Assembly: GCF_000427965.1 (NCBI RefSeq) | Contig: NZ_ATZA01000010.1 | Span: 62,001-126,000 of the forward strand | Direction: 5' to 3' | Source of the DNA: Olivibacter sitiensis DSM 17696 | GTDB lineage: Bacteria; Bacteroidota; Bacteroidia; Sphingobacteriales; Sphingobacteriaceae | DNA: 64,000 bases | Translations under genes and position numbers: made by a program | The notes under the pieces: model-generated | Told to the model about the DNA's origin: nothing | Databases searched by the model: none | What the model saw: the letters and a program-made list of their open reading frames with translations, nothing else | Shown here: piece by piece, positions 1 to 64,000 of the stretch | How the letters are laid out: each line of letters opens with the position of its first letter | How positions within the stretch are numbered: the first letter of the stretch is position 1

Positions 1-41
1 GCTGAATACTTTTTAACCCAAAGAGTTCGCGAATGATTTAA

Positions 42-212
42 CTAGGAGAGTCTAAACCTCCCATACCTAAATATCAAGTATAGCCAAAGTGCCAGGATGG
101 TCCAGCCCACTATTTTCCCTAGGGGTTTCTTTAGGGTCTGCGGCATGCCCCTAAAGTACCAGATAGCCAGAAAGAGCGTGGCAATAAGAAAATATACGAG
201 CAATTTTTTCAT
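42..212 (-). CDS. small membrane protein, 56 aa, unknown function
   Basis: A 56-codon reading frame with an ATG at 212 and a TAG at 44-42. It starts MKKLLVYFLIATLFLAIWYF, a short basic end followed by a hydrophobic helix at about residues 4-20. A middle stretch RGMPQTLKKPLGK is followed by a second hydrophobic helix at about 35-49 (VGWTILALWLYLIF) and a basic tail. Two helices with a basic loop suggest a small inner-membrane protein. It is divergent from the trehalose gene, sharing the 213-348 gap. I do not recognise a family; membrane-like composition and a clean start and stop support it as a real gene, but it is short. Confidence 0.5.
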   Translation of the reverse strand: MKKLLVYFLIATLFLAIWYFRGMPQTLKKPLGKIVGWTILALWLYLIFRYGRFRLS

Positions 213-348
213 TAATTGCTCAAAATTAAGTATATTCCGCCGTCTCGCCTCCCATAGGGGAGATATTTTGTTAAAAATTTAAAAACCATGACAGCTTATG
301 TTGAGTTGTTATGTTGAAAACCATATAGTCCAAAAAAGGGAGATAAAA

Positions 349-2541
349 GTGAGCAAGACCATCATAGTTTCAAATAGATTACCTGTAAAGGCCAGCTATA
401 AAAGTGGAAAGTTAGAGATTAAGCAAAGCGAAGGAGGGCTAGCTACAGGGCTGGGGTCTATATATAAACAGGGGAATAATATTTGGATAGGTTGGCCTGG
501 TTTGGAGGTTGAAAATGACAAAGAACAGCATGAGATAATTGATAAGTTGAGCGATTTGAATCTGGTTCCGGTTTTTTTAAACGAGGATCAGATAAAGGGC
601 TATTACGAAGGGTTTAGCAATGAGGTGTTATGGCCAGTTTTCCATTACTTGTCTCCATATGCAAAATATGATTACAACAATTGGATAAGTTATGTGGAGG
701 TAAACAAGTTGTTCAGGGATGTAGTGATGCAGCACCTAGAACCGGGAGATACCGTTTGGGTGCACGACTATCAGTTGTTGCTCTTGCCCGGTCTTATCCG
801 TTTGGAGCAATCCAATGTCTCCATCGCATTCTTCAATCATATTCCTTTCCCGTCGCAAGAGCTTTTCAGGTTGATCCCCTGGAGGGAGGAAATACTACAG
901 GGGATGTTAGGGGCGGATCTTTTGGGCTTTCACACGTTTGATGATGTCAGGCATTTTATCAGTGCGGCGACACATTTGCTACCTGTACATGTCGATGCCA
1001 ATAGGCTGAAGGTTGGTAACAGATTGGTAGTGGCAGAACCATTTCCAATGGGCATGGATAGTGAGAAATTTTCAAAATTGGGCGATAACCCTAAAGTGAA
1101 AAGTATCGTTGCTAAATTAAAAGACAATTTCAAAGACAAGAAACTTGTCTTGTCGATTGATCGACTGGATTATAGCAAGGGAATCATCGAACGACTCAAT
1201 GCATTTGAGCTGCTGCTGGAAAAAAATCCGGAATATATCGAAAAGATCAATCTTTATATGATTGTCGTCCCATCTAGGGATACCGTAGAGCAATATAAAA
1301 TATTGAAAGATGATATAGATCGCCTGGTGGGGCATATCAATGCACGGTTCAGGACCTTCAGTTGGCATCCAATCGCTTATTTTTATCATGGATATCCCAT
1401 AGAAATCGTATCTGCACTATACAACGTGGCTGACGTTTGCTTAGTAACACCCATGCGTGATGGCATGAACCTGGTGAGCAAGGAATACGTAGCAAGTAGG
1501 AATGATAACTCGGGGGTGCTGATATTGAGTGAAATGGCTGGCGCTTCAAAGGAATTAAACGATGCTTTATTGGTCAATCCCAATAGCATCAACGATATCA
1601 GGAAGGCTTTGATCAAGGCCTTGAACATGCCTCGGGAGGAAATGGAAGAGCGCATGAAGGCCATGCGGGCAGTGGTATTTAAGTTTAACGTGAAGCATTG
1701 GGTACGGATTTTTATGGCAAGACTACAAGATATAAAGAAAATGCAGGCAGCAACTAGGGCAAAATTGGTAAGTGAAGATTTATTAAAACATATTAGTGAC
1801 CGATATGCTTCGGCATCCAATAGGCTTTTATTGCTCGATTATGACGGCACTTTGGTTGACTTCAAGAAAGAGATAGACGATGCCGCTCCTGACCAAGAGC
1901 TGTATGATTTGCTGGATGAGATCAATGCAGATGAAAAAAACCAATTGGTTATCATCAGCGGAAGAAAACATACTACCTTGGATAAATGGTTTGGCGGCAG
2001 GGATTACGATCTCATAGCTGAACATGGTGCTTGGCGCCGTAGGAAAGACGGGCAATGGGAGCAAAGACCGGGTCTCTCTACTAAATGGAAACCAACGATA
2101 TTGCGGCTCATGGAGGATGTGACCGATAAGACCCCAGGATCGTTCATAGAAGAAAAGAGCTATTCCCTCGCCTGGCACTATAGAAAGGTACAGGAGGGAT
2201 TGGGCGACTTACGTGCCAATGAATTGATGGATGCGCTGTCCTATCACCTGAACGCCTTTGGTATTAAACTGTTGGACGGCGACAAGGTGGTAGAAGTGAA
2301 AAATGCAGAAGTTAACAAAGGAGTAGCCACATTGAACGTGCTCCATCAAAAAGACTTTGACTTCATCCTATCCATAGGTGACGATCGTACCGATGAAGAT
2401 ATGTTCAAGGTGTTGCCTTCCAAGGCCGTTTCCATCAAGGTCGGCAGCAATGTCTCCGCCGCCAAATTCTACCTAGAACAGCAAGGGGACGTACGAAAAT
2501 TCCTCAAAGAGGTGGTTGCCTATGAGACTAAGCTGGCATAA
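349..2541 (+). CDS. otsAB: bifunctional trehalose-6-phosphate synthase / trehalose-6-phosphate phosphatase
   Basis: Makes trehalose from UDP-glucose and glucose-6-phosphate in two cytoplasmic steps on one chain. Residues 1-480 are the GT20 synthase: VSNRLPV near the start, GGLATGL at about 29-35, then HDYQLLLLP and NHIPFPS. From about 490 a HAD-type phosphatase follows, with DYDGT at about 497-501 and the metal site GDDRTDEDMF at about 677-686. At 730 residues the length equals one synthase plus one phosphatase. I start at the GTG at 349, because AAAAGGGAG lies just upstream and the protein then begins directly with the conserved first strand; an ATG at 298 would add 17 unconserved residues. 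The gene ends 19 bp from the convergent ATPase gene. Trehalose is usually an osmotic or desiccation protectant. Confidence 0.95.
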   Translation: MSKTIIVSNRLPVKASYKSGKLEIKQSEGGLATGLGSIYKQGNNIWIGWPGLEVENDKEQHEIIDKLSDLNLVPVFLNEDQIKGYYEGFSNEVLWPVFHYLSPYAKYDYNNWISYVEVNKLFRDVVMQHLEPGDTVWVHDYQLLLLPGLIRLEQSNVSIAFFNHIPFPSQELFRLIPWREEILQGMLGADLLGFHTFDDVRHFISAATHLLPVHVDANRLKVGNRLVVAEPFPMGMDSEKFSKLGDNPKVKSIVAKLKDNFKDKKLVLSIDRLDYSKGIIERLNAFELLLEKNPEYIEKINLYMIVVPSRDTVEQYKILKDDIDRLVGHINARFRTFSWHPIAYFYHGYPIEIVSALYNVADVCLVTPMRDGMNLVSKEYVASRNDNSGVLILSEMAGASKELNDALLVNPNSINDIRKALIKALNMPREEMEERMKAMRAVVFKFNVKHWVRIFMARLQDIKKMQAATRAKLVSEDLLKHISDRYASASNRLLLLDYDGTLVDFKKEIDDAAPDQELYDLLDEINADEKNQLVIISGRKHTTLDKWFGGRDYDLIAEHGAWRRRKDGQWEQRPGLSTKWKPTILRLMEDVTDKTPGSFIEEKSYSLAWHYRKVQEGLGDLRANELMDALSYHLNAFGIKLLDGDKVVEVKNAEVNKGVATLNVLHQKDFDFILSIGDDRTDEDMFKVLPSKAVSIKVGSNVSAAKFYLEQQGDVRKFLKEVVAYETKLA

Positions 2542-2560
2542 TGATCGGCTATCTTGCCAA

Positions 2561-3754
2561 CTAATAAAGCAGTCCAAATAGCCAGAGTGGGATCTTGTGA
2601 CCGTTGCCTATTTCGATATCGTCTGCTGCCACGTAGGTATGGGGGATATCCGCAATCTGGCTAAAGTTTTTCTTGGCACCGCCTACTTCAAAAATGTATT
2701 GGTCGTCCACCGCAAAATCGCCTTTCTTGGCAAGATTTACTTGATGACCAGCATTGCGCAATTGGTTCACAAAGAAACTCTCGCGTATACTTCCCGCGTT
2801 TTTTGGCTGCGCGGAAATGGCGTGAAAGAGATTGGGATTGTCTAGCAACAATTTTCCCGGCTTTTCCAAAGGACCCAAGCCCTTGCCTTCCAAGTAGACG
2901 AGCTGCACCAGCTTCGCTTTCTCCAAGTAATGCAAATATTGGATCAACGTTCCCCTGGACATGCCGATGGTCTTTGCCAGTTCGGAAACATTGGGTTTGA
3001 AGGGAACCTGGGTAGCCAGGCTGGATAGCAGTTGGTTTATCTTGCGGATTTGCTGTTTATCGATGTCTTCGATAAATGCAAGATCGTAACCAATTGTGAG
3101 ATTAACAACATTTGCCAATTGGTTCGGATAACCAGTTATGTCTTCTTTAAAGAAGGGATAGTATCCATAGCTCGTGTACTGTCCAAATAACTTAATGGGT
3201 TTTAGTGCAATGAACTTGCTTGCTATGGATACATGGTCCTTAAGCAGTTCTTCCAACGAAACGGCCGTTTGCTCAAAGCCATGTTCGAAGGTCAAAAATT
3301 CCCTGAACGAAAAGCCCGGCAGGTGATATACATGGGCCCTTCTGCTAAGGTCCACTTCTAGCGAAAGCATCTCCACGATCGATGAGCCTGTGAATACCAG
3401 GTGGATGTCTCGGTAAAAATCGTATAAGTTTTTCAGCTCACGGGCCCATCCTTCGTACTTGTGGGCTTCATCGATAAACAGGTATTTGCCTCCCGATTTT
3501 CGGAATGATTCGGCCGTTTCCGACAGGCTATGTGTGGCGAAATATAGATCATCCAAACTGATGTACAGCAATTCATCGGTAGGCAGGCCCATTTGTTTCA
3601 TTCTTTGCAGCAGCAAGGTCGTTTTGCCTACACCTCTGGAACCGAGTACCCCAATGAGCCGATTTTCCCAGTTGATCTGCTGTAGAAGAGGCCGTTGAAA
3701 ATTCATGTCCAACTGGCTCATGAGTATCGACGATTTTTCCTTTAAACTATCCAT
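2561..3754 (-). CDS. AAA-family ATPase with C-terminal DUF4143 domain
   Basis: A 397-residue P-loop ATPase of the AAA_14/DUF4143 family. Walker A is GSRGVGKTT (38-46), Walker B LFIDEAH (92-98) and sensor 1 VFTGSS (120-125). A winged-helix segment lies at about 255-285 (VSELAKTIGMSRGTLIQYL). The C-terminus has GDFAV...YIFEVGG..KK (about 346-361), the restriction-nuclease-like core of DUF4143. The family is widespread and variable between strains; its role is not established, though toxin/antitoxin-like or DNA-linked roles have been suggested. I start at the ATG at 3754 (MDSLKEK), because further upstream the frame runs into a perfect palindrome (3781-3830) that looks like the promoter. It is a single-gene unit convergent with otsAB. 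Confidence 0.88.
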   Translation of the reverse strand: MDSLKEKSSILMSQLDMNFQRPLLQQINWENRLIGVLGSRGVGKTTLLLQRMKQMGLPTDELLYISLDDLYFATHSLSETAESFRKSGGKYLFIDEAHKYEGWARELKNLYDFYRDIHLVFTGSSIVEMLSLEVDLSRRAHVYHLPGFSFREFLTFEHGFEQTAVSLEELLKDHVSIASKFIALKPIKLFGQYTSYGYYPFFKEDITGYPNQLANVVNLTIGYDLAFIEDIDKQQIRKINQLLSSLATQVPFKPNVSELAKTIGMSRGTLIQYLHYLEKAKLVQLVYLEGKGLGPLEKPGKLLLDNPNLFHAISAQPKNAGSIRESFFVNQLRNAGHQVNLAKKGDFAVDDQYIFEVGGAKKNFSQIADIPHTYVAADDIEIGNGHKIPLWLFGLLY

Positions 3755-3780
3755 TTTTCTATATTGTTCTATACGAAAAA

Positions 3781-3830
3781 CAAAAATAGATAAAAATGTT
3801 CTCATTAATGAACATTTTTATCTATTTTTG
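3781..3830. repeat. 50-bp perfect palindrome at the DUF4143 ATPase promoter
   Basis: The 21 bases at 3781-3801 are exactly complementary to 3810-3830, with an 8-base loop at 3802-3809 whose core ATTAAT is itself palindromic. Each arm carries TATTTTTG, a match to the Bacteroidota -7 element TAnnTTTG, so the element has a symmetric -7 box on both strands (3788-3781 minus, 3823-3830 plus). The minus-strand box would start transcription about 20 nt upstream of the ATPase ATG at 3754. It may be an operator, an mRNA hairpin or a dispersed palindrome. No U-tract supports terminator function. Confidence 0.85.
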
Positions 3831-3891
3831 TTTGCTGGTCAGGACAACTTGACTAGTTTGTGGTCGTCTTGTAGAAACGGCAGAGCTTTTA

Positions 3892-4977
3892 TCAAGCCTC
3901 CGTCAGCCGTTTTCTCTTGCGATCGAGCTTGGACTGGATGCGGTCTCCTTTGACGCCGTCGATGACGGATAAGGCAACGTCTTTGTCGGCATCGATATCG
4001 TGGAAGTCTATTTCCTTTCGCCTCAGTGAAGCGTAATCATATGCCCCGGTTGGACTCATCAGTTTTACCAAAACGGGCAGGCATTCGAAGAAAATAAACA
4101 GCAGGCTGATAAAGGTGATGGCATAGTACATGTTCTCGTTGGTAGACCCATCGGGATTTTGCTTGAGCTGGCCTAGCGCCTCATTTCTGTCGGCAAAACC
4201 CGCAAGGGTGGTAAGGCTATCGAGCTGACTGCCAGAAAGCATCTTTTCGTTATAGATGCCCTCAAAGTTCTTGAGGCTATCGAGCCTTGTCTCCTGATAA
4301 GCCAGTTGTTGCCTCAATTGTTCTAGATAAGTCTCCTTGTTGCGGAGGTCTGCTTCTTTCATCTTGGCATAGGGGCCGTAGCCCATTACGCCAGATGTCT
4401 CCTCGGTCTTGCTACCGAAGATTTCGAAATTGAGTTTTTTGCGATCCTCTTTGATAGCGCTTTCCAATGAGTCGCGCTGTGCCTTCATCTCTTGTGTTTT
4501 GGCAATTTCCAGCTGGTACTTGGAAGCAAAGGAATTGTTGAGCGTGTCTATCTTCACCCTTTGTTTCTTAAGGTAATTGACCTGCAACTGCTCCCTTATT
4601 TCCTTGTCGAAAATTTTCAGTTCCAACGGCCTGGAGATGACTATTCCAATCATGATGGCCAATAGGAGGCGGGGCAGGGCCTGAAAGAACTGCTTGTACC
4701 AGACACCGTTCTTGTCTATGGTAGAGACAATGTACCTATCCATGTTGAAGATGGCAAGCCCCCAAATTAACCCGAAGAGAACGGCCCAAAGCTTGGCAAA
4801 GCTGCTGCCACTGAAAACGAAATACATGGCATAGCCTCCAGATAGTGAAGCAAATAAAGCAGTAAAGAAGATGGTGGCACCTATGCCCACATATTTGTTA
4901 TGCTCGGCCGGATATTTTGTCAGCGTGCCCGTATGCGCCCCGCTACAAAACCAAAAGAAATGCATGATTGCTTTCAT
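3892..4977 (-). CDS. DUF4407 domain-containing membrane protein
   Basis: A 361-residue protein matching DUF4407. The N-terminus HFFWFCSGAH is typical. Hydrophobic helices lie at about 30-56, 63-82, 100-117 and 283-305. Between helices 3 and 4 is a long charged region (about 125-270) with heptad-like spacing, predicted coiled coil and probably outside the cytoplasm. The family has no proven function; the architecture (three helices, long coiled coil, one helix, charged tail) suggests a structural or signalling membrane protein. It lies 24 bp downstream of murF on the same strand, so it is probably co-transcribed with it. Start chosen at MKAIMHFF; the second Met at residue 5 is possible. Confidence 0.85.
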   Translation of the reverse strand: MKAIMHFFWFCSGAHTGTLTKYPAEHNKYVGIGATIFFTALFASLSGGYAMYFVFSGSSFAKLWAVLFGLIWGLAIFNMDRYIVSTIDKNGVWYKQFFQALPRLLLAIMIGIVISRPLELKIFDKEIREQLQVNYLKKQRVKIDTLNNSFASKYQLEIAKTQEMKAQRDSLESAIKEDRKKLNFEIFGSKTEETSGVMGYGPYAKMKEADLRNKETYLEQLRQQLAYQETRLDSLKNFEGIYNEKMLSGSQLDSLTTLAGFADRNEALGQLKQNPDGSTNENMYYAITFISLLFIFFECLPVLVKLMSPTGAYDYASLRRKEIDFHDIDADKDVALSVIDGVKGDRIQSKLDRKRKRLTEA

Positions 4978-5001
4978 GTGAAAAAATTAAATGGGCGCAT
5001 A

Positions 5002-6318
5002 TCATAAAAAGGGAACGACCTGCTCAAAGGCCATGCCCCGGGATGCTTTTAACAATACGAGTGAGTCTATGACGGGATGCTCTGCTAAATAAGTTTTTAG
5101 ATGTGCGGTATCTTCAAAGAATAATGCTTGTTGGTCTTTCTCTCGCTGTTCGTAAAAAGCATGGCCGACATAATGGCGCTTACTGTTTTTTAGTTGCTTT
5201 GCTTGTGCTATAACGTGCTCATGCTCGTCATACGAGGCGTCTCCCAGTTCAAACATATCTCCCAATACGAGCGTTTTTTTATCTGCTTGCTGTATGTCGA
5301 AATTGGCAATAGCTGCGGCCATGCTGCTGGCATTGGCATTATAATAGTCGCAAATAACGGTATTGTTGTCCGTTTTCAGCAGTTGCGAGCGATTGTTGCT
5401 GGGCACATATTTTTGTATCCCTGCATTGATCTCGGAAACCGAAAGCCCGAGCTTCCTCCCGATACTTATCGCCGCCAATATGTTCTCTAGGTTATAGGCG
5501 CCGGTTAATTGTGACTCCACGGCATGGTACCTATTGGGATTTGTTTTTTCTGCCCATTCCAAATGCAGCGTGGGCTGTGCCTGTATGAGCTGGCCGTAGA
5601 GATCATTTTCCGTTGCGGTGCCGTAAGTTACGATCTCGGCAAATGACCTAGATTGCGCCATTCCTCGAAGATGGGCATTATCCTGTTGTAAGAAGAGGCA
5701 ACCCTGATGTGCTGCCAGCCAATCGTACAGTTCTCCCTTCGCCTTTTTTACCCCTTCAAAGCTGCCAAAGCCCTCGAGGTGTGCCTTGCCCACATTGGTA
5801 ATGAGGCCATGGGTAGGCTGGGCGATCTGGCAGAGAAAAGCGATCTCTCCCACGTGGTTGGCACCCATTTCAATAATGGCAATCTCCGTTTCCGGTTTTA
5901 TCGAGAGGAGCGTGAGCGGTACGCCAATGTGGTTGTTCAGGTTGCCTTGGGTGGCTTGTGCGTTGTAGTGCTGGCTAAGCACGGCATATATCAGCTCCTT
6001 GGTGGTAGTCTTGCCATTGGTACCGGTAATGCCAATGAATGGGATGGTCAATTGCCGGCGATGCCATGTAGCAAGCTGCTGCAGGCACTGCAAGACATCG
6101 TTTACTAAGATAAACCGTTCGTTTATAGCGTATTTTTCTTCATCTATTACCGCATAAGCTGCCCCCGCCTCTAGTGCCTTATCTGCAAAAGCATTGCCAT
6201 TAAAATTGGCTCCTTTCAGTGCAAAGAATAGGCTGTCTGGCGATATTTTACGCGTGTCGGTGCAGATAGTCGGATGCTCTTGAAAAATCCTATAAATTGA
6301 CTGTATATCCATTGTCAT
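5002..6318 (-). CDS. murF: UDP-N-acetylmuramoyl-tripeptide--D-alanyl-D-alanine ligase
   Basis: Adds D-Ala-D-Ala to UDP-MurNAc-tripeptide, the last cytoplasmic step of peptidoglycan precursor synthesis. The 438-residue chain has the Mur ligase N-domain (SLFFALKGANFNGNAF at 29-44), the P-loop ITGTNGKTTTKE (97-108), the central-domain motif IIEMGANHVGEI (148-159) and a Mur_ligase_C domain. Length is normal. The first ATG at 6318 is followed by a second at 6312; neither has a clear ribosome site, so the start is uncertain by two codons. It is outside the usual mur/fts cluster, as is common for murF in this group, and leads into the DUF4407 gene. Confidence 0.95.
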   Translation of the reverse strand: MTMDIQSIYRIFQEHPTICTDTRKISPDSLFFALKGANFNGNAFADKALEAGAAYAVIDEEKYAINERFILVNDVLQCLQQLATWHRRQLTIPFIGITGTNGKTTTKELIYAVLSQHYNAQATQGNLNNHIGVPLTLLSIKPETEIAIIEMGANHVGEIAFLCQIAQPTHGLITNVGKAHLEGFGSFEGVKKAKGELYDWLAAHQGCLFLQQDNAHLRGMAQSRSFAEIVTYGTATENDLYGQLIQAQPTLHLEWAEKTNPNRYHAVESQLTGAYNLENILAAISIGRKLGLSVSEINAGIQKYVPSNNRSQLLKTDNNTVICDYYNANASSMAAAIANFDIQQADKKTLVLGDMFELGDASYDEHEHVIAQAKQLKNSKRHYVGHAFYEQREKDQQALFFEDTAHLKTYLAEHPVIDSLVLLKASRGMAFEQVVPFL

Positions 6319-6394
6319 TGTTTATTGGGAGCTAAATTACGGCTCTTGGATGGCTTTATGCAGTGGTGATTAAAATTTTTTTCTTAACTGAAAA

Positions 6395-6426
6395 GAACCG
6401 CTGGCATCTCACGACGGCAGCGGCTC
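6395..6426 (-). terminator. terminator of the first TonB-dependent receptor gene
   Basis: Read on the minus strand, a 9-bp stem (GAGCCGCTG / CAGCGGTTC, one G-U pair) closes a 14-nt loop and is followed by a T-rich run. It lies 19 bp after the receptor stop codon. Nearly the same hairpin recurs after the second receptor at 9028-9054. Confidence 0.75.
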
Positions 6427-6444
6427 AAACACACATAAAGATTT

Positions 6445-8916
6445 TTATTTACCTACGCGGCTTTTCTCATCGCTTTGGCTTTCTCTCCTTGGTCCACCTA
6501 TTTTCGTGTTTCCGAAGTTATAGGTGAACGTGAGTCTGGCAATACGCGTTTCATTGTTTTGCCGGATCATCACGTTGAGATTAGCATAGTCCGTAGAGAC
6601 ATTTTGTATCCTTGTATTGAATATATCGCTAATGGCCAATTTTAGGTTGGCTCGTTTGTTTAACAGGGATTTGTTTAAGCCCGCGTCCAATGCCCATTGG
6701 CTCCCTATATGGTATAAGCTATAACGTAGGCTGGACTGATAGTTCAAGGTAGCTTCTGCCCTGAAGGTAGGCGTTATGTTGAGGGTATGGCTACTATTGA
6801 GCTGCAGGGCATATTGCCCATAATCCAAGGGCCCGTTTGGCAGGTTGGACTTAAAGCCCAGATAAAAGCCTGTGATGTTGGTATTGGAACTCCACACTTT
6901 GCCAGCGGCAATAGGCGCATTGAGGTTGACGAAGTAGTTGTTCTGTTCGGCCAAATTCTCGCGTGTGAGGTAAGTGCTCTTTGTTTCATCGTCCTGTATC
7001 ATCATCTCGGCGATGACATCCGTGGTACGTGAATAGCCGCCAGACAGGTTATATCTTTTATATAATGTATAGTTTAGTTCATAAGAGTGCGTGTACTCGG
7101 GAGTCAGGTAAGGATTGCCTTGTTCCGAAGTGTAATTGTCCAGGAAGTACTGGAAAGGATTGAGGTTGCCATAGTTTGGACGATTGATCCTTTTGCTGTA
7201 CGACAGGCCTAGCTGATGGTTCTCGCTCAGGTTCTGCGTGACCGATAAGGTCGGAAAGAAATCGAGGTAATCTCTTTTGACGCGATTTTGTAAGGTGACG
7301 GAGTTACCATCGGAAATGGTATTTTCTGCCCTTAAGCCGATTTTCACGTCTGTTTTGCCGAATTGTTGCCCATAGCTGGCATATGCGGCTAGTACTTGTT
7401 CGTCATAAATGAAATGATTGGATCTGGAAGGGATGTTTTGCCAATCTTGGTTTTCCAGCTCCTCGAAGGTCATATCGTTATCTGTCTTTACATGGCTTAT
7501 TTTTACGCCTGTTTCCAATTTGCCCTTTTTGCCAATGGGATGCGTGTAATCTGCCTTGGCCATTTGGATATCGACAATGGAAGGCATAATGCTACGCAAG
7601 AAGAGCGGAGATTTAAGGGCACTTTCGTCTGGATAATAGAAGTAGTTGTTGTATTGCGCGTTATTCTTGCTGTCAAATCTTGAGATATCTCCTTCTACGA
7701 CCAGCTTTTTTCCCAGCGTGTCTATGTTGAACGTGTTGTTCACATTGAAAGAGATGGTGTTATAGCGTTCGCCAAAAGTGGTTTGGGTATCCAAGATGGA
7801 GTCCAAGGGTCGATTGAAAGACCCGATGTTGGTGATGTTGTCATTGTTGTCGGTATTTCTATTGTTTATGCCGGAGACCTGAAGGCTGATGGTATTTCTG
7901 CTAGAGGAGTTGAAGTCGATGCCAGCCCGATAGCTGTGCCCTCTTCTGTTATTGACAAATAGGGAATGTTGATCGAATCTGGTGAAGTCGCTTCCGCCGC
8001 CGACTATCCGATCGATACCGATATCCTGTTGCCTTTTGTTGTCGAGGTAACTGTAATTTCCAAACAGGTTGAACTTGCCAGATTTGTGGTTCAGCGTAAG
8101 TGATGTGTTTGATTTGTGGTGATCGCCATAGCCACCACTTAGCGTGAGCGTGCCATTTGTACCAGACAGACGGTTTTTCTTCAGTTTGATGTTGATGATG
8201 CCCGAGCTTCCGGCGGCATCGTATTTGGCTCCTGGGTTTGTAATCAACTCGATAGACTGTAGGCTATTGCCGTCTGTAGAGCGCAACAGGTTGGCCAGTT
8301 GCTGTGCCGAGAGAAAGGTTTGCTTGCCATCTATCAAGACCGTCACCCCTTGCTTGCCCATAAGGCTGATGTTGTCATCCTTATCCAGGGTGATGCCGGG
8401 AGAACGTTGCAATACTTCCAGTGCCGAATTTCCGGCGGCAAGGGTAGTGTTCTCTACATTGACAACCAAGGCACCGTCCTTACGCTCCACCATAGGCGTT
8501 TTGGCCGTTACCGTGACCTCGGCAAGTGATTGTGCTTCCGCTTGCAGGATGATTTCCGGTACTTGTATTTGTTGTTGCCCGTTGACTTCGATAGGCAAAT
8601 AGGTTTTCTTATAGCCTATCATGCTGGCGGCAAGGATGTATTTCCCCTTTTTGATCTGCGATAGGACATATGTTCCTTGCTCGTCGGCATAGCTGGAGCG
8701 GATATGGGAAGAGTCGGCCGCGTTTAGTAGGCTCACGGTGGCAAAGTCTATGGGAGCCTGCTTTTCGTCCTTTATGCTGCCTTTCAGTTCGGCGGTGTTT
8801 TCTTGGGCCGGAGCATTGCCGCTATAAAAGAAAAAGCCTGTCAGGAGGCCAAACAGGCCGATTTTGGTAAAGTGTCTTTTCATCAATTGTTTTGTGTTTA
8901 TATATATCGCGTTCAT
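6445..8916 (-). CDS. TonB-dependent receptor, outer membrane beta-barrel family (OMP_b-brl_3)
   Basis: An 823-residue outer-membrane receptor. An N-terminal signal region (to about 38, APAQEN) leads into a carboxypeptidase-D-regulatory-like domain (about 42-125: LKGSIKDEKQAPIDFATVSL, GYKKTYLPIEV), then a plug (about 135-240: LAEVTVTAKTP, GVTVLIDGKQTFLS, PGAKYDAAGSSGIINIKLKK) and a barrel to residue 823. There is no SusD partner nearby, so this is not a SusCD glycan pair; substrate unknown. The start is set at MNAIYINTK because the tandem paralogue begins with the alignable MNTTYINSK, although ATG at residue 12 is possible. It lies alone between two hairpin terminators. Confidence 0.9.
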   Translation of the reverse strand: MNAIYINTKQLMKRHFTKIGLFGLLTGFFFYSGNAPAQENTAELKGSIKDEKQAPIDFATVSLLNAADSSHIRSSYADEQGTYVLSQIKKGKYILAASMIGYKKTYLPIEVNGQQQIQVPEIILQAEAQSLAEVTVTAKTPMVERKDGALVVNVENTTLAAGNSALEVLQRSPGITLDKDDNISLMGKQGVTVLIDGKQTFLSAQQLANLLRSTDGNSLQSIELITNPGAKYDAAGSSGIINIKLKKNRLSGTNGTLTLSGGYGDHHKSNTSLTLNHKSGKFNLFGNYSYLDNKRQQDIGIDRIVGGGSDFTRFDQHSLFVNNRRGHSYRAGIDFNSSSRNTISLQVSGINNRNTDNNDNITNIGSFNRPLDSILDTQTTFGERYNTISFNVNNTFNIDTLGKKLVVEGDISRFDSKNNAQYNNYFYYPDESALKSPLFLRSIMPSIVDIQMAKADYTHPIGKKGKLETGVKISHVKTDNDMTFEELENQDWQNIPSRSNHFIYDEQVLAAYASYGQQFGKTDVKIGLRAENTISDGNSVTLQNRVKRDYLDFFPTLSVTQNLSENHQLGLSYSKRINRPNYGNLNPFQYFLDNYTSEQGNPYLTPEYTHSYELNYTLYKRYNLSGGYSRTTDVIAEMMIQDDETKSTYLTRENLAEQNNYFVNLNAPIAAGKVWSSNTNITGFYLGFKSNLPNGPLDYGQYALQLNSSHTLNITPTFRAEATLNYQSSLRYSLYHIGSQWALDAGLNKSLLNKRANLKLAISDIFNTRIQNVSTDYANLNVMIRQNNETRIARLTFTYNFGNTKIGGPRRESQSDEKSRVGK

Positions 8917-9027
8917 TGTTTTTTTGTCTATGATTCAAATGTCGCTACTCCTATTGTCTCTTAAAATGACAATTAGGCGAGGGACTGTTAGTTTTCGGTA
9001 AACACCCAGATTTTCTAGGTAAAAATG

Positions 9028-9054
9028 GCCGCTGGCATCTCACGACGGCAGCGG
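9028..9054 (-). terminator. terminator of the second TonB-dependent receptor gene
   Basis: On the minus strand CCGCTG pairs with CAGCGG around a 14-nt loop and is followed by CATTTTT. The loop and stem match the hairpin at 6395-6426 nearly base for base, showing that the terminator was copied together with the receptor gene. Confidence 0.75.
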
Positions 9055-9073
9055 TTCAAAACACGCATAAGAT

Positions 9074-11547
9074 CTATTTACCTACGCGGCTTTTTTCGCT
9101 ATTATCTATGTCGCGCTGGCTGTTTTTTAGCTTTTGATTCCCGAATCTGTAGGTGAACGATAGACGTAGCACCCTGCTTTCCTCCCGATGCAGGTTCCAA
9201 AAGTTGAGGTTGGCATAGTTTGTGGAAGCCGTATAAGGCATTTTGTAAAATATGTCGGTCAGTACCAGTTTGATGTTTGCCCGCTTGTCCCATAGCGATT
9301 TATTGACTCCAAGATCCAGCCCCCAATTGGAACCAATCTTATAGATACTCCAGCGCAAGGGCGATTGGTACTTGAAATTGGCTTCCAACCTCAGAGTTTC
9401 ATTAATGTTGAAGGTTTGGCTGCTATTCAGCTGGATGCCTAGCTGCTCAAAATCGATGGGGGCCTCGGGAATATCCGCTTTATATGCCATGTATAATCCA
9501 TTGATATTGGTGTTGCTGTTCCACCAATTGCCTATCTCCACGGGGATATTCAGGTTGACAAAATAGATCAACTCCTTTGCGATATTCTCATAGGTCACCC
9601 TTGTTACGCTGGTCTGGTCATCAAGGTACATCATTTCTCCCACCATATCCCTTGTCTTTTGAAAGCCCGCACTTAGGTTGTATCTTTTCTTTAAGGAATA
9701 GTTCAGCTCATAGGAGTCGGTAAATGAAGGATTGAGGAAAGGATTGCCCTGAATATACGTATAAGGTTCTATGTAATAGATAAAAGGGTTGAGATTGCCA
9801 TAGTTAGGCCGGTTTACCCTTCGGCTATAGGATAGGCCGATGCTCTGCTGCTCCGATAATTGCTGATTGACGGAAATGTTGGGAAATAGGTTGAGGTAAT
9901 CGCGCTTGTTGCGTTGCTGGGAAGTGACGGAGTGTCCGTCCGAAAAAGTATGTTCCATCCGCAGTCCAGCTTGAATATCCGTTTTATTGAACTTTTGGCT
10001 ATAAATAGCATAGGCAGCGCTCACCCTTTCCGTATATACAAACCTGTTGGAACGTTCGGCATCCTGTTCCCAGCTTGCGCCACTATGAATGAAGAAGCCC
10101 ATGTCGTTATCACTCTTCACGTTGCTGTATTTGCCGCCAAATTCCAGTTTTCCCTTTTTGCCCAAAGGGTGTACATAGTCTATCTTGGCCGTTTGGATGT
10201 CTATGGTAGAAGGCATTGTGTTTTGTATCCATTCGGGATCGCGGAGTGCGGTACCGTCTGGCAGGAAATAGTCGTTCAGATAATAATTGTTGGTATTGTC
10301 CTCAAAGCGGGCCATATCCACTTCCGTTGTCAGTTTTCTGCCATTGGTGTCCACGTTGAAGGTATTGTTGACGTTGACGGAAATGTTCTTGAACCTGTTA
10401 AGCCCGTCAGTTTGGGTCGTCAGGGTAGAGTCTATCACATGGTTTACGTCCATGATTTTGCTGTTACTCATGGAATTGTCTGCCGTTCTCGAGAAGTATC
10501 CCGAACCGAGTATGCTTAGCGTGTTTCGTTCACTGGTTTGATAGTCTATGCCTAGCCTGGCATTGTGCGCCTTGCGTGTATTTTGGAAAGTGGCCAGCTG
10601 GTCAAAAATCTTCAGTGCATCGCCCTGCCCAGCCGTACGGTAAAGATCCATGTATTTACGATACCCGTTGTCCGTATAACTATAGGAGGTATATACGTTT
10701 GTTTTTCCCTGTTTGTAGCTTAGATCAAAAGAATTGTTGGACTTGTGCGTGCGGCCGTAGCCACCGCTCAAGTTGACGGAGCCGTTGATTCCTTCGAGCT
10801 TGTTTTTCTTCAGGCGGATGTTGATAATGCCCGCCGTACCGGCAGCATCGTATTTTGCCGATGGATTGGTATTGAGTTCGATGGATTGTATGTTGCTGCC
10901 ATCCATGCTCTTGAGCATATTGGCGAGTTGTTCTGCCGAGAGGAAGGTTTGCTTGCCGTCTATCATGACGGTTACCCCCTGGCGGCCCATAAGGCTGATG
11001 TTGCCATCCTTGTCCACGCTCACTCCTGGCGAACGGGTGATGATATCCATAGCGGTATTGCCCGCGGCGAGCGTGGAGTTTTCCACATTGACCACGAGGG
11101 CGCCGTCTCTGCGCTCTACAGTAGGTGTTCTGGCGGTGACGGTTACTTCTGCCAGCGATTGTGCTTCTGGCTCTAGCATGATTTCCGTGAGTTCTATTTG
11201 CTTTTGCTGACCATTCACTTCCAGGGGAAGATAGGTCTTTTTATAGCCTATCATGCTGGCCATGAGGATGTACTTTCCTTTTTTTACTGCCGGATCACGA
11301 AATTACCCTGCTCATCGGCATAGCTGGAACGTATGTGGGAAGAATCGGCAGCGTGGAGTAGGCTTAGGGTAGCGAAGTCAATGGGGCTGTGCTTTTCGTC
11401 CTTTATGCTTCCTTTTACATCTACCGAACTTTCTTGCGCAAAGAGAACATTGCTCGACAGTAGTACGTATAACAGCAATGCCACTTGCCCAAGTTTGGTA
11501 AAATGCCTTGCCAAGATGTATTTGGAGTTTATGTATGTCGTGTTCAT
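9074..11547 (-). pseudogene. second TonB-dependent receptor (OMP_b-brl_3), split by a one-base frameshift
   Basis: Tandem paralogue of the receptor at 6445-8916. Two open pieces together make one protein: an 87-aa N-terminal piece (11547-11284, MNTTYINSK..., signal peptide, start of the regulatory domain, ending ...YADEQGNFVIRQ-stop) and a 729-codon piece (11263-9074) beginning inside the same domain at MASMIGYKKTYLPLEV and carrying plug and barrel. At 11284 the minus strand reads CGGCAGTAAAAAAAGGAAAG where the paralogue encodes SQIKKGKY; adding one base after CAG (giving ATA or GTA) restores QIKKGKY or QVKKGKY and a protein of 824 residues against 823 in the intact copy. A true mutation, a sequencing error next to the A7 run, or rare -1 slippage at the stop could explain it. 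The pieces could be annotated as 11284-11547 and 9074-11263. Confidence 0.82.
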
Positions 11548-11787
11548 AATACTGTATTTATGACTCAAAGGTCTTTCATCTTTTCGCCTTTTGAAATGAC
11601 AAATAGGCAAGGACTAACCGCGTGTCGGTAAACGGCACCTTTTTTTAGGTGAAATTTCCTTACACGCATTTTTCTTGGTCATTTATGTGCCTTTCTCTTT
11701 TTTGAAAAGGACATAGCCATTCCCTTAAGGCCTGTTTTGGCCTTTTCGGGAGTGTTTATAAATCTGGAAAGGGATTGGAAATAGAAA
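11548..11787. other. intergenic region upstream of the broken receptor gene
   Basis: No gene is evident. The part next to the receptor start resembles the region upstream of the first receptor: TATGACTCAAA and GAAATGACAAATAGGCAAGG (11593-11612) parallel TATGATTCAAA and AAAATGACAATTAGGCGAGG (8963-8982), then a TCGGTAAAC box in both. This is probably a duplicated promoter/operator region. A small hairpin AAGGCC/GGCCTT lies at 11727-11744. Confidence 0.55.
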
Positions 11788-11815
11788 GCCAAATGCCTTT
11801 TTATTGGCATTTGGC
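11788..11815 (-). terminator. putative terminator after the PspC-domain gene
   Basis: A perfect 10-bp inverted repeat, GCCAAATGCC / GGCATTTGGC, with an 8-nt loop, 71 bp after the stop of the PspC-domain gene. On the minus strand it is followed by TTTCTATTTCC, a weak U-tract. Confidence 0.5.
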
Positions 11816-11886
11816 AATACGCCATCTCCTTTCGATACTATGGAGTAGACGTGTTTTTGTCTATAGAGGTTGCAAGGTAGAGGAAA

Positions 11887-13569
11887 TTAATTTTCTAGCT
11901 GTACTTCAAGTTTAATGGAGTCCACATTTAGTTTGATGGAATCTAGGCCTTCAAATTCTTCCTTTGTCACCTGCTCTTTTGAGCACCTTAATCCGCTGTC
12001 GGTCATCACCCATTCCGTATATCCGGCATAGTCATCACCGTATCTATCTCGGCATTGGTTGGTGGGCAGGTCCCAAATGTTGCGTTCGCAATCGCGAGAT
12101 AGCAATAGTTTGCTGCCCACGGGAAAGCGCAGAGTAACTCTTCCTATCTGCTCGCGGAGAATCTCCTCTTTGGGAATCTGGATATATTTGTCGATAAAGA
12201 TTTTGTCCCCTTCTTGCTTGACAAGGTGTTTTATATTAGAGGCTCTTTCTGCTGCGACTTTTGCCGTTTTGCCCTTTGCCGAGAACTCTTGGGTCACGGT
12301 CGGATTTTGCCCCTCGACGGCCTTGTCGATATAAATATAGGCTCTGGGCCTATAGCCCCAGTTGTTTCTCAACTTTATCCTTTTTGTTTTTATTCGTTTT
12401 AGCTCTGATGATATTTCGCTATCTATCCAATTTTCCTTGGTGTCCAGTGAAGTGGAGTCTTCGCCGTAGAACGGTACGAATCCTTCTACATCACCCATTT
12501 CCAGCACATAGGTTGGGCTGAGCTGCAATGGGATTTCCTCTTCTATCTGAGCCTCTTCCTTAAAGTCCTGCACGGTATTGATTACCATGCCTATCACTAC
12601 ACCCGTGGAGATAAGCCATACAATGAGCAAGGTATAACTAAGGTAACTGCTGATGGGCGCTTTGTTGAACACCACGCGAATAGTGAGAAAAGTGAGTGCC
12701 AGAAAAGGGATGGCAATCATGAAAAATGCTGCGAATGCTGTGGTGGCGAACCATTTTGGTTCGACAAATTTGAGAGGAAAGTCGCCGTCAACCGGCCCTC
12801 CAGAGATGAGCAGTACAACTAGGCCTACTATAAGGGAGGCTACGGTAAGGCCAAACGAAATCAAGAGGAATACACCTAATATTTTAAGAAGCACCATCCC
12901 TACCTTTGTTATGCTATCGCCCAGGTTGTCCATATTGTTGCTTTTGGGGTATGGTGTATAGTTGAAACCGCTCTCACGTTCTTCTTCAAAACTACGTTTG
13001 AAGTTGTGCAGGTTTGCTTCTTCCCCGCGCATGGCCATGCGGTCCGCACGTGTCCTCGCCTCTGGAATAATTATCCATAGGATGAGGTATAGCAAAAATC
13101 CTGTACCGCCAACGAAGAAGATGAGCAAGAATATAAGTCGTACCCAACGCGACTCCATATCGAAATAGTGCCCCAATCCGGAACATACACCTCCAAATAC
13201 CTTATCGTCGGGATCACGCATCAATTTCTTGGATCCAGTGCTGGCAAAAGGAGTGTTCGGTTGGCCGCTTTCATTGAAGTACGTAGATTGTTCATTGTCA
13301 CTCCCCAGGTCAAAGTCCTCTACCTTGCCCATCTGGGCACATACTTCTTGCACGTCCGTAAGGGTAATCACTTCTTTCTTGCCACTTTGTATCCGTTCAT
13401 TGAACATTTCTGCAATACGGTTTTCTATATCGGCAATTATTTCATTGCTTCCTTCCGTAAAAGCGAAGTGCTTTTTGATGTCGATCATGTAGGATCGAAG
13501 TATCTCGTAGGCGTCTTCTTCTATGTGAAAGACGAGTCCGTTTATATTGATGATAATGGTCTTGTTCAT
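11887..13569 (-). CDS. PspC domain-containing membrane protein
   Basis: 560 residues. The N-terminal 1-90 (MNKTIIININGLVFHIEEDA...) is the soluble segment found in front of PspC in Bacteroidota. The PspC domain is at about 115-170 (KKLMRDPDDKVFGGVCSGLG, then a long helix ending ILWIIIPEAR). Further hydrophobic segments lie at about 222-255, 273-298 and 310-335, followed by a roughly 200-residue, probably extracytoplasmic C-terminal domain. PspC proteins act in envelope-stress sensing in other bacteria; a role here is inferred from the domain only. It is 26 bp downstream of padR on the same strand, the usual padR-pspC pairing, and is likely controlled by that regulator. Confidence 0.88.
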   Translation of the reverse strand: MNKTIIININGLVFHIEEDAYEILRSYMIDIKKHFAFTEGSNEIIADIENRIAEMFNERIQSGKKEVITLTDVQEVCAQMGKVEDFDLGSDNEQSTYFNESGQPNTPFASTGSKKLMRDPDDKVFGGVCSGLGHYFDMESRWVRLIFLLIFFVGGTGFLLYLILWIIIPEARTRADRMAMRGEEANLHNFKRSFEEERESGFNYTPYPKSNNMDNLGDSITKVGMVLLKILGVFLLISFGLTVASLIVGLVVLLISGGPVDGDFPLKFVEPKWFATTAFAAFFMIAIPFLALTFLTIRVVFNKAPISSYLSYTLLIVWLISTGVVIGMVINTVQDFKEEAQIEEEIPLQLSPTYVLEMGDVEGFVPFYGEDSTSLDTKENWIDSEISSELKRIKTKRIKLRNNWGYRPRAYIYIDKAVEGQNPTVTQEFSAKGKTAKVAAERASNIKHLVKQEGDKIFIDKYIQIPKEEILREQIGRVTLRFPVGSKLLLSRDCERNIWDLPTNQCRDRYGDDYAGYTEWVMTDSGLRCSKEQVTKEEFEGLDSIKLNVDSIKLEVQLEN

Positions 13570-13595
13570 AGCTATGGATTGTTTTTATTCGGTAT

Positions 13596-13931
13596 CTAAA
13601 TTTTTGTCGATTCTGTGGAGGTTTCTACGGCATATGTGAGCTCTTCCCATGTTTTGTTGAGCGCCCGGAGTACTTCAAGCCCAGATTCCGTTATTTGGTA
13701 GTATTTCCTTGGCGGGCCCGAGGTAGACTCCTTCCAATTGTAGCTCAAAAGGCCGTTGTTCTTTAAACGTGTCAATAAAGGATATAAGGTGCCTTCCACT
13801 ACCAGCAATTTTGCCTTCTTTAGCTCGCCAATGATGTCTGAGGCGTAGATTTCACCTCTCGAAATGATGGCCAAGATACAAAATTCCAATATCCCCTTTC
13901 TCATTTGGGTCTGTGTATTTTCTACTATCAT
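13596..13931 (-). CDS. PadR family transcriptional regulator
   Basis: A 111-residue winged-helix protein. PadR features: QMRKGILEFCILAIISRGEI (helix 1), YASDIIGELKKAKLLVVEGTLYPLL (recognition region), the wing GPPRKYYQITESG, then the short C-terminal dimer helix of PadR subfamily 2. The frame is open further upstream, but ATG at 13931 is chosen because the protein then starts at the conserved region and because a -7 promoter box (13943-13936) ends only 4 nt before it, which would give a leaderless transcript. It forms an operon with the PspC-domain gene and probably represses it and itself. Confidence 0.9.
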   Translation of the reverse strand: MIVENTQTQMRKGILEFCILAIISRGEIYASDIIGELKKAKLLVVEGTLYPLLTRLKNNGLLSYNWKESTSGPPRKYYQITESGLEVLRALNKTWEELTYAVETSTESTKI

Positions 13932-13935
13932 AATG

Positions 13936-13967
13936 CAAAGATATATGTTTAGTTTAGTATTATGCAA
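13936..13967 (-). promoter_or_regulatory. padR-pspC promoter (leaderless type)
   Basis: Minus strand: TTG at 13967-13965, a 21-nt spacer, then TATCTTTG at 13943-13936, matching the Bacteroidota -33/-7 pattern. The next four bases are CATT and then the padR ATG, so transcription would start at or within a base or two of the start codon. The rest of the 13932-14232 gap is AT-rich, with no gene seen. Confidence 0.65.
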
Positions 13968-14232
13968 TACATAGTAGTATATATTTTTAATATTAGTTAG
14001 TAATATTCTGTTAGACAGTTGTTTAAAATTAATTTTTGTTTTCGGCAGGTACAGATGGTGCGCTTGCTTACGCATAGGAATCTATTTGAAGCTCACGGCT
14101 AATGGGGGTGATTTTAATTTTTTACTTTTTGTTTTTGACTTTTCAAATACTTGTCAATTTTACAATTAGTGTCAAAGTATAGGAAAATAGAGTTTAATAA
14201 TTATATTTACCTCCGCTATCATCAGTACATGA

Positions 14233-15291
14233 ATGAAAGAGCCTAACTTATCAGATTTTAAACAGAGATTCGGGGAAAAATCATCCGCATTGATTATACT
14301 GAAAAACAGTAGGGGCGTAGTGCTTTCGCTATGCAATTACGGTGCGCGTATCGTAAGCCTATCAGTGCCAGATAAGGACGGTAAATCCACCGACGTCGTT
14401 TTGGGTTTCAATCATATTCAGGATTATTTGCAGGCGAGCGAGCGCTATTTTGGTGTTACGGTGGGGCGCTATGCCAACCGGATAGCCAAAGGTTCTTTTC
14501 GTTTAGGTGAAAGGGAATACCGATTGGACAAAAACAACGGGGACAATTGTTTGCATGGAGGCAGGGAAGCTTTTCAGGACAAAATCTGGGACAGACAGGT
14601 AAATAACCCCAACAGAGTAGCTTTTTATTACGTGTCGTCAGATATGGAAGGAGGCTTTCCCGGTACACTACGTGTATGCGTGGAGTTTGAGCTGACGGAC
14701 AGCAATGAAATTATTATAACCTATCAGGCTAGGAGCAATAAAGACACGGTCATTAACCTGACAAACCATGCCTATTTTAATCTAAATGGTGAAGGAAATG
14801 GTCTTGTGGATGAACATATCGCTTACTTAGCCGCGTCAAGGTACCTTCCAGTCGATGAGCATCAGATACCCACAGGGGATATATTAAATGTAGCTGGTTC
14901 GGCATTTGATTTCTTGAAAGAAAAAGCGCTGGGAAAAGACTGGTCCTCCGAGGAGCAAGTAAATCGGGTGGGTGGGTATGACCATTGTTTCGTGTTGGAC
15001 GAACGGGTGAACTCTGCTGAGCAAGTGGCAGCGCGTGTGACCTCACCCGATAGCGGAATATGCCTGGAAGTGCTTACTACGGAACCTGGAATACAATTGT
15101 ATACGGGCAATTCGCTGGATGGCAAAGATGTAGGCAAATCTGGAAAGGCATATGTGAAACACAGCGCTTTTTGCCTGGAAACCCAGCATTTTCCCGATAG
15201 TCCTCACCACGCCCAATTTCCTTCTACCTTCTTGCCTGCGGGAAAAGAGTTTGTTTCAAAGACAATATATAGATTTAGTGTGATCAAATAA
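14233..15291 (+). CDS. galM: aldose 1-epimerase (galactose mutarotase)
   Basis: Interconverts alpha and beta anomers of galactose and other aldoses. The 352-residue chain has family landmarks: YGARIVSLSVPDKDG near the N-terminus, VGRYANRIAKGSF, LHGG with His108, TNHAYFNL with His179, GGYDHCF with Asp250, and CLETQHFPDSP with the likely general base Glu316. There is no signal peptide, so it is cytoplasmic, unlike many secreted Bacteroidota mutarotases. It is 17 bp upstream of a sodium/sugar symporter gene, so the pair probably takes up a hexose and equilibrates its anomers. ATG at 14229 is out of frame; ATG at 14233 is used. Confidence 0.93.
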   Translation: MKEPNLSDFKQRFGEKSSALIILKNSRGVVLSLCNYGARIVSLSVPDKDGKSTDVVLGFNHIQDYLQASERYFGVTVGRYANRIAKGSFRLGEREYRLDKNNGDNCLHGGREAFQDKIWDRQVNNPNRVAFYYVSSDMEGGFPGTLRVCVEFELTDSNEIIITYQARSNKDTVINLTNHAYFNLNGEGNGLVDEHIAYLAASRYLPVDEHQIPTGDILNVAGSAFDFLKEKALGKDWSSEEQVNRVGGYDHCFVLDERVNSAEQVAARVTSPDSGICLEVLTTEPGIQLYTGNSLDGKDVGKSGKAYVKHSAFCLETQHFPDSPHHAQFPSTFLPAGKEFVSKTIYRFSVIK

Positions 15292-15308
15292 CCAAACTTA
15301 CGCAAAGT

Positions 15309-16979
15309 ATGAAAACCTTACATAGTACCGATTATGTTGTTTTTTTGTTTTACTTCCTGATAGTGGCTTTCTATGGCTACTGGGTCTATCAGCGTAAGAA
15401 AAGCATTACTCCCGATTCCAAGGATTATTTTCTGGCAGAAGGCTCACTCACCTGGTGGGCTATTGGTGCTTCGCTCATTGCTTCCAATATCTCGGCGGAG
15501 CAGTTTATAGGCATGAGCGGTTCGGGCTTTAAGATGGGACTGGCCATTGCGGCCTATGAGTGGTTAGCGGCTATTACGCTCATTATCGTCGCGGTATTTT
15601 TCATACCGGTATATCTTAAGAATAAGATCTACACCATGCCACAGTTTCTCAACCAACGTTATAACGGTACTGTGAGCATCGTGATGGCGGTGTTTTGGCT
15701 CCTGCTCTATGTGGTAGTCAACCTCACTTCGATCCTTTATTTGGGTGCCTTGGCCGTTTCTACCATTTCGGGGCTCAATTTTAACGTTTGTATTGCCGGC
15801 TTGGCCATCTTTGCCATCGTCATTACCTTGGGGGGGATGAAGGTAATAGGCTTTACGGATGTGATACAGGTCTTCTTCCTCATCTTGGGAGGCTTAGCCA
15901 CCACCTATATTGCGCTCAATTTAGTCTCTGATCACTTTGGAACCACTGGTGCCCTGAAAGGACTTGGATTGATGTATGATAAGGCTCCCGACCATTTCGA
16001 GATGATCTTTGGGAAGGACAACGAGAATTACCTTGACCTTCCCGGGCTTTCGGTGCTTGTTGGGGGTCTATGGATCGTCAACCTCAACTATTGGGGCTGT
16101 AACCAGTACATTACGCAAAGGGCATTGGGTGCCGACCTGAAGACAGCGCGCAACGGTCTTCTTTTTGCGGCAGGGCTCAAGATGTTAATGCCACTTATCG
16201 TCGTACTGCCTGGTATTGCGGCGTTCATCTTATACAGGGAAGGGTATTTTCAACAGGAAATGCTGCAAGATGGAAGCGTCAACCCCGATCATGCGTACCC
16301 CGTACTGCTCAATCTGCTTCCTACTGGACTGAAAGGACTTTCCTTTGCGGCGCTTACCGCGGCGGTAGTAGCATCTCTTGCGGGCAAGGCCAATAGTATT
16401 GCTACGATTTTCACCTTAGACGTCTACCAAAAGATATTCAATCAAGGGGCTTCCGAGCGGAAATTAGTTAACGTGGGCAAACTGACGATCATTGTTGCGA
16501 TGTTGTTGGCAATATTGATATCACCTTATATGGGTATAGACAAAAAAGGGGGATTCCAATACATTCAGGAATATACTGGATTTGTGTCGCCCGGGGTCTT
16601 TGCCATGTTTATCATGGGCTTCTTCTGGAAGAAGACCACTTCTTCCGCGGCTCTGTTTGCCACCATTGCAGGCTTTGCGCTTTCCGTATTTTTCAAGGTG
16701 CTGCCCAATTATGCCGATTTATCCTTCCTTTATCCCATCGGTTTTGCAGTGCCCAATGCGGAGGGTATTTATGAAATTGCTTTTATAGATAGGATGGCCA
16801 TCGTGTTTGCAATATGTATCATCTCCATGATCGTTATTAGTGTTTGGGAAAATAAACGGGGCGTAGTACCCAAGGGACTTATCGTGGACACGAGCATGTT
16901 TAAGGTACATACCGGGTTTGCCGTGGGAGCCCTGTTGGTCATTGGAGTGGTAGCGGCATTATATACTTTGTTTTGGTAA
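15309..16979 (+). CDS. sodium/sugar symporter (SSS family, SGLT-like)
   Basis: A 556-residue integral inner-membrane protein with about 14 hydrophobic helices. Sequence marks of vSGLT-type symporters: WWAIGASLIASNISAEQFIG near helix 2, NRY/QRYNGT after helix 3, GLWIVNLNYWGCNQYITQR around helix 7-8, and FAALTAAVVASLAGKANSIA in helix 9, close to the Na+ site. It probably imports galactose or glucose with Na+, consistent with the galM gene 17 bp upstream. Its stop TAA overlaps the ATG of the DUF2461 gene (TAATG), so the three genes likely form one operon. Confidence 0.92.
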   Translation: MKTLHSTDYVVFLFYFLIVAFYGYWVYQRKKSITPDSKDYFLAEGSLTWWAIGASLIASNISAEQFIGMSGSGFKMGLAIAAYEWLAAITLIIVAVFFIPVYLKNKIYTMPQFLNQRYNGTVSIVMAVFWLLLYVVVNLTSILYLGALAVSTISGLNFNVCIAGLAIFAIVITLGGMKVIGFTDVIQVFFLILGGLATTYIALNLVSDHFGTTGALKGLGLMYDKAPDHFEMIFGKDNENYLDLPGLSVLVGGLWIVNLNYWGCNQYITQRALGADLKTARNGLLFAAGLKMLMPLIVVLPGIAAFILYREGYFQQEMLQDGSVNPDHAYPVLLNLLPTGLKGLSFAALTAAVVASLAGKANSIATIFTLDVYQKIFNQGASERKLVNVGKLTIIVAMLLAILISPYMGIDKKGGFQYIQEYTGFVSPGVFAMFIMGFFWKKTTSSAALFATIAGFALSVFFKVLPNYADLSFLYPIGFAVPNAEGIYEIAFIDRMAIVFAICIISMIVISVWENKRGVVPKGLIVDTSMFKVHTGFAVGALLVIGVVAALYTLFW

Positions 16980-17650
16980 TGGCAATAGCAAAAGAAACAC
17001 TAGCATTTTTAAGAGATCTTCGTGAGAACAATAATCGGGAATGGTTTGAAGCAAACCGTTCCCGCTATGAACTGGCTTGGCAGAACATGAAGGATTTTGT
17101 GGGCGAGCTCATTATCGCCCTTTCCAAGGTAGATCCCTATATCCATGCCGATATACCCGTTTCGAAGTGCGTGTTTCGCATCTACCGCGATACGCGGTTC
17201 AGTAAGGACAAAACGCCCTATAAAGAATGGTTGGGGGCGGGCATCTCCACGGCAGGGAGAAAGCTGGCTGGGCCTGAATACTACCTGCACATCTCGCCCG
17301 GGCAAAGTTTCATTGCGGGAGGATACTGGCGACCCGAAAAAGAGCATCTAGCGGCCATCAGGCAGGAAATAGACTATAACGAACAGGAATTTCGAGACAT
17401 CGTAGAGGAAACAACCTTTCTAAAGGAGCTAAAAATGGATACGGAGGATACACTTAAGAAAGCGCCGGCGGGCTACCAACCAGACCATCCTGCCATTGAT
17501 CTATTGCGGTTGAAAAGCTTTACGGCATCCAGCCCATTGAGCGATGCCGATATAAGCAGCAAGGAGGCAATAGAGCGGATCGTAGGAAAAGGCGCTGCCA
17601 TGCTAGATTTCAAGATGTTCCTGCACCGCGCCATAGGGCAAGAAGCTTAG
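16979..17650 (+). CDS. DUF2461 domain-containing protein
   Basis: A 223-residue protein of the DUF2461/TIGR02453 family: FLRDLRENNNREWFEANRSR at the N-terminus, FRIYRDTRFSKDKTPYKEW at about 68-86, and GGYWRPEKEHLAAIRQEI. The family is common in Bacteroidota and Proteobacteria; its biochemical function is unknown. ATG at 16979 overlaps the symporter stop (TAATG); a TTG two codons earlier is less likely. Nothing suggests a link to sugar uptake beyond co-transcription. Its last four bases overlap the end of the convergent FMN reductase gene. Confidence 0.9.
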   Translation: MAIAKETLAFLRDLRENNNREWFEANRSRYELAWQNMKDFVGELIIALSKVDPYIHADIPVSKCVFRIYRDTRFSKDKTPYKEWLGAGISTAGRKLAGPEYYLHISPGQSFIAGGYWRPEKEHLAAIRQEIDYNEQEFRDIVEETTFLKELKMDTEDTLKKAPAGYQPDHPAIDLLRLKSFTASSPLSDADISSKEAIERIVGKGAAMLDFKMFLHRAIGQEA

Positions 17651-18207
17651 CTTCTTAGCGCCTTTAGTGCTTCATGTAGCTTCGCCAGCTCGGCAAACAT
17701 CACTCCCGCGGCCCTTTCGTTGGCTTCGGTAGCGGCAAAGCCACCATCCTCATTTAGTTGCTTGACAAAGTTGGGGAGTATCAGCCCGTCAAAGGCAAAC
17801 ATACGGAGCATCTGTACCACCTGTTTGAGTTGTTGTGCGGAACGTGTGCCACCCGCGATACCTCCATAGCTTACAAAGGCCACAGGTTTGTAGGCCCATT
17901 CTTTCACGAGGTAGTCGATGGCATTTTTGAGCGGTGCAGGCATGCCATAATTGTATTCAGGAGTGACGAAGATAAAGGCATCGGTCCCGTTTATTTTTTC
18001 GCTCCAGTCCTTGGTATGTTGCTGGGTATAGCGCTGTAAGCTGGGATGTTCCGGTTCGTCCATAAAGGGAAGGTTCACCAGGGCGAGGTCTATGAGTTCC
18101 GTTTCAAAAGTATTGTGTTTTTTTGCCAGGTCAAACACCCAATTGGCTATGGCAGGGCCTTTGCGGCCGGGTCTTGTGCTTGCTATGATTATTTTTAGCT
18201 GAATCAT
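17647..18207 (-). CDS. NADPH-dependent FMN reductase family protein
   Basis: 186 residues with a flavodoxin-like fold. ASTRPGRKGPAIANWV near the N-terminus is the FMN phosphate loop; FVTPEYNYGMPAPLKNAIDY at about 81-100 is the isoalloxazine-binding segment. Family members reduce FMN, quinones, azo dyes or chromate with NAD(P)H in the cytoplasm; the physiological substrate cannot be told. It is monocistronic and convergent, with a 4-bp overlap, to the DUF2461 gene. Length and motifs are complete. Confidence 0.92.
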   Translation of the reverse strand: MIQLKIIIASTRPGRKGPAIANWVFDLAKKHNTFETELIDLALVNLPFMDEPEHPSLQRYTQQHTKDWSEKINGTDAFIFVTPEYNYGMPAPLKNAIDYLVKEWAYKPVAFVSYGGIAGGTRSAQQLKQVVQMLRMFAFDGLILPNFVKQLNEDGGFAATEANERAAGVMFAELAKLHEALKALRS

Positions 18208-18317
18208 GATGCTTTTTTAAATGGACAACAAAGGAGGCAGGCGCATTGTTCTCACAAATTATGCGAATCCCGCGGAGACGCCAAACCGCAAAGAGAGCGT
18301 CGTGGAGGGCAGTGCTA

Positions 18318-18527
18318 TTACTTAATCAGGGGTTTCAGCAAGTATTCCAGACCATTGAGCTTAATCTCGTACATGGTGGACAGCAGCATTCCCAGCTTTC
18401 CTTTTGGAAAACCTTGCTGATGAAACCATACCAGATAGCTTTCCGGCAGCCTGTAGATAGGCCAGTCCTTGTACTTGCCAAAGGGCATTTTGTAAGTGAT
18501 GAGGTCGGTAAGTATCTCTGGGTTCAT
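18318..18527 (-). CDS. DUF3820 family protein
   Basis: A 69-residue protein; MPFGKYKDWPIYRLPESYLV (14-33) and the following WF..QGFPKGKLG are the DUF3820 signature. The family is found as short stand-alone proteins and fused to nucleases; its function is not established. It sits between mfd and the FMN reductase on the same strand as mfd, 77 bp after the mfd stop. Confidence 0.85.
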   Translation of the reverse strand: MNPEILTDLITYKMPFGKYKDWPIYRLPESYLVWFHQQGFPKGKLGMLLSTMYEIKLNGLEYLLKPLIK

Positions 18528-18604
18528 TTTTGGGTTGTACGTTTTAAGTGCTAAGTAGTAAATTAAATTGCTCGGTGGCCACCTACAAATTTAAAACTTA
18601 TAAC

Positions 18605-21600
18605 TCACAACTTAGAACTTAGAAAGGTCATCTCCTTCAACAGCCCCACGGCCTCATCCACGCTACCTACCCTTTCAAAGGCGATGCGCAGCGAGCCTTT
18701 CACTTCTTTCAGGTTGCAAATGGATGGATTGCGCTGCACGAAAGACAAGACCTTGCCGAAGGTTTCGCTCTCAAAATAAGAAGACTGCTTTTGTCCTACG
18801 AAATAGCCGCGGAGAACATTTTTCTTGTAGGAGATTTTCTCAAAGCCTATTTTCTTGCCATACCATTGCAGGCGCAGGGTGCTCAACAAGGTGTCTACCT
18901 GCTGGGGTACAGGACCGAAGCGGTCTTCCAGCTTTTGCCTGAAAGCATCGATATCCGCCTCGTCTTTCAGCTCGCTCATTTGGCTATAGAGGTTATAGCG
19001 TTCACCTATGTTGGTCACGTAATCGCTGGGTATCAGCACTTCCAGATCGGTATCTATCTGGGTGAAGTACACGTAATTGCGGTCTTTATCTTCTTGGAAA
19101 AGGCCCTCAAACTCATCGTCCTTGAGTTCTTGTATGGCCTCGTCCAGTATCTTGTGGTACATCTCAAAGCCTATCTCGGCAATGAAGCCGCTCTGCTCGG
19201 CACCCAGCAAGTTACCGCTGCCGCGGATATCGAGGTCGCGCATGGCCACGTTGAAACCACTTCCCAGATCGCTGAACTCCTCAATGGCGCTTAGCCGTTT
19301 GCGTGCCTCGGAGGTGAGCGTAGATAAGGGAGGGCTGAGCAGGTAGCAGAAGGCCTTCTTGTTGCTCCTGCCCACGCGGCCACGCATCTGGTGCAGGTCG
19401 CTAAGGCCAAACATGTGGGCATGGTTGATGATGATGGTATTGGTATTGGGTATATCAAGCCCTGCCTCAATGATGGTCGTAGCGACAAGTACGTCAAACT
19501 CATGGTTGATGAATTTGAGCATCACGTCTTCCAGGTCGTCGCCCTCTAGCTGGCCATGGGCCACGCCACAGCGGGCGTTGGGTACCACCCGGGTGATCAT
19601 AGCGGCAAGTTGCTTGAGGTCCTGTACCCGGTTGTGGATGAAAAATACTTGGCCGCCACGGTCTATCTCGTAGGCAACGGCCTCCTGTATCAGCTTCTCG
19701 TTGAATACGTGGAGCTCCGTCTGCACGGGTTGCCTGTTGGGGGGCGGCGTGTTGATGATGCTAAGGTCGCGTGCTCCCATGAGTGAGAAGTGCAGGGTGC
19801 GGGGGATAGGTGTTGCCGTCAGCGTCAAGGTATCCACATTTACGCGCAAGGCTTTCAGCTTTTCTTTCACACCTACGCCAAATTTCTGTTCCTCGTCTAT
19901 GATGAGCAATCCCAGATCCTTGAACTTCACGTCCTTGCCCACCAGCCTGTGCGTACCGATGATGATGTCTAGCTGACCACTGGCCAAATTGGCTAGGGTT
20001 TCCTTGATCTGCTTGGAAGTCTTGAAACGGTTGATATAGTCGATGTTGCAAGGCAAGCCCGCCAATCGTTCCTTGAAAGTGCGGTAATGCTGCATGGCCA
20101 AAATGGTGGTGGGTACCAGTACGGCTACCTGTTTGCTATCGGCCACAGCCTTGAAAGCGGCACGCACGGCTACCTCGGTCTTGCCAAAACCCACATCGCC
20201 GCACACCAACCTGTCCATGGGATGCGGGTCTTCCATATCGCGTTTCACGTCTGCCGTGGCTTTTTCCTGGTCAGGCGTATCCTCGTACTGAAAAGACGCT
20301 TCCAGCTCGTATTGTAGGTAACTGTCTGGAGAGAAGCTGTTGCCCGTTTGGGCTTTGCGCTGGGCGTAGAGCTTAATCAGGTCACGGGCAATATCCTTAA
20401 CTTTTTTTTTAGTGTTTTTTTTTAGCTTATCCCAGGTGTCGGTGCCCAACTTGTTCATCTTGGGCACGGTGCCATCTTTGCCAGTATATTTGCTGATGCG
20501 GTTCAGCGAGTTGATGTTCACATAAAGCAGGTCATTATCTGCATACACCAAGCGGATCATCTCCTGCTGCTTGCCGTTGACCTCCACTTTTTCCAGACCG
20601 GCATATTTGCCTATGCCGTGGTCTATATGGGTGATGTAGTCGCCCGGCTTCAGTTCGCGCAGTTCTTTCAGTGTGATGGCTTCCGAACGAGTATAGCCCT
20701 TCTTGAGCTTGTACTTGTAATAGCGATCGAATATCTGGTGATCGGTATAGCAGGCCAGCTGAAGGGAATGCTCTACGAAGCCCTCTCTCAGTGGTGTACT
20801 TATGGAGGTAAAGTGGACGCTTTTGTCCATATCCTCCAGGATGGTGTATAGACGCTCTATCTGCTTGGGGTTATCGCTGAAGATGAGGTTCACTATCTTC
20901 GCTTTTTCATTTTCCTTAAAATTGTGTATCAACAGGTTAAAATCCTTGTTGAAAGAGGGTTGAGGTCGTTGCTCAAACTGGAAAGAGGCCGATGGCGTAT
21001 AGAAAAATTGCTTGCCAAACTCCACAAGGGCATAATCGTGCAGCATATCGCCCAGCATCTTGTCGTCACTGAAGGCATATCGGGGGTCTATCCAATCCGG
21101 ATTGGCCTGTCTTTCCTCTGATGACAGCGCTTTCCACAGTTTAGTGGCGTTGGCATAGCCCTTGCGCACTACATCTAAGCCAAAAGCTACATCCTTTATC
21201 CATAGGACGGCTCCAGCCTCAACATATTCCAGCAGGGAGATGTTGTTCTCGGTGAGGAATTTGGATTGTACATTGGGTACGATGGTCACCGTATGGATTT
21301 TCTGTACGGAAAGCTGGCTTTCTATATCGAAAGTACGGATGCTTTCCACCATATCGCCAAAGAACTCGATGCGGTAAGGCAGGTCATTGGAAAAGGAGAA
21401 AATGTCCACGATACCGCCGCGCACGGCAAACTGCCCGGGCTCATACACAAAATCTACGCGTTCGAAGTCATACTCTACCAGAAACTCGTTGATAAAGTCG
21501 ATATCCAGCTTGGCATTGATGCTGATTTCGAGTGTGTTTTTGCTGAGCTGATCGCGGTTGATCACTTTCTCGGCCAAAGCCTCGGGGTAGGTCACCACTA

Positions 21601-21958
21601 TTTTGGGCAGCTCGGAAGTATGATTGAGCGCATTGAGCGTTTCTGCCCGCTGCAGTACATGCGCGCTATCCGTCTGTGTAAAATCGAAGGCCTTGCGATA
21701 GCTGGAAGGGAAGAAGAGCACCGCGCTATCCATCAGGTGTTCTATGTCGCTCATAAAATAAGCGGCTTCTTCATAGTCTGCCAGCACGAATATATATGGC
21801 CGTTCCTGAAGTTTGTAGGAGGCTACGGCCAAAAAAGTATCGGCAGAGCCGATGAGCCCTTTGGCATGCACCTTGGGGGTTTTGCCGTTCAGGCTACCGG
21901 TGAAGTCGATCACCGTCTTGTTGCCCTGAAATTTTTCTAATAGATCTTTTACTACCAC
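18605..21958 (-). CDS. mfd: transcription-repair coupling factor
   Basis: Displaces RNA polymerase stalled at DNA lesions and recruits UvrA. The 1117-residue chain has a UvrB-like N-terminal module, the CarD-like RNA polymerase interaction domain (KPGDYITHIDHGIGKYAGLE, about 430-480), superfamily 2 helicase motifs (GDVGFGKTEVA at about 588, DEEQKFG, TATPIPRTL, QMRGRVGRS) and the C-terminal TRCF domain. The frame stays open to 22300, but that part is the antisense of tRNA-Pro and cannot be coding. I start at the GTG at 21958 (MVVKDLLEKF...), which matches the usual N-terminus and length and lies 8 nt after a TATCTTTG promoter box. Confidence 0.95.
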   Translation of the reverse strand: MVVKDLLEKFQGNKTVIDFTGSLNGKTPKVHAKGLIGSADTFLAVASYKLQERPYIFVLADYEEAAYFMSDIEHLMDSAVLFFPSSYRKAFDFTQTDSAHVLQRAETLNALNHTSELPKIVVTYPEALAEKVINRDQLSKNTLEISINAKLDIDFINEFLVEYDFERVDFVYEPGQFAVRGGIVDIFSFSNDLPYRIEFFGDMVESIRTFDIESQLSVQKIHTVTIVPNVQSKFLTENNISLLEYVEAGAVLWIKDVAFGLDVVRKGYANATKLWKALSSEERQANPDWIDPRYAFSDDKMLGDMLHDYALVEFGKQFFYTPSASFQFEQRPQPSFNKDFNLLIHNFKENEKAKIVNLIFSDNPKQIERLYTILEDMDKSVHFTSISTPLREGFVEHSLQLACYTDHQIFDRYYKYKLKKGYTRSEAITLKELRELKPGDYITHIDHGIGKYAGLEKVEVNGKQQEMIRLVYADNDLLYVNINSLNRISKYTGKDGTVPKMNKLGTDTWDKLKKNTKKKVKDIARDLIKLYAQRKAQTGNSFSPDSYLQYELEASFQYEDTPDQEKATADVKRDMEDPHPMDRLVCGDVGFGKTEVAVRAAFKAVADSKQVAVLVPTTILAMQHYRTFKERLAGLPCNIDYINRFKTSKQIKETLANLASGQLDIIIGTHRLVGKDVKFKDLGLLIIDEEQKFGVGVKEKLKALRVNVDTLTLTATPIPRTLHFSLMGARDLSIINTPPPNRQPVQTELHVFNEKLIQEAVAYEIDRGGQVFFIHNRVQDLKQLAAMITRVVPNARCGVAHGQLEGDDLEDVMLKFINHEFDVLVATTIIEAGLDIPNTNTIIINHAHMFGLSDLHQMRGRVGRSNKKAFCYLLSPPLSTLTSEARKRLSAIEEFSDLGSGFNVAMRDLDIRGSGNLLGAEQSGFIAEIGFEMYHKILDEAIQELKDDEFEGLFQEDKDRNYVYFTQIDTDLEVLIPSDYVTNIGERYNLYSQMSELKDEADIDAFRQKLEDRFGPVPQQVDTLLSTLRLQWYGKKIGFEKISYKKNVLRGYFVGQKQSSYFESETFGKVLSFVQRNPSICNLKEVKGSLRIAFERVGSVDEAVGLLKEMTFLSSKL

Positions 21959-21966
21959 TGTCGGCG

Positions 21967-21974
21967 CAAAGATA
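21967..21974 (-). promoter_or_regulatory. mfd promoter -7 box
   Basis: TATCTTTG on the minus strand, 8 nt upstream of the GTG start of mfd, implying a very short or absent 5' leader. A TTG lies 24 nt further upstream, at the long end of the usual spacing. Confidence 0.55.
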
Positions 21975-22144
21975 GGGATTATTGGATTCAGAATAAAACA
22001 AGCATTCGTTATCTTAGATATAGCCCATTTTTGTAGAAAGGCGCCAGAATCTTGCTTTGCAGGCTTGTTCCGCGCGCGAAGTGATTTTATTTTTTGCGGA
22101 TGATTGAAAAAAGCGTAAATTTGCCTTCCCAAATCAAAAAGAAA

Positions 22145-22218
22145 CGGGATGTAGCGTAGCCCGGTATCGCGCCAGCATGGGGTGCTGGAGGTCGTCGGTT
22201 CAAATCCGGCCATCCCGA
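22145..22218 (+). tRNA. tRNA-Pro (anticodon GGG)
   Basis: A full cloverleaf: acceptor CGGGATG / CATCCCG, a D-arm region GCGTAGCCCGGTATCGC, anticodon stem CCAGC / GCTGG with loop ATGGGGT (anticodon GGG, reading CCC and CCT), variable AGGTC, T-arm GTCGG-TTCAAAT-CCGGC, and discriminator A. The 3' CCA is not encoded, as is common in Bacteroidota. The D-arm GTAGCCCGGT..CGCG and the C1-G72 pair fit proline tRNAs. Its antisense strand produces a false N-terminal extension of mfd containing GMAGFEPTTSSTPC, an artefact often seen in databases. Confidence 0.93.
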
Positions 22219-22240
22219 CACATAGACACCAAAAGTCGGC

Positions 22241-22276
22241 AAAACCCCTTAAATCATATGATTTAAGGGGTTTTTT
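22241..22276 (+). terminator. rho-independent terminator of tRNA-Pro
   Basis: A perfect 34-bp palindrome (22241-22274, arms of 17 bases meeting at CATATG) forms an AAAACCCCTTAAAT stem and runs into a T6 tract. It starts 23 bp after the tRNA. Confidence 0.9.
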
Positions 22277-22413
22277 CTTTTTTGCCTTCATAGACATCAC
22301 ACACTAGCTACAGGAGCTTGCTGTACCCGACAAGTCCCCGGCCCCAAGCATCGTCCGATACGGAAAAAGGATAGGCTCAACGGTGTCCAGCATAAAAAGA
22401 AAGCAAGACGGAG

Positions 22414-22479
22414 AAAGGAGATAGTCCCATATCGTCGTATTGAATCTATTAGATACGACGATATGGGACTATCTCCTTT
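22414..22479. repeat. 27-bp perfect inverted repeat with 12-nt loop
   Basis: Bases 22414-22440 are the exact reverse complement of 22453-22479; the loop is TGAATCTATTAG. Arms begin AAAGGAGATAGTCCCATATC. There is no flanking U-tract and the arms have mixed composition, so this is not an ordinary terminator. It could be two abutting transposon ends, a protein-binding site or a structured RNA. Confidence 0.9.
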
Positions 22480-22857
22480 TCAACACTACCAGAGATTCGC
22501 TTATCATCAAGGAGTTCCCGTTTGGCGAGACTTTCCGTTCGAGCCAAAGGCCGAATATCACCGACAGGTACGATGGCAAAATAAACGAGGTCACTATCTC
22601 GCGAAAATATGAAAGGATATTCTATTCGGCAGACATTATAATTGCAGTCAGTACTGCCAATGGTGGATATTTTCACCTTAATGGTAAGTTTAAGGGATCA
22701 AGAATGGGCCAGACAAGCAGTAAGGTAAGCGTACATTGAATTGACATCCTGTTTTTATAGTTCCCCGATCTTTGCAAGTTTGTATATGCCGTCAATTGAA
22801 ATCGGCCATTATTGACATGTCCGTTTATCTTCCATCCATATAATGCCCCAAAGCCGA

Positions 22858-22955
22858 TCTCCATTCGGTCTCCATTCCATCTCCATTCAGGGGCTATCCC
22901 GCTATAGTTCGGGAAAAAGCCCCAAAAACGGCCTTTTACCGAACACCTACCGAAC
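22858..22955. repeat. 11-bp-period tandem repeats flanking a hairpin
   Basis: TCTCCATTC occurs at 22858, 22869 and 22880, exactly 11 bp apart. After a hairpin (GGGGCT 22890-22895 with AGCCCC 22918-22923, and an inner CCCG/CGGG stem), TACCGAAC occurs at 22937 and 22948, again 11 bp apart. The helical-phase spacing resembles iterons or a cooperative binding site, or the internal structure of a dispersed repeat. Confidence 0.8.
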
Positions 22956-23169
22956 TAATATGGGCAAAGAGCGCACTATGTATTAGATGTGAGACATGAG
23001 ATTAGACCATCGTGCGACGCTTGAAAGTCTTTCTGAAAGGTAAAACATTCATAGCAGCAAGGATAGCACGCTACACTACCCCCTTTGGGGGGCGCGGTGG
23101 CATTGAGCATTAGGAGGGGGAGGCCGTACACGCAACTGTCTCCTTTCCCCCCAGCCGCAAGAGCCTTTT

Positions 23170-23207
23170 TTACTTTACTTTACTTTCGCATTTGCAAAGA
23201 AAGTAAA
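23170..23207. repeat. CTTTA tandem tract with hairpin
   Basis: A short pentanucleotide repeat (ACTTT three times, 23172-23186) ends in TTTACTTTC (23179-23187), which pairs with GAAAGTAAA (23199-23207) around an 11-nt loop containing TTTGCAAA. Probably part of a dispersed intergenic repeat. Confidence 0.65.
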
Positions 23208-23366
23208 AGCTTTGGCGTGAAGGCCGGGAAGGAAAGAGCGCAAGGATAAGAATTGAGCGTTGATACGGTATGGTTATTCGATTTCTTTTGGGTCTATTTT
23301 AAAAAAATAGCTATCTTTTTATTCAGAATTAACATTTGGGTGACATCTTCGTGTCGTTTTGGAAAT

Positions 23367-23374
23367 TATCTTTG
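23367..23374 (+). promoter_or_regulatory. promoter of the export operon (leaderless type)
   Basis: TATCTTTG followed by CATC and then ATG at 23379; the predicted start of transcription coincides with the start codon. This is the same arrangement as at padR. It is the only strong -7 box seen between the repeat region and the ABC/HlyD/TolC genes. Confidence 0.6.
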
Positions 23375-23378
23375 CATC

Positions 23379-23708
23379 ATGATGCAGATATTCAGGCATG
23401 TTTTGGTTTACAGGTTTCTTTGCTTATTACTGATAAGCATTTTTTCCCTCAAAACGGGCGGGTCCGTCGTTACCCTTAAGCCTAGCAAATACCTGCTGAG
23501 CTTCAAAGTATGTGCGGATTCGGAAAAAGAAGAAAAAAAAGAATCCGAAAAACCATTTAAGAGCTTGGATTACCTTGTCACCGGCGAAAGCCAGGCGGAG
23601 TGGATGACCGGAAGCGACCTAAGAGCAACTAGCCAATTGCACGATTGCTCTTATCAGATGGATCATTTCGGCTCCGTACCATCACCCCCTCCAGACCAAA
23701 TGGCCTAA
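23379..23708 (+). CDS. small hypothetical protein heading the export operon, 109 aa
   Basis: The N-terminus MMQIFRHVLVYRFLCLLLIS carries a hydrophobic segment (about 8-26), a signal or anchor sequence. A basic/acidic stretch (KVCADSEKEEKKESEKPFK) follows, and the tail contains HDCSYQMDHFGS and ends SVPSPPPDQMA. No family is recognised. ATG at 23379 is preferred over upstream frame extension because of the -7 box 4 nt before it; ATG at 23382 is equally possible. The next gene, the ABC membrane protein, begins 66 bp downstream. It may be a partner of, or cargo for, the transporter; that is inference from position. Confidence 0.55.
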   Translation: MMQIFRHVLVYRFLCLLLISIFSLKTGGSVVTLKPSKYLLSFKVCADSEKEEKKESEKPFKSLDYLVTGESQAEWMTGSDLRATSQLHDCSYQMDHFGSVPSPPPDQMA

Positions 23709-23774
23709 TTCTCTCCTTTAGTTTCGGCAGCGAAAACTTCGTCTGCAAAATATTTTATTTAATCTAATCTTCTT

Positions 23775-24776
23775 ATGATGAAAGAACATGGAGGTCCTAC
23801 GCCCTTGCAAAGGCTTATAGCCTTATTGCATCCAGAGCGCAGAACCATAAACTATATTTTCTTATACGCCATTGTAATTGGCATTTTTAGTCTCAGCATC
23901 CCGGTGGGCATAACGGCTGTATTTAACCTGCTCAGCAACGGAGCCATGTATGGGTCTACCTATATTCTTATTATAGTAGTCATTGCTGGGGTGGTTATTG
24001 GCGGTAGTCTGCTCATTGGCCAGCTCAGCTTGGTGGAGTACCTGGAGCAAAAGATCTTCCTGAAAACTTCCTTGGAGTTTGCTTACCGCCTTCCCCGCAT
24101 TAAACGCTCCGAACTGGAAGGCGAAAACCTCGTCGAACTGGTAAATCGTTTTTTTGATGTGGTCGTTATCCAAAAAGGCATCATCAAACTTTTGATCGAT
24201 ATCATTGCGGCTATTGTCACTGTTTTCTTCAGTGTGGTGTTACTGTCCTTTTACCATCCTGTATTTATGACATTCGGCCTGGTAATCATCATCATCGTGA
24301 CCCTTATATTGGTGGTCTACTACAAGCGTGGCCTGCTTACCAGTATTGAGGAGTCGGAGCATAAATACGAGACGGTGGCCTACCTGGAAGAAGTGGCCGC
24401 GGATATCGATACCTACCGTGGAAATGAAGAACTGATGAAAAAAGTCGTCGTAGACACGGATCATATTACGAGCAAGTACCTGAGAGCCAGAAATGAACAT
24501 TTTTCTATTCTGAAACGATTCTTTGCGGGATCGGTGTTGATACGCACCCTGCTTTTCGGTGCCATGTTGCTCTTGGGGTCTTATTTTGTGATAGAAAGGG
24601 AAATGACCTTTGGCCAGTTTGTGGCTGCCGAGGTAGTGATTGTTCAGATAGGTTATGCCATAGAGAAGCTGTTGACCAACCTGAATACCATCTTCGATAT
24701 GCTGACTGGAACGGTCAAACTTGCCGTTATTACTGATCTAGAGCTGGAAGAGGAGGGCACGCGTCATGGGAAATAA
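23775..24776 (+). CDS. ABC-type exporter membrane domain protein lacking an ATPase domain
   Basis: 333 residues with six predicted helices (about 27-50, 57-80, 137-160, 164-187, 250-274, 280-300) and the long cytoplasmic loops of a type-1 ABC exporter domain. The chain stops at ELEEEGTRHGK, where the linker to the nucleotide-binding domain would normally begin; no Walker A, ABC signature or Walker B is present. This is not a frameshift: the next gene starts 11 bp inside this one (ATG at 24766), leaving no room for an ATPase domain. With the following HlyD and TolC genes it looks like a type I-like export apparatus that must borrow an ATPase or works without one. ATG at 23775 or 23778. Confidence 0.85.
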   Translation: MMKEHGGPTPLQRLIALLHPERRTINYIFLYAIVIGIFSLSIPVGITAVFNLLSNGAMYGSTYILIIVVIAGVVIGGSLLIGQLSLVEYLEQKIFLKTSLEFAYRLPRIKRSELEGENLVELVNRFFDVVVIQKGIIKLLIDIIAAIVTVFFSVVLLSFYHPVFMTFGLVIIIIVTLILVVYYKRGLLTSIEESEHKYETVAYLEEVAADIDTYRGNEELMKKVVVDTDHITSKYLRARNEHFSILKRFFAGSVLIRTLLFGAMLLLGSYFVIEREMTFGQFVAAEVVIVQIGYAIEKLLTNLNTIFDMLTGTVKLAVITDLELEEEGTRHGK

Positions 24777-26124
24777 AGCACACTTAGCTCCGAAACTCCC
24801 GAAATGGGAAGAACTGTCGAGCTCGGGGCGCTCGCAACTCCTGAAAAACAAGGGGCCTTTTTTGCTTGGCCGCATTTTAATGGTCGCGATTCTGATATTT
24901 GTCATTATCCTGTTTTTGCCTTGGCGGCAGACCATTCCCGGTAGGGGAACGGTGACGGCACTTCGGCCAGAAGATCGTCCGCAAACCGTTCAGAACCAAA
25001 TTGGTGGGCGTATTGAGCGCTGGGCCGTCAAGGAGGGAGCAGAAGTGAAAAAGGGAGATACCATCTTGGTCATTTCGGAGACCATGCAATCGTACTTCGA
25101 CCCCGACTTGCAGCTCCGCCTAAATGAACAGCTTTCCGCAAAAGTAAGCAGTGAAGAAGCCGCCGATCAGAAAATGAATGCTACGAAGGCACAAATAGAT
25201 GCGCTAACGAGCGGCTTGCGCTACCAGCTGGAGGCCGCACAAAACAAGGTGGCACAGTCCCGCAACTTGGTAAAGATAGATAGTGCCGACTTGGTGGCCA
25301 TAGAAAGTTTTTTCGAAACAAGCAAAGCACGTGTGGAGCGCTATGAGCAAGGGTATAAAAATGGTCTTTTTTCGCTTACAGACATTGAAACGCGTCGCCT
25401 CAACCTGCAGAACGATCAGGCAAAAGTAGTGAGCGCACAAAACAAGCTGATCAATTCTCGGCAGGCATTGACGAATGCGATTATTGATCTCGATAATATT
25501 CGGGCGAAATATAACGAGTCTCTCGCCAAGGCACAGTCAGACATGAGCTCGGCCTTATCCAGCAAGGCATCTGCACAAGGAGATATCGCGAAGCTACGGA
25601 ACGAGATAGCCAATTTTGACGTGCGCCGGGGCCTGTATGTGGTTCGGGCTCCCCAAAATGGGTATGTCGTCAAAACACTGAAAGCAGGTATTGGGGAAAA
25701 TATCAAGGAAGGAGAGTCGATCGCCACCTTACAGCCTAAGACACCCTTGATGGCGGCCGAGCTGTATGTCGATGCCATAGACGTGCCATTGATCATCAAT
25801 GAAAGTGAAGCACGTCTTCAGTTTGAAGGCTGGCCATCGGTGCAGTTTTCTGGCTGGCCGGCAGTTGCCGTGGGCACTTTCTCGGGTACGGTGACCGTCA
25901 TAGATAGGGTGAGTAGCCCCAATGGTAAGTACCGCTTGCTGGTACGTCCAACCGATCCGGTTCCGGATAAGGACGAACCTTGGCCCGAAAAATTGCGCCT
26001 GGGCTCCGGCGTATTTGGTCGGGTTATTCTCGATGCTGTACCCGTTTGGTACGAGATATGGCGGCAGCTTAATGGCTTTCCGCCCAGCTTGGAAAGGGAA
26101 CCGAAAACAGATGAAGGAGGTTAG
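24766..26124 (+). CDS. HlyD family periplasmic adaptor (membrane fusion) protein
   Basis: 452 residues: a short cytoplasmic N-terminus, one membrane helix at about 33-52, a biotinyl-lipoyl-like half at about 75-105 (NQIGGRIERWAVKEGAEVKK), a long alpha-helical hairpin at about 115-285, the second lipoyl half (VRAPQNGYVVKTLKAGIGEN) and a beta-barrel domain to about 420. It would link the inner-membrane ABC-like protein to the outer-membrane channel. Its start overlaps the permease gene by 11 bp, indicating translational coupling, and it ends 6 bp before the TolC gene. No substrate clue is visible. Confidence 0.9.
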   Translation: MGNKAHLAPKLPKWEELSSSGRSQLLKNKGPFLLGRILMVAILIFVIILFLPWRQTIPGRGTVTALRPEDRPQTVQNQIGGRIERWAVKEGAEVKKGDTILVISETMQSYFDPDLQLRLNEQLSAKVSSEEAADQKMNATKAQIDALTSGLRYQLEAAQNKVAQSRNLVKIDSADLVAIESFFETSKARVERYEQGYKNGLFSLTDIETRRLNLQNDQAKVVSAQNKLINSRQALTNAIIDLDNIRAKYNESLAKAQSDMSSALSSKASAQGDIAKLRNEIANFDVRRGLYVVRAPQNGYVVKTLKAGIGENIKEGESIATLQPKTPLMAAELYVDAIDVPLIINESEARLQFEGWPSVQFSGWPAVAVGTFSGTVTVIDRVSSPNGKYRLLVRPTDPVPDKDEPWPEKLRLGSGVFGRVILDAVPVWYEIWRQLNGFPPSLEREPKTDEGG

Positions 26125-26130
26125 CGACTT

Positions 26131-27579
26131 ATGGCAATAAGAAAAATGATCATTCTGCTGATAGCCTTATGTGCCTTGCCGGCAATGAACAAGGCACAGG
26201 AAAACAAAGGGGATTTCGAATTGAAGGAGTTTACTCTTGGCGACCTTGAGGAACTGCTGATGGCCCATCACCCTGTGGTAAAGCAGGCAAAACTATTGAG
26301 TGAGGCCGCACGAGCCCAGGTGGCGCAGGCACGGGGAAATTTTGACCCGGCATTGAAGGCCGCTTTCAGCAATAAATACTTCGGAAACACGAATTACTAC
26401 AATGATTGGAACAGCGAGCTGAAGATACCCATATGGTTGGCAGGGGCAGACCTAAAGGTGGCCTACGATAGAAATGTGGGGGCACGCACCAATCCTCAGA
26501 CCGCGACTTCCACGTCGGGACTGTCGGGAGTAGGTGTCAGCATCCCCTTAGGTCAGGGCTTCATTATCGATAATCGTCGTAGTACGCTGTGGCAGGCAAA
26601 GGCAATGCTAGGATATGCCGAGGCGGAACAGGTAAAGCAGATCAATGCCATTTGGTTTGCCGCAGTGAAAGACTATTGGGACTGGTACTATGCCTACCGC
26701 CAATATGAGCTTCTACAGGAAGGCGTGAAACTGGCTGAAACGAGGTTTAATGCCATCAGCATGCAGACGGTTTTGGGAGATGCACCTGCCATCGATTCGG
26801 TAGAAGCCGCTATTACGGTGCAGGAACGCAAAATCGAGCTGGCTAAATACACAGTCGATCTCAAAAACAGCCGATTGGTACTGTCCAACCACTTATGGGA
26901 CGAAAATCAGCAACCCTTGGAATTGCCTGACTATGCCATACCGGCAACCGTTGATACTGCACTGTTGCAGCCCGATCCGACGATGCTCAGCAGCCTGCTG
27001 GACCAGGCACAAGAACAACATCCCGAACTGTTGAAATTGGAAAGTAAGAGACAGCAACTGGACATCGAGGAAAAATACCGCAAGGAACTGCTGAAGCCAA
27101 AGCTGAATGTAGCCGGAACGCTCATCTCCAGTCGCAGGAACTTGAACGAGTCTATGCCATATCCATACGATTTCAATTGGAATAACCACAAGCTAGGCTT
27201 TGAATTTGCCTTTCCACTGTTCCTACGCGCAGAACGCGGCAAGCTGAAGGAGGTGAGACTTCGGCAGGAAGAGCTGCAGTACGATCAGCTCATCACCGGG
27301 CGCAGCATAAACAACGATATCACCACCAAGTACAACGACCTTACGGCGTACAGCAATCAGTTGCAACTACAAGTGCTAAGCATCAATAACCAGCAGGTGT
27401 TGCTCAATGGTGAACAGCAGAAGTTTGAGCTTGGAGAAAGCACGTTGTTCATCATCAACAATAGGGAAAGTAAGTTGATTGATATGAGAATGAAACGGGA
27501 AGGCCTGATAACGAACTATAATAAAACCCTTGCCGAATTGTATTATAAAGCGGGGACTAGGTGGCAAGGGGATAAATGA
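26131..27579 (+). CDS. TolC family outer membrane efflux protein
   Basis: 482 residues with a signal peptide ending near MNKAQ (about residue 23), followed by the two outer-membrane-efflux repeats: HHPVVKQAKLLSEAARAQVA and HPELLKLESKRQQLDIEEKY are the usual first-helix signatures of each half. It would form the trimeric duct of the export apparatus with the HlyD protein encoded 6 bp upstream. It is the last gene of the operon; a 140-bp gap with no obvious terminator follows. Confidence 0.9.
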   Translation: MAIRKMIILLIALCALPAMNKAQENKGDFELKEFTLGDLEELLMAHHPVVKQAKLLSEAARAQVAQARGNFDPALKAAFSNKYFGNTNYYNDWNSELKIPIWLAGADLKVAYDRNVGARTNPQTATSTSGLSGVGVSIPLGQGFIIDNRRSTLWQAKAMLGYAEAEQVKQINAIWFAAVKDYWDWYYAYRQYELLQEGVKLAETRFNAISMQTVLGDAPAIDSVEAAITVQERKIELAKYTVDLKNSRLVLSNHLWDENQQPLELPDYAIPATVDTALLQPDPTMLSSLLDQAQEQHPELLKLESKRQQLDIEEKYRKELLKPKLNVAGTLISSRRNLNESMPYPYDFNWNNHKLGFEFAFPLFLRAERGKLKEVRLRQEELQYDQLITGRSINNDITTKYNDLTAYSNQLQLQVLSINNQQVLLNGEQQKFELGESTLFIINNRESKLIDMRMKREGLITNYNKTLAELYYKAGTRWQGDK

Positions 27580-27719
27580 TAAGTTGTAAGGCATTGTTTG
27601 TTAGGGATATATGTTGGAAATCTTCTTTGCTTTTTTGGCAGGAATTTTGCTGCAAGAGGGCGCTTGGATTTGCCTTTGAGCATGTCCTAGGCATATTGTT
27701 TAACTAATATAAAACGTAT

Positions 27720-28196
27720 ATGAAAAGACCAATTTTATCTTTATTAGCATTGCTAATGCTTGTTTTAGGCGCTGGGGAGTTGAAGGCGCAGTACCGCACC
27801 GCTCTTGGACTTGGTATCGACTTAGGCGATGGGCAAACATTGGTAGGGCCTCAAGTAAAACATTTTTTCAATGCGAAAGATGCTGGAAATGTGCAGCTAT
27901 TGTTTGCGGACAACCATATCGTGCTTGGTGCAGACTACTCTTACAATCAGCCGGTAACTGGTGCGGAAGGACTCAATTGGTACGTGGGAGTCGGCCCACA
28001 GCTGAGCTTTATTGACCTGGGCGACTTTGGCAATGAAACGTATTTTGCCATTCGTCCAGCATTGGGTTTGGAATACAAGATTCCTACGGCCCCAATAGGG
28101 TTTCATTTCGACTGGAAGCCTTGGTGGAATTTGTCCAATAATTCCAATTTTGAAGCGGCGCGATTTAGCATAGGGTTCAAGTATGTTTTGAAATAG
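27720..28196 (+). CDS. small outer membrane beta-barrel protein
   Basis: 158 residues with a clear signal peptide (ending GELKAQ at about residue 24) and then alternating amphipathic strands: YRTALGLGIDL, TLVGPQVKHFF, NVQLLFAD, IVLGADYSYN, NWYVGVGPQLSF, TYFAIRPALGLEYKI, IGFHFDWKPWW, ARFSIGFKYVLK. The terminal aromatic/basic strand and about 8 strands fit a small OmpX/OmpW-size barrel. No specific function is recognised. It is followed by its own terminator. Confidence 0.75.
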   Translation: MKRPILSLLALLMLVLGAGELKAQYRTALGLGIDLGDGQTLVGPQVKHFFNAKDAGNVQLLFADNHIVLGADYSYNQPVTGAEGLNWYVGVGPQLSFIDLGDFGNETYFAIRPALGLEYKIPTAPIGFHFDWKPWWNLSNNSNFEAARFSIGFKYVLK

Positions 28197-28227
28197 ATCT
28201 CGTATCGTTTATACAGCATGAGTAAGG

Positions 28228-28260
28228 AGAGGCCTGTGTTTATCGCAGGCCTCTCTTTTT
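28228..28260 (+). terminator. terminator of the small barrel gene
   Basis: AGAGGCCTG pairs with CAGGCCTCT (9 bp, 9-nt loop), followed by CTTTTT. Confidence 0.88.
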
Positions 28261-28442
28261 GTATGGGTTAAGTGACAAGCAGGTATATATTGCAAAATTT
28301 TAAATTAATTGTAGCTAATCCATCTCAAAGTTCGTCTTATGTTAAAAAGCCATCATGCACAGCATTGTTTTTTGCTGCTAGTAGGAAGCTTGGTGAAGAG
28401 TCAATGTATATGGTGAAAGTGCTTTTTGGAATATAAGATAAT

Positions 28443-29144
28443 ATGAAAAGTAAGATACTAAAAATGATATGTGGCCTGGCACTGGGCAGCCTAGTGTTAA
28501 GCGGGTGTTTGAAAGATAATGATGGTGTAACGGAATATCCCGTAGCTGGATTGTATTTGTATAATGCCTATACGGGCTCTTCCGGACTTGCCGTCCGTTT
28601 GGGCCAGAACGTGGTAAGGGATGTCTATAATCCTTTGGTCTACAAAAATGCGGCATATGTAAATGCTTACAGCGGCAATCGCAATCTGATTTTTTATACC
28701 AATTCGAACAATTCATTGGTAGATACCACGGTAACCCTGCAACAAGGTGTTTATTATACCGCTTACGCTTATGGCGTGGAGGATAGCCCAAAGCTGGTTA
28801 TGACCAAAGACGTCACGATAGAGGAACTGGGCGAAAATGCTAGCGCGGTTCGTTTCTTCAATTTGGCCGCAGGTACAGGGGCCGTTTCGTTGACCATAGG
28901 TGATGAGGATAGTCCTTCATTTGTTAACAGGCCTACGGAAACTCAGGAAAGCACCACGGCCAATGAGGCTTTTGAAGCAACCATGGGCGGAAATTATGTC
29001 TTGCAGGTGAGTAATGCCGCTGGCGAAACGATCGCTAGAAGGGAAGGTGTAACCTTGGCAAATGGAAAGTACTATAGCATTATATTGGTGGGAATAAGCG
29101 GTGATACCAATATGCCTCTGAATATAGAGGTAATGAGCTATTAA
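28443..29144 (+). CDS. DUF4397 domain-containing lipoprotein
   Basis: 233 residues. The signal sequence ends in the lipobox LSGC (Cys22), so it is a lipoprotein. The DUF4397 beta-sandwich repeats follow: AGLYLYNAYTGSSGLAVRLG, a tyrosine/serine-rich middle VTLQQGVYYTAYAYG, and SAVRFFNLAAGTGAVSLTIG. DUF4397 proteins are surface or periplasmic lipoproteins in Bacteroidota, of unknown function. Monocistronic, with a terminator 35 bp after the stop. Confidence 0.85.
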   Translation: MKSKILKMICGLALGSLVLSGCLKDNDGVTEYPVAGLYLYNAYTGSSGLAVRLGQNVVRDVYNPLVYKNAAYVNAYSGNRNLIFYTNSNNSLVDTTVTLQQGVYYTAYAYGVEDSPKLVMTKDVTIEELGENASAVRFFNLAAGTGAVSLTIGDEDSPSFVNRPTETQESTTANEAFEATMGGNYVLQVSNAAGETIARREGVTLANGKYYSIILVGISGDTNMPLNIEVMSY

Positions 29145-29178
29145 GATTGTCTTCGAATATTAACCTTTGAATTTTGTT

Positions 29179-29206
29179 AGGGGCATCGACTGATGCCCCT
29201 TTTTTA
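29179..29206 (+). terminator. terminator of the DUF4397 gene
   Basis: AGGGGCATC pairs with GATGCCCCT (9 bp, 4-nt loop), followed by TTTTTT. The T-tract reaches the end of the convergent cdsA gene. Confidence 0.88.
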
Positions 29207-30022
29207 TTTCCAGGAAAATACGATAACAATATATAGAAATGTGTAAACGAGTGGAGCGGCCATCAAGAGGCCATCGAAGCGATCGAGCAAACCACCATGC
29301 CCAGGTAAGATATTGCCCGAATCCTTTACCCCGAAACTTCTTTTCAGCATGGACTCCGTAAGGTCGCCCAATGTGCCAAATACCGAAATTATCAGCGCCA
29401 TACATCCCCATTCTATCAGAGATAGTTCATGGAAATAAAATGAGATGATTGCTGCAGAGACTAAACTGATGAGCACGCCGCCGAAAAAACCTTCCCAAGT
29501 CTTCTTGGGAGAATGGCGTTCAAAGAGCTTTCGCTTTCCAAAGCTTCTACCCACTAGATAGGCACCTGTATCGTTGCACCACAGCATGATGAGGAAGGCC
29601 AATGGGTAATGCGCATTATATATGCCCTCCAAGTATGCCAATGAATAGAAAAAAGCAAAGGGAAGTAGCGCATAGATCACCCCCATAAGCGTATGGGCAA
29701 TGTTGTGGAAGGGGTTCTCGCTTTTGCGATATAGCTCGCACAGGTAAATAAGCATCAGAAAAGGAACCGCCAATAGCAACAGAATGAGGGAATACCCAAA
29801 TTGTTGGTAGGCGATGATGGCAGCAAAAAGAACCACAGAGAACAAGATACCCATGAATGAAAGCGGCTTCAGCGAGGTGTCGGTTTTTATGAGCTTATAA
29901 AATTCGAATACACTCGCTGCAGACAGTAGTAGAAAGAAAATGCTGTAGGTAAAGCCTCCTAACAATACGGAGGCGAGCATGATCAATACGAAGAACAAGC
30001 CCGTAATTGCCCTAGTTTTCAT
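29204..30022 (-). CDS. cdsA: phosphatidate cytidylyltransferase
   Basis: Makes CDP-diacylglycerol from CTP and phosphatidate in the inner membrane, feeding all phospholipid synthesis. 272 residues, about 8 helices, with HSPKKTWEGFFGG (about 157-169) and the family signature SMLKRSFGVKDSGNILPGHG followed by GLLDRFD at the C-terminus. I start at ATG 30022, because GGAGGAAGGAA directly precedes it; an ATG six codons earlier would itself cover that ribosome site. The start overlaps the end of the DUF2007 gene by 11 bp, so the two are co-translated. Confidence 0.93.
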   Translation of the reverse strand: MKTRAITGLFFVLIMLASVLLGGFTYSIFFLLLSAASVFEFYKLIKTDTSLKPLSFMGILFSVVLFAAIIAYQQFGYSLILLLLAVPFLMLIYLCELYRKSENPFHNIAHTLMGVIYALLPFAFFYSLAYLEGIYNAHYPLAFLIMLWCNDTGAYLVGRSFGKRKLFERHSPKKTWEGFFGGVLISLVSAAIISFYFHELSLIEWGCMALIISVFGTLGDLTESMLKRSFGVKDSGNILPGHGGLLDRFDGLLMAAPLVYTFLYIVIVFSWK

Positions 30023-30227
30023 TTCCTTCCTCCATTTCATTTAAAACCTCTTCGGCAAATGCTTTGTTGCTTTCATGAACCCATAGCTCTACTTGGCCAA
30101 AGCCGTAGGACGAGTCTTTCTTGTTCAACAATACCGCGTGAATTCCCGCTTCTTCCAAAGCTTGCCGCGCGATTTCTGCCTTGAAAAAGTCAGTTCCCGT
30201 AAATAGTTTAATCCAGTCTTTTTCCAT
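30012..30227 (-). CDS. DUF2007 domain-containing protein
   Basis: 71 residues, whole-length DUF2007 (also called putative signal transducing protein): WIKLFTGTDFFKAEIARQAL, GIHAVLLNKKDSS, GQVELWV, then an acidic helix. It is related in fold to PII-like sensors, but its function is not known. Overlaps both neighbours (20 bp with the CPBP gene, 11 bp with cdsA) in the same direction, so CPBP, DUF2007 and cdsA form a tightly packed operon, a common arrangement in Sphingobacteriaceae. Confidence 0.88.
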   Translation of the reverse strand: MEKDWIKLFTGTDFFKAEIARQALEEAGIHAVLLNKKDSSYGFGQVELWVHESNKAFAEEVLNEMEEGNEN

Positions 30228-31158
30228 CAGTATTGTCTTGTTCTAATTGCCGTTCCAGAAGAGCGTATTGGTAGAAGCGATAGAGGAAATAGCCCAAGGC
30301 CAATACGCTGAATATATATATATAATAAGGCGTTTGCTCGCCATAATCCACTGCATCCAGGTTTTTCCCCTGTTTTATCAAGACAAATGAAGCTATAACG
30401 GCATAGCCATTGTTTACAAAGTGAGCAAGAATGGGCAACCAGATGCAATTGCTCCACCAATACAGATAACCCAATAATGCCCCTAGAAACATACGTGGCA
30501 GAAACCCATAGAACTGAAGGTGTATGGCGCTAAAAATGATGGCCGTAACCCAGATCGCTACGTGTGGGTTTTTAAACCACCTGACAAGTGCGTTTTGTAA
30601 AATGCCACGAAAAAAAAACTCTTCGCCCACGGCCGCCAGCACGGCAATCATGAAGATGTTGCCAATAAGGCCGCTCCAGGTTTTTGTTTGCAGAAAGGCC
30701 TCCGTCAGTATCTTTGCTTGTTCTTCCTTTTCCTGCATCCATACCTCTACGGATTTTAAACTTTCGGGAAGTGCAATGCCGGCGTTCCATCTGCCAAGGA
30801 GATCCCAAGTAGGTATGGCAATGAGCATCATGGCAGAGGCATAAAGCCATAACGAGGCGTATCTTGGGGCATGCAAGTCAAAATAAAACGTAGATTTCCT
30901 TTCCAAATAACGGAGCAGTAGCGGAGGCAATACGAATAGGCCTATCGATTGCGTGATTTGCAAAATGCGGAAAACTTCCACATCCCTTTCCGTAGGTTGA
31001 ACCATATTTAACTTCATGGCATCCAATCCGTAGAGAAAGAAAATGATAGCCAGGCCGATAACCGAAAACACTATCAGGCTAAGGGCCGTTAGTGCCAAAA
31101 GTTGTAGTAAGGAGACAAGCGGGTGGTTTTCGGGGTATTTACGTGTATATGAGCTCAA
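30208..31158 (-). CDS. CPBP family intramembrane metalloprotease
   Basis: 316 residues with about 8 helices and the CAAX-protease/bacteriocin-processing motifs: EEFFFRGILQNALVRWF (EExxxR), FSAIHLQFYGFLPRMFLGAL (His of motif 2) and ILAHFVNNGYAV (motif 3). Probable intramembrane glutamic/metalloprotease; the substrate is unknown. The reading frame begins at TTG 31158 (TTGAGCTCATAT...), the only start upstream of the first helix; the next ATG is about 50 codons in and would remove it. First gene of the operon with DUF2007 and cdsA, divergent from dusB. Confidence 0.88.
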   Translation of the reverse strand: MSSYTRKYPENHPLVSLLQLLALTALSLIVFSVIGLAIIFFLYGLDAMKLNMVQPTERDVEVFRILQITQSIGLFVLPPLLLRYLERKSTFYFDLHAPRYASLWLYASAMMLIAIPTWDLLGRWNAGIALPESLKSVEVWMQEKEEQAKILTEAFLQTKTWSGLIGNIFMIAVLAAVGEEFFFRGILQNALVRWFKNPHVAIWVTAIIFSAIHLQFYGFLPRMFLGALLGYLYWWSNCIWLPILAHFVNNGYAVIASFVLIKQGKNLDAVDYGEQTPYYIYIFSVLALGYFLYRFYQYALLERQLEQDNTDGKRLD

Positions 31159-31163
31159 TTTTT

Positions 31164-31179
31164 TATCTTTGCAAAATTA
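31164..31179. promoter_or_regulatory. abutting divergent promoter boxes, dusB and CPBP-cdsA operon
   Basis: TATCTTTG on the plus strand (31164-31171, for dusB) is immediately followed by CAAAATTA (31172-31179), which is TAATTTTG on the minus strand (for the CPBP gene). The two -7 boxes touch without a gap, so the two promoters could not be occupied at once. Confidence 0.6.
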
Positions 31180-31199
31180 TTTGGGGTTGAAGATAAGGA

Positions 31200-32210
31200 A
31201 TGTCGGTTAAAATAGGAAAAAATATTGATTTGGGAGATTTCCCTCTTCTCTTGGCGCCCATGGAAGATGTGAGCGACCCACCTTTTCGGTTTGTGTGCAA
31301 GCAGAACGGTGTGGATATGATGTACACCGAGTTTGTATCTTCGGAAGGGCTCATACGAGATGCCGCCAAGAGCAGGCAAAAGCTGGATATATTCGAGTAT
31401 GAACGTCCCATAGGGATACAGATTTTTGGCAGCGATATCGACACTATGCGGGAGGCTACGGAAATTGCCTCGCAGGCTGGCCCAGACCTGATAGATATCA
31501 ATTACGGATGCCCCGTGAAAAATGTAGCATGCCGTGGTGCCGGAGCCAGCTTATTGCAGGACATTGAGAAAATGACCAAAATGACCAAGGCCGTGGTGGA
31601 GGCTACGCACCTTCCCGTCACGGTAAAAACGCGTCTCGGCTGGGATGACAATACCAAAAACGTATACGAGGTAGCCGAGCGCCTCCAGGACGTAGGTATA
31701 CAGGCATTGAGCATCCACGGCCGCACCCGATCGCAGATGTACAAAGGGCAAGCCGACTGGTCCATGATTCGCGATGTGAAACGCAATCCGCATATACAGA
31801 TCCCCATATTTGGCAATGGCGACGTGGACAGTGTGGAAAAAGCGGCCGCCTGGCGCATGGAGTATGAGGTAGATGGAATCATGATAGGCAGGGCGGCCAT
31901 TGGCTACCCGTGGGTCTTTAGGGAAATCAAGCACTTTTTCCAGACAGGCGAACGCCTGGATGGCCCTACTATTGCCGAGCGGGTAGAAGTCTGCAGGACA
32001 CATTTCCAGAAATCCATCGAATGGAAGGGCGAACGTACGGGCATTTTCGAGATGAGGCGGCATTATGCCAATTACTTTAAAGGGATACCAAATTTCAAGG
32101 AATACCGCATGAAATTGGTGAGCTTGGAAAGACCTTCCGATGTACACGAAGTATTGGACGAGATCACCGAACGCTTTGACGCTATTTTGTTTTCACCCAA
32201 AATTGATTGA
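31200..32210 (+). CDS. dusB: tRNA-dihydrouridine synthase
   Basis: Reduces specific uridines in the tRNA D-loop using FMN and NADPH. 336 residues, with LLAPMEDVSDPPFRFVC at the N-terminus, DINYGCPVKNVACRGAGASL (catalytic Cys in GCP), VKTRLGWD, IHGRTRSQMYKG, GNGDV and GIMIGRAAIGYPW: the complete Dus barrel plus a C-terminal tRNA-binding helical domain. Closest to the DusB/Nif3R3 class. Its 3' end overlaps scpA by 29 bp in convergent orientation. Confidence 0.93.
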   Translation: MSVKIGKNIDLGDFPLLLAPMEDVSDPPFRFVCKQNGVDMMYTEFVSSEGLIRDAAKSRQKLDIFEYERPIGIQIFGSDIDTMREATEIASQAGPDLIDINYGCPVKNVACRGAGASLLQDIEKMTKMTKAVVEATHLPVTVKTRLGWDDNTKNVYEVAERLQDVGIQALSIHGRTRSQMYKGQADWSMIRDVKRNPHIQIPIFGNGDVDSVEKAAAWRMEYEVDGIMIGRAAIGYPWVFREIKHFFQTGERLDGPTIAERVEVCRTHFQKSIEWKGERTGIFEMRRHYANYFKGIPNFKEYRMKLVSLERPSDVHEVLDEITERFDAILFSPKID

Positions 32211-32922
32211 ATCCACTGCCTATTTGCAGGTCTATCAATTGTTGTTGGAGCATTTCCAGTATAGCCAGAAAATTGTACACAAAATGCACCTTGTTTTCCG
32301 AATGGCGCTTTAGGAGGGCAAAATCGAGCTTGGTATTGATCTGTAACAACGTAGCTATTTTTGCCTTTTGCTCCTCAATGGTGTAGGGATATTTCACTAC
32401 CGTATGTTTCACGTCGTTGCTTCTAGCTTCATAGTTGCGAATCAGCCGCTCATAGACCACCATAAGCCGATATAGATCAAAAGAGGCTAATTCATCGCCA
32501 GGTTCCGCTTCTTGTGCCACCATCCTGTTGTTGGCATCAATATTTCCCCTTTTTTCCATTTGAAAGCGACGTTCTTCCAAAATGCGCAGTTCTTCACATA
32601 CCTCCTTGAATTTCTTGTACTCGATCAGTTTTTGGATAAGGTTTTCCCTAAGGTCTACCTCATTTCCCTGCTCATCGAGCTCGGGTCTGGGCAAGAGCAT
32701 TTTTGCCTTGATGCGCATGAGGGTTGCCGCAACGAATATGAATTCACTGGCAACTTCCATGTTCAACTCGCTCATTTGCTGGATATAATCCAGAAAGTCG
32801 TCCGTAATCTTGGAAATGGATATGTCGTGGATATTCAGCTCATCCCTTTCGATGAAGAAGAGTAGCAGGTCAAAGGGACCTTCAAATTGAGGTAACTTTA
32901 TTTCGAATCCCGGTTGTTGCAT
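32182..32922 (-). CDS. scpA: segregation and condensation protein A
   Basis: Kleisin subunit of the SMC-ScpA-ScpB condensin. 246 residues: the N-terminal motif KLPQFEGPFDLLLFFIERDE (9-28) binds the SMC neck, VASEFIFVAATLMRIKAKML (about 57-76) follows, and a C-terminal winged helix ends VYNFLAILEMLQQQLIDLQ. Normal length. It stands alone without scpB, as often in Bacteroidota. Starts at ATG 32922; convergent overlap with dusB. Confidence 0.93.
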   Translation of the reverse strand: MQQPGFEIKLPQFEGPFDLLLFFIERDELNIHDISISKITDDFLDYIQQMSELNMEVASEFIFVAATLMRIKAKMLLPRPELDEQGNEVDLRENLIQKLIEYKKFKEVCEELRILEERRFQMEKRGNIDANNRMVAQEAEPGDELASFDLYRLMVVYERLIRNYEARSNDVKHTVVKYPYTIEEQKAKIATLLQINTKLDFALLKRHSENKVHFVYNFLAILEMLQQQLIDLQIGSGFNQFWVKTK

Positions 32923-33063
32923 GGTATCAGCACAAAGTTAATGTTTTTGGCGGTATTCATGACAAACAAAAAACAGGATAGACTGTTGCCAAGCTTAATA
33001 AACAGGATGATAGCAAAACCGAATATGTTAGCAATAGAAAAGTGCAATTGTTAAATTATTCCT

Positions 33064-33071
33064 TACTTTTG
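33064..33071 (+). promoter_or_regulatory. dxs promoter -7 box
   Basis: TACTTTTG, 24 nt upstream of the dxs ATG; a match to TAnnTTTG. No good -33 TTG at the usual distance. Confidence 0.5.
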
Positions 33072-33095
33072 CCGTAGATTTCTTACCTTGATGAA

Positions 33096-35024
33096 ATGAA
33101 TTTTGAACCAGGACAACTACTAAGAAACATCAATAGCCCTGCCGATTTAAGGAAACTAAGCGAGTCGGACCTTGTGAAATTGGCCAAGGAATTGCGCCAG
33201 TTCATTATTGATGTCGTTTCTGTTCATGGAGGGCATTTTGCTGCAAGCTTAGGCGTTGTAGAGCTTACCATAGCGCTTCACTACGTGATGAATACACCTT
33301 ACGACCAGTTGGTCTGGGATGTGGGGCATCAAGCTTATGGGCATAAGATCCTGACGGGGCGAAGGGATGCTTTTCATACCAACAGATTGTATGGCGGCAT
33401 CAGTGGTTTCCCAAAGCGTAGCGAAAGCGAGTACGACACTTTTGGTGTGGGGCACTCCTCTACGTCCATTTCCGCCGCTTTAGGCATGGCGGTAGCATCT
33501 CATTATAAGGGCGAGCACGATAGACAGCACGTTGCGGTCATAGGCGATGGCTCTATGACGGCGGGGATGGCCTTCGAGGCGCTCAATCATGCTGGTATTG
33601 CCAACTCCAACGTGCTGGTTGTACTCAATGACAACTGCATGGCCATAGATCCCAATGTGGGCGCGCTGAAAGAGTATTTGACAAATATTACTATTTCCAA
33701 ATCCTATAACCGGTTTCGGGATGATGTAGGCAAGGCTTTGGCCAAGCTTTCTGAGTTTGGTCCCAATGCTTTCAAATATGTCAAGAAACTGGAAAAAAGC
33801 CTTAAAGGTACACTGCTGAAGAACAGCAACTTCTTTGAGACGCTCAATTTTCGCTATTTTGGCCCAGTCGATGGGCATGACTTGCCGAGGCTGGTGAGGG
33901 TGATACAGGAGCTGAAGCACATTCCAGGTCCGAAATTGCTCCATTGCATCACCGTGAAAGGAAAAGGCTTTGCCTTGGCGGAGAAAGACCAAACCACATG
34001 GCATGCGCCGGGACTATTCGATAAGATAACGGGAGAGATAAAAAAATCATTGAGCGACCGCCCTGTAGCACCAAAATTCCAAGATGTTTTTGGACATACC
34101 ATAGTGGAGCTGGCCGAAAAAAATGATAAGATAATGGGGATCACCCCGGCAATGCCTTCGGGCTCGTCCCTCAATATCATGATGAAGGCCATGCCCAAGA
34201 GGGCCTTCGACGTGGGCATTGCCGAGCAACATGCTGTGACATTCTCCGCAGGCCTTGCTACCCAGGGAATGGTTCCATTTTGCAATATCTATTCCAGCTT
34301 TATGCAACGTGCCTACGATCAGGTGATACATGATGTGGCGCTGCAGAAGTTGAACGTTGTTTTTTGCTTAGATAGAGCGGGGATTGCTGGGGCCGACGGG
34401 GCCACGCACCATGGCGCCTACGATTTGGCATATATGCGCTGCATTCCCAATATGGTGGTATCTGCACCCATGAATGAAGAAGAACTTCGTAACCTGATGT
34501 ACACGGCGCAGCTGCCGGACATGGGGCCTTTTGCTATCCGCTATCCAAGAGGACAAGGAGTAATGCCCGACTGGCGTAGGCCTTTCCAGCGGATCGAGGT
34601 GGGTAAAGGGAGAAAGGTGACCGACGGAGAAGAGGTGGCCATATTGAGCATAGGAGCTATCGGCAACGAAGTAGTAAAGGCAAACCTGTTGCTGAATGAG
34701 GAGGGCATTTTTCCCGCGCATTACGACCTTCGTTTTGTGAAACCTCTAGACGAGGAATTATTGCACCAGGTTTTCAGGCAGTTTAAAAAAATAATAACCG
34801 TAGAAGATGGAGCGGTGCATGGGGGAATGGGGTCTGCCGTCCTTGAATTTATGGCAGATCATGGTTACAATGCCCATGTAACACGCTTAGGCATTCCCGA
34901 TAGATTCGTGCACCACGGTGAGCAGAAACAGTTGTGGGAAGAGTGTGGCTATGACAGCAAGGGTATTGCTGCTTCGGTAAGAAGATTGGCTACTGCTATT
35001 AAAACTGACGTGCTTGCCGGTTAG
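33096..35024 (+). CDS. dxs: 1-deoxy-D-xylulose-5-phosphate synthase
   Basis: First step of the MEP isoprenoid pathway: condenses pyruvate and glyceraldehyde-3-phosphate with thiamine diphosphate. 642 residues, with [18 protein letters not shown], the ThDP motif [18 protein letters not shown]...NDN (from about 150), [16 protein letters not shown] and [20 protein letters not shown], then a transketolase C-terminal domain. Complete and of normal length. ATG at 33096 (MNFEPGQLL); the ATG at 33091 is out of frame. Monocistronic. Confidence 0.96.
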
Positions 35025-35099
35025 TTTATTGGTGGATTAGTTTATCGGTGCTCAATGACCGATCAACCAATGACTATTTAACTAATCAACCATTTTGCC

Positions 35100-35107
35100 T
35101 AAGTTTG
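35100..35107 (+). promoter_or_regulatory. aspS promoter -7 box
   Basis: TAAGTTTG, 20 nt upstream of the aspS ATG. The dxs-aspS gap (35025-35127) also contains ATCGGT/ACCGAT (35044-35063), a small hairpin after dxs. Confidence 0.5.
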
Positions 35108-35127
35108 CAGGCAATTAAAATAAGGAA

Positions 35128-36870
35128 ATGCACAGAACACATACATGCGGCGAGCTCAACATTACCTCCGTAGGGCTGGACGTGACGCTTTGCGGTTGGG
35201 TACAGAAAACACGCGATCTTGGGGCCATGACTTTCGTGGATATTCGCGATAGATACGGCATCACACAATTGGCTTTTGATACAGATGATGACGCTGATTT
35301 GCGGGCGCAAGCACGTAATCTAGGGCGCGAATTTGTCATAAAGGTGAGTGGTAAGGTCATTGAACGGGCCAGCAAAAACCTGAAAATTCCTACTGGTGAA
35401 ATAGAAATTAAAGTGTCCCGTTTGGAAGTGCTCAACACGGCCAAGCTCCCCCCATTTTTGATAGAGGACGAAACGGACGGAGGAGATGACCTGCGCATGC
35501 GCTATCGCTACCTCGACCTACGTCGTAATCCGGTTCGCAACAACCTGGTTTTGCGGCACAAGATGGCGCAGGCAGTGCGCCGTTATCTCGACGAAAAGGG
35601 TTTCCTTGAGGTAGAAACGCCCGTGTTGATTAAGTCTACTCCGGAAGGTGCGCGTGATTTCGTGGTGCCCAGTAGGATGAACCCCGGTGAGTTTTATGCA
35701 CTTCCTCAGTCTCCGCAGACATTCAAGCAGTTGCTGATGGTCTCTGGCTTTGACCGCTATTTCCAAATTGTCAAATGCTTTCGGGATGAAGACCTTCGCG
35801 CCGATCGCCAACCCGAGTTTACACAGATAGACTGCGAAATGGCCTTTGTGGAACAAGAGGATGTCTTAGAAGTGTTTGAAGGATTGATTCGTTACCTCTT
35901 TAAAGAAATAAAGGACCTGGATCTGCCTTCTTTACCGCGTATGAGCTATGCCGACGCTATGCGGCTGTACGGCTCAGATAAACCCGATACACGCTTTGGG
36001 ATGTCCTTTGTAGAGCTGAACGACCTGGTAAAGGGACAGGGTTTTCCAGTGTTCGACAATGCCGAACTGGTCATAGGGATCAATGCGCCAGGTTGTGCTT
36101 CCTATACACGCAAGCAGCTAGACGCGTTAACCGACTTTGTGAAGCGTCCACAAATAGGGGCCACTGGGCTCATATATCTTCGCTATAATGAAGATGGCAG
36201 CCTGAAATCGTCGGTAGATAAGTTCTATGGGCCAGATCAGCTGGCGGCTTGGGCCAACGCCTTTGGCGCACAGCCGGGAGACCTCATACTGTTGATGGCT
36301 GGCGTGGAAGAAAAAGTCCAAAAACAACTCAGTGAACTCCGCTTGGAAATGGGCAATCAGTTGGGATTGCGCGATAAAAATAAGTTTTCGGCATTATGGG
36401 TAGTGGATTTTCCCCTATTGGAGTGGGATGAAGAAACAGCTCGGTACCATGCCATGCATCACCCTTTTACTTCTCCCAAGCCAGAGGATATTCCTTTGCT
36501 GGATAGCAAACCTGGCAAGGTAAGAGCCAATGCCTACGATATGGTTATCAATGGTACGGAAGTAGGCGGCGGCTCCATCCGTATTTTCCAAAGGGAGCTG
36601 CAAAGCCTCATGTTCAAGCATCTGGGTTTCAGTGAAGAAGAAGCACAAAGGCAGTTCGGCTTTCTATTGGATGCCTTCACCTACGGCGCTCCTCCACACG
36701 GTGGCTTGGCTTTCGGCTTCGACCGCTTGGTTTCCATATTTGCTGGGCTGGATACTATTCGTGACGTCATTGCATTTCCAAAGAATAACAGTGGTCGCGA
36801 CGTGATGATCGATTCTCCTAGCAAGATAGCGCAAGAACAGTTGGATGAATTGCAACTTCGCCTTAAATAG
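35128..36870 (+). CDS. aspS: aspartate--tRNA ligase
   Basis: Class II synthetase charging tRNA-Asp. 580 residues: N-terminal OB-fold anticodon domain ([20 protein letters not shown]), motif 1 around [18 protein letters not shown], then [20 protein letters not shown] and [19 protein letters not shown] (motif 2), a GAD insertion domain, and motif 3 [10 protein letters not shown]. The bacterial-type length with GAD domain is complete. It faces ssb convergently across a 94-bp gap containing a hairpin. Confidence 0.96.
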
Positions 36871-36885
36871 CCGATGACATAAAGC

Positions 36886-36925
36886 TTGGAGACATTTTGA
36901 AAAAATTTGTTTAAAATGTCTCCAA
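36886..36925. terminator. hairpin between convergent aspS and ssb
   Basis: A perfect 13-bp stem (36886-36898 with 36913-36925, TTGGAGACATTTT) with an AT-rich 14-nt loop lies between the two stop codons. No U-tract follows on either strand, so it may be a weak bidirectional terminator or an mRNA 3'-end protector. Confidence 0.4.
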
Positions 36926-36964
36926 AATCACCTTGTTGTATATTTTTTTCTATAGTTGCGCAAT

Positions 36965-37399
36965 TTAGAAGGGCAAGTCGTCTTCTTTGTTTTCATTGAA
37001 ATCGACAGCGGGTAAATCGCTCGCGGTTTTGCTGGCTTGGCTGCCGGTATTGCTTTGGGGCTCGAAATCGCTTTTTCTTCCGAGCATCGTGAAATTTTCC
37101 GCCACGATCTCGGTAGCATATCGCCTTATGCCTTCCTTGTCCTCATACGAACGTGTTCGGAGCTTTCCTTCGATATATACTAGTTTGCCTTTCTGTAGGT
37201 ACTTGGCAGCCACATCAGCCAATCCTCGCCACATGACGATATTGTGCCACTCTGTCTGCTCCATTCGCTTTCCATCCTTGTTGTAGGTTTCTGATGTAGC
37301 CAAAGGAAAACTTGCTACCGATACATTCCCTTCTAGATAACGTACTTCTGGATCTTTGCCTAAATGGCCTACGAGTATTACTTTGTTGATGCCTGACAT
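36965..37399 (-). CDS. ssb: single-stranded DNA-binding protein
   Basis: 144 residues: OB fold with INKVILVGHLGKDPEVRYLE at the N-terminus, WHNIVMWRGLADVAAKYLQK and VYIEGKLRTRSYEDKEG, a flexible Gln/Ser-rich linker and the acidic tail ending DDLPF, which recruits replication and repair partners. Complete. It lies 78 bp downstream of mutY on the same strand, the mutY-ssb order common in Bacteroidota; the gldE/gldD genes that often follow are absent here. Confidence 0.95.
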   Translation of the reverse strand: MSGINKVILVGHLGKDPEVRYLEGNVSVASFPLATSETYNKDGKRMEQTEWHNIVMWRGLADVAAKYLQKGKLVYIEGKLRTRSYEDKEGIRRYATEIVAENFTMLGRKSDFEPQSNTGSQASKTASDLPAVDFNENKEDDLPF

Positions 37400-37477
37400 A
37401 ATTTTTAAGTATAAAATTGACCGATCTCTTTTTCGCTTGTACCCTAAAATTATCAGATAACCCCTTTCTCTTTACCT

Positions 37478-38530
37478 CTACAGTTTATTGAAATAATCTT
37501 TCAAGAACGTGAAAATTAATTTAGGTTTAGCTAAAGTATCTAAATCTTTTTTAATTACATAATTCCACGAAGAATTTTTCTTGTGATTGATTGGAGAGTC
37601 AAGCTTATAAAAGACGGCATATATGTTTTGATGGCTCAGTATGTGCTTCTTTGGTCGGCTTAGCTCTGTAAGTTGTACCGGTCCCTCCATTAGCTCCAAA
37701 AACGAGGGATCAGTGAGGAGTTTTTGCACGTCGGTAGGAGCATCGGTTTCCAGCAGTGGAAACTCATAAAGATTTTCCCAGATGTCCTTAGGGCCGCGCT
37801 TGTTCATCAAAATACGCTCTTGGTCGGTTATGACAAGGTAATTGAAATACCGGTCGCGGCTTTTCTTTTTTTTTGTCTTTTTAGGAAGTAAACCTACGGC
37901 ATCGTTTTTTCGTGCGTAGCAATCCAGCTGTAATGGGCAGATGGCGCAGTTGGGTCGGCTGGGGGCGCATTGCAATGCACCAAACTCCATGATTGCCTGG
38001 TTGTACAGACCCGCTTGGTCTTTGTCTATTAATTCATTGGCAACTTGATAAAATATCTTTTTGCCTTCGGAGCTATTTATTGGCACGGAAATACCAAAAT
38101 AGCGCGCAAGTACACGGAATACATTGCCGTCAACAACGGCTCTTGCCTCATTCGAACTGAAGGAGGAAATAGCTGCGGCAGTATATTCACCTATCCCCTT
38201 CAGCCTGATCAAGCTATCATAGTCTATGGGAAAGATTCCCTGGTGCTTTTCCATAACATCTTTGGCAGCCCTATGCATATTGCGTGCACGGCTATAATAA
38301 CCGAGGCCTTGCCATAACCGAAGTATGGATGCTTCAGAAGCATCGGCAAAGTCGGCGACGGTTGGGTAATTTTCCAAGAAGCGTTGAAAATAAGGCAAAC
38401 CTTGCTCTACGCGCGTTTGTTGAAGGATTATTTCTGATAGCCAGATGATGTACGGATTGCTGGTATCGCGCCAAGGTAGCGTTCTCTTGTTACGGCAGTA
38501 CCAAGCAATTATTTCGGAAGCAAATGACAT
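37478..38530 (-). CDS. mutY: A/G-specific adenine glycosylase
   Basis: Removes adenine mispaired with 8-oxoguanine. 350 residues: Glu33 in SEIILQQTRV, the helix-hairpin-helix RLKGIGEYTAAAI (about 109-121), catalytic Asp134 in AVVDGNVFRV, the iron-sulfur ligands Cys188, Cys195, Cys198 and Cys204 (Cx6Cx2Cx5C), and a C-terminal MutT-like domain that checks for 8-oxoG. The frame extends upstream to 38698, but the ATG at 38530 (MSFASEIIAWY) gives the standard N-terminus; GACTTTTG, close to a -7 box, ends 4 nt before it. Confidence 0.95.
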   Translation of the reverse strand: MSFASEIIAWYCRNKRTLPWRDTSNPYIIWLSEIILQQTRVEQGLPYFQRFLENYPTVADFADASEASILRLWQGLGYYSRARNMHRAAKDVMEKHQGIFPIDYDSLIRLKGIGEYTAAAISSFSSNEARAVVDGNVFRVLARYFGISVPINSSEGKKIFYQVANELIDKDQAGLYNQAIMEFGALQCAPSRPNCAICPLQLDCYARKNDAVGLLPKKTKKKKSRDRYFNYLVITDQERILMNKRGPKDIWENLYEFPLLETDAPTDVQKLLTDPSFLELMEGPVQLTELSRPKKHILSHQNIYAVFYKLDSPINHKKNSSWNYVIKKDLDTLAKPKLIFTFLKDYFNKL

Positions 38531-38687
38531 GGTACAAAAGTCAATAAAAAAATTAGAATTGGATAAGAATATGCGGAAAAGCGAATTATTGCGTTTATAG
38601 ATAGGTACAAGCCCCTTTTGTTCTATGATTGGAAGAAAGGTATTTCGAGCGACATGGTGTTTTGCATAAAAAGTATGTAATTTATTT

Positions 38688-38741
38688 TTGTAAATCATTT
38701 AAAAGCAATACTTTTGCATCCCCAAATCGGCTGATTCGGGG
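38688..38741 (+). promoter_or_regulatory. HU gene promoter with 5'-terminal hairpin
   Basis: TTG at 38688-38690, an 18-nt spacer and TACTTTTG at 38709-38716 form a good Bacteroidota promoter. Transcription would begin near 38721, exactly where CCCCAAATC (38720-38728) pairs with GATTCGGGG (38733-38741; one mismatch, loop GGCT). The mRNA would thus start with a hairpin, a known way to stabilise abundant messages. Confidence 0.6.
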
Positions 38742-38775
38742 AGACTTAGTTAATAATAAATAAGTAAATAACAAT

Positions 38776-39060
38776 ATGACTAAAGCAGAAATTATCGCAG
38801 AGATTTCTAACAAAACAGGTTTAGAGAAAGTGGATGTGCAAGAGACAGTCGAGGCATTCTTTAAAGTAGTAAAGGGAGCCATGGTAGGCGGAGAAAACGT
38901 TTACGTAAGAGGCTTTGGGAGTTTTGTTGTGAAAAAGAGGGCAAAGAAAACAGCGCGGAATATTTCCAAGAATACCGCTATTATCATCCCTGAACACTAT
39001 GTGCCAAGTTTCAAACCGGCGAAAGTGTTTGTTGAGAAAGTGAAAAACGGAAACAAGTAA
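38776..39060 (+). CDS. HU family DNA-binding protein
   Basis: 94-residue histone-like protein: MTKAEIIAEISNKTGLEKVD, the arm motif GFGSFVVKKRAKKTARNISK and the terminal SFKPAKVFVEKVK. Binds and bends DNA as a dimer. The arm is the RNI/S type typical of Bacteroidota HU/IHF-like proteins. Divergent from mutY with a strong promoter between; followed 43 bp later by a TPR gene. Confidence 0.93.
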   Translation: MTKAEIIAEISNKTGLEKVDVQETVEAFFKVVKGAMVGGENVYVRGFGSFVVKKRAKKTARNISKNTAIIIPEHYVPSFKPAKVFVEKVKNGNK

Positions 39061-39103
39061 ATTCTGCTTTTTACCATATTAGATTTATTCAAGCCGTAAT
39101 GTA

Positions 39104-39946
39104 ATGCATAAGCATAAGATCAAGCAAATTATAGTAGTTTCTTTGACCGTAGTTCTCGTAGGAGTGCTAATGGCTCAACCTATAAAGGGTTTAATCAAGA
39201 AGCAAGAAGCTGAACATACGGCGCAAGAGCAGGCTGGCCAGCCTTTGGTGGACTTGGCGGCTGTTTCTCAGGTAGCCAAGCAAGGATTGAATGCCTCTTT
39301 GTCGAAGCAAATAAGCGATCTGGAAGACAAGCTGCAAGATGCCAAGGGAGAAGAAAGGCTGAGCCTGCTCCGGCAATTGGCCGGCAAATGGGATGATGTA
39401 AATCAAAATGCTCCGCTGGGCTTTGTTTACGAGGATATTGCCAAGGAAGAACCTAGCTACAGCAATTGGCTGAAAGCGGGTGATGCTTTTTCGGAAGCCT
39501 ATTCCAATATCCAAGATACGACGGTAGCGTCTGTACTCAACAGGCATGCACTGGAAGCCTATCAAGCTGCCTTAGCATTGGACGAAAACAGTTTGGATGC
39601 AAAAACTGGTGTTGGTAGTGCTATGGTAAATGGTGGTGGAGCACCTATGGCTGGTATTGCCTTGCTTCGGGAAGTGGTAGGGAAAGATCCCAAGAACCTA
39701 AAGGCAAACATGCAGTTAGGGATATTTTCCATGACATCGCGGCAGTTCGATCGTGCTGTTGATCGTTTTAAAACGGTGATTGCGATAGAACCTAGCCCAG
39801 AAGCTTATTTCTATCTGGCAAGTAGTTACGAGAATATTGGGATGAAAAAGGACGCTATTGCGGCTTACGAAAAAAGCAAGGAATTGGCGGCTGATCCCAG
39901 TTTATCGCAGTTTGTAGATAGAAAAATCGAAGAATTAAGTAAATAA
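39104..39946 (+). CDS. membrane-anchored tetratricopeptide repeat protein
   Basis: 280 residues. One N-terminal hydrophobic helix (about 8-26, IIVVSLTVVLVGVLMAQP) anchors a periplasmic or cytoplasmic domain. A short coiled region (about 62-90) is followed by TPR-like repeats: ASVLNRHALEAYQAALALDE, PMAGIALLREVVGKDPKNLK, QFDRAVDRFKTVIAIEPSPE and KDAIAAYEKSKELAADPS. It probably acts as a protein-protein scaffold; the partner is unknown. It is positioned between HU and the RNase G gene, an arrangement seen in relatives. The first ATG at 39099 is out of frame. Confidence 0.85.
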   Translation: MHKHKIKQIIVVSLTVVLVGVLMAQPIKGLIKKQEAEHTAQEQAGQPLVDLAAVSQVAKQGLNASLSKQISDLEDKLQDAKGEERLSLLRQLAGKWDDVNQNAPLGFVYEDIAKEEPSYSNWLKAGDAFSEAYSNIQDTTVASVLNRHALEAYQAALALDENSLDAKTGVGSAMVNGGGAPMAGIALLREVVGKDPKNLKANMQLGIFSMTSRQFDRAVDRFKTVIAIEPSPEAYFYLASSYENIGMKKDAIAAYEKSKELAADPSLSQFVDRKIEELSK

Positions 39947-39980
39947 GTAATAAATTAAAAACATTTAAATCATTTTAATT

Positions 39981-40070
39981 ATGCCAAGCGGAAAAAAAAG
40001 AAAAAGACACAAGATGGCTACTCATAAGCGTAAGAAACGTTTGAGAAAGAACAGGCACAAGAAAAAATAA
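39981..40070 (+). CDS. AURKAIP1/COX24 (mS38-like) domain protein, 29 aa
   Basis: A 29-codon gene with ATG at 39981 and TAA at 40068-40070. The product reads MPSGKKRKRHKMATHKRKKR with tail LRKNRHKKK. This is the short, extremely basic COX24_C/AURKAIP1 motif (KRKRHKM.THKRKKRLRKNRHKKK) conserved in Bacteroidota; the eukaryotic homologue is mitochondrial ribosomal protein mS38. A ribosome-associated role is inferred from that homology. It lies 34 bp after the TPR gene and 193 bp before RNase G. Confidence 0.85.
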   Translation: MPSGKKRKRHKMATHKRKKRLRKNRHKKK

Positions 40071-40180
40071 TCCTGTTTTTTCTAAGATAATCTTATGGTT
40101 TAACGGGAAGTTTCGCTCTAATGCATTTACTTCCTCGCGTTCTTTGAAAATCTATCGACGATTTTTGTAAGTTTAAGAAG

Positions 40181-40216
40181 ACAAAGACAGGTAAGCTTAC
40201 CTGTGTAAAACTTTGT
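40181..40216 (+). promoter_or_regulatory. structured leader in front of the RNase G gene
   Basis: An 18-bp perfect palindrome ACAGGTAAGCTTACCTGT (40187-40204) is enclosed by an outer ACAAAG (40181-40186) / CTTTGT (40211-40216) stem, 47 nt before the start codon. E. coli RNase E cleaves hairpins in its own 5' leader to limit its synthesis; a similar autoregulatory target is possible here. Confidence 0.45.
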
Positions 40217-40263
40217 ATCTAGGATGTATAGGCACTAAGCATACTTCCATAATGAAGTAGCTG

Positions 40264-41817
40264 TTGGTAAAGGAATTAATTGTAGATTCGAGCCCGGAGA
40301 AAGGTGTAACCATAGCTTTACTTCAAGATAAGCAACTTGTAGAACTCAACAAAGAGCAGATAAATAACAATTACTCTGTAGGAGATATTTATCTAGGCCG
40401 GATCAAAAAGATCATGCCGGGGCTTAATGCTGCTTTTGTAGATGTTGGGTACTCGAAAGATGCGTTTCTGCACTATTTGGATTTAGGTCCACAGGTGCAG
40501 TCGCTCATCAAGCTAACAAAAATAGTAAAGAATGGCAGCTACAAAGATAAGCTGCTAAATGGTTTCAGACTAGAAAACGACATCAATAAGGCAGGGAAAA
40601 TCTCCGAGATATTGTCGCGCAACATGATGTTGCCCGTGCAGATAGCCAAGGAGCCGATCTCTACCAAAGGGCCAAGGCTTAGTTCCGATTTGTCTATAGC
40701 CGGTCGCTTTGCCGTTTTAGTTCCTTTTTCCGATACGGTATCCATCTCAAAAAAAATAAAAAGCAATACAGAGAGGAACCGTTTAAAGAAAATTGTGGAG
40801 GGCATAAAACCTCCTAATTTCGGTGTTATCATCAGGACAGTATCGGAGGGTAAGGGCGTTGCTGAGTTGGAAAAGGATCTTCGTGACCTAATAGCCAAAT
40901 GGGAATCATTTATGAAACGTTTGGCCGTGGTGGAGCCTTCCAAGATGATCTTGGGAGAGATGGATAGAACTTCCACCATATTGCGCGATATTCTTACCGA
41001 TGAATTTAGCCACATATATATCAACGACCCGCTGATATATGAAGAAACCCGCTCTTACGTCCAGGAAATATCACCCGATCTCGAAAAGATAGTCAGGCTC
41101 TATAAACAGAAAGAGCCTATTTTTGAACACTTCGGTGTAGAAAAACAAATCAAATCAGGTTTTGGTAAAACAGTCAATTTACCGGGCGGTGCTTATCTGG
41201 TAATAGAACATACGGAAGCACTGCACGTAATAGACGTGAATAGCGGAAACCGTACCGCTAATAAAGAAAACCAAGAGGAAAACGCGCTTCAGGTGAATAA
41301 AGAAGCCGCTAAGGAAATCGCTCGACAGCTCCGACTGCGTGACATGGGAGGTATTGTTGTTATAGACTTTATCGACATGCATAAGCCAAACAACAGAAAG
41401 GAGCTGCACGACTACTTGAAAGAATGCATGGCCAATGATAGGGCCAAACATACCATTCTGCCACCTAGCAAGTTTGGACTGGTACAGATCACCCGACAAC
41501 GTGTGCGGCCAGAAATGACCGTCGTTACAAACGAAAAATGTCCAGCATGTGGAGGCACTGGCGAAATTAGGGCTAGTATCGTACTGATGGACGACATTGA
41601 GAGCAATCTCAGCTATGTGCTCAATGAGCAGAATGAAAAAAATATTACCTTATGTGTGCATCCATATATTGAGGCATACATAAAGAAAGGATGGATATCC
41701 AGACGCATGAGGTGGTTTTTCACCTATGGCAAATGGATAAAAGTCAAAGCTATGAGTTCGTATTTTATGAACGAGTTCCACTTCATCAACGGTAAAGGAG
41801 AGGAAATAAAGCTATAA
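40264..41817 (+). CDS. rng: ribonuclease E/G family protein (RNase G)
   Basis: 517-residue endoribonuclease for rRNA maturation and mRNA decay. The S1-like domain carries VGDIYLGRIKKIMPGLNAAFVDVGYSKDAFL; the catalytic DNase I-like part carries LVIEHTEALHVIDVNSGN and GGIVVIDFIDMH with the metal-binding aspartates; the zinc-link CPACGG (about 426-431) ties the dimer; no C-terminal degradosome scaffold, so it is RNase G-like. The frame starts with TTG (TTGGTAAAGGAATTA) and the encoded MVKELIVD is the standard N-terminus, so a TTG start is accepted. A strong terminator follows. Confidence 0.93.
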   Translation: MVKELIVDSSPEKGVTIALLQDKQLVELNKEQINNNYSVGDIYLGRIKKIMPGLNAAFVDVGYSKDAFLHYLDLGPQVQSLIKLTKIVKNGSYKDKLLNGFRLENDINKAGKISEILSRNMMLPVQIAKEPISTKGPRLSSDLSIAGRFAVLVPFSDTVSISKKIKSNTERNRLKKIVEGIKPPNFGVIIRTVSEGKGVAELEKDLRDLIAKWESFMKRLAVVEPSKMILGEMDRTSTILRDILTDEFSHIYINDPLIYEETRSYVQEISPDLEKIVRLYKQKEPIFEHFGVEKQIKSGFGKTVNLPGGAYLVIEHTEALHVIDVNSGNRTANKENQEENALQVNKEAAKEIARQLRLRDMGGIVVIDFIDMHKPNNRKELHDYLKECMANDRAKHTILPPSKFGLVQITRQRVRPEMTVVTNEKCPACGGTGEIRASIVLMDDIESNLSYVLNEQNEKNITLCVHPYIEAYIKKGWISRRMRWFFTYGKWIKVKAMSSYFMNEFHFINGKGEEIKL

Positions 41818-41862
41818 AAAAGGGAAGGGGCCTCACCATTTGGTGAGGCCCCTTCCCTTTTT
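41818..41862 (+). terminator. strong terminator of the RNase G gene
   Basis: A perfect stem of about 20 bp (GGGAAGGGGCCTCACCA core) with a 2-nt apex and a T6 tail, directly after the stop codon. Confidence 0.93.
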
Positions 41863-41914
41863 TATTTAATGTTTTTCTGTCGCTGCAGAAAGAAAGATAT
41901 CAAGATCTGATTAA

Positions 41915-43324
41915 TTAATTGCTTGCGTTCAATTTGTTGTCATCGCCTTCGGCGTGCTTGGCAGAAGAGATATTGGACCACTCTTTGAGCTCATTACACG
42001 AGGCATATTCCTGATCTATACGAATAAATGTCGACTTCCTACGTCTCTCAAACCAATTACTTACCGTCCGGTCAAGCTTGTCTTCTTTGGCAAGCGTCTG
42101 TATTTTGGGATAGTCTTGCTCTAAGGAAGCTTTATGAGGAGGGATACGCGATTTTAAGTAGAGGAAGCGGTATCCCGCTTTTTCCGTCTGTGGATCCCTA
42201 AATTCAAATGGTTTGGATATTCCGCCTTCCTTCAGGGTGTCTATAGCAGCAAAATCAGCAGCATCGAGCCTGTCTACCGGAATAAAGCTGCTTCTGGTCA
42301 TCCCTTCCATATTTATCATCATACCACCGTTGAATTTGGTCTGCTGGTCTTCATCGGAATAAAGCGACGCAGCCGTGGAGAAAGGAACTTGCTTATCGAT
42401 CACCTTCTGGTATATGCTATCGATATGCGCCTTGGCCCTATCCATAGAGGCTTGATTGGGCTTGATGCTTATGAGTATGTGCCTGGCCCTTACTTGCTCA
42501 CCTCTTCGCTCCAGCACTTGCAAGAAATGGTAGCCAAATTGCGTTTCAAAAACCTGGGATATTTCCCCTGGCTTTAATTTGAATGCTACGGCAGAAAACT
42601 CTTTCACAAAATCGCCACGGCTCATGAAGCCCAATTCGCCTCCGCTAGGTGCGGATCCTCTGTCTTGTGAGTAAAGCCGTGCCATGGTGCCGAAATCATC
42701 GCCGGCCTTTATGCCGAGGCGTATAGACTCCGCCCTGTCGTAAAAGGGCTGTTTTTCTTCCTTTGTGAGAGTAGGGTAAACAACCAATTCACCCAGTTCC
42801 ACTTCTGTATTGTAGTTAGGAAGACTATCCTTAGGAATACTTTCGAAAAAGCGCTTTACCTCGGCAGGGGTTACATCTGTTTTCTCGGTAATTTTTTGCT
42901 GCATTTTCTGCGCTATGAGCTGCTCTTTTACATCGCTGCGCATCTCTTCCTTGTACTGAAGCAAAGATCGGTTAAGAAACTGCTCGAGGCGCTCCTGCCC
43001 GCCCGCTCTCTGCGTCATGTAGCGCAGGCGGTTATTGATGTTGTCATCCACTTCATCGTCAGTAGCCGATATTGAATCTATTGCCGCTTGTTGCGATAGC
43101 AGTTTGTTGGTGAGCAGGCGTTCCAAAATAAAACATTTCACATTGGGTTCTGCCGGATTCCCCTCGGAAAGATATTGAGCATATTGCATATCTACTTCCG
43201 ATTTGAGTATGATGCTACTTCCTACTTGGGCTATTACTTTATCTACTACTTGTGTCTGTTGTGCAGATGCCATAAAAGCGCACAGAAAGATAAAAGAGAT
43301 TGTTAAGCCAAATTGCTTTTTCAT
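41915..43324 (-). CDS. SurA-like periplasmic peptidylprolyl isomerase
   Basis: 469 residues: a signal peptide ending ASAQQ (about residue 22), a SurA N-domain (VVDKVIAQVGSSIILKSEVD ... LERLLTNKLLSQQAAID) and two parvulin-type rotamase domains at about 170-272 (SQDRGSAPSGGELGFMSRGD, GYHFLQVLERRG) and 276-385 (RARHILISIKPN, GGMMINMEGM). The SurA architecture predicts chaperoning of outer-membrane proteins across the periplasm. The N-terminal domain and both parvulin domains are complete. Monocistronic and divergent from the PAP2 gene. Confidence 0.9.
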   Translation of the reverse strand: MKKQFGLTISFIFLCAFMASAQQTQVVDKVIAQVGSSIILKSEVDMQYAQYLSEGNPAEPNVKCFILERLLTNKLLSQQAAIDSISATDDEVDDNINNRLRYMTQRAGGQERLEQFLNRSLLQYKEEMRSDVKEQLIAQKMQQKITEKTDVTPAEVKRFFESIPKDSLPNYNTEVELGELVVYPTLTKEEKQPFYDRAESIRLGIKAGDDFGTMARLYSQDRGSAPSGGELGFMSRGDFVKEFSAVAFKLKPGEISQVFETQFGYHFLQVLERRGEQVRARHILISIKPNQASMDRAKAHIDSIYQKVIDKQVPFSTAASLYSDEDQQTKFNGGMMINMEGMTRSSFIPVDRLDAADFAAIDTLKEGGISKPFEFRDPQTEKAGYRFLYLKSRIPPHKASLEQDYPKIQTLAKEDKLDRTVSNWFERRRKSTFIRIDQEYASCNELKEWSNISSAKHAEGDDNKLNASN

Positions 43325-43373
43325 TCTTATACTTATAATTAATGGAGACAGCCTCTTTCTCCTATTCCAACTG

Positions 43374-43381
43374 CAAAAGTA
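43374..43381 (-). promoter_or_regulatory. promoter -7 box of the SurA-like gene
   Basis: TACTTTTG on the minus strand, 49 nt upstream of the ATG. No well-placed -33 TTG. Confidence 0.45.
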
Positions 43382-43456
43382 TCAGAATAAATCCAATTTA
43401 TGGTATGGCGCTCGGTGTTTTAGTGCTGATCAATTTTATTTTAACTAATTTTAACA

Positions 43457-43484
43457 TTGACGGTCGCCACCTGTTTTATATTTG
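43457..43484 (+). promoter_or_regulatory. PAP2 gene promoter
   Basis: TTG at 43457-43459, a 17-nt spacer and TATATTTG at 43477-43484: a full match to the Bacteroidota promoter. The in-frame TTG that would extend the PAP2 protein is this -33 element, which argues against the longer start. Confidence 0.7.
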
Positions 43485-43522
43485 TGGCCATATTTCTTCG
43501 GGATACCTTTGTTATTCACATT

Positions 43523-44188
43523 ATGGAAAAAACACAACCTGTTACTTTTCTTCAATTGGTAATGAGCCAGAAATGGTTTGTTTTTTTGTTGATGTTCGCG
43601 TTGGGGCTTTTGGCTTTTTTTTCGTTAAACCTGTCCCAAGCTACCATGTTTCTTTCGGTCAACCACTTTCATCATCCTATGGCCAATGAAATATTTAAAA
43701 TAATCACATGGATGGGGGATTGGCCCTTTACTGCCTTCGTTGCATGTATCTGTTTGTTTATCCGGTTCAAGTATGCAGTGCAGTTAGTCGGTAGCATGCT
43801 GTATACTGGATTATATACACAGGTACTGAAGGTTATCGTACAGGCCCCCAGGCCTTATGTCTATTTTCAGGAGATTAAACAGAGTATCTATACGATTGAC
43901 CATTACACCTTAGAAAACTCGCTGAGTTTTCCCTCTGGACATACCACATGTGTGTTTTCTTTGGCTATTTGCTTGAGTTGTATTTGGAAGGGCAATATCG
44001 CGCAGTGTATCACCTTCTTCGTGGCTGTCCTCGTGGCGTTTTCCAGAGTATACTTATCGCAGCATTTCGTCGTCGACTTGATGGCCGGCTCTGTTATAGG
44101 AACCTTTGGGGGGCTGCATTTTATTTGGTTGCTACAGCGTGGTAAGTGGTATTTCACGCCAGCTTGGAACAGAGGAATCATAAGATGA
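43523..44188 (+). CDS. PAP2 family phosphatase
   Basis: 221-residue inner-membrane phosphatase with about six helices and the complete PAP2 triad: KVIVQAPRP (103-111), PSGHT (137-141, His140) and SRVYLSQHFVVDLMAG (nucleophile-activating His/Asp). Likely acts on undecaprenyl pyrophosphate or phosphatidic/lipid A phosphates; the sequence does not decide which. I use the ATG at 43523 (MEKTQPVTF) because the promoter lies at 43457-43484. The next gene starts 36 bp downstream but has its own promoter. Confidence 0.9.
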   Translation: MEKTQPVTFLQLVMSQKWFVFLLMFALGLLAFFSLNLSQATMFLSVNHFHHPMANEIFKIITWMGDWPFTAFVACICLFIRFKYAVQLVGSMLYTGLYTQVLKVIVQAPRPYVYFQEIKQSIYTIDHYTLENSLSFPSGHTTCVFSLAICLSCIWKGNIAQCITFFVAVLVAFSRVYLSQHFVVDLMAGSVIGTFGGLHFIWLLQRGKWYFTPAWNRGIIR

Positions 44189-44219
44189 TTGTATATCAAA
44201 TCAAATTTGCTTAAGTTTG
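44189..44219 (+). promoter_or_regulatory. promoter of the 166-aa hypothetical gene (leaderless type)
   Basis: TTG 44189-44191, a 20-nt spacer and TAAGTTTG 44212-44219, then GTTCC and ATG at 44225; transcription should start at the start codon. The -33 TTG is again the false in-frame start. Confidence 0.65.
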
Positions 44220-44224
44220 GTTCC

Positions 44225-44725
44225 ATGTCGAACTTACATACTGACAATCCTATCGTGCTACACTACCTCATGTCAGAAACCATTTATGGTTTTGAGGATT
44301 CGGTGCAGTATGATCACCCTGCTGAAATAGAACCAACACAGCCCCTGTCATATTTGGGAAAGAATAGGCAAGGGATAGTATTCGTAGTGGAAGAGGACGG
44401 ACATGACTATATGAGTCCCGCCTGTTTTGACGCATTTGAAAAGACAATACGTGCACTTGGCCTTGGCTTGGACGATATTGCTCTTTTCAACAAACATCAA
44501 GCACAAGGTGAGGTGTCTCTTGCACTGCTGAGGCAGGAACTACTGATGACGAAACTGGTATTGCTAGGTGCGAATTCCTTATTGGACGGATTGCCACAAA
44601 TGGAATTGAATACAGTTACCGAGATTGCCACGACAAAAATCTTGTTTTCCTATTCGTTTAACGAAATGTTGAGCGATATGGATAAAAAGAAATATTTTTG
44701 GAAGCAGCTGAAAGGTTTGTTTTGA
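44225..44725 (+). CDS. hypothetical protein, 166 aa
   Basis: A soluble 166-residue protein starting MSNLHTDNPIVLHYLMSETI. It contains GKNRQGIVFVVEEDGHDYMS, a central KLVLLGANSLLDGLPQMELN and ends DMDKKKYFWKQLKGLF. The pattern of a mid-protein hydrophobic strand with GAN, then a C-terminal K-x-x-W-x-x-L helix, vaguely recalls DNA polymerase III psi (HolD)-like proteins, but I cannot support that as more than a hint. ATG at 44225 is chosen over the upstream TTG, which is part of the promoter. It is followed 33 bp later by rdgB, and the two may be co-transcribed. Confidence 0.7.
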   Translation: MSNLHTDNPIVLHYLMSETIYGFEDSVQYDHPAEIEPTQPLSYLGKNRQGIVFVVEEDGHDYMSPACFDAFEKTIRALGLGLDDIALFNKHQAQGEVSLALLRQELLMTKLVLLGANSLLDGLPQMELNTVTEIATTKILFSYSFNEMLSDMDKKKYFWKQLKGLF

Positions 44726-44758
44726 AATATGTGACGGGAAATTGAATCTAAACATATT

Positions 44759-45352
44759 ATGTCTGAAAGAATGGAACTGGTTTTTGCCAGCAACAATGTC
44801 CACAAATTGAAGGAAATCCAATCGATGCTTGGAGACAAAGCATCAGTCAAAAGCTTGGACGATATAGGGTGCAATGTGGATATCCCCGAAACGGGACTTA
44901 CGTTTGCCGAAAATGCTAAACAAAAAAGTGATTATGTCGCAGTCAATTATGACATGGACTGTTTTGCCGATGATTCGGGATTGGAAGTGGAGGCGCTTGG
45001 GCAAGAACCTGGTGTTTTTTCTGCGCGTTATTCAGGAACGCGTGATATGGAGGCAAACATCGACCTCCTTTTGACACGCCTGAAAAATAATGAGAATAGA
45101 AAGGCGCGATTCCGTACGGTCATATGCCTCCACTTCAAAGGGAAGGACCATTTTTTTGAAGGAACCATACAGGGACATATCAGGGAAGCAAGGCATGGTG
45201 TTGGCGGTTTTGGTTATGACCCTATATTTATTCCTAATGGCCATGAGCGTACATTTGCAGAAATGAGCCAAGAAGAGAAAAACAGCATGAGCCATCGGTC
45301 TATCGCGGTTGCGAAGTTGGTGGATTTTTTGAAGCAACAACCACTGATCTAA
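44759..45352 (+). CDS. rdgB: XTP/dITP diphosphatase (non-canonical purine NTP pyrophosphatase)
   Basis: Hydrolyses dITP, dXTP and XTP to monophosphates, keeping deaminated purines out of DNA and RNA. 197 residues: ELVFASNNVHKLKEIQ at the N-terminus, FAENAKQKSDYVA, DCFADDSGLEVEALGQEPGV with the metal-binding acidic residues, and GVGGFGYDPIFIP. Length normal. ATG at 44759 (MSERMELVF) is used; ATG at 44771 would match the shorter standard start (MELVFAS) and is preceded by GAAAG, so the start is uncertain by four codons. Confidence 0.94.
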   Translation: MSERMELVFASNNVHKLKEIQSMLGDKASVKSLDDIGCNVDIPETGLTFAENAKQKSDYVAVNYDMDCFADDSGLEVEALGQEPGVFSARYSGTRDMEANIDLLLTRLKNNENRKARFRTVICLHFKGKDHFFEGTIQGHIREARHGVGGFGYDPIFIPNGHERTFAEMSQEEKNSMSHRSIAVAKLVDFLKQQPLI

Positions 45353-45365
45353 TATTTGGGGTACC

Positions 45366-47816
45366 ATGAGAAGTTATACCTACCTACTTATTTACTTCTT
45401 TTATTGCTTTATCATTCCAGATAAGGCGAAAGCACAGATGGCGGTGCAGCAAAATGCTGCTGAGATAGCAAGGGGATTTGAGAAGCTCAATGTGTTGGGC
45501 AGTGTACTGTATTTTGCTGCCCATCCAGATGACGAGAACACCCGATTGATTGCCTGGCTTTCCAAAGAGCAGTTATACCGTACGGGATATCTTTCGCTTA
45601 CTAGGGGAGATGGAGGACAAAATTTGATAGGTAGCGAACAAGGAGAGGAACTCGGGCTAATCAGAACACAGGAGTTGCTTGCGGCGCGGCGTACAGACGG
45701 AGGCGAGCAATTCTTCTCTACCGCCAACGATTTTGGTTTTTCAAAAACGTTCGACGAGACCTTTGAGATATGGGGCAAGGAGAAAATTCTGGCCAACGCC
45801 GTATGGGTAATCCGAAAATTTCGACCTGATATCATCATTACCCGATTTCCTGGTGACGAACGAGCAGGGCATGGTCATCATCAAGCATCTTCTCTAATAG
45901 CCCAAGAGGCCTTTGTAGCAGCCGCGGACCCGAATCGTTTTCCGGAGCAGCTAAAATATACGGAACCTTGGCAGGCCAAGCGACTTCTTTGGAATACATT
46001 CAATTTTGGTAGTGCAAATACCATTCGTCCCGATCAGTTTAAGGTAGATATCGGACACTTCAACGCCTTGTTAGGTACATCCTACGGCGAACTGGCGGCC
46101 AAAAGCCGCAATTGGCACAAAAGTCAGGGTTTTGGGTCTACGGTATACCGTGGTGCCGCTTCGGAATATTTCGAGTTGTTGGCGGGGGATGCTCCCAAAA
46201 CATCGCTAATGGATGGGGTGACTACTTCTTGGCAACGAGTGGAGGGAAGTGGGGCCGTGCAACAGACCATTAAGGAAGCCATTGACAGCTATGATATCCA
46301 TGCGCCCCAAAAGTCGGTTGGTATCTTGGCGCAGTTGATTGCGCAGCTGAAAGAAATGCCCCAATCGTACTGGGTTGTGGAAAAGACCGAAGAAGCCAAG
46401 GAATTGCTATTGTCTTGTGCCGGCTTGTTTTTCGAAGCAGACTCGCCAAGGCCGAAAATTGCGGTGGGAGAGAATGGGCTTGTGTACAATGACTTTGTAT
46501 TGCAACAGCCCGATGTGGATGTAGAGATCGTGAGTATAAATGGTGAGCGGCAGTCAGTTAAATTGGAATACAACAAGAATACCCGCATAGAAAGTAGTTT
46601 TATACCCAAAAGCACGACCCAGCCCTATTGGTTGGAAAATGGGCATAGCTTGGGAGCCTTTACAGTGAAGCGACTGCAAGACCTAGGGCTTCCGGAAAGC
46701 GGTGACTTGCCCCATGTAACAACCGTTTTAAAGGTAAATGGCATAGAACTGGAATACAAAAAATTTATCTTTTATAAATATACAGATCCAGTACGTGGTG
46801 AGGTATATCAACCTCTAGTGGTAAGTCCCGAGATAAGTGGCAATGCTAGCCAGCGGGCTCTGGTGTTTGGAAATCAAGGAGATAGAGATATAGTGCTCTC
46901 GCTTAAGGCACATAAGGACAAAGTGAAAGGCATGTTGCAGCCTGTACTGCCGCAGGGCTGGCATAGCGAGCCAGCAAGTATAGAGCTCGATCTATTGGAG
47001 GAGGACGATGAAGAAAATGTTAGCTTTAAATTGTTTCCACCATCATCAACCAGCCTGACTGATTCGCTGGCATTTAGTTTCAACGGCGATACGCTAAAGG
47101 CATACCATGCTATTAGGTACGACCATATTCCTATGGTGACGTGGTTTCCGACAACCAAGGTGCGATTGAGCCAAGTAATCACTGGAGTGTCTGCGCAACG
47201 AATAGGTTATCTGATGGGAGCGGGCGACCTTGTTCCGCAGGCACTACGAGAAATTGGCCTTCGGGTAGATTTGCTTTCAGAAAATGATGTGTTGTATACC
47301 GATCTGTCGGTCTATGATGCAATTGTGACCGGAGTGAGGCTTTATAACGTAAACGACCGGATGCGCTATATGCAGCCTAAGCTGCTTGCCTACGTAGAGC
47401 AAGGTGGAACCTTGGTAGAGCAATACAACGTAAATAATGGGCTCAAGCTGGAACAGCTGGGGCCTTATCCCTTCTCCTTGTCTCGCAATAGAGTAACCGA
47501 AGAAGATGCGGTGGTTGGTTTTGCAAAGGCCGATAGCCAAGTACTCCACTATCCAAATGCCATAATAGCAGCAGATTTTGATGGGTGGATACAAGAAAGG
47601 GGGCTTTATTTTGCGGGGAATGTGGATAAACGCTATGAACAACCTTTAATAATGAACGATAAGGGAGAAGCTCCATTGAGCGGTTCCTTATTGGTGGCGC
47701 CATACGGTAAAGGTAAATATGTATATACTTCCTTGTCTTTTTTCAGACAATTGCCAGCGGGAGTGCCGGGAGCATACAGATTATTTGTAAATTTGCTGGC
47801 AAAGAAAACGGAATAG
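45366..47816 (+). CDS. PIG-L family deacetylase, large secreted form
   Basis: 816 residues with a signal peptide (ending DKAKAQ, about residue 24). The PIG-L/LmbE zinc deacetylase domain covers about 40-300: AHPDDE (52-57) holds His/Asp zinc ligands and AGHGHHQAS (168-175) the third histidine. About 500 residues of beta-rich sequence follow, and the last part (DAIVTGVRLYNVNDRMRYMQ, YVEQGGTLVEQYNV) resembles a glutamine-amidotransferase-like/ThuA-type fold. PIG-L enzymes deacetylate GlcNAc-linked substrates; a periplasmic glycan or glycoside is likely. It is 13 bp after rdgB and is followed by a membrane protein and symporter cluster, possibly handling the product. Confidence 0.9.
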   Translation: MRSYTYLLIYFFYCFIIPDKAKAQMAVQQNAAEIARGFEKLNVLGSVLYFAAHPDDENTRLIAWLSKEQLYRTGYLSLTRGDGGQNLIGSEQGEELGLIRTQELLAARRTDGGEQFFSTANDFGFSKTFDETFEIWGKEKILANAVWVIRKFRPDIIITRFPGDERAGHGHHQASSLIAQEAFVAAADPNRFPEQLKYTEPWQAKRLLWNTFNFGSANTIRPDQFKVDIGHFNALLGTSYGELAAKSRNWHKSQGFGSTVYRGAASEYFELLAGDAPKTSLMDGVTTSWQRVEGSGAVQQTIKEAIDSYDIHAPQKSVGILAQLIAQLKEMPQSYWVVEKTEEAKELLLSCAGLFFEADSPRPKIAVGENGLVYNDFVLQQPDVDVEIVSINGERQSVKLEYNKNTRIESSFIPKSTTQPYWLENGHSLGAFTVKRLQDLGLPESGDLPHVTTVLKVNGIELEYKKFIFYKYTDPVRGEVYQPLVVSPEISGNASQRALVFGNQGDRDIVLSLKAHKDKVKGMLQPVLPQGWHSEPASIELDLLEEDDEENVSFKLFPPSSTSLTDSLAFSFNGDTLKAYHAIRYDHIPMVTWFPTTKVRLSQVITGVSAQRIGYLMGAGDLVPQALREIGLRVDLLSENDVLYTDLSVYDAIVTGVRLYNVNDRMRYMQPKLLAYVEQGGTLVEQYNVNNGLKLEQLGPYPFSLSRNRVTEEDAVVGFAKADSQVLHYPNAIIAADFDGWIQERGLYFAGNVDKRYEQPLIMNDKGEAPLSGSLLVAPYGKGKYVYTSLSFFRQLPAGVPGAYRLFVNLLAKKTE

Positions 47817-47849
47817 TAAACCAAATTTTTAATAATAAATTAAATTATC

Positions 47850-48047
47850 ATGTCAAATATTTCATCTAATCCCTCCTACGATAAGTATTACTACCTTTTA
47901 GGTTTGGTCTTTGGGGCACTAACCGCGTTATATTGCAGTGGAAGCCTATTGAGCGCCGTTATCGGAGCGGTCGCTGGGCTGGTTTTTGCAGTTGTCTTCC
48001 TCAAGGCTTTGGTAAGAGGACGCGGTGATGAGAAAGCCCTCTCCTAG
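47850..48047 (+). CDS. small two-helix membrane protein, 65 aa
   Basis: MSNISSNPSYDKYYYLLGLV is followed by one long or two short hydrophobic helices (about 14-34 and 36-53) and a basic/acidic tail KALVRGRGDEKALS. No family recognised. It starts 33 bp after the PIG-L gene and its end overlaps the next tiny gene by 20 bp, so it is part of the symporter unit. Confidence 0.65.
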   Translation: MSNISSNPSYDKYYYLLGLVFGALTALYCSGSLLSAVIGAVAGLVFAVVFLKALVRGRGDEKALS

Positions 48048-48162
48048 TCATAAGGGGCTCCCTCCATTTATACATAGCTGGCGGCAATTCTATGTAGTAG
48101 TGCTTGTTTGGCTATGTATATTGATCTTTTTATTCTACCTGTTCACAAAGTATTTTGAATGA
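48028..48162 (+). CDS. tiny membrane protein, 44 aa, coupled to symporter
   Basis: A 44-codon gene: ATG at 48028, TGA at 48160-48162. The product MRKPSPSHKGLPPFIHSWRQ has a basic N-terminus followed by one hydrophobic helix (FYVVVLVWLCILIFLFYLF) and the tail TKYFE. Its start overlaps the preceding small gene by 20 bp and its stop overlaps the symporter ATG (ATGA), a strong sign of translational coupling. Small single-helix proteins in front of SSS transporters occur in other bacteria as accessory subunits; that role is inferred here. Confidence 0.65.
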   Translation: MRKPSPSHKGLPPFIHSWRQFYVVVLVWLCILIFLFYLFTKYFE

Positions 48163-49850
48163 GCGGGGCAGATTGGTGCGTTCTGGTTTTTACACTGTTG
48201 GGCATCATTTGCTACGGCATCTACCGCAGCAGGGGTAGCCGTAATATTGATGGCTATCTGTTGGGCGACAAGTCCTTGCCTTGGTATCATGTCTGTTTTT
48301 CCGTCATGGCTACTCAGGCCAGTGCCATTACCTTCCTTTCGGCTCCTGGGCTAGCCTACACCTCAGGTATGGGGTTTGCTCAGTTTTATTTTGGCTTACC
48401 ACTAGCCATGATAGTCCTCAGCATCACCTTTGTGCCTATGTTCCATAGGCTCCGCGTTTTTACGGCATATGAGTTTCTGGAAAAACGATTTGACCTAAAA
48501 ACAAGAGCGATCACGGCTATACTTTTCCTTATCCAAAGAGGCGTTTCTACAGGTATCACTATTTACGCGCCTGCCGTCATACTTTCTTCAATCTTACATC
48601 TGGATATCCAGTATACCACAGTAGCAATTGGCGTGTTAGTTATTTGCTATACGATGTATGGTGGCACCAAGGCGGTATCACATACTCAATTGTTGCAGAT
48701 GTCCATTATTTTCATAGGCCTCTTATTGGCGGGAGTTACGGTGGTGTATCTACTACCGAAAGACGTGGGGCTAATAAAGGCTATCCATATTGCGGGTAAG
48801 TCGGGCAAGGCAAAAGCGATAGACTTCTCTTTCGATTGGAACAATCAGTACACGGTATGGAGTGGCCTCATTGGAGGGCTGTTTCTACAGTTGTCTTACT
48901 TTGGTACGGACCAGAGCCAGGTGGGTAGGTATCTTACGGGATCTTCTATAAGGGATAGTCGCCTTGGCCTGTTAATGAACGGTCTACTAAAGGTGCCTAT
49001 GCAGTTCTTTATTCTACTGATTGGCCTACTGGTGTTCGTATATTATCAGTACCATGCTCCACCCTTGTTTTTCAATGGCCAAGCTCTGGAGGAGTTGGAA
49101 AGGGGTCCCTATCGCGAGGAATTGCTGTCCCTTCATTCAGAACATGAGGCATTGTTCGCGGAAAAGGAGAAAGTGGTGAGCGAATTAAGTGTAGCGCTGG
49201 ATAGAAACGACGAGGAGGCCATCAACGTTGCTAGGGAAAGACTGCATGAGTTTGGAGACAAAAATGGGGAGATACAAGAGCAGCTCCATCAGTTAATGAA
49301 GGTGGGCAATGCTCGTGCAGATACGAATGACAACAACTATATTTTTCTCCACTTTGTTACCCAAAAGATGCCTAAGGGCTTAGTAGGATTACTCATAGCT
49401 ATCGTGTTTCTGGCAAGTATGGGAGCTACGGCAAGTGGACTCAATGCATTGGCTTCTACGTCAGTAGTGGATATATATAAGCGATTGGTAAGTAGAAAAG
49501 TGAACGATCGTTTAGATTTAAGTTTGTCTCGTTGGATGACATTGGGCTGGGGGCTGTTTTGTATAGGAGTAGCTCTGTTTGCTCAGAGACTGGGCAATCT
49601 TTTGGAAGCTGTAAACATTTTAGGCTCTTTATTCTATGGAACGATTTTGGGCATCTTCATGGTTGCTTTTTACCTTAAAAAAGTGGGGGGCTCTGCTACT
49701 TTTGTGGCTGCTATAATCAGTGAGCTCATTGTGGTAATATGTTGGAAGTATGAAATAATGACCTTTTTGTGGCTCAACTTGTTGGGCTGTCTTTCGGTCA
49801 TGTGCTTGGCCACGATATTGCAGGCTCTGCAAGCGAAAAAAATACAATAG
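48159..49850 (+). CDS. sodium:solute symporter family protein
   Basis: 563 residues with 13 or so helices of the SSS family: SRGSRNIDGYLLGDKSLPWYHVCFSV around helix 1-2, FHRLRVFTAYEFLEKRFDLK, QLSYFGTDQSQVGRYLTG and MGATASGLNALASTSVVDIY. Unusually, about residues 305-385 form a long charged segment (ELERGPYREELLSLHSEHEA onward) with coiled-coil-like spacing inserted between helices. The substrate is unknown; neighbouring PIG-L deacetylase may point to a sugar or glycan fragment. Its ATG overlaps the stop of the 44-residue membrane protein. Confidence 0.9.
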   Translation: MSGADWCVLVFTLLGIICYGIYRSRGSRNIDGYLLGDKSLPWYHVCFSVMATQASAITFLSAPGLAYTSGMGFAQFYFGLPLAMIVLSITFVPMFHRLRVFTAYEFLEKRFDLKTRAITAILFLIQRGVSTGITIYAPAVILSSILHLDIQYTTVAIGVLVICYTMYGGTKAVSHTQLLQMSIIFIGLLLAGVTVVYLLPKDVGLIKAIHIAGKSGKAKAIDFSFDWNNQYTVWSGLIGGLFLQLSYFGTDQSQVGRYLTGSSIRDSRLGLLMNGLLKVPMQFFILLIGLLVFVYYQYHAPPLFFNGQALEELERGPYREELLSLHSEHEALFAEKEKVVSELSVALDRNDEEAINVARERLHEFGDKNGEIQEQLHQLMKVGNARADTNDNNYIFLHFVTQKMPKGLVGLLIAIVFLASMGATASGLNALASTSVVDIYKRLVSRKVNDRLDLSLSRWMTLGWGLFCIGVALFAQRLGNLLEAVNILGSLFYGTILGIFMVAFYLKKVGGSATFVAAIISELIVVICWKYEIMTFLWLNLLGCLSVMCLATILQALQAKKIQ

Positions 49851-49859
49851 GCCAGCGTG

Positions 49860-50450
49860 TCAATTCCATTCCAAGCTTTGAATCATGATATTCATGTCAT
49901 CTACCAAGTAATCTAAGGCAGGTTGTAGGGAGTCAATTTTGGGTTTTTCGTTGAAATATAGGGCAGCCCTTAAGTAATGCTTCGTGCTGTCGGTGACGAA
50001 AAATTGTGCCGAGGATGCGGTGTTACCCCCTATCGTGTAGAAGATGCCATACACGTTCTTTTCAGGATAATTTATGAGTGTTTCGTCAATATAGGAAGCT
50101 TTTACCGTGTGCTTGAAGGCAAATGTGTGGGCATCTTCCGTCAATTCGTCAAGTTGAGCAGAATTTTTCAAAGGATAGTAGCTTAGATGTAAGCTGGCAT
50201 TGAAACCCTTGAATAGGATGTTTATCCAGCATGGTTTTGACAAATGTGAAGAGTCCTGCTGAATGGTGGCATAAGTGGGGTAGACAAACTGAAAGGGACA
50301 GGAGCCATTGTCGTATTCCCCATATTGTTTTTGGGGAAGGTACAGGCGGTGGTAAGCCCTTGGTTTGGGACTGTACTCGCTCGGATTGCAAGCTATTAGG
50401 CTTAATGGCAACCACAGATAGATCAGATGTTTTTGGGATAGCCTAGCCAT
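49860..50450 (-). CDS. gldD: gliding motility lipoprotein GldD
   Basis: 196 residues with lipobox LIAC (Cys21), then the GldD start EYSPKPRAYHRLYLPQKQYG. GldD is essential for gliding and type IX-linked secretion in Flavobacterium johnsoniae, but it is kept in many non-gliding Bacteroidota, so motility is not implied. It lies 7 bp downstream of aroE as an operon. In many relatives gldD follows mutY-ssb-gldE; here it is 12 kb away from mutY-ssb, and no gldE is in the window. Confidence 0.85.
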   Translation of the reverse strand: MARLSQKHLIYLWLPLSLIACNPSEYSPKPRAYHRLYLPQKQYGEYDNGSCPFQFVYPTYATIQQDSSHLSKPCWINILFKGFNASLHLSYYPLKNSAQLDELTEDAHTFAFKHTVKASYIDETLINYPEKNVYGIFYTIGGNTASSAQFFVTDSTKHYLRAALYFNEKPKIDSLQPALDYLVDDMNIMIQSLEWN

Positions 50451-50457
50451 GAGGGTG

Positions 50458-51282
50458 TTATTCGTTCCAGATTTGCCAGTTTTTTTCGGCTTGCAAATGC
50501 AGCATTTCCAGCCCGTTCTTGATGGTAGCTCCCCGCTCCTTGCCCTTTCTTAGAAAGGTGGTTTCGGAGGGGTTATAAACCAAGTCGTACAGCAAGTGTC
50601 CCGAACCAATAAATTCATAGGGAATGTCCGGAGCATCGTCTACATTTGGGAAAGTGCCCAAGGGAGTGGTGTTGATGATAAGGGTGTGCTCCTTCATGAT
50701 TTTCTCATCCAATTGCTCGTAGGAATACTGCTTTGCATTAGCACGTCTGGAAACCACGTCATAGTCAATATTGAGGTTCTTCAGGACGTAGAATACCGCG
50801 CGGGCGGCACCACCATTGCCCAATACCAATGCCTTTTTGTGATGGCTTTTTAATAATGGTTTCAGGGATTCTTCAAATCCATACACATCCGTATTATAGC
50901 CTTCCAAACGGACCTTGTTCATAGAAATTTCTCCACAGAAGAAATTCTGTAGGGGATTAGCCTTTATGATTTTGATGCAATTGACGGCATCTACTGCTTT
51001 TGCTTCTGGAGAAATAGTGTCAAGGTAAAACATGACGCCTATTTTGTGTGGTATGGTTACATTGAGGCCACAGAGTTCTGGGTTGGCTTTGAGCAGGTCG
51101 GGCAGATCACTGATATTGGGCAGTGGGTATAGCTCATACACATAATTGGTATATCCCAGCTTTTCAAATTTTTCCGTAAAATACTTTTTTGAAAAAGAAT
51201 GTTTCAGAGGATATCCTATGAGGCCGTATTTTTTTTCAGTCTTTGTTGCGGGTGTTTTTGCAGAAAGTTCTTCAGAAGTCAT
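50458..51282 (-). CDS. aroE: shikimate dehydrogenase (NADP+)
   Basis: Reduces 3-dehydroshikimate in the aromatic amino acid pathway. 274 residues: YPLKHSFSKKYF (24-35) binds shikimate, NVTIPHK holds catalytic Lys80, GYNTDVYGF holds Asp132, and GNGGAARAV (155-163) starts the NADP-binding Rossmann domain. NTTPLGTFPN follows. A TTG two codons upstream is possible, but ATG at 51282 is preferred. Length and all catalytic residues are normal. Operon with gldD. Confidence 0.94.
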   Translation of the reverse strand: MTSEELSAKTPATKTEKKYGLIGYPLKHSFSKKYFTEKFEKLGYTNYVYELYPLPNISDLPDLLKANPELCGLNVTIPHKIGVMFYLDTISPEAKAVDAVNCIKIIKANPLQNFFCGEISMNKVRLEGYNTDVYGFEESLKPLLKSHHKKALVLGNGGAARAVFYVLKNLNIDYDVVSRRANAKQYSYEQLDEKIMKEHTLIINTTPLGTFPNVDDAPDIPYEFIGSGHLLYDLVYNPSETTFLRKGKERGATIKNGLEMLHLQAEKNWQIWNE

Positions 51283-51388
51283 GAGCAAACTAGCGTAAAA
51301 ATTTATAGGGCTACAAAGGTCACAAAAAAAATATAATGAACCAAGTACGCTTTGTTGGCCCTATCGGGTTCATTTCCTTTTAGATAAC

Positions 51389-51431
51389 AAAAAAGGCAGA
51401 AAGATGTGTTTTCGTCTTTTCTGCCTTTTTC
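51389..51431 (-). terminator. terminator of the TPR gene
   Basis: AAAAAGGCAGAAA (51390-51402) pairs with TTTCTGCCTTTTT (51418-51430), 13 bp, followed on the minus strand by T's. It lies 19 bp after the TPR gene stop, before the aroE promoter region. Confidence 0.8.
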
Positions 51432-51449
51432 TGTTAGAGAGAATTTAGC

Positions 51450-52853
51450 TTATGTGCTGTGTTTTTTTATAATCTCCATAATTATCTTGTTGTCTTGAAG
51501 CTGAGGAAGATACTCGAACAAAATGTGGTGTTTTTCCGCATCTAAATCCAGCGCTTGCTCCAAGGTGCTTAGTGCATCTGTATATTTGCCCGATGCAAAA
51601 AGAAAAGCGACCATGCGATAATAGAGTTCAGCAGCTTCTATATTGTGCTTAATGGCATCTGCTATCACTTCTATTGCCTGTTCGTTTTTGCCTTGCTCGT
51701 ATAATATGGACGAATAGTCTAGCCAAGCCTCAACGTCGGTGGGATTCAGTTCCACGACCTTCTCATAGGCCAGTTCGGCCTCTTTTATTTGCTTTAGTTT
51801 GTAGCGCGCATCAGCCACCGCGAACCAATAGTCGGGATTATGATCATCTATTTCAAGAGCCTTCTTATAGAAGTGCAAAGACTCGAAATATCGTTCTTCG
51901 TAATCCAACGTAACGCCTATTCCAAACCAGCCATCGCTCAGTTTGGGATCGAGCTTCACGGCCTTCTTATAATAAGAGCGCGCCTCGTCCATTTGCTCCA
52001 GCTTTTCGTAGCATTCGCCTATGGCACAGTAGGTTTCCGCTCCAGGAGGCTCGTACTCAAAAGTTTCCTTATATACTTCTATCGCTTCGGAATATCTATC
52101 AAGGTTGACCAAAGCATTGCCCTTGTTGAAGTAGGCCGATGCAAAGTTCTCCTTTATCAATATGGCATAGTCATAAGCATCGATGGCTTTGCCAAAATCA
52201 CCTTGCTTATGGTATGAATTCCCTAGATTGTACCATGCAGCATAGGAATAGGGCTCGCTATCGATATACTGTAAATAGAAATTAATGCTTTCCTGCTGTT
52301 TATCCAATACATCGTAGCAAAAAGCCAACTCATAGAGCGCTTCTTGATTTTCCATGTTCAGGCTGAGGCATTGTTTAAGATAGCTGACGGCCGTTTCGTA
52401 TTCTCCCTTATTTTGGAAGAGCATGGCCATCTGAAAATAGATCTCATCGCTGTTCTCTGCCAATTCTAGCGCCTTCTCCAAGTTGTCCAAAGCCTCTTCA
52501 TTCCTGTCTAGCGCACCTAGGATACTTCCTCTAATGATGTATATATCGGCTTCCGATGCCTCTAGCATCTCGGCCTTTTCCAAAGAGGCTAAGGCATTGG
52601 CGAATTGGTTTGTGGCCGCATATAATTGTGCCTGTTTGATGAAAAAGACCGCAGCAAATGGGTGTTGGCTCACGGCGTAATCAACTACCTGTAGTGCCTT
52701 TATGGGATCATTCTTTTCGATGTAATAGTCAATGATCCCTTCAAAAGCCTGTGCATCGAAAAAATATTGATCCTGGTTACGGATCATTTCCTCATATCGC
52801 TCTACAGAAAATTTAGGATCTTCTGGGTAACCAAATTCGAATTCTTCTTCCAT
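51450..52853 (-). CDS. tetratricopeptide repeat protein
   Basis: 467 residues, no signal peptide or membrane helix; the chain is almost entirely TPRs (about ten 34-residue units). Typical units: AAWYNLGNSYHKQGDFGKAI, ASAYFNKGNALVNLDRYSEA, DGWFGIGVTLDYEERYFESL and EAWLDYSSILYEQGKNEQAI. The acidic N-terminus MEEEFEFGYPEDPKFSVERY is conserved in Sphingobacteriaceae. A cytoplasmic scaffold, partner unknown. It is transcribed alone with a long leader region upstream. Confidence 0.88.
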   Translation of the reverse strand: MEEEFEFGYPEDPKFSVERYEEMIRNQDQYFFDAQAFEGIIDYYIEKNDPIKALQVVDYAVSQHPFAAVFFIKQAQLYAATNQFANALASLEKAEMLEASEADIYIIRGSILGALDRNEEALDNLEKALELAENSDEIYFQMAMLFQNKGEYETAVSYLKQCLSLNMENQEALYELAFCYDVLDKQQESINFYLQYIDSEPYSYAAWYNLGNSYHKQGDFGKAIDAYDYAILIKENFASAYFNKGNALVNLDRYSEAIEVYKETFEYEPPGAETYCAIGECYEKLEQMDEARSYYKKAVKLDPKLSDGWFGIGVTLDYEERYFESLHFYKKALEIDDHNPDYWFAVADARYKLKQIKEAELAYEKVVELNPTDVEAWLDYSSILYEQGKNEQAIEVIADAIKHNIEAAELYYRMVAFLFASGKYTDALSTLEQALDLDAEKHHILFEYLPQLQDNKIIMEIIKKHST

Positions 52854-53272
52854 AACTATATATATTAGAGTGTTGACGCCTCGATGGAAAACTGTTCTCG
52901 ATGAGTTTACATGCCCTTAATTTAGGGTTAAAACCCTTTTTTCGGATGGCTTAGTTTTCCACATTTAAACATATCTTCGATATCTGCTTGTTTTTCAGTT
53001 GCTTGTTGTATGGAAATCTTTCCTTACGATGACCAATCACTGGTCTACATTCCCGCAGTATCCCTTGCACAATGGCGTCTTCTCTTTTTCTTCTCCTTAA
53101 TACAAATATACAAAAAATATCATCTTGCAACAAACGGGCACAATTGCAACCGAGACCTGGCTAATAGCTTCGAGCGCCTTACTTTTTTATTGAAAACGAC
53201 ATGCATTCGTGTTGTGATTGAGAAAAAAGTTGCAAATTTGTTTCCTGTTAGAAATTTTACGGAAAGAGTCGC
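52854..53272. other. intergenic region between TPR and bestrophin genes
   Basis: About 420 bp with no supported gene. A minus-strand promoter at 53103-53130 would give the TPR gene a leader of about 245 nt. Frames of 60-88 codons exist on both strands (52951-53133 minus, 53010-53276 plus), but they overlap each other and the promoter and have no family resemblance. Confidence 0.5.
53103..53130 (-). promoter_or_regulatory. promoter upstream of the TPR gene
   Basis: Minus strand TTG 53130-53128, a 17-nt spacer and TATATTTG 53110-53103: a full match to the -33/-7 pattern. Transcription would start near 53098, leaving a long untranslated leader. Confidence 0.6.
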
Positions 53273-54151
53273 ATGATAATATATAACCCGAAAGATTGGA
53301 TTCATTCGGTATTCTCCTTTCATCGTTCGGATACCTTTAGAAAGCTCTATCCATTTCTCATTATCATGACCGTATATTCCAGTGCTGTAGCCTATTTCGA
53401 GATTGAGTACTTGAAATTATCTCAGCAGAGCTGGTTGCGCAATATTCCTACCATGCATAATCTCTTGGGCTTCGTGCTTTCCATTCTCTTGGTGTTCCGT
53501 ACCAATACGGCTTATGACCGCTGGTGGGAGGGGCGTAAGTTATGGGGGCAACTCACCAACAATAGCCGTAATCTGGCGCTAAGGCTTCACGCTATACTGG
53601 TAAAAGAGGATGGTGAGAACCGATTGTTTTTCCGTAAAACCATTGCATTGTTTGCACAAACGCTGCAAATCCATTTGCAGTCCAATCAGACTCGGTTTAT
53701 GCTTGACGAGGTAGATCATCCCGAATTTGTTAACTTGGATGAAAGCAAGCACGGCCCCAATCAGGTTTGCAGCATGCTGTTCCAACGCGTAAACGAGCTC
53801 TATATGGAGAAAAAGATAACTGGCGATCAGTTGATCATATTGAATGGGGAATTTCGTTCTTTTGCCGACATATGCGGTGCCTGCGAACGTATCAAGAATA
53901 CACCTATCCCTTACAGTTATACCTCTTTTCTTAAAAAGTTCATTTCCGTATACGTGCTCACATTGCCTTACGGCTTTGTCTTCTCACTGGGGTATTTTGC
54001 CGTTCCATTGGTAGTCTTTGCTTTTTACGTATTAGCTTCCATAGAGCTCATAGCGGAAGAGATAGAGGATCCCTTTGGATCCGATTTGAACGATTTACCT
54101 TTGGGCAAAATCGCCAGCAATATAGAAAAGCATGTGGGAGAGCTGATTTAG
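53273..54151 (+). CDS. bestrophin family ion channel
   Basis: 292 residues, four main helices. Bestrophin/UPF0187 marks: VFRTNTAYDRWWEGRKLWGQ after helix 2, NNSRNLALR, PYGFVFSLGYFAVPLVVFAF, and the C-terminal IEDPFGSDLNDLPL. Bacterial members form pentameric channels in the inner membrane with cation or anion selectivity. Complete. The last four bases overlap the end of the response regulator gene, convergent. Confidence 0.9.
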   Translation: MIIYNPKDWIHSVFSFHRSDTFRKLYPFLIIMTVYSSAVAYFEIEYLKLSQQSWLRNIPTMHNLLGFVLSILLVFRTNTAYDRWWEGRKLWGQLTNNSRNLALRLHAILVKEDGENRLFFRKTIALFAQTLQIHLQSNQTRFMLDEVDHPEFVNLDESKHGPNQVCSMLFQRVNELYMEKKITGDQLIILNGEFRSFADICGACERIKNTPIPYSYTSFLKKFISVYVLTLPYGFVFSLGYFAVPLVVFAFYVLASIELIAEEIEDPFGSDLNDLPLGKIASNIEKHVGELI

Positions 54152-54843
54152 TTGACCAAAAGCTTATAGCCCTTGCCATGAACATTGACAATTTCTACTT
54201 TCGGGTCTTCGCGTAGGTATTTCCTCAGTTTACTTAGAAAGACATCCATGCTTCTGCCATTAAAGTAGTTGTCATCATGCCAAATTTTAATTAGTGCTTC
54301 TTCTCTAGTAAGCACATCGTTCTTGCGTAGGCAGAGCATGCGCAAGAGCTCGGCTTCCTTGGTAGACAACTTTTGCGTGTGCTCACCGTGCCTGATAATT
54401 TGTGAGGTATAATCAAAATGATAGTCGCCCAAGTCAAAACTTGTGGGCATGTCCTCCTCGGGAGATTTTTCGGCATTGGCCGATCGTTTGAGAAGTGCAT
54501 TTATGCGCAATAGCAGCTCTTCAACACGAAATGGCTTGGTGATATAATCGTCTCCTCCTAGGTTGAATGCTTCCACCTTATCTTCCATCATGCCCTTGGC
54601 GGTGGCAAATATGATGGGTATCTGCTCGTTTACTGCCCTGATCTCTTTTCCGAGGGAAAAGCCGTCTTTCTTGGGCATCATCACGTCTAAAATGCAAAGA
54701 TCATACTTATCTTTACTAAATGCTCGGATTGCTTCCTCGCCATCTTGGCATAGTTTTACCTCAAACTTACCCTTCAGTTCTAGGTAATCCTTTAATATTT
54801 CTCCCAAATTTGGGTCGTCTTCAGCTAATAGTATCTTGCGCAT
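54148..54843 (-). CDS. OmpR/PhoB family response regulator
   Basis: 231 residues: receiver domain with Asp9/Asp10, phosphorylation site Asp53 (CILDVMMPKKDGF) and Lys103 (ITKPF); winged-helix effector domain from about 130, with LSTKEAELLRMLCLRKNDVL and GRSMDVFLSKLRKYLRED, ending VNVHGKGYKLLVN. Resembles the RprY type of Bacteroides. Encoded 43 bp downstream of its probable partner kinase on the same strand. Confidence 0.93.
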   Translation of the reverse strand: MRKILLAEDDPNLGEILKDYLELKGKFEVKLCQDGEEAIRAFSKDKYDLCILDVMMPKKDGFSLGKEIRAVNEQIPIIFATAKGMMEDKVEAFNLGGDDYITKPFRVEELLLRINALLKRSANAEKSPEEDMPTSFDLGDYHFDYTSQIIRHGEHTQKLSTKEAELLRMLCLRKNDVLTREEALIKIWHDDNYFNGRSMDVFLSKLRKYLREDPKVEIVNVHGKGYKLLVN

Positions 54844-54886
54844 TGCTTAGGCTTTATTTACATGGACTAAATATAGGTCGAAAAGT

Positions 54887-56707
54887 TTAATCTTCCTTGG
54901 GATGCATCAAAGGAAGCAGTACCTCAAACTCGGACCCTTTGTCCTTTTCGCTTCTTACTTTGACGTGTCCCTTTAGACGCTTTATAATATCGGCAACATA
55001 GCTGAGGCCCAGTCCAAATCCCTTTACATCATGTAGATTGCCCGTTGATACGCGGTAGAACTGGTCGAAGATTTTGGCCTGCTGTTCCTTGCTCATACCT
55101 ATTCCATTATCTTTTACTTTTATAGAAATCTGGTCGTTATGCACACTGGTCGCGATGTGTATGATCGGGACATCATGACTGTATTTGATGGCATTGTCTA
55201 CCAGGTTAAATATCACGTTGGAAAGGTGAAGCTCGTCACCGATGACTATATCGGGTGAAGCTTTGAGGTCTAGCGTGAGCTTTGCGTGGCGTTTGCTGAG
55301 CTGTAGTTCCATGCTATCTACCACATTTTGTATGGTGGCATTGATGGGGACCTCCTGCATATCGAACTTCAGGTTGCCCTTATCTATGCGAGCGATGTTC
55401 AGCACGCGTTCTATATGGCTGCCAAGGCGTACATTTTCATCATAGATGATACTTGCCAAGCGATTCACTCGGTTTCTATCGGCAGATATTTCTGGGTCTT
55501 TCAAGGACTCACTTGCTATCATGATAGTCGCTACGGGTGTCTTGAACTCATGCGTCATGTTGTTTATAAAATCTGTTTTCATCTCGGAGATCTTCTTTTG
55601 CCTAATGATGGTGATGATGGTGTAGGCAAAACAAGCGATGAGGACAATGAGCAGCATGGCCGAGGAACCTAGCATCACGCCCATGCTGCTCAGAATCTGT
55701 TCGTTTTTGTTATGAAAGTATAAAGAAAGCTTGCCGCTGCTGTTCGAGTCTGTGTTGACGCTATTGGGAAAAAGCTCGGCATTATAGAGGTGGTCATGTT
55801 GCGGGGATGCTATTTTTTTGCTGGAGGTGGAGGCAAACAAAACGTTTTCGTAACCATTATTGTTGGCTTCGCCAACTTCTCTGATGTAAATATCATATGG
55901 AATCCGAATATTGCGTTCTGTTAGTTCTTTGTTGAGTTGGGCAACAATATAACCGGCATCTATTCGTAATTTTAAAGGCTGTTTTACAAATTCCATCTCA
56001 TTTAAGACGCTTTCCAGAAAATTATTTGTGTTTATGGTGGCGTTGGCTTGTCTTTCAAGAGCCTTTAAGGATGCTTCTTGGTATTGGATTTGTCTCTCTA
56101 GTTGTGAATCCCGTCTAGGCGGAAGTGCAAAGATCGTAAGGCTTCGGAGGTTGCCTTCGAGTACCGCCACGCGAACGCTGTCGTCCTTTGCCGGTTTCCT
56201 CGGGATATTCCTCTTAGCCGAGACCACTAATTGTCTTTGATCGTAAATGCCATCGGTTGTATTCGTAAACTCGAAGTCCACCAGTCCTTTATAGCGTTTA
56301 TCACGTATATAAGTTTCATAAAACGAATTATCTAGTTCTGCCACTCCTGGGTACAACTCTCTCAATTCGTTGATATGCGCTGCAAAATTAGTTTCCAGCT
56401 TACGTTGCTTCATTCTCATGCTGTCCAGCAACTCACGTATACGCCATCCCTCCTCCATGCTACGTTGGCGAAACTCCTGTTCTTTTCGTCTTCTTTCGTT
56501 CTCGGCCTCTCGGGCGTTGACAAAATCATACGCTTCTTTTTTTTCAGCTTTGAGTACCACGCTGTTCAGAACGGCATTGATGGTTTCGTCGAATAATTGC
56601 AATTTCAGCTGGTATGATTGACGTATGAAGTAATATTGCATGCCAATGACGCCCAATAGCGCAAATAGCATAAGTCCTATAATGAGCTCTATACCTCTTT
56701 TCTTCAT
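54887..56707 (-). CDS. two-component sensor histidine kinase
   Basis: 606 residues. Helix 1 at about 10-27 and helix 2 at about 345-366 enclose a large periplasmic sensor region (about 30-340) with a charged coiled-coil stretch at 53-110. The cytoplasmic part has HisKA with His386 (NNMTHEFKTPVATIMI), an N-box NLVDNAIKYS (501-510), G1 DNGIGM and G2 GFGLGL. RprX-like architecture. It forms an operon with the following response regulator; the signal is unknown. Confidence 0.93.
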   Translation of the reverse strand: MKKRGIELIIGLMLFALLGVIGMQYYFIRQSYQLKLQLFDETINAVLNSVVLKAEKKEAYDFVNAREAENERRRKEQEFRQRSMEEGWRIRELLDSMRMKQRKLETNFAAHINELRELYPGVAELDNSFYETYIRDKRYKGLVDFEFTNTTDGIYDQRQLVVSAKRNIPRKPAKDDSVRVAVLEGNLRSLTIFALPPRRDSQLERQIQYQEASLKALERQANATINTNNFLESVLNEMEFVKQPLKLRIDAGYIVAQLNKELTERNIRIPYDIYIREVGEANNNGYENVLFASTSSKKIASPQHDHLYNAELFPNSVNTDSNSSGKLSLYFHNKNEQILSSMGVMLGSSAMLLIVLIACFAYTIITIIRQKKISEMKTDFINNMTHEFKTPVATIMIASESLKDPEISADRNRVNRLASIIYDENVRLGSHIERVLNIARIDKGNLKFDMQEVPINATIQNVVDSMELQLSKRHAKLTLDLKASPDIVIGDELHLSNVIFNLVDNAIKYSHDVPIIHIATSVHNDQISIKVKDNGIGMSKEQQAKIFDQFYRVSTGNLHDVKGFGLGLSYVADIIKRLKGHVKVRSEKDKGSEFEVLLPLMHPKED

Positions 56708-56824
56708 GACTTACAAAAATAAGTATGTTGACTGTTCTCCTTTTTAATTTAACAATATTTAACAAAGGATATTTGTCTGTCAGGTATTTATGCATAAATT
56801 GGCATTTGAAATAGCGTTATACTT

Positions 56825-57127
56825 ATGAAGTTTGCTTATAGCATAGGAATAGCTGTAATTGCCGCACTCTTTTGTAGTTCGTTAGTATGGGGACAGGAAA
56901 AACAGGAAAGCGATAGCTTGAAATCGGAACCAATACCCATGCCCCATATCTTGTCAAAGAAATTGGCCATGAGCACAGACTATAAGATGAAGTGGAAGCA
57001 GGTGGATGGGAGAGTATGTGTACCCATGCCCAATGCCGTGAAATTGGATGCCGAGCCTATGGAAAGAATGCGGTTTTTTCCGGCAGATAGTTTGCGACAA
57101 GATAGTTTGCTTAAGAAACGAAAATGA
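56825..57127 (+). CDS. small secreted hypothetical protein, 100 aa
   Basis: A signal peptide (MKFAYSIGIAVIAALFCSSL, cleavage likely after VWGQ at about 24) is followed by about 76 polar residues rich in Lys, Met and Pro: EPIPMPHILSKKLAMSTDYK, VDGRVCVPMPNAVKLDAEPM and tail SLLKKRK. No family recognised. It is divergent from the sensor kinase with a 117-bp gap, so it could be a target or partner of that two-component system; inferred from position only. Confidence 0.6.
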   Translation: MKFAYSIGIAVIAALFCSSLVWGQEKQESDSLKSEPIPMPHILSKKLAMSTDYKMKWKQVDGRVCVPMPNAVKLDAEPMERMRFFPADSLRQDSLLKKRK

Positions 57128-57244
57128 CGAGGCGCTCGCTTTGTGTTTCCTGTTAGCTCCGTTTGCCGGCATTGCAATAGAAACAATAATGCAATAGTTG
57201 CTTAAGTCTTACATTCCACCAACAAACGCTAGTGGGGATTTTCC

Positions 57245-57252
57245 TAAATTTG
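57245..57252 (+). promoter_or_regulatory. promoter -7 box of the MFS gene
   Basis: TAAATTTG, 39 nt upstream of the ATG at 57292. No clear -33 element. Confidence 0.4.
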
Positions 57253-57291
57253 TGGCCTCATAATTCACTTGCAATTAATAAAAGATTTGCC

Positions 57292-58506
57292 ATGTCACAA
57301 GATGGTGAGGAGCTATCGGATAAGAAAGTTCGCCTTAAAATAGCCCAATACGTTGTCCTTTCTTTTTATGGATATTTATGCATCGGTCTGCCCTTGGCCG
57401 TATTACCAGTATTTATACACGTCCACCTGGGCTTCAGCACCTTCGTTGCCGGTGCGGTCATTAGCTTGCAGTACCTGATGACTTTCATGGTGCGTGGATA
57501 TGCGGGCAGGTTGATAGATACACGAGGGCCAAAAAGCGCCGTTTCTATCAGCATGTTATCTTTTGTTTTAAGTGGGATCTTGCTGGTTTTGGCGTTTCTG
57601 ATGAAAGATTTTCCTGTATGGAGCCTGATTCTGATCATGCTGGGGAGATTGATTACGGGATGTGCCGAGGGGATGATAGGAGCCAGTCCCATCAATTGGG
57701 CTATGTTGGTGGTGGGAGAGAGACATACTGCAACGGCTATTTCTTACAATGGCATAGCTAGTTATGGAGCGCTGGCGGTAGGTGCACCATTGGGCGTATG
57801 GATGGCTGCTCATGTCCATTATTGGAGCTTGGGACTATTGATCATAGTTGTAGGCCTGTATGGATACTTGTATGCCCAAGGGAAGCCCGTAAAAGTAATA
57901 GAAACGACCATTCCCAGGCAGCCCTTTTTTAAAGTACTTCGCATAGTGAGCCCTTTCGGCATTTGCTTGGCACTTGGGGGCATAGGCTTCGGTACCATAT
58001 CTACGTTCATTACCCTGTATTATGCACAGCTGCACTGGCCCAATGCGGCTTTTTGCCTTACGGTTTTCAGTGGGGCATTTATCTTGGGGAGAATTTTTTT
58101 TGGAACCACAATCAATCGATTTGGGGGCATTAGGGTAGCCTTATATTCTCTAGCTACGGAAAGTTTGGGCTTAGTGATCCTTTGGCTCGCAAGCGATACT
58201 TATATGGCTATGTTGGGTGCATCCATTGCTGGATTGGGCTTTGCGCTTGTTTTTCCAGCATTGGGCGTAGAAGCGGTGAAGTTGGTTTCCCTTTCTAGCA
58301 AAGGGACTGCCTTGGCCGCTTACGGCCTCTTTGTGGACATCTCATTGGGTATTACGGGGCCGATGGTGGGATTTGTGGCCAATCATTATGGTCTATTATC
58401 CATATTCCCGTTTAGTGCCATAATGGTAACTACGGGCCTATTTCTGTGCCTTTACATGCATCTAAAGAAACAACATGCGTTGATTATTCCTTCTCAAAAT
58501 AAATAG
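57292..58506 (+). CDS. MFS transporter
   Basis: 404 residues, 12 helices, major facilitator superfamily of the YhhS/arabinose-efflux type: the loop 2-3 motif GYAGRLIDTRGPKSA (variant of GxLaDrxGrr), then MLGRLITGCAEGMIGASPIN in helix 4. Probably an exporter; substrate unknown. ATG at 57292 (MSQDGEELSDKK) is chosen because upstream codons coincide with the promoter box. Followed immediately by a terminator shared with ffh. Confidence 0.88.
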   Translation: MSQDGEELSDKKVRLKIAQYVVLSFYGYLCIGLPLAVLPVFIHVHLGFSTFVAGAVISLQYLMTFMVRGYAGRLIDTRGPKSAVSISMLSFVLSGILLVLAFLMKDFPVWSLILIMLGRLITGCAEGMIGASPINWAMLVVGERHTATAISYNGIASYGALAVGAPLGVWMAAHVHYWSLGLLIIVVGLYGYLYAQGKPVKVIETTIPRQPFFKVLRIVSPFGICLALGGIGFGTISTFITLYYAQLHWPNAAFCLTVFSGAFILGRIFFGTTINRFGGIRVALYSLATESLGLVILWLASDTYMAMLGASIAGLGFALVFPALGVEAVKLVSLSSKGTALAAYGLFVDISLGITGPMVGFVANHYGLLSIFPFSAIMVTTGLFLCLYMHLKKQHALIIPSQNK

Positions 58507-58546
58507 AAAAGGCAGCATTTTATGGGAATAACGCTGCCTTTTCTAT
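58505..58546. terminator. bidirectional terminator between MFS gene and ffh
   Basis: A perfect 12-bp inverted repeat, AGAAAAGGCAGC (58505-58516) / GCTGCCTTTTCT (58533-58544), T-rich on the exit side of both strands, in the 56-bp gap between convergent genes. Confidence 0.8.
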
Positions 58547-58562
58547 TGCCTATTTGTTTTCC

Positions 58563-59903
58563 CTACCTTCCGAAAGGCGTGCGAGGCACGCCGCGCATCA
58601 TCTTGGCCGCCATGGCAGGGCTCGAAAACTGCTTCATCATTTTTCTCATATCCGAAAATTGCTTCATCAGCTTGTTTACCTCCCCTATATCCGTTCCAGA
58701 ACCTTTGGCAATGCGTGAGCGCCTGTTTTGATCTATCGAATCGGGATTTTCCCTTTCGTAAGGAGTCATGGACTGTATGATGGCCTCAATGGGCTTAAAG
58801 GCATCGTCGTCAACGTCGATATCCTTAATTGCCTTGCCAACCCCTGGGATCATGCCCATAAGGTCTTTCATATTGCCCATTTTCTTGATTTGCTGTATCT
58901 GACTCAGAAAATCGTTAAAGTCAAATTTATTCTTCCTGATTTTCTTTTGAAGGGCAGCAGCTTCTTTTTCGTCAAATTGCTGTTGGGCTCGTTCTACCAG
59001 GGAAACAACGTCGCCCATACCCAGTATGCGGGAAGCCATACGATCTGGATGGAAAACATCCAGCGCGTCCATCTTTTCTCCGGTACCGATAAATTTGATG
59101 GGCTTGTTTACTACCGACTTAATTGACAGTGCAGCACCACCTCTGGTATCACCGTCCAGTTTGGTGAGTACTACGCCCGTAAAGTCGAGCCTGTCGTTAA
59201 AGGCCTTGGCGGTATTGACGGCATCCTGACCGGTCATGGAGTCTACCACAAACAGGATTTCCTGCGGTTTGGTAGATTCCTTTACCGCCGATATTTCGTC
59301 CATCAGAGCCTCATCTATGGCCAAGCGGCCAGCCGTATCCACGATGACCACATTTTGGCCGTTTTGTTTGGCGTAGGCTATGCCCTCTTCAGCAATGGCC
59401 ACTGGGTCCTTGGAGTCTCTGTTGGTATATACAGGCACGTCTACTTGCCCTGCCAGCACTTCCAATTGGTCTACAGCGGCGGGGCGATACATGTCGCCAG
59501 CTACCAAGAGCGGTTTTTTTCCTTTTTTCTCTTTCAGGTACTTCGCCAATTTTCCGGAGAAGGTAGTCTTACCAGCACCGTTAAGTCCCGCAATGAGAAT
59601 CACCGTAGGGTTTTTGCTCAAGTCCAATTCCGTTGCAGATCCACCCATTAAGGTGGTCAACTCATCGTTCATGATTTTGGTGAGCAATTGCCCCGGAGAG
59701 ATACTGGTAAGTACGTCCTGACCCAAGGCTTTTTGCTTCACCTCGTCGGTAAATGCTTTGGCAGTCTTATAGTTTACGTCCGCGTCTAGCAATGCTTTTC
59801 GGATCTCCTTCATGGTCTCGGCCACGTTGATCTCCGTTATATTTCCTTGACCTTTCAGTACCTTAAACGCTCTGTCGAGTTTATCCTGTAGATTGTCAAA
59901 CAT
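58563..59903 (-). CDS. ffh: signal recognition particle protein
   Basis: SRP54 GTPase that binds signal sequences and SRP RNA. 446 residues: N domain 1-90, P-loop GLNGAGKTT (106-114), DTAGRL, TKLDGDTRGGAAL, then a methionine-rich M domain from about 325 with SMTPYERENPDSIDQNRRSR and GSGTDIGEVNKLMKQF. Complete, normal length. A structured leader and possible promoter lie upstream at 59941-60015. Confidence 0.96.
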   Translation of the reverse strand: MFDNLQDKLDRAFKVLKGQGNITEINVAETMKEIRKALLDADVNYKTAKAFTDEVKQKALGQDVLTSISPGQLLTKIMNDELTTLMGGSATELDLSKNPTVILIAGLNGAGKTTFSGKLAKYLKEKKGKKPLLVAGDMYRPAAVDQLEVLAGQVDVPVYTNRDSKDPVAIAEEGIAYAKQNGQNVVIVDTAGRLAIDEALMDEISAVKESTKPQEILFVVDSMTGQDAVNTAKAFNDRLDFTGVVLTKLDGDTRGGAALSIKSVVNKPIKFIGTGEKMDALDVFHPDRMASRILGMGDVVSLVERAQQQFDEKEAAALQKKIRKNKFDFNDFLSQIQQIKKMGNMKDLMGMIPGVGKAIKDIDVDDDAFKPIEAIIQSMTPYERENPDSIDQNRRSRIAKGSGTDIGEVNKLMKQFSDMRKMMKQFSSPAMAAKMMRGVPRTPFGR

Positions 59904-59940
59904 TTTTATAAGTAAAAAATCAAAATTAAAAAATCAAAAA

Positions 59941-60015
59941 CTTATTCGCCGCCAACCAACATTCGAACCCATTGTGAATACCACAATGGGGCAGGAATAA
60001 GCAAATGCAAAGATA
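59941..60015 (-). promoter_or_regulatory. promoter box and nested hairpin upstream of ffh
   Basis: On the minus strand, TATCTTTG (60015-60008) precedes a nested structure: outer CTTATTC/GAATAAG (60001-59995 with 59947-59941), inner CCCATTGT/ACAATGGG (59990-59983 with 59975-59968), then TTTTTGATTTTTT. It could be a leader with attenuator-like end or a small RNA of about 60 nt. A second box TAATTTTG (59938-59931) may drive ffh itself. Confidence 0.4.
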
Positions 60016-60056
60016 GGGAATAGACTTGGTTATGGAAAGACCGATACGACAATCGC

Positions 60057-60917
60057 TTATTTGCTTTTGTCTATCACTTGTTGGTTGAGCGTAACATACT
60101 CGCTATTGCCAGCTGTCTCGGCCAGTTTCTTGCCTTCGCTTGCTGTTGCATTGGCGCCGGCTTTGTCTCCAGCCTTCAATTGAATTAATGCTTTCCAGTA
60201 ATAAGTATGTGGAGCTTTGGGGCTTTGCTTGACGGCTTCATTAGCCCATACCAGCGCCTGGTCAAGGTCTTTGTTGTTGTTATAGTAATATTGTGCCGCA
60301 CCTAAATAAGGTTTTTTCTCTCCTTTCATGGCCTCGGCAATATTGGCCATAATCTTGGCATCCTGATCAACAACGATATCAAAACTGACGGCTACCTTTT
60401 CCCAAGCAAGGGTTAATTTGGCCGTTTTATCACTTATCTCTGAAAAGGTGATTTCGAAGGTTTCCTGTGCTTTCTTTAGCTTTTCAGCGGGCACATTGAA
60501 ACGGAGCAAGTCGTCTTTTTCGTCATAAGTATATGCTCCCCATTGTTTGCTGTTCTTGTTCAGGATAATGGTCCATTCCGTTTTGCGTGGAATGGTAAAT
60601 AGGGCATAGGTGCCAGCGGGTACTTTTTTCCCATCTAGGGCGACTTCGTCATGGAAGGTAATCGTAGTGGCATTGTTTGCGCCTGTGCGCCATACTTGAT
60701 CGTAAGGTATCAAAGCGCCAAAGATTTTCCGCCCTTTCATGTTGGGCCGTGCATAGTGGAGGCTTACTTTGCTAATGCCTAGTTCTTGTTCTATGGACTG
60801 TGCGGTGCTGGCACTGGGGAACAACTGCCCCTGGGCTAAGCTGTCCTGCAAACCCAGTACGATCATACCTAGCACGATACCAAAAGCAAACAAATTGCGA
60901 AAAGAAAATACTTTCAT
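60057..60917 (-). CDS. DUF2911 domain-containing protein
   Basis: 286 residues with a signal peptide ending SLAQG (about residue 29). DUF2911 spans about 36-180: LFPSASTAQSIEQELGISKV, YARPNMKGRKIFGALIPYDQ, VWRTGANNATTITF and GTYALFTIPRKTEWTIILNK. The C-terminal 90 residues are TPR-like (YLGAAQYYYNNNKDLDQALV). A periplasmic protein of unknown function, common in Bacteroidota. Starts 23 bp after the sugar permease gene on the same strand, possibly co-transcribed. Confidence 0.9.
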   Translation of the reverse strand: MKVFSFRNLFAFGIVLGMIVLGLQDSLAQGQLFPSASTAQSIEQELGISKVSLHYARPNMKGRKIFGALIPYDQVWRTGANNATTITFHDEVALDGKKVPAGTYALFTIPRKTEWTIILNKNSKQWGAYTYDEKDDLLRFNVPAEKLKKAQETFEITFSEISDKTAKLTLAWEKVAVSFDIVVDQDAKIMANIAEAMKGEKKPYLGAAQYYYNNNKDLDQALVWANEAVKQSPKAPHTYYWKALIQLKAGDKAGANATASEGKKLAETAGNSEYVTLNQQVIDKSK

Positions 60918-60940
60918 CGTTATTAGAGTTTTATTGGTTT

Positions 60941-62221
60941 TTATTTTCCTACTTTATGCCCCTTTACTGAGAAATAAAGAATGTAAAGATAAGCAGGAAT
61001 TACGGCTAGCCAGAAGGCCAACTGAAAATTGACGTGTACGTAATCTTTAAGGTAGCCGTATACCAATGGCCAGATGGCGCCGCCTGCGATGCCCATGACC
61101 ATGATTCCAGAGCCAACTTTTGTAAATCGGCCGAGACCTTTAATTCCTAGCGGGAAGATAGCCGGCCACATTAACGAATTGGCAACACCCAATAATGCCA
61201 CAAAAATATAGGAGGTCATTCCTGAAGTGAACGCAGAAATACTGGTAAAAGCAATGCCGACCAGTGTGCAGATTCTAAGTGCAGACTGTTGTGTGATCAA
61301 TCTTGGAATGGTTGCAATCCCAATAAAATAGCCGATGAGCATACAGCCCAGTGTAAAAGCCGTTCCATATTTCATAAAGAACGGCGGTAGGGACAGTAAT
61401 CCGCCATAGGTTCCAATGATGTCTCCCGCCATTACCTCTACCGCAACACAAAAGAATATGGCCAACGATCCCAGAAAAAGATGGGGGAATTGAAAGATGC
61501 TACTTTTCCTTCCTGTGTTTGTGCCTTCTTCCGCCACTTCTTCTTTGTTTACGTCTACTTCGGGCATTTTTACCACAAGCACAATAACCGCCAGGATGGC
61601 TACCCCGATGGCTACCCCGATGTACGGGCCGTGGAGCCTCTCGGTAAGTTCCACTAGCAAAGCATCGTGCTCGGGGCCAGCTTCGAGGGCCATGATCTTT
61701 CCCGAAATCGTTTCATAGTCGTGCCACAAGATACTGCCTAGGATAAAAGGGACAATGATGCCGGCAGTCTTGTTGAAAATGCCGACAATGGAGATCCGTT
61801 GGGCGGCGCTCTCAATAGGGCCAATGATGCTTAAATAAGGGTTAATGGCGGTCTGCAGGAGTGCCATTCCTGATGCTTGGACGAATATGGCGACCAAAAA
61901 CAAGACGTAGCTTAAATTGGACGCGGCCGGTAATATGATCAATGCCCCGATTACTATTAAAAACAAACTGAGGACAATGCCACTTTTAAAGCCGATTTTG
62001 TCCAAAAGCCATGAACTGGGAAGGGCTAAAACGAAATAAGCAATATAAGACGCAAATAAAATGAAGAAAGCCTGCAAATCTGTTTCTAAATTAAAGGCTA
62101 GTCTCACAAATGGAATAAGAGCTCCGTTGGCCCAGGTGATATAACCTAGAATGAAAAATAGTGCGCAGCATATTATCATAGGCAATAGTGCTGTCTTAGA
62201 GGCGTCGTTTTGTAAGGCCAT
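60941..62221 (-). CDS. sugar MFS transporter, FucP/GluP (FHS) family
   Basis: 426 residues, 12 helices. FHS family marks: FFILGYITWANGALIPFVRL in helix 1, ALPSSWLLDKIGFKSGIV after helix 2, ALLQTAINPYLSIIGPIESA in helix 4-5, and FNKTAGIIVPFILGS. Imports a sugar such as glucose, galactose, mannose or fucose with protons. A LacI-type operator palindrome lies 92 bp upstream of the ATG, suggesting repression released by the sugar. Downstream is the DUF2911 gene. Confidence 0.92.
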   Translation of the reverse strand: MALQNDASKTALLPMIICCALFFILGYITWANGALIPFVRLAFNLETDLQAFFILFASYIAYFVLALPSSWLLDKIGFKSGIVLSLFLIVIGALIILPAASNLSYVLFLVAIFVQASGMALLQTAINPYLSIIGPIESAAQRISIVGIFNKTAGIIVPFILGSILWHDYETISGKIMALEAGPEHDALLVELTERLHGPYIGVAIGVAILAVIVLVVKMPEVDVNKEEVAEEGTNTGRKSSIFQFPHLFLGSLAIFFCVAVEVMAGDIIGTYGGLLSLPPFFMKYGTAFTLGCMLIGYFIGIATIPRLITQQSALRICTLVGIAFTSISAFTSGMTSYIFVALLGVANSLMWPAIFPLGIKGLGRFTKVGSGIMVMGIAGGAIWPLVYGYLKDYVHVNFQLAFWLAVIPAYLYILYFSVKGHKVGK

Positions 62222-62312
62222 AAATCAAGTGTTTTTGTTCAAGTTGTTAACTTTTTGCAAAGCAATCACAAGACTAAGTAATTTATTTGGGAAAAAAAAG
62301 CGATTTCTTTAC

Positions 62313-62324
62313 GCAATCGATTGC
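62313..62324. promoter_or_regulatory. LacI-family operator palindrome
   Basis: GCAATCGATTGC, a perfect 12-bp palindrome with the central CG of LacI/GalR-type operators, 92 bp upstream of the sugar permease. No LacI regulator gene is in the window, so it would act in trans. Confidence 0.6.
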
Positions 62325-62336
62325 CGATCGATGCAT

Positions 62337-62376
62337 CAAAAAAAAGAAGCGCTTCGATATCTCATCGAAGCGCTTC
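62337..62376 (-). terminator. terminator of the DinB-thioesterase unit
   Basis: GAAGCGCTTCGAT (62346-62358) pairs with ATCGAAGCGCTTC (62364-62376), a perfect 13-bp stem with a 5-nt loop, and on the minus strand runs into eight T's. It lies 90 bp after the thioesterase stop. Confidence 0.9.
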
Positions 62377-62465
62377 GTTCCTAAACCTTATCACAAAACC
62401 ATGCTGAATGATTATGTATTGTAATAAGAACATGGAAAGAGCGTAAAAGTTTTTGGAGGAAAACA

Positions 62466-62903
62466 CTATTCTTGGGATTTGGCCCCCGTTTTTGGCAAAA
62501 TAGCTACCGTCAGCCTGCTGATGCAGTTCATTTTTCCAGTGCTGTCATATATTCGTATATCCCATACGTGCGTCTTCGTTCCCATATGTATAGGGGTGCA
62601 GACGGCTTTTACGTAACCATCTTTTACCGGGCGTAAATGATTGGCATTGACCTCCAAGCCCACTCCCATGAAGTTGTCGTCGCAAACCAGATTGGATGCT
62701 ACGCTGCCTACCGTTTCAGCAAGTACTACGGACGCGCCCCCATGTAAGATGCCAAAAGGTTGCCTTGTGCGCTCATCAACAGGCATGATCGCTGTGAGGC
62801 TGTTATCGGTTATTTCGCTGAAGTAAATACCTAAGAGAGTAGCCAGATGTTGCTGAGGGCTGTCATTTAGCTCTTCAATCTCGTAAAGCCTATTCCAAAT
62901 CAT
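62466..62903 (-). CDS. hotdog fold thioesterase
   Basis: 145 residues of the PaaI/YdiI type: FGILHGGASVVLAETVGSVA (about 49-68; HGG motif and the catalytic acidic residue in AETVGS), VGLEVNANHLRPVKDGYVKA and TKTHVWDIRIYDSTGKMNCI. Hydrolyses acyl- or aryl-CoA esters; relatives include the menaquinone-pathway DHNA-CoA thioesterase, and assignment here is open. Start ATG 62903 overlaps the DinB stop (ATGA), so the two are translationally coupled; longer in-frame starts lie inside the DinB gene. Confidence 0.88.
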   Translation of the reverse strand: MIWNRLYEIEELNDSPQQHLATLLGIYFSEITDNSLTAIMPVDERTRQPFGILHGGASVVLAETVGSVASNLVCDDNFMGVGLEVNANHLRPVKDGYVKAVCTPIHMGTKTHVWDIRIYDSTGKMNCISRLTVAILPKTGAKSQE

Positions 62904-63418
62904 TTTAACTGATTTAAGTAACGTAAAATCAATATTTCGCGATGATGATTGAGATGTCCTACTATGATATAGGCAAACGCCTTGACACTGATCAGTCGAT
63001 CTGAAGCCAATCCTTTTCTTGCCAACTCCGTCCTTCCGAAGGTTTCGAATAGGGAAATGGTGGCTTGCCTTACCGTTATCCATTCGTGGACGATATTGTT
63101 AATGCTCCGTTCGTTAAAGTTCCCGTTTAATACGTAGTCATCCTGTTCGAAACCCGCTAGTGCTTTTGTGTCGTTTCGCGCAAAGCGCAATGCCCTATAG
63201 GCCATGATGCGCTCTGTATCTACTATGTGGCCCAGAACCTCTTTGACCGTCCATTTGCCTTCTGCATAGCTATATTGCCCCTTGATGGAAGGAATCGTTT
63301 TGATAAAAGCAGGGTAGTCTTCCAATTGGCTTTTCATTACGCTCATCACGTTCCCCGTCACTTTTTCTATGTAAGGTCTGTAGATTTCAGGGTAGTCATC
63401 CGATTTTAGCTGGTTCAT
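62900..63418 (-). CDS. DinB family protein
   Basis: 172 residues forming the DinB/YfiT four-helix bundle. Metal-binding histidines are suggested by VLGHIVDTERIM (about 62-73) and the C-terminal IVGHLNHHREILILRYL. The family includes metal-dependent enzymes such as thiol transferases; the specific activity is unknown. It overlaps the thioesterase start by 4 bp and the end of the upstream kinase gene by 23 bp, forming a three-gene unit. Confidence 0.9.
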   Translation of the reverse strand: MNQLKSDDYPEIYRPYIEKVTGNVMSVMKSQLEDYPAFIKTIPSIKGQYSYAEGKWTVKEVLGHIVDTERIMAYRALRFARNDTKALAGFEQDDYVLNGNFNERSINNIVHEWITVRQATISLFETFGRTELARKGLASDRLISVKAFAYIIVGHLNHHREILILRYLNQLK

Positions 63419-64000
63419 AGGTTAAACTGCTTTTTAATATGATTCTAAATGTGGTTCCTTTTCCTAATTCCGATTCCTTAACGAACACTTGACCATTGTG
63501 ATAGTTTTCGACCATGCGACGCGTGAGCGACAGCCCCAAACCCCACCCTCTTTTGCGGGTAGTATAGCCTGGTTGGAAGACTGTTTCAAACTTGTTCTTG
63601 GGAATTCCCTTTCCCGTATCGCTAATATCAATGAATATTTGCTCTTTAGCAAGGTTTTCTGTAATTAAAATATGGATTTTACCTTCGGCTTTGATGGCAT
63701 TTGCCGCATTCTTCAAGATGTTTTCTATCACCCAGTCGAATAGAGGAACGTTCAATTTAGCTTCCACTTGGGTGTCGCCGGCAACCGTTATCTCAATTTT
63801 GTCGCTCGTCCTTTTCTGGAAATAGTCTACAAAGTGTTTGATCACCTCGTATACCACATGGTTTTCCAGTACGGGCTTGGAACCTATTTTAGAAAAACGG
63901 TCTGCTACAATTTCCAGTCGGTGCACATCATTTTCCATTTCGCCAATCAATGGGTCGTTCTCGGCGTCAAATTTTTCCTTCATAAGCTCTATCCATGCCA
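63396..64000 (-). CDS. sensor histidine kinase, C-terminal part (cut by window edge)
   Basis: The frame is open to the end of the window: it reads AWIELMKEKFDAENDPLIGE and onward, which is the second HisKA helix, so the phosphorylated His lies just outside. The visible part has DVHRLEIVADRFSKIGSKPV, the N-box WVIENILKNAANAIKAEGKI, G1 DISDTGKGIP, and G2 RGWGLGLSLTRRMVENYHNG. An apparent ATG at 63983 is internal. Its stop lies inside the start of the DinB gene (23-bp overlap). No response regulator is visible on this side. Confidence 0.9.
   Translation of the reverse strand, partial: AWIELMKEKFDAENDPLIGEMENDVHRLEIVADRFSKIGSKPVLENHVVYEVIKHFVDYFQKRTSDKIEITVAGDTQVEAKLNVPLFDWVIENILKNAANAIKAEGKIHILITENLAKEQIFIDISDTGKGIPKNKFETVFQPGYTTRKRGWGLGLSLTRRMVENYHNGQVFVKESELGKGTTFRIILKSSLTYEPAKIG

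Follow-up and report, generated by a model that had tools for sequence, protein, structure and literature searches.

Three-part bacterial export pumps of the ABC kind are normally powered by ATP. In the genome of Olivibacter sitiensis DSM 17696, however, an operon within the 64,000-nucleotide stretch of DNA that we analysed (hereafter, the window) encodes the periplasmic adaptor and the outer membrane channel of such a pump next to an ABC-type permease without an ATPase. What, if not its own ATPase, energizes this apparatus is the question that the locus raises.

An ABC exporter membrane domain on its own

The operon is laid out as follows (positions of the window):

23367..23374, + strand: candidate promoter element TATCTTTG, which fits TAnnTTTG (motif match)
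23379..23708, + strand: small protein of 109-110 amino acids (ATG at 23379 or 23382; ORF call)
23775..24776, + strand: permease of 333 amino acids, an ABC exporter membrane domain with six long helices and no nucleotide-binding domain (NBD) (PF00664 only; fold match)
24766..26124, + strand: HlyD-family periplasmic adaptor of 452 amino acids (HlyD_3 and Biotin_lipoyl_2 above cut-off)
26131..27579, + strand: TolC-family outer membrane efflux protein of 482 amino acids (OEP, PF02321, E 1.5e-36)

Rechecked coordinates give an 11 bp overlap between the permease and HlyD genes and a 6 bp gap between HlyD and TolC. The adaptor matches PF13437 (HlyD_3; 34.8 bits, cut-off 22.2) and PF13533 (37.6 bits, cut-off 29.8), as well as TIGR01843 at E 4e-19, which is under the family cut-off; TolC scores 126.4 bits with OEP (cut-off 22). 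The operon therefore contains both the HlyD adaptor and the TolC channel of a type I secretion system (T1SS), but an ABC ATPase for the inner-membrane part was found neither in the operon nor in its neighbourhood. In the permease, the only Pfam domain at E<=1 was ABC_membrane (PF00664; residues 27-290, E 7e-11), with 42.7 bits against a cut-off of 28. ABC_tran was absent from it at this threshold, and also from the ten named relatives tested, and the chain stops at the linker between the transmembrane domain and the NBD. These results and the coordinates agree with the initial annotation, which had described a 333-residue ABC membrane domain lacking its ATPase in an operon with HlyD and TolC.

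An AlphaFold2 model of the permease, of middling confidence (mean pLDDT 70.1, pTM 0.59), has the six long helices and no extra one. Its residues 8-333 superpose on the membrane domains of solved ABC exporters, the best alignment having Z 23.5 and rmsd 4.3 over 319 residues; the HlyB/HlyD complex (8dck) aligns with Z 21.1 and rmsd 4.2 over 309 residues, and PrtD (5l22) aligns as well. Together with the PF00664 score, this removes the objection that the protein might not be of the ABC fold. The locus thus resembles the HlyB-HlyD-TolC and PrtD T1SS in membrane domain fold, adaptor, channel and single-operon organization, but differs from them in having no ATPase domain, no consistent nearby ATPase gene and no recognised cargo gene. 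It is also like PCAT1 and the NHLM-type peptidase-containing ABC exporters (PCAT1 is among the top Foldseek matches of the model, and TIGR03796 is the best NCBIfam match of the permease, E 4.5e-12, far under the cut-off), though the permease here has neither a C39 domain nor an NBD.

Conservation of the operon and its optional first gene

The short permease gene is present in all five genomes of the genus, that of O. sitiensis included (80-100% identity), and a sample of 399 family genomes contained 95 NBD-less homologues in 92 genomes (59-100% identity). By comparison, 52 of the 55 other relatives among the matches listed (identity <=41%) are 551-611 amino acids long. An isolated truncation, a frameshift or a sequencing error is thereby ruled out, as the initial annotation had argued for the frameshift. 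HlyD adjoins the permease in 81 of 81 NBD-less loci (80 by the script's distance rule, HlyD overlapping the permease by 83 bp at L181), and TolC is adjacent in 80 of 81. In 45 NBD-less loci other than that of the window, gene order was mostly kept, the exceptions being L074, with a HlyD frame of only 253 amino acids, and L096, without TolC. The truncation has been kept in numerous species from several families of Bacteroidota, and the lineage with the ATPase loss consists mostly of environmental bacteria. Judged by sequence, the NBD is missing from a conserved clade that retained the adaptor and outer membrane genes. At most 2 of 158 matching genomes (G312 and G317, both of which have a further match beyond the rows listed; up to five candidates scored per genome) could carry both NBD-less and full-length forms, a near-exclusivity as expected of functional replacements. 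Four further short frames were rejected as NBD-less genes: that of G171 (L260) is a remnant running into the TolC tail, and those of G166, G068 and G637 stop at contig edges. Among the open-licence PMC papers listed by literature searches, none describes this family by its title or the opening of its abstract.

Could the permease itself be a decaying, non-functional remnant? Its catalytic domain is lost and true remnants such as L260 do occur in the family, but we find this barely credible. The three genes are intact and conserved across several families, and dN of the permease against five related loci is 0.10-0.28 while dS is saturated; the gene is therefore under purifying selection, although saturation means that no dN/dS ratio can be stated. 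Length and sequence are conserved across 46 aligned proteins, and conservation extends along the entire permease, with a mean column identity of 77%.

The small first gene behaves differently from the other three, so that of the four-gene order proposed initially only permease-HlyD-TolC held. Its product has a hydrophobic N-terminus, an E/K-rich middle and a C-terminal VPSPPPD, with no Pfam or NCBIfam match. A relative lies beside the permease in 5/5 genomes of the genus; across the 81 NBD-less loci, a small gene with the C-terminal motif is found in 50 and, by the motif rule, is missing in 31. Upstream of it, TAnnTTTG, the Bacteroidota -7 promoter consensus, starts 12-38 nt before the start codon in 35 of 39 loci (12-20 nt in 31), compared with about 1.2 of 39 after letter shuffling of the same stretches. 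The 39, some of them near-copies, are those of the 50 small-gene loci to which the start rule applied, the 11 with no start by the rule being omitted; the five TetR-type neighbours scanned were picked by eye. A shared transcript is therefore likely, and this, the hydrophobic N-terminal stretch and the conserved C-terminal motif would suit a dedicated secretion system exporting the small protein, as the initial annotation had suggested. That the small protein is cargo is nevertheless unlikely, and such a dedicated system seems to us very improbable: besides the 31 loci that lack the gene, in two of the five genus genomes such a protein is encoded ahead of a gene of the sulfate permease family (Pfam was run on one of the two), and an N-terminal signal or anchor would route the protein via Sec rather than via the pump. 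As an optional leader gene, it is no fixed part of the system.

Degenerate ATPases and the search for a partner

Full-length relatives have the same gene order as the NBD-less loci, and their NBDs are degenerate. Among 36 distinct pseudo-NBD proteins (the best-scoring loci rather than a random draw; 6 of 42 rows were repeats), the SGG signature and the Walker-B DE were found in none and the H-loop histidine in one, while Walker A was kept in 32; in ten exporters of the O. sitiensis genome used for comparison the signature, DE and histidine were present in 7, 8 and 9, respectively. By these motifs, the sampled full-length relatives lack residues required for ATP hydrolysis. Twenty chosen members from other classes, picked from the lower-scoring part of 27 'same phylum' matches (22 of which were inspected), retained DE in 19 and the histidine in 16, and are probably active; two more of the 27 (L324, L325) have degenerate NBDs. 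In nine genomes an NBD-less permease is fused to HlyD, which sits in the former place of the NBD. An unconstrained tree separates this fusion group from the clade of the O. sitiensis permease, and the NBD was likely lost twice, though not certainly so, for the AU test does not reject their union in one clade (p 0.098). The trees were built from 81 of 131 rows and from 68 of 154, and the structure alignment has 39 rows, without L148, whose reference read through a stop. Rooting by C39 exporters was unsafe because of their very long branch. Since regaining the motifs is unlikely, we infer that the direction was from active to degenerate to lost, and the wider family would thus show an ATPase decaying before it disappears.

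In many ABC systems the membrane part and the ATPase are encoded by different genes, and the permease might be served by a stand-alone ABC ATPase that is encoded elsewhere and docks on the retained coupling helices. The genome has 63 PF00005 matches, many of which lie in frames of roughly 200-360 amino acids, and the cytoplasmic coupling motif (E121, R125, R/K215) is invariant in 35/35 NBD-less sequences. Retention of this NBD-docking motif in the window's clade runs counter to an energy source other than ATP. However, among the 29 loci (L214-L242) taken of 43 non-permease matches, no family-type NBD was found: for all of them a general NBD profile (trained on 10 of these loci) gave a better score than that of the family, except for a 559-amino-acid two-NBD frame, where the family profile was ahead by 7 bits. 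Nor was the consistently co-occurring ATPase gene sought near the locus found. Only 9 of the 81 NBD-less loci contain any NBD, in frames of 105, 388, 543 and 576-585 amino acids and at no one place, which also rejects an NBD split off into a neighbouring gene. Given, too, that degeneration has already reached the fused NBDs in the relatives sampled, we regard an ATPase acting in trans as a possible but rather unlikely solution. Of the two options left by the initial annotation, a borrowed ATPase or another energy source, both remain, and the degenerate ATPases of relatives, the HlyD fusions and the lack of a family-type NBD among the loci examined lean towards a source other than ATP.

Membrane charges and a possible ion-driven pump

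The membrane helices carry charges that occur across the family. E286 is found in 35/35 NBD-less permeases, 9/9 fusions, 39/39 and 7/7 pseudo-NBD proteins and 12/12 decayed ones, but in 0/22 C39 exporters of related genomes and 0/10 exporters of the O. sitiensis genome. The same contrast holds for R/K257, E/D297 and K298, apart from the decayed group (5, 6 and 7 of 12); all 22 C39 exporters lack R/K257 and K298 as well, and three have E/D297. The charges did not arise together with ATPase loss: among the probably active members E286 is present in 19/20 and R/K257 in 20/20, and these residues may therefore serve cargo binding or structure. The fusions kept the membrane charges and mostly lost the NBD-docking motif (E121 in 0/9, a basic residue at 125 in 3/9).

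These features bear on whether the permease pumps at all. It could anchor HlyD and TolC as a passive gate, scaffold or sensor, with flow downhill or powered elsewhere. The energy source proposed here is indeed inferred, fusion to HlyD suits a permease whose main role is to anchor the adaptor, and pseudo-NBDs that mostly retain Walker A might be nucleotide-bound switches. Yet an anchor would hardly need an exporter fold of six helices, membrane charges and conservation from end to end, and the fusions let go of the docking motif, not of the charges; we consider a passive role improbable.

Precedents exist for an ABC membrane domain working alone. Ethidium transport by MsbA lacking its NBD is driven by a proton gradient (PMC4979069), and the LmrA membrane domain is a secondary-active translocator whose E314 in TM6 is required for proton-coupled transport (PMC6155054). 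In both cases proton coupling was shown by experiment, but the proteins are laboratory truncations of ATP-using exporters, whereas the permease studied here occurs in nature, is conserved and has HlyD and TolC as neighbours. SbmA/BacA-like transporters (SLiPT) are proton-driven, with a proposed origin from ABC exporters minus the NBD, and have conserved membrane-domain glutamates (PMC13316013); unlike the permease they are importers with an extra TM0 and lost coupling helices. Here the permease belongs to a different Pfam family, lacks the additional helix, keeps the coupling motif in the window's clade and is accompanied by HlyD and TolC genes. SbmA was outside the best 50 matches listed in each of two fold searches, which weighs neither for nor against a likeness.

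The reading we favour, to which we give about an even chance, is a tripartite exporter whose ABC membrane domain shed its ATPase, no longer hydrolyses ATP and is probably driven by ions, a coupling suggested by analogy with these systems. The permease would act as a dimer by alternating access, and (de)protonation or binding of another ion at membrane-helix carboxylates (E286 and E297, possibly also D142 and E88, in the vicinity of R257 and K298) would drive the swing once driven by ATP. Cargo, probably a small molecule or peptide, would be handed via HlyD to TolC, and the small first gene would supply an optional transporter-associated leader protein.

More tentatively, the family may record how a natural ion-gradient-driven tripartite exporter arose on the ABC fold: an ATP-hydrolysing pump would first have given way to one with a conserved pseudo-ATPase, and the motor would then have been lost entirely, probably on two occasions, one of them by permease-HlyD fusion. 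If true, such an exporter would represent a further energy class of tripartite pump, next to ABC, RND and MFS, and would be the counterpart of SbmA for export. The case for pumping by an ABC exporter membrane domain on ion gradients alone has so far rested on the LmrA and MsbA truncations and on SbmA, an importer. Evolution has produced the equivalent truncation here, and the relatives, whose ATPases are probably working, degenerate or missing, are accompanied by the same set of HlyD and TolC genes. The question of ion-gradient pumping is thereby directly testable, and the relatives offer a natural series for a primary pump turning into something else.

A permease without an ATPase domain

The initial annotation had described a four-gene export operon whose permease, an ABC-exporter membrane domain, lacks a nucleotide-binding (ATPase) domain (NBD). 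Its coordinates, overlap and gap were all reproduced:

23379 or 23382 (ATG) to 23708, + strand, small first gene (ORF reading)
23775-24776, + strand, permease, 333 aa (ABC_membrane by Pfam)
24766-26124, + strand, HlyD, overlapping the permease by 11 bp
26131-27579, + strand, TolC, 6 bp after HlyD

ABC_membrane is the sole Pfam match of the 333-aa protein at E ≤ 1, and ABC_tran is not matched; its top NCBIfam matches, to peptidase-type and type I exporters, lie far under the cut-off. The AlphaFold2 model of the permease has six long helices (mean pLDDT 70.1, pTM 0.59), and Foldseek matched it to the membrane domains of TM287/288, PCAT1 and McjD. VIA-align gave a top Z of 23.5 (rmsd 4.3, 319 residues) against an ABC-exporter membrane domain, 21.1 (4.2, 309) against the HlyB/HlyD complex 8dck and 20.2 (3.7, 307) against PrtD 5l22. 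The C-terminal end of the permease lies at the linker between membrane domain and NBD.

Spread, gene order and the small first gene

A family search of 399 genomes (E ≤ 1e-8) found matches in 158. Among the 150 matches listed, 95, in 92 genomes, are NBD-less (identity 59-100%, open frames 333-380 aa), and the gene is present in all five genomes sampled from the genus, which argues against an isolated truncation. Relatives occur in Olivibacter, Sphingobacterium, Pedobacter, Mucilaginibacter, Dyadobacter, Chitinophaga, Paraflavitalea and other genera. The remaining 55 listed matches have 41% identity or less; 52 of them have 551-611 aa. The other three are short frames, two at contig edges (genomes G068 and G166) and one in G171 (L260:1468-2567). 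The last, considered as an NBD-less gene, proved instead to be a remnant that has lost HlyD and whose membrane-domain frame enters the terminal portion of TolC.

The permease-HlyD-TolC order was compared in 81 loci (the window and 80 kept from 118 relatives). The permease is 330-371 aa long throughout, HlyD adjoins it in 81 of 81 (80 by the distance rule; at locus L181 the overlap is 83 bp, the typical one being 8 or 11 bp) and TolC adjoins in 80. In a second set, of 45 loci, the HlyD frame of L074 is short (253 aa) and TolC was not found beside the NBD-less operon of L096. Pfam detected ABC_membrane in all ten sampled NBD-less relatives (eight above cut-off) and ABC_tran in none. Against five relatives the permease shows a dN of 0.10-0.28; dS is saturated. 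Three genomes, G222 (L080/L081), G351 (L095/L096) and G420 (L091/L092), carry two NBD-less operons each, ~22-24 kb apart on opposite strands, with the small gene, its product ending in a PPP motif, beside one copy and absent beside the other.

The small first protein, which matches nothing in Pfam or NCBIfam, is hydrophobic at its N-terminus, rich in E and K in the middle and in most cases carries VP[ST]PPP[DN] at the C-terminus. Of 39 loci tested, 35 have TAnnTTTG ahead of its start (~1.2 expected from shuffles). It had been proposed as part of the same four-gene order and as the export cargo; a motif-bearing copy is found in just 50 of the 81 loci, and in two of the five genus genomes a similar protein is encoded ahead of a gene of the sulfate permease family (SulP by Pfam in L322 only), which speaks against both proposals. 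In these two loci (L322:1504-1836, + strand; L323:1501-1836, - strand) the protein has the same hydrophobic N-terminus and ends in SVPTPPPNC. The small protein thus looks like an optional transporter-associated leader, not a cargo, and small PPP-ended leaders may be a feature of several transporter operons. The place of the small gene in Sphingobacterium multivorum and relatives (L108, L110, L111, L113) is occupied by an apparently unrelated 146-170-aa ORF, 61-83 bp before the permease match.

Degenerate, fused and probably active relatives

Twelve full-length relatives (33-42% identity) keep the permease-HlyD-TolC order, and Pfam found ABC_tran in all ten scanned. We compared NBD motifs in 42 aligned rows (36 distinct proteins, the top-scoring loci and not a random draw) with those of ten ABC exporters from the window's own genome. 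Walker A (GxxxxGK[S/T]) is kept in 32 of the 36. However, the SGG signature is present in none (controls 7/10), Walker-B D followed by E in none (D alone in 3, E alone in 6; controls 8/10) and the H-loop His in one (controls 9/10). Replacement is regular, the signature often being LPxSxxxK, Walker B ED or ND and the H-loop SND, so that, judging from these motifs, ATP binding may be maintained and hydrolysis is unlikely. The family is common, with at least 150 matches in at least 149 of 395 genomes class-wide (E ≤ 3.1e-156), of which the motif counts cover a minority.

In L245 (gene also in L290), L246, L247, L263, L267 and L268 the NBDs are shortened or eroded (frames 514-691 aa) and the Walker A pattern is absent; these look like steps between a pseudo-NBD (degenerate motifs) and the NBD-less state. 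An N-terminal extension of ~120-260 aa precedes the membrane domain in L026, L027, L187, L210, L212, L283-L291 and L328-L344, including many pseudo-NBD and probably active members. It gave no Pfam match in three scanned (L026, L027, L334); our guess is that it is possibly a degenerate C39-like domain. In L282-L284 (G573, G514, G446; one family) the family member has, 90 bp-1.4 kb upstream, an ABC exporter of 600-610 aa that carries both Walker A and LSGGQ and is conceivable as a heterodimer partner.

A second NBD-less form occurs in nine genomes (L273-L281), where a single open frame of 744-781 aa encodes the membrane domain and then HlyD, with TolC next. In three fusions scanned, Pfam found HlyD_3 above cut-off in all, ABC_membrane under cut-off in two and ABC_tran in none. 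The fusion is topologically sensible, because the permease C-terminus and HlyD N-terminus would both be cytosolic. Five genes chosen by eye upstream of relatives, full-length or fused, encode TetR regulators (Pfam), as would be fitting for efflux of drugs or metabolites.

Some members probably still hydrolyse ATP. Among 27 other-class hits of the same phylum, 20 of the lower-scoring ones, some nearly identical to one another, have Walker A (20/20), Walker-B DE (19/20) and His (16/20) but no SGG (0/20); HlyD and TolC each occur in 18 of the 20 stretches. By their motifs these proteins probably remain active, their signature being altered. Two more of the 27 (L324, L325) belong with the degenerate proteins, and class therefore does not mark the boundary exactly.

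Membrane charges, ancestry and energy source

Four charged positions, E286, R/K257, E/D297 and K298, are present in every NBD-less (35), fusion (9), pseudo-NBD (39) and N-extended pseudo-NBD (7) sequence. In the same order they occur in 12, 5, 6 and 7 of 12 decayed proteins, 19, 20, 18 and 15 of 20 probably active ones, 0, 0, 3 and 0 of 22 C39 exporters, and none of the ten own-genome exporters. E286 (helix 6) and R257 (helix 5) lie in hydrophobic stretches, E297 at the end of one. The charges are a family mark, older than or independent of motor loss; a comparable pattern is reported for YddA and SbmA (PMC13316013).

In a tree of 81 membrane domains the NBD-less clade forms a single group (SH-aLRT 100), with the pseudo-NBD protein of L289 closest (98), and the fusions form a separate group (100), with two decayed proteins next to it (87). 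A tree that unites both NBD-less groups is worse by 31.3 log-likelihood units, yet it is not rejected (AU p 0.098). In a second tree (68 rows) the 20 probably active members are one clade (99) and the grouping with L289 recurs (99). Since its branch is very long, the C39-exporter root is not trusted; we infer the direction of change across the family.

How export is powered was addressed initially by suggesting an ATPase in trans or another energy source. A stand-alone ABC ATPase might be lent to the permease, as the 63 ABC_tran matches in its genome would allow. However, the top non-permease matches of the family NBD profile there are ordinary exporters, and stand-alone NBDs score at most 84 bits. 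Furthermore, 29 of 43 non-permease loci, scored with the family profile and a general one trained on ten of these 29, are of the general type, except a 559-aa two-NBD frame where the family profile leads by 7 bits. No ATPase gene consistently co-occurs near the operon (an NBD of any kind in 9 of 81 loci). We consider such lending unlikely but not negligible. We infer instead that the NBD-less exporter has given up ATP hydrolysis; the putative membrane-domain dimer is probably powered by an ion gradient, for which MsbA-MD (PMC4979069), LmrA-MD with E314 in TM6 (PMC6155054) and SbmA (PMC13316013) are supporting precedents. The coupling motif (E121, R125, R/K215), retained in 35 of 35 NBD-less clade sequences, counts against a pure ion pump. 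In the fusions it is mostly gone (E121 0/9, a basic residue at 125 in 3/9 and at 215 in 0-1/9, by two alignments).

Among the open-licence papers that literature searches listed, no title or abstract opening describes this family. Across the sequences compared, ATPase loss is conserved, adaptor and channel are kept, the ATPases of sampled relatives are degenerate, and one form is fused to the adaptor. The components are of known kinds; what is new is the ATPase-less tripartite combination and its graded series of relatives.
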